From assembly GCA_013002105.1 (NCBI GenBank), contig JABDKS010000453.1, forward strand, positions 1 through 7,148: DNA of 7,148 bases, in the 5' to 3' direction. Below the pieces are notes generated by a model. That model saw only the letters and a list, made by a program, of their open reading frames with translations, made no database searches and was not told where the DNA came from. How positions within the stretch are numbered: position 1 is the stretch's first letter; every line of letters begins with the position of its first letter. A program made the position numbers and the translations under genes. Source of the DNA: Pirellulaceae bacterium (GTDB lineage: Bacteria > Planctomycetota > Planctomycetia > Pirellulales > Pirellulaceae). Positions 1 to 7,148 of the stretch are shown piece by piece.

Positions 1-3000
1 CTTGCTGACGATAGGTCGTAACTAATGTCCTCGCCATCGTCGTCGGTGACCATGATGTCGCCTGATTCGTCGTCATCACTACGTTTGGTCGAGAAAAAGT
101 TGGTGGGTGGCAGCTGCATTTGATCGCCCACGACGATGACCTGCTTTCCCCGGCACAACGCTGGGACGGCGTCTTCGAGTGTTACTTGGCTGGCTTCGTC
201 AAAAATCACCACATCGACCTCGCTAGTCAGCGGCAATGTGTCCGAAACGCTGAGCGGACTCATTAACCACACAGGTTTCAGGTCAACAATGACGCGTCGA
301 CTATCACCAGATAGGAGCGAGCGGATCGGCTTGTAACGCATCTGTTTTCCGAACTCGTGCTCAAGCTCTCGACGACCCTTCTTGTAACCTCGGCGTAGAT
401 TACGTTCTTCACGAGACGTCGGCGTCGGGTCTTCCGAGTCGGCAACGTGTCGTCGGAATCGGGAGCCGATGTTTGCGAGTATTTGGTCACTATTAGACGC
501 GAGCCACTGGTCATACAGTTGCGATAGACGCGCGGCGTGCGCTGCACGAGTGCCACCGGAGAATGATTCAGCGGCGGGATGACGACTTAGCTCCTGGCGG
601 TATGTGTGATCGACAATCGCGGCCTCCAACTCTTGGGGTCGCAAGGGCAGACGGCGGATCGCCCAGGAAAGCCTTTCGGGCATCTGATCGATCGATTCCA
701 GCACGGTTAGAAACCGGGGAAGCTGTTGCAGTGAGGCATCGATTTCATCCAGCCGCAGGAGCAGTTCTGGCAAGTCCAACTCGGACCACGAATCACTGAT
801 GTCGCTGAGCGAATCGCACATGCTGTCGAGCATCGGTTGTGTTTCGACAATTCGCCGCAGCGATTCCGCAGGATGGGACGAATCCATGATCGGGCGATGA
901 ACCAGCTGACGCAATTGATCGTTGCCGGTAAATGCTCGCATCACTCGATGGATTCGCAACGGCCACTGCAGCGGATCCTCCTGCATGTCATATTCTTGTT
1001 TCAGCTCCTGTGCAAACCGCTCGGCGACAGCAGTCTTGTCATGTTCGTCCTGTAGCTGTTGCAACACCCGGACCCAGTCAGGTGGAACCTGGTGCGCATT
1101 GAAGTTGTAACAGCGACGCAAGGTGCCGCGAAGTCGCCACCAACTGGGATTCACGAAATTCGTTAGGCGTCCGTTGAGGGTCTGCGCCAACTGAAGTGCG
1201 GATTGTGTGTCTTGCGGCGATAATTTTTCGATCCAATGTTTGTTCTTCGCGGCAGCTTGCAACGCTACGTCATGAAGACGATGCAACTTGCGAACCCGTT
1301 TGTTCAATTCAGGAGCGACCTGGTTGCCGACCTCTAGCGTTACCATCAAGTTTGCGCTCGCTAGCGGTCCCACCGCATCGGCATACTCGATGATCTCGCG
1401 GACCTGTTCGACAGAGGACCATGCTTGCTGCGACAATCCTGATTCATCGAATCGTTGTTTGATGGCGAGCAGAGATCGTTTGGCAGCGGCGATCTTTGAC
1501 CGCGCTGTCGCGAGTGGTTGCTGTTGGTGAATGATATCAGGACGCAGGATCGCGAGCGGGTGTTCGGCGACGATGCCGTCCGGGCCAATCACTCTCATCT
1601 TTTCGCCAACCGCCGCAACGTGCGGAAGTCCAGCGATCCATTGGGAATAGTCCGGTAACTTTTCGGCTTGTAATGGTGATAACTCAGGGCGATGTTCGCG
1701 AAGCTCCAGGCACCGATCGAGTAACTGCGCCAGCGAAACTCCCGGGCGATCGAGTGGGTCATTCATCAACGTGTTGATCTGTTCCAAATGCGACAACTCT
1801 GACCGCAGCTCGCTTTGTAATTTCTCTCTTTCTGCTCGGTCGAGTCGACTCTTGCCGGTTGAAAAACTTTCGTACGTCGCCTTCAGATCGGCGATTAATT
1901 CTTTCTTGTCGGTTTGCGCGTCGTGGATCAGGCAGCTGACCGGCCCCAATCCGATGGCTTTCAGTCGAGCAAACACCACATCGATCGCCGCGCGTTTCTC
2001 GCAAACAAAAAGCACCCGTTTGTCCTGCGCGACAAAGTCAGCGATCAGGTTCGTGATCGTTTGTGACTTACCGGTTCCTGGTGGTCCCTGGACGATATAG
2101 TTGCTGCCACTGCGGGCTTCGGCGATTGCCGAGCCCTGAGTTGGATCGCAAGCAACGACATCAAAACGGTCCGTGATCGACAGTTCTTGTGGGATTTGTC
2201 TGGCGATTGCCTGTGGCTTGGACGAAAACAATGCCTCGAACGCCTCATTGTCGATCGGCGAATCAATCATCGAATCGTAGTCACGCACCAGTGACATGCG
2301 GCGGTATTTGAACGATGCCAGAGTGATATTGCAGAGGTCGATCTGCCAGTGAAACGGGTTGCCCGTTCCACCCTCTTTCCAGCGATAGAATGTCTTTTCT
2401 GGCGGCGAATCATTGGCATCGGGCGTGATGTGGTGTCGACGCGGCGGCGGTTGCCGGCGAGTCATCGATTCCAAACGCGACTGTGGCGGTCGGATTCTGG
2501 TATCAAAGATGCGAATGCCCAATGGATGGTAATTTGCCGGGTCATAGCTGTATTGCAGGTCGCCGAAATGTCGCACGCCGCGGCCACTGACGCGGGCCCG
2601 TTTTTTGTACAGTTGCAGTCGTTTCTGTGCTTTGGATCGAATCAGATCGATTTGTGGTCGATCGACGATTTCCAGTTCGATCGAGTTGTCACTTTCGGCG
2701 ATTCTGTTTTTCAATGATTCCGCCAAATCGGCAATCGCACCGGCTTGCAGCGAGATTTTTTCGGGCAACTCGATCGCGTAGAGCTGATTCATCAGGTGGC
2801 GCAGGACGGGATTCACTTCGGCCTCCCCATCCACGGCCTCAAGAAGATACTTGTCCTTGACGCCCTTTTTCTTCTTTAAGGAAACGTTGACCAAGACGAG
2901 CGGCGAGTTGTAGTGTTCCGGCGGCGAGGCTTTGACGTTGGCCCAATTCAGGAAAGCCATTGCCAAGCGTAGTCCTCCGAATCCAAATTCAGCGCGTTCG

Positions 3001-4052
3001 CGGCGATCATCCGCGATGATGCGATCCAACACACTTGGCGCGTACAGAACCTCTTGGGCATTGATGTAGCTCGATAGCGAAATCGACTTTCCGCTACCGA
3101 GTCGTTCCACAAAACGGTCGTCAGCGATCAGTAGTTTGTCCAATTCGATTTTGGCCGGATCCAATGACAGCGGCACGGAGGCTTGTGTCACGTTGATGGT
3201 GGCCATGGTGGGCGCAAAATGCAGCAGACGGTTTCGTCGTGTGATCTCGAAAAGCCGCTCTCGCAATCGCCGAAGGATCAGTTCCGATTTCGATTGCGCC
3301 GAAGCCGCTGTGTCAGCAATCAGTTCGGGATCGAAGCCAACCGTCGCAGCGACATCGCGATAGTTTTGCAGCGTCGTGACGAGGGCGTTCAGATCCTGAA
3401 CACGTTTTTGACGTGTTAGTTCGGTCATCCGAAAGATCACTTGGGCGACAACCGGATGCAGGTCCGCTTTTAGATGAAAGAGGTTGTTGCGATGCAGGAC
3501 AAATCGTTGAACATCGTCGATGTCGCGGAAGTCCAAGCCGCAAGCGAGGCTGGCAAGGAGCTGTCCGATGCAAAAAATATCGGTCAGCGGATCGTGGTGT
3601 CCCAGTTGATGTTCCCAAGACAAATAGCCGTTCAAATAAACCGGCCGAGTGACGTCGTGGTCTGCTTGTGCTACACGCAGACTTTTCGTGTTGTCGATTC
3701 CTCTGAGCTGCTCGGTTGCTGTCAGCAGGTCGGTCTCATCGGTAATGTGAGACACGACGTCCAGTGTCGTGGCGTTTTGTTTTTCGCAGTTGGCAATCTT
3801 TTGATTCTCGCGGCGAATGGGCTGTTGGTCGGCGAGTGTAAAAAAGATGCGCCCCGAGTCGACGTGAAGTCGGTTGAGACCTTCTAGTGGGGCGACGAGG
3901 TCAACAGCATGGGCTGCGACAGCTTGTTGCGATAACGAGACGATCGCGGCAAGGACATCATCTGTGGGTAACCCACCATGGGTGACCGCAAGTGCAATCA
4001 ATGCATCGATGTTTTGATCGGTCGCGGTGTGGGGGGAGTCGTCGACTGTCAT
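1..4052 (-). CDS. Kinase-like/DUF4011/superfamily 1 helicase, C-terminus off the window
   Basis: I translated this frame throughout: it has no stop from the ATG at 4052 to the window edge, giving 1350 complete codons, and it continues past position 1. Residues about 35-230 look like a degenerate protein-kinase C-lobe, with SWEHQ (145-149, APE-like), DIFCIG (158-163, helix-F-like) and RQKR near 214-217; no HRD or DFG is visible. DUF4011-like sequence follows, with the signature RRNRLLHF at 272-279. The helicase core has Walker A GPPGTGKS (656-663), motif Ia VLFVCEKRAA (680-689), motif II DEASQ (1285-1289) and motif III GDQMQLPP (1309-1316), all typical of Upf1-like COG1112 helicases. About 620 residues separate motifs I and II, including a likely coiled coil near 736-760. 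Motifs IV-VI and any nuclease or DUF3320-type C-terminus lie outside. The start overlaps the peptidase stop by 4 bp. Helicase ATPase activity is well supported; the nucleic-acid substrate and a defence role are inference. Confidence 0.93.
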   Translation of the reverse strand, partial: MTVDDSPHTATDQNIDALIALAVTHGGLPTDDVLAAIVSLSQQAVAAHAVDLVAPLEGLNRLHVDSGRIFFTLADQQPIRRENQKIANCEKQNATTLDVVSHITDETDLLTATEQLRGIDNTKSLRVAQADHDVTRPVYLNGYLSWEHQLGHHDPLTDIFCIGQLLASLACGLDFRDIDDVQRFVLHRNNLFHLKADLHPVVAQVIFRMTELTRQKRVQDLNALVTTLQNYRDVAATVGFDPELIADTAASAQSKSELILRRLRERLFEITRRNRLLHFAPTMATINVTQASVPLSLDPAKIELDKLLIADDRFVERLGSGKSISLSSYINAQEVLYAPSVLDRIIADDRRERAEFGFGGLRLAMAFLNWANVKASPPEHYNSPLVLVNVSLKKKKGVKDKYLLEAVDGEAEVNPVLRHLMNQLYAIELPEKISLQAGAIADLAESLKNRIAESDNSIELEIVDRPQIDLIRSKAQKRLQLYKKRARVSGRGVRHFGDLQYSYDPANYHPLGIRIFDTRIRPPQSRLESMTRRQPPPRRHHITPDANDSPPEKTFYRWKEGGTGNPFHWQIDLCNITLASFKYRRMSLVRDYDSMIDSPIDNEAFEALFSSKPQAIARQIPQELSITDRFDVVACDPTQGSAIAEARSGSNYIVQGPPGTGKSQTITNLIADFVAQDKRVLFVCEKRAAIDVVFARLKAIGLGPVSCLIHDAQTDKKELIADLKATYESFSTGKSRLDRAEREKLQSELRSELSHLEQINTLMNDPLDRPGVSLAQLLDRCLELREHRPELSPLQAEKLPDYSQWIAGLPHVAAVGEKMRVIGPDGIVAEHPLAILRPDIIHQQQPLATARSKIAAAKRSLLAIKQRFDESGLSQQAWSSVEQVREIIEYADAVGPLASANLMVTLEVGNQVAPELNKRVRKLHRLHDVALQAAAKNKHWIEKLSPQDTQSALQLAQTLNGRLTNFVNPSWWRLRGTLRRCYNFNAHQVPPDWVRVLQQLQDEHDKTAVAERFAQELKQEYDMQEDPLQWPLRIHRVMRAFTGNDQLRQLVHRPIMDSSHPAESLRRIVETQPMLDSMCDSLSDISDSWSELDLPELLLRLDEIDASLQQLPRFLTVLESIDQMPERLSWAIRRLPLRPQELEAAIVDHTYRQELSRHPAAESFSGGTRAAHAARLSQLYDQWLASNSDQILANIGSRFRRHVADSEDPTPTSREERNLRRGYKKGRRELEHEFGKQMRYKPIRSLLSGDSRRVIVDLKPVWLMSPLSVSDTLPLTSEVDVVIFDEASQVTLEDAVPALCRGKQVIVVGDQMQLPPTNFFSTKRSDDDESGDIMVTDDDGEDISYDLSSA

Positions 4053-4061
4053 TCTGCTCCC
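4049..4061 (-). promoter_or_regulatory. Translational coupling site with internal ribosome-binding site
   Basis: The peptidase ends with TGA at 4051-4049 and the helicase begins with ATG at 4052-4050, giving an ATGA overlap. A Shine-Dalgarno-like GGGAG at 4061-4057, inside the last peptidase codons, sits 4 nt before the helicase ATG. This fixes the helicase start and implies a single transcript. Confidence 0.8.
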
Positions 4062-5263
4062 GCCTGTTCCAGCATTTCACGCTTGTTCTGATTGAGGTCG
4101 CGGAGTTGCTTGACGCGAAGTCGAAGTTCTTTTTTGGCTAGATCATGAAATTTCTCTACTAGCGAGAATCGCTCGGCGAGATCCATCGCAACGGCTAGCG
4201 GCAGGTTTTCGTGGTCACGATCGGTGGTGGCAAAGTCAAGCAGGATGTAAGCGACGTAATCCTGGATTGACGCATCGCTGAGGGCTACTTCCTCGGCAAG
4301 GTTGGCAAGCTGTTCTTGTGTCCATTCGGACGGCTCGTAATCGTCAAAAAAAAGCTTGGCATGGGCAATCGCCGCGTCGGTTCGCAGCCAGCGATGTTGG
4401 AACACGCAATCTAAAATCTTGCGAGTCATTGTTGCAAGGTTTGCTTGTGAAAGCAGGTCAAGCGCATCCAGTTTTGGTTGACCTTGAATCATCGCCGCGA
4501 TGGCTTGGTCGGCGTCGGGAACTTGATCTGCCCACAGTTGCAACGCTCTGGCACGTATGAACAATTCGGGGTGGGTTGCATCTTCGGACGCGTTGTCGTT
4601 TGACGAAAGAATTTCCGCGGCTTGTTGTAGATAGGCGGACCCGTCCACATCGCTTGACTGCGTACCGATTTTTAACAATGACGAAATCACGACGATTGGA
4701 TCAGAGACAACATTCTGAGCGACGCGATCACAGAAGACTTCGGAATACAACCTTGCTAGACGTGACGATTCCAGGTGCGTGCTGTCGACCGATGAGTCGT
4801 CGGTCAATGCATCGAGCAGCCGAAACGTGATGCGGTATTTGCCATCATCGATCTGCCAAAGGAGAAAATGGCCCAGTTCGTGGGCCAACACCGCGGTCAG
4901 TTCGGAGTCGCCCAGTTCTCTCAGGAGCGGGCCTTCGAATAGCAGATGTGCGTGAGCGGGTAGCGGAACGGCTGCCGCATTCCAGTTGATCGGATTTTGA
5001 AGTTGATAGAGCGTCACGGGGACATTCAGATGCAGCTTGTCGACGACCTGATCTGCCAGATCATAGACGCGTCGATTCGATTCACGGTCCAGCCGGATCG
5101 TCGTGCGAAGTAAATCGAGCCGAATCGCTTCGATGTCTTGATGGGCAAAGTCCTCCGAAGCAGCCCATTGCCACGCATCAGGCATCGTTTTTTGCAAATG
5201 TTCAGCGATCTCCGTCAGGAACGGCGGAATCGCTGTCGAATCGTCCTGATCGGTTGATGTCAA
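4049..5263 (-). CDS. M48-like zinc metallopeptidase, soluble
   Basis: This 404-residue protein carries the gluzincin signature HELGH at residues 128-132 (bases 4868-4882), preceded by LTAVLA as in M48 peptidases. A likely third zinc ligand, Glu175, lies in SEVFCDR, with Asp179 four residues on, as in the M48 ExxxD pattern. HPELFIRAR (from about 231) resembles the HP...R segment that follows in that family. I see no signal peptide or membrane helix, unlike HtpX, so it is probably cytoplasmic; the last 30 residues look helical and charged. I chose the TTG at 5263 because AGGTAG lies 7 nt upstream. The frame stays open to a TTG at 5332, but that start has no ribosome site and would put the initiation codon inside a palindrome. 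The first ATG would remove a plausible N-terminus. It is translationally coupled to the helicase gene. The substrate is unknown; a partner or host protein is inference. Confidence 0.85.
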   Translation of the reverse strand: MTSTDQDDSTAIPPFLTEIAEHLQKTMPDAWQWAASEDFAHQDIEAIRLDLLRTTIRLDRESNRRVYDLADQVVDKLHLNVPVTLYQLQNPINWNAAAVPLPAHAHLLFEGPLLRELGDSELTAVLAHELGHFLLWQIDDGKYRITFRLLDALTDDSSVDSTHLESSRLARLYSEVFCDRVAQNVVSDPIVVISSLLKIGTQSSDVDGSAYLQQAAEILSSNDNASEDATHPELFIRARALQLWADQVPDADQAIAAMIQGQPKLDALDLLSQANLATMTRKILDCVFQHRWLRTDAAIAHAKLFFDDYEPSEWTQEQLANLAEEVALSDASIQDYVAYILLDFATTDRDHENLPLAVAMDLAERFSLVEKFHDLAKKELRLRVKQLRDLNQNKREMLEQAGAE

Positions 5264-5270
5264 AGCAGTT

Positions 5271-5276
5271 CTACCT
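5271..5276 (-). promoter_or_regulatory. Ribosome-binding site deciding the peptidase start
   Basis: AGGTAG on the minus strand lies 7 nt before the TTG at 5263. Neither the upstream TTG at 5332 nor the first in-frame ATG at 5185 has a comparable site, so this one decides the start. TTG starts are less common than ATG, so the call is moderate. Confidence 0.5.
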
Positions 5277-5314
5277 ATCGTCAACGCAGGTTGATTGACG
5301 ATGGTCCAGCACGG

Positions 5315-5370
5315 TCCATTGCAATACAGCAATCGCGATTGCGACGATCGATGGTGGTCGGTGCAATGGA
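5315..5370. repeat. Nested palindromes upstream of the peptidase gene
   Basis: A perfect 14-bp palindrome, GCAATCGCGATTGC, occupies 5329-5342. It is enclosed by a 9-bp perfect inverted repeat, TCCATTGCA at 5315-5323 and TGCAATGGA at 5362-5370. The structure lies between the zinc-ribbon gene stop (5411) and the peptidase start (5263). It could be an operator or an RNA structure in the leader. No U-run follows it, so it does not look like an intrinsic terminator. Outside it, the 5264-5410 gap shows only the ribosome site. Confidence 0.5.
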
Positions 5371-5410
5371 TGGATCCCGTAGAACACGTCGCGTTTGTTT
5401 CCTTGACCGG

Positions 5411-6439
5411 CTACTGAATCTTCAGCGACTCGAAGAACTGTTCGGGTTTATCAAGTTCGCGTTCGTTCGGCCGTGCCGCTCGAGTGCCACCGACCAGGTC
5501 TTTGATTTTAGAGTAGGGCGAGTAGGCCGTTAGAACGAGCTTGCCATCTTTGATAAAAATCTCGACTTCGGAACCTTTAGCGGCGCTCGCCCCGGAGGTA
5601 ATCGTGCCGGCATAGCCTTTGACACCGCTGCGGGTGACCGGTTTTCGATTGGACATCGAGATTTTCATGTTCTCGACAAGCAGATCGAGCGTCGGTTTGC
5701 TGCCGTCGGGCATGTTGGGCAATTGAGATACCGCAATGGAGTACTCCGATCCTGATTCGGCACGTTTGAATGCACGTTCCTTGATCACAACGCCGAACCC
5801 TTGGTTCTGAGTCTTGGTGCGATCGTTCCCTTTGCCCGGCATATTCAACGTGCAGCCTTCGAAGGTGATTGTCTGCCAGCCGCTGTGTTTGGGGCCGAGG
5901 ACTCCGGTCGCGACCAGTGCCACGCCACCACCACAAAGCAGCAAACCGACCAGCGCGACGCCACCGAGAATGCCAAGCACTTTGGTCGTTGCGCTGGACC
6001 CACCAGTACCCTTCTTATTCTTCGGTTTAGCCGGCTTCTTTTGCTTCTTGGACTTTTTTGCCGCAGGCTTGGGCGGTGCGGAACGGTAGGCGGGAACGCC
6101 ACCGGCACCGGCGGCGGGAAACCCGCCGGCGGGCAAACCGGGGAGATTGGAAAAGGGATCGTCCGCCGGCGCGGTTGGTTGCGGTGCTGGACGCTGTGAA
6201 GGCGGACGTTGCGCTGCGGGTTTCTGTGCAGCAGGGTTCTGCGCTGGGGGTCGTTGCGCAGCGGGTGGATTGGACGCCGATTGTGGCTTGGCACCGCCGG
6301 GTGTCGTCGGCTTGGCAGTGGCGGCGGCCGGGACCATCAATACTTTGCTGCATTTTGGGCACGTGACCTTCACCTTGCCGGCGGCGTTAATTTTCAGCTG
6401 TGTTTTGCAGCCGGGACAGGTGACGAGTCTTGAACTCAT
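5411..6439 (-). CDS. Zinc-ribbon, single-pass membrane protein with Pro/Ala-rich linker
   Basis: The 342-residue product begins with a small zinc ribbon: Cys8/Cys11 (CPGC) and Cys27/Cys30 (CPKC), in the style of MJ0042-type N-terminal ribbons. Residues about 38-125 form a low-complexity linker rich in Pro, Ala and Gln, with repeated AAQ-(R/K/N)-P units at 60-88. A Lys-rich block (about 128-143) precedes one hydrophobic helix at about 154-180. The remaining 160 residues, starting near SGWQTITFEG, form a globular domain I do not recognise. The positive block before the helix favours the N-terminal ribbon being cytoplasmic and the C-terminal domain outside. The start is well placed: GAGG lies 5 nt before ATG 6439. 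The gene ends 147 bp before the peptidase start, so a shared transcript is possible but not shown. The function is unknown; this architecture is typical of planctomycete proteins of uncharacterised role. Confidence 0.88.
   Translation of the reverse strand: MSSRLVTCPGCKTQLKINAAGKVKVTCPKCSKVLMVPAAATAKPTTPGGAKPQSASNPPAAQRPPAQNPAAQKPAAQRPPSQRPAPQPTAPADDPFSNLPGLPAGGFPAAGAGGVPAYRSAPPKPAAKKSKKQKKPAKPKNKKGTGGSSATTKVLGILGGVALVGLLLCGGGVALVATGVLGPKHSGWQTITFEGCTLNMPGKGNDRTKTQNQGFGVVIKERAFKRAESGSEYSIAVSQLPNMPDGSKPTLDLLVENMKISMSNRKPVTRSGVKGYAGTITSGASAAKGSEVEIFIKDGKLVLTAYSPYSKIKDLVGGTRAARPNERELDKPEQFFESLKIQ
6176..6262 (-). repeat. Imperfect short tandem repeats coding the Pro/Ala/Gln linker
   Basis: Residues 60-88 of the zinc-ribbon protein repeat units such as AAQRPPAQNPAAQKPAAQRP. 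The DNA repeats imperfectly as well (gcgctg, gtgcag and cgttgcgc motifs on the plus strand). Such tracts can change length by slippage. The linker is probably disordered. Confidence 0.6.
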
Positions 6440-6444
6440 GGAAA

Positions 6445-6448
6445 CCTC
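6445..6448 (-). promoter_or_regulatory. Ribosome-binding site of the zinc-ribbon gene
   Basis: GAGG (context TGAGGT) lies 5 nt upstream of ATG 6439 and supports that start. Confidence 0.6.
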
Positions 6449-6530
6449 AGGTCGATCGCAGGGGAAATCGCTGCGACATTCAATGGACGGTTGTGATGTT
6501 GGATTCGTTTGTTGACGACCACTTCGGTTC

Positions 6531-6557
6531 TTTATACGAACGATCGATGTGTGTCAC
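6531..6557 (-). promoter_or_regulatory. Possible sigma-70-type promoter for the zinc-ribbon gene
   Basis: On the minus strand GTGACA (6557-6552) and TATAAA (6536-6531) resemble -35 and -10 boxes, about 90 nt before ATG 6439. The spacer is only 15 bp, shorter than the usual 16-18, so this is weak. The rest of the 6440-6602 intergenic stretch shows nothing else I can name. Confidence 0.2.
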
Positions 6558-6602
6558 CGGACCAATGCCCGCTTGATTGACGTTATAGCAAGAGCGGTAT
6601 GA

Positions 6603-7148
6603 TTACTTCCATCGTATCAAAGACGCATCCCATTTATCGCTCCAGCGTTCCCGTCGCTGGCGCACCCAACGAAACGCTGGATGTAGCATTTGCCTTCGAC
6701 AGGAGGGTCGCACCCTTGCCCGTACTGCGGTGGCACAATCCACGGCGATAGACTCGTCGACCGAAAAACCGCCGACCGGGCTGACAACCAATATTGACAT
6801 GGAATGAGACTGCGGCGCGTGCAGGCGGGCAAATTTCGGACAGAATTTCAAGGTGTCTGGGTCAGTCGCGCTTGCAGGGGCGATCGAGCGAACGGGATGA
6901 TTCTTTTCCATCGCGATCCACTTCGACAGAATCAAAATTTCTTGAGGATTTAGGGGTTCCTGAGGAGGCATGGAGATTTCATCGTGCGTTCCCGATACCA
7001 CCTGCCAGAGCAGGCTATTGTCAGGGTCGCCAGCAACGATGGCTGGACCAGATGATCCACCTTTGCGGACGGCTTCGCGCGAGTCGAGCCTCAAACCACC
7101 TTCGGCGCGATCGCCGTGGCACTCCAGACAATGCTCAGTGAGTAGTGG
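6603..7148 (-). CDS. Planctomycete cytochrome c (PSCyt1-like), 5' end off the window, atypical tail
   Basis: The frame enters at the window edge and stops at TAA 6605-6603 (181 codons visible). The haem-binding motif CLECH lies at 7130-7116. After it come GGLRLDSREA, KGG, SGPAI, GDPDNSLL, ISMPP and a helix ending ILSKWIAM. This is the usual order of the PSCyt1 domain, a c-type cytochrome fold that would bind haem covalently outside the cytoplasmic membrane, with the distal Met expected in MPP. The match ends near base 6909. In the common planctomycete proteins the domain is followed by large PSD1-type domains (DUF1549/DUF1553). Here about 100 residues of Arg/Trp-rich, unrelated sequence follow instead. 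No other frame restores the expected continuation, so this may be a truncated gene, a remnant, or a small cytochrome whose real end is disguised. The start codon lies beyond 7148, because a start at 7094 would remove the haem motif. Confidence 0.65.
   Translation of the reverse strand, partial: PLLTEHCLECHGDRAEGGLRLDSREAVRKGGSSGPAIVAGDPDNSLLWQVVSGTHDEISMPPQEPLNPQEILILSKWIAMEKNHPVRSIAPASATDPDTLKFCPKFARLHAPQSHSMSILVVSPVGGFSVDESIAVDCATAVRARVRPSCRRQMLHPAFRWVRQRRERWSDKWDASLIRWK
6641..6681. repeat. Inverted repeat with two alternative hairpins
   Basis: TCCAGCGTT at 6641-6649 is perfectly complementary to AACGCTGGA at 6673-6681, with a 23-nt loop. A second copy of CGCTGG at 6655-6660, inside the loop, can pair instead with CCAGCG at 6642-6647, leaving a 7-nt loop. 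The element lies in the unusual tail of the cytochrome frame, close to its stop. No U-run follows on either strand, so a simple terminator is unlikely. Confidence 0.45.

Follow-up and report, generated by a model that had tools for sequence, protein, structure and literature searches.

A candidate two-gene system in Pirellulaceae: an M48-type metallopeptidase gene overlapping that of a DUF4011 helicase with half a kinase fold

Results

Organization of the locus

The window, i.e., the whole stretch of DNA analyzed here (7,148 nucleotides of a Pirellulaceae bacterium, assembly GCA_013002105.1, contig JABDKS010000453.1, positions 1 to 7,148), contains two overlapping minus-strand genes, with gene A upstream of gene B, and the following features:

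4049..5332, minus strand: gene A, M48-type metallopeptidase, 427 aa as the longest ORF, or 404 aa if the start is at 5263
4868..4882, minus strand: HELGH zinc-binding/catalytic motif of A (H128, E129 and H132 in the 404-aa form, each in 52/52 aligned relatives)
4727..4741, minus strand: ExxxD motif of A (E175 and D179, each in 52/52 aligned relatives)
4049..4052, minus strand: ATGA overlap of the A stop and the B start
3..4052, minus strand: gene B, 1350 aa visible, with a complete N-terminus and a C-terminus past the window edge
3342..4016, minus strand: kinase C-lobe-like domain of B (residues about 13-237), N-lobe absent
3885..3893, minus strand: APL of B (residues 54-56), near the HRD place (A in 120/121, P in 121/121 and L in 120/121 sequences)
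3612..3614, minus strand: E147 at the APE-glutamate place, by alignment (121/121)
3579..3581, minus strand: D158 at the alpha-F aspartate place, by alignment (121/121)
3402..3404, minus strand: R217 at the alpha-I arginine place, by alignment (121/121)
2793..3257, minus strand: DUF4011 of B (residues 266-420)
2064..2087, minus strand: helicase motif I, GPPGTGKS
189..200, minus strand: helicase motif II, DEAS

In B, half of a pseudokinase is followed by DUF4011 and an SF1 helicase; relatives of B go on with AAA_12 and MTES_1575, some of them with WGR. The upstream M48 gene is absent from the preliminary description of this DNA.

An NTGA-type overlap between A and B is found at 18 of 23 junctions, those of the window and of 22 further loci, or at 17 of 22 when L128, where B is broken, is set aside. 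Other arrangements include 8-nt overlaps at an in-frame ATG (L005, L131), an 11-nt overlap as measured from the longest frame (L004), and a spacing of 828 nt, enough for an ORF of at most 240 aa (L125). At these 17 intact junctions, B starts before A has ended, which leaves no room for an N-lobe between the two genes; a hidden N-lobe or a misplaced B start is rejected on this ground. No A-B gene fusion was found, the sole apparent case (P0030) being dropped as a likely frameshift: its alignment to A stops at residue 302 and is followed by ~100 unrelated residues and then by the start of B.

Gene A encodes a predicted M48 protease

The A protein combines HExxH and ExxxD motifs with a PF01435 match over the cut-off and an M48 fold, and M48 peptidases head the list of its Foldseek fold search; by sequence, it has no match in PDB at E<=0.01. 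The catalytic core and both motifs are common to the M48 peptidases Ste24p, HtpX, and BepA, from which A differs in being coupled to a helicase gene, in the helical region of about 150 residues at its C-terminus, and in having no strong hydrophobic segment (maximum 19-aa hydropathy of 1.34 for A of the window).

The N-terminus of B resembles a kinase C-lobe

The kinase-like N-terminus proposed in the preliminary description is supported by the structure prediction that it had called for: an AlphaFold model of this domain has a kinase fold (pLDDT 86.6), of which only the C-lobe is present. The proposed pseudokinase nature is equally upheld, as HRD and DFG are missing along with the N-lobe. In the kinase alignment, A54 is aligned with the His of HRD and is followed by an insertion. 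Despite the absence of HRD and DFG, all 121 sequences keep the scaffold residues E147, D158, and R217. A complete Ser/Thr kinase domain, the mark of MkoA, is thereby absent from B. In the conflict systems covered by PMC7159879, most kinase domains are described as having disrupted catalytic residues, and a mainly non-enzymatic role of these domains is suggested there.

Helicase and nuclease domains of B

The preliminary assignment of B to COG1112-type helicases with DUF4011 is confirmed by Pfam DUF4011 and by SF1-helicase motifs. In the window, DUF4011 and AAA_11 are the only visible Pfam parts of a helicase-nuclease architecture. Three full-length relatives, L006 (62% identical to B of the window in the best segment), L001, and L004, contain DUF4011, AAA_11, AAA_12, and MTES_1575 in this order, and DUF4011, AAA_11/AAA_12, and MTES_1575 exceed Pfam cut-offs on a single chain in these three as well as in P0048 and P0110. 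None of the three, all ending in MTES_1575, has a PLD match. A search with the N-terminal region as query yielded 226 relatives of B, of which 120 were used for counts. WGR was counted by hand in 50 of the 120 listed (of 226) and confirmed in two. Motif and nuclease-site counts were taken on the 112 of these 120 that are longer than 1,600 aa, where helicase motif I is found in 111/112, motifs II-V in 112/112, and the motif VI pattern in 96/112.

Since the window ends before MTES_1575, the state of its nuclease domain is taken from these relatives. The Glu of GIECDG is found in none of the 111 readable sequences, its place being occupied by Leu (93), Met (10), Phe (5), Val (2), or Gln (1), with one gap among the 112. 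The next Gly is kept in 17/112 B relatives vs. 15/15 outside relatives (15 of 16 were counted; L090 was left out, the motif not being visible in its C-terminus). A looser pattern search located the nuclease motif in 73/112 B relatives, with Glu in none of the 73. As to the aspartates, 103/112 retain the first one in the nuclease domain and 109/112 the one within the ECDG site. In the outside relatives, including Hhe, the site reads GxECDG or GIETDG in 12/15; the three without Glu are L086, L089, and L153, the first two of which exceed the ProA cut-off. Judging from the site pattern and from PD-(D/E)XK enzymes in general, we take the lost Glu of GxECDG to be catalytic. By sequence, the nuclease domain of B looks dead or degenerate, its function being probably limited to DNA or RNA binding. 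As Glu is also absent in 3/15 outside relatives, its loss need not mean that the protease took over.

Kinship with known defence families

In PADLOC, B of the window matches PDC-S37 (E 9.9e-116), Hhe (1.5e-45), and MkoA (2.1e-23). Its NCBIfam scores, 346 bits for ProA (NF058533) and 222 bits for Hhe (NF042953), come from a partial protein, and those of L006 B (673 and 443 bits) likewise lie below the respective cut-offs of 1500 and 2000. Among curated models, anti-phage families match the helicase best. The defence-related kinship suggested in the preliminary description is retained as likely.

Its more specific proposal, a relative of type I Mokosh, did not survive the tree comparison with MkoA that it had recommended. 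In a helicase tree of 24 of 27 rows (left out were MkoA L092, the MkoA-model match L096, and P0030), a 100/100 branch separates B (12 rows) and Hhe/ProA/PDC-S37-type DUF4011 rows (6) from MkoA (3) and shorter MkoA-model matches (3); the short MkoA-model matches L099-L101 are presumably IGHMBP2-like. A clade of B and MkoA is rejected with p-AU 7.6e-8 in this tree, which has 3 MkoA rows, long branches for MkoA L093 and Hhe, and a window row covering 47% of the columns; the clade is also rejected in a smaller tree (20 of 27 rows, Hhe being among those left out; p-AU 0.00017). The domain make-up agrees. A kinase-fold N-terminus joined to a COG1112-type helicase is common to MkoA and B, but HRD and DFG are present in MkoA L093-L095, and the planctomycete representatives L093 and L095 have Pfam kinase domains and, unlike B relatives, lack DUF4011 and MTES_1575 at E<=0.001. 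Mokosh by descent is rejected on both grounds. The support for B as one clade is only 56/29, and the proteins with a half-kinase may instead form a grade around the other DUF4011 helicases.

The closest curated relative is ProA/PDC-S37, the best match of L006 B, with which the B helicases group in the tree. ProA (L089) has the DUF4011 - SF1 helicase - MTES_1575 order of B relatives. An N-terminus shared with B was considered and rejected, since those of three ProA proteins have no detectable likeness to it (hhalign probability 0.1), and no M48 gene is among the genes listed beside three ProA loci, for which the gene tables are incomplete. Hhe (L087) likewise comprises DUF4011, SF1 helicase, and MTES_1575 and falls on the same side of the tree; its DUF4011 starts at residue 30 and therefore leaves no space for a preceding half-kinase, and, unlike B relatives, it keeps GIECDG.

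Distribution of the A-B pair

The A-B pair recurs sparsely in bacteria. In 23/23 viewable loci (G001/L006 and G206 counted once; further duplicate loci are possible), gene A is found upstream of B and in the same orientation. Of seven named B loci, six have A, the seventh (L003) being cut. In an order-level sample, B is found at E<=1e-10 in 14/296 genomes and is preceded by A in the same orientation in 14/14. In a phylum-level sample, B is found at E<=0.001 in 11/294 genomes, 7 of them with strong matches (E<=5e-33) and 4 weak ones left out (E 5e-5 to 8e-4); A is adjacent in 6 of the 7, and in G162 the sequence stops at a contig end. Conversely, all 6 genomes with a strong A match (E<1e-50) among the 294 have B, the other 18 of the 24 genomes with an A match being left out as weak (E 6e-7 to 0.001). 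Relatives of B beyond Planctomycetota occur in a Bacteroidetes MAG (L004) and in Verrucomicrobiae and Anaeromyxobacter (P0070, P0110). Plasmid records gave no match to A, none to one of the Kribbella M48 relatives, and none covering 80% of B, and a single scan of viral contigs with L006 B gave no relative.

Genomic context

Neighbouring ORFs of >=260 aa (86 from 17 loci) were scanned with PADLOC alongside 86 controls, drawn from 140 such ORFs in four of the genomes concerned. Among the matches listed (25 of 130 families), each family is matched by at most 2 of the 86 neighbours: DruE has 1 member, SNF2-type helicase models 2, and kinase models 1. Among those listed for the controls (25 of 37), kinase models have up to 4 members and RtcR-like regulators 2. 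As regards the PLD nuclease of Mokosh, in the protein or as a partner, the neighbour scan covers the 25 listed families of 130, and the window itself is cut before the end of B. Individual loci have DruE and a NERD helicase (L119), an SNF2-type helicase (L122), or a type I restriction subunit (L001, scanned separately and outside the 86) as neighbours. Overall, defence-island enrichment around A-B is weak. Many other neighbours of B loci look ordinary by eye.

Discussion

The combination of an intact helicase, an intact protease, a lost nuclease Glu, a scaffold-only kinase, and a near-obligate gene coupling points to a sensor helicase governing a protease. A defence role of A-B is likely, and our best reading, held tentatively and at somewhat less than even confidence, takes the pair for a conflict system, probably anti-phage, made up of two translationally coupled genes, in which a nucleic-acid-sensing helicase controls a protease effector. 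The observations comprise the architecture, the predicted folds, the coupling of the two genes, protease and helicase motifs that are both intact, and the lost nuclease Glu; a contact between A and B, sensing, an effector function of the protease, and a role in defence are inferred. The DUF4011-SF1 helicase of B would sense or translocate on foreign nucleic acid, its degenerate nuclease domain probably only binding DNA or RNA, while the kinase half, having no normal ATP binding, could provide A with a platform for docking and relay. The latter, as a soluble M48 zinc protease, would be restrained until B engages its ligand and, once released, may cleave a host or phage protein. A more far-reaching version, which we regard as possible but doubtful, is that a lineage of the ProA/Hhe kind swapped its effector: its nuclease domain would have died, and its half-kinase, lacking N-lobe and ATP site, would have become an allosteric clamp coupling nucleic-acid sensing by the helicase to immunity by a separate M48 protease.

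The retained aspartates of MTES_1575, together with the two proteins that exceed the ProA cut-off without having the Glu, would suit a different view, in which B is a helicase-nuclease effector similar to Hhe/ProA with a divergent but still active nuclease, and is processed or licensed by A in an accessory role. The complete absence of the Glu from readable B relatives and the loss of the next Gly from most of them, as opposed to all outside relatives keeping it, make this unlikely in our estimation. A slightly smaller likelihood is given to a pair for the repair of DNA-protein crosslinks, i.e., for genome maintenance and not for defence, with the helicase stripping or exposing the crosslinked protein and the HExxH protease cleaving it. 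SPRTN/Wss1 is the model for protease-based repair of this kind, and the WGR domains counted among B relatives, weak SprT-like Pfam matches to A, and a structure titled protease-dependent DPC repair (6mdw) low in the Foldseek list of A (prob 0.69, E 1.6) are in line with it. However, the SprT matches are under the cut-off that M48 exceeds, M48 peptidases head the fold list, the curated kinship of the helicase is with anti-phage families, and strong matches are confined to just 7/294 and 14/296 sampled genomes. Membership in Mokosh type I, for which the kinase-fold N-terminus, the COG1112-type helicase, and the MkoA match in PADLOC could be cited, is highly improbable given the rejected B+MkoA clade, the far better PDC-S37 match, the DUF4011 and MTES_1575 domains absent from two MkoA representatives, and the mere half of a kinase in B.

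A literature search by titles and abstract openings found no description of an M48-DUF4011 helicase pair among the matches listed, nor any match for PDC-S37. Nuclease domains are present in the related helicases, whose action is presumed to depend on them; if the B branch acts through a protease, as the sensor helicase-protease reading would have it, nucleic-acid sensing by an SF1 helicase would be linked to proteolysis, and B would offer a natural example of a protein kinase fold cut down to its C-lobe and kept for its scaffold alone.

Nuclease site and N-terminal modules in related helicases

The glutamate of the GIECDG/GxECDG motif in the MTES_1575 nuclease domain is also absent from three outside DUF4011 helicases, namely L086 (GIICDG), L089 (GILVDG) and L153 (GIIVDG), and thus, judging from these sequences, nuclease loss may be recurrent within the DUF4011 helicase group. 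The N-terminal 372 residues of the L089 protein (L089:2033-3148), which scores over the ProA cut-off (NCBIfam NF058533, 1500 bits), have a transglutaminase-like look by eye, so that the modules ahead of the DUF4011 core may be subject to exchange.

Neighborhoods and variants of the gene pair

At the locus of one relative, the helicase gene (B) is followed downstream, with a 4-nt overlap of ends, by a gene with DUF4132 and DUF7737 (L123:2183-5512), a possible third member in this locus. WGR domains, carried by some relatives of B, are frequent in DUF4132 proteins. Upstream of the pair at L130, RtcB-like and MoxR-type ATPase-like proteins and one more protein were noted by eye (L130:1574-5615); a PADLOC scan of the ATPase-like neighbor gave no match.

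A decayed copy is seen at L128:9588-11334, where short frames replace an intact B and the M48-type metallopeptidase gene (A) is shortened. P0030, a database protein, resembles a fusion of A with B, but its sequence is read as a frameshift at the junction of these genes. Further M48 proteins (P0173-P0209, mostly ~385 aa, many of them named Kribbella) form a second group, with ~30% identity to A.

Other genes of the window

5411-6439, minus strand: 342-aa protein, MJ0042-like zinc ribbon (below cut-offs)
6603-7148, minus strand: 5'-open fragment with CLECH (CxxCH), by eye

By eye, the 342-aa protein is also rich in Pro/Ala over one stretch and has a single hydrophobic segment, and the fragment resembles, on visual inspection, a planctomycete cytochrome-c-like domain.
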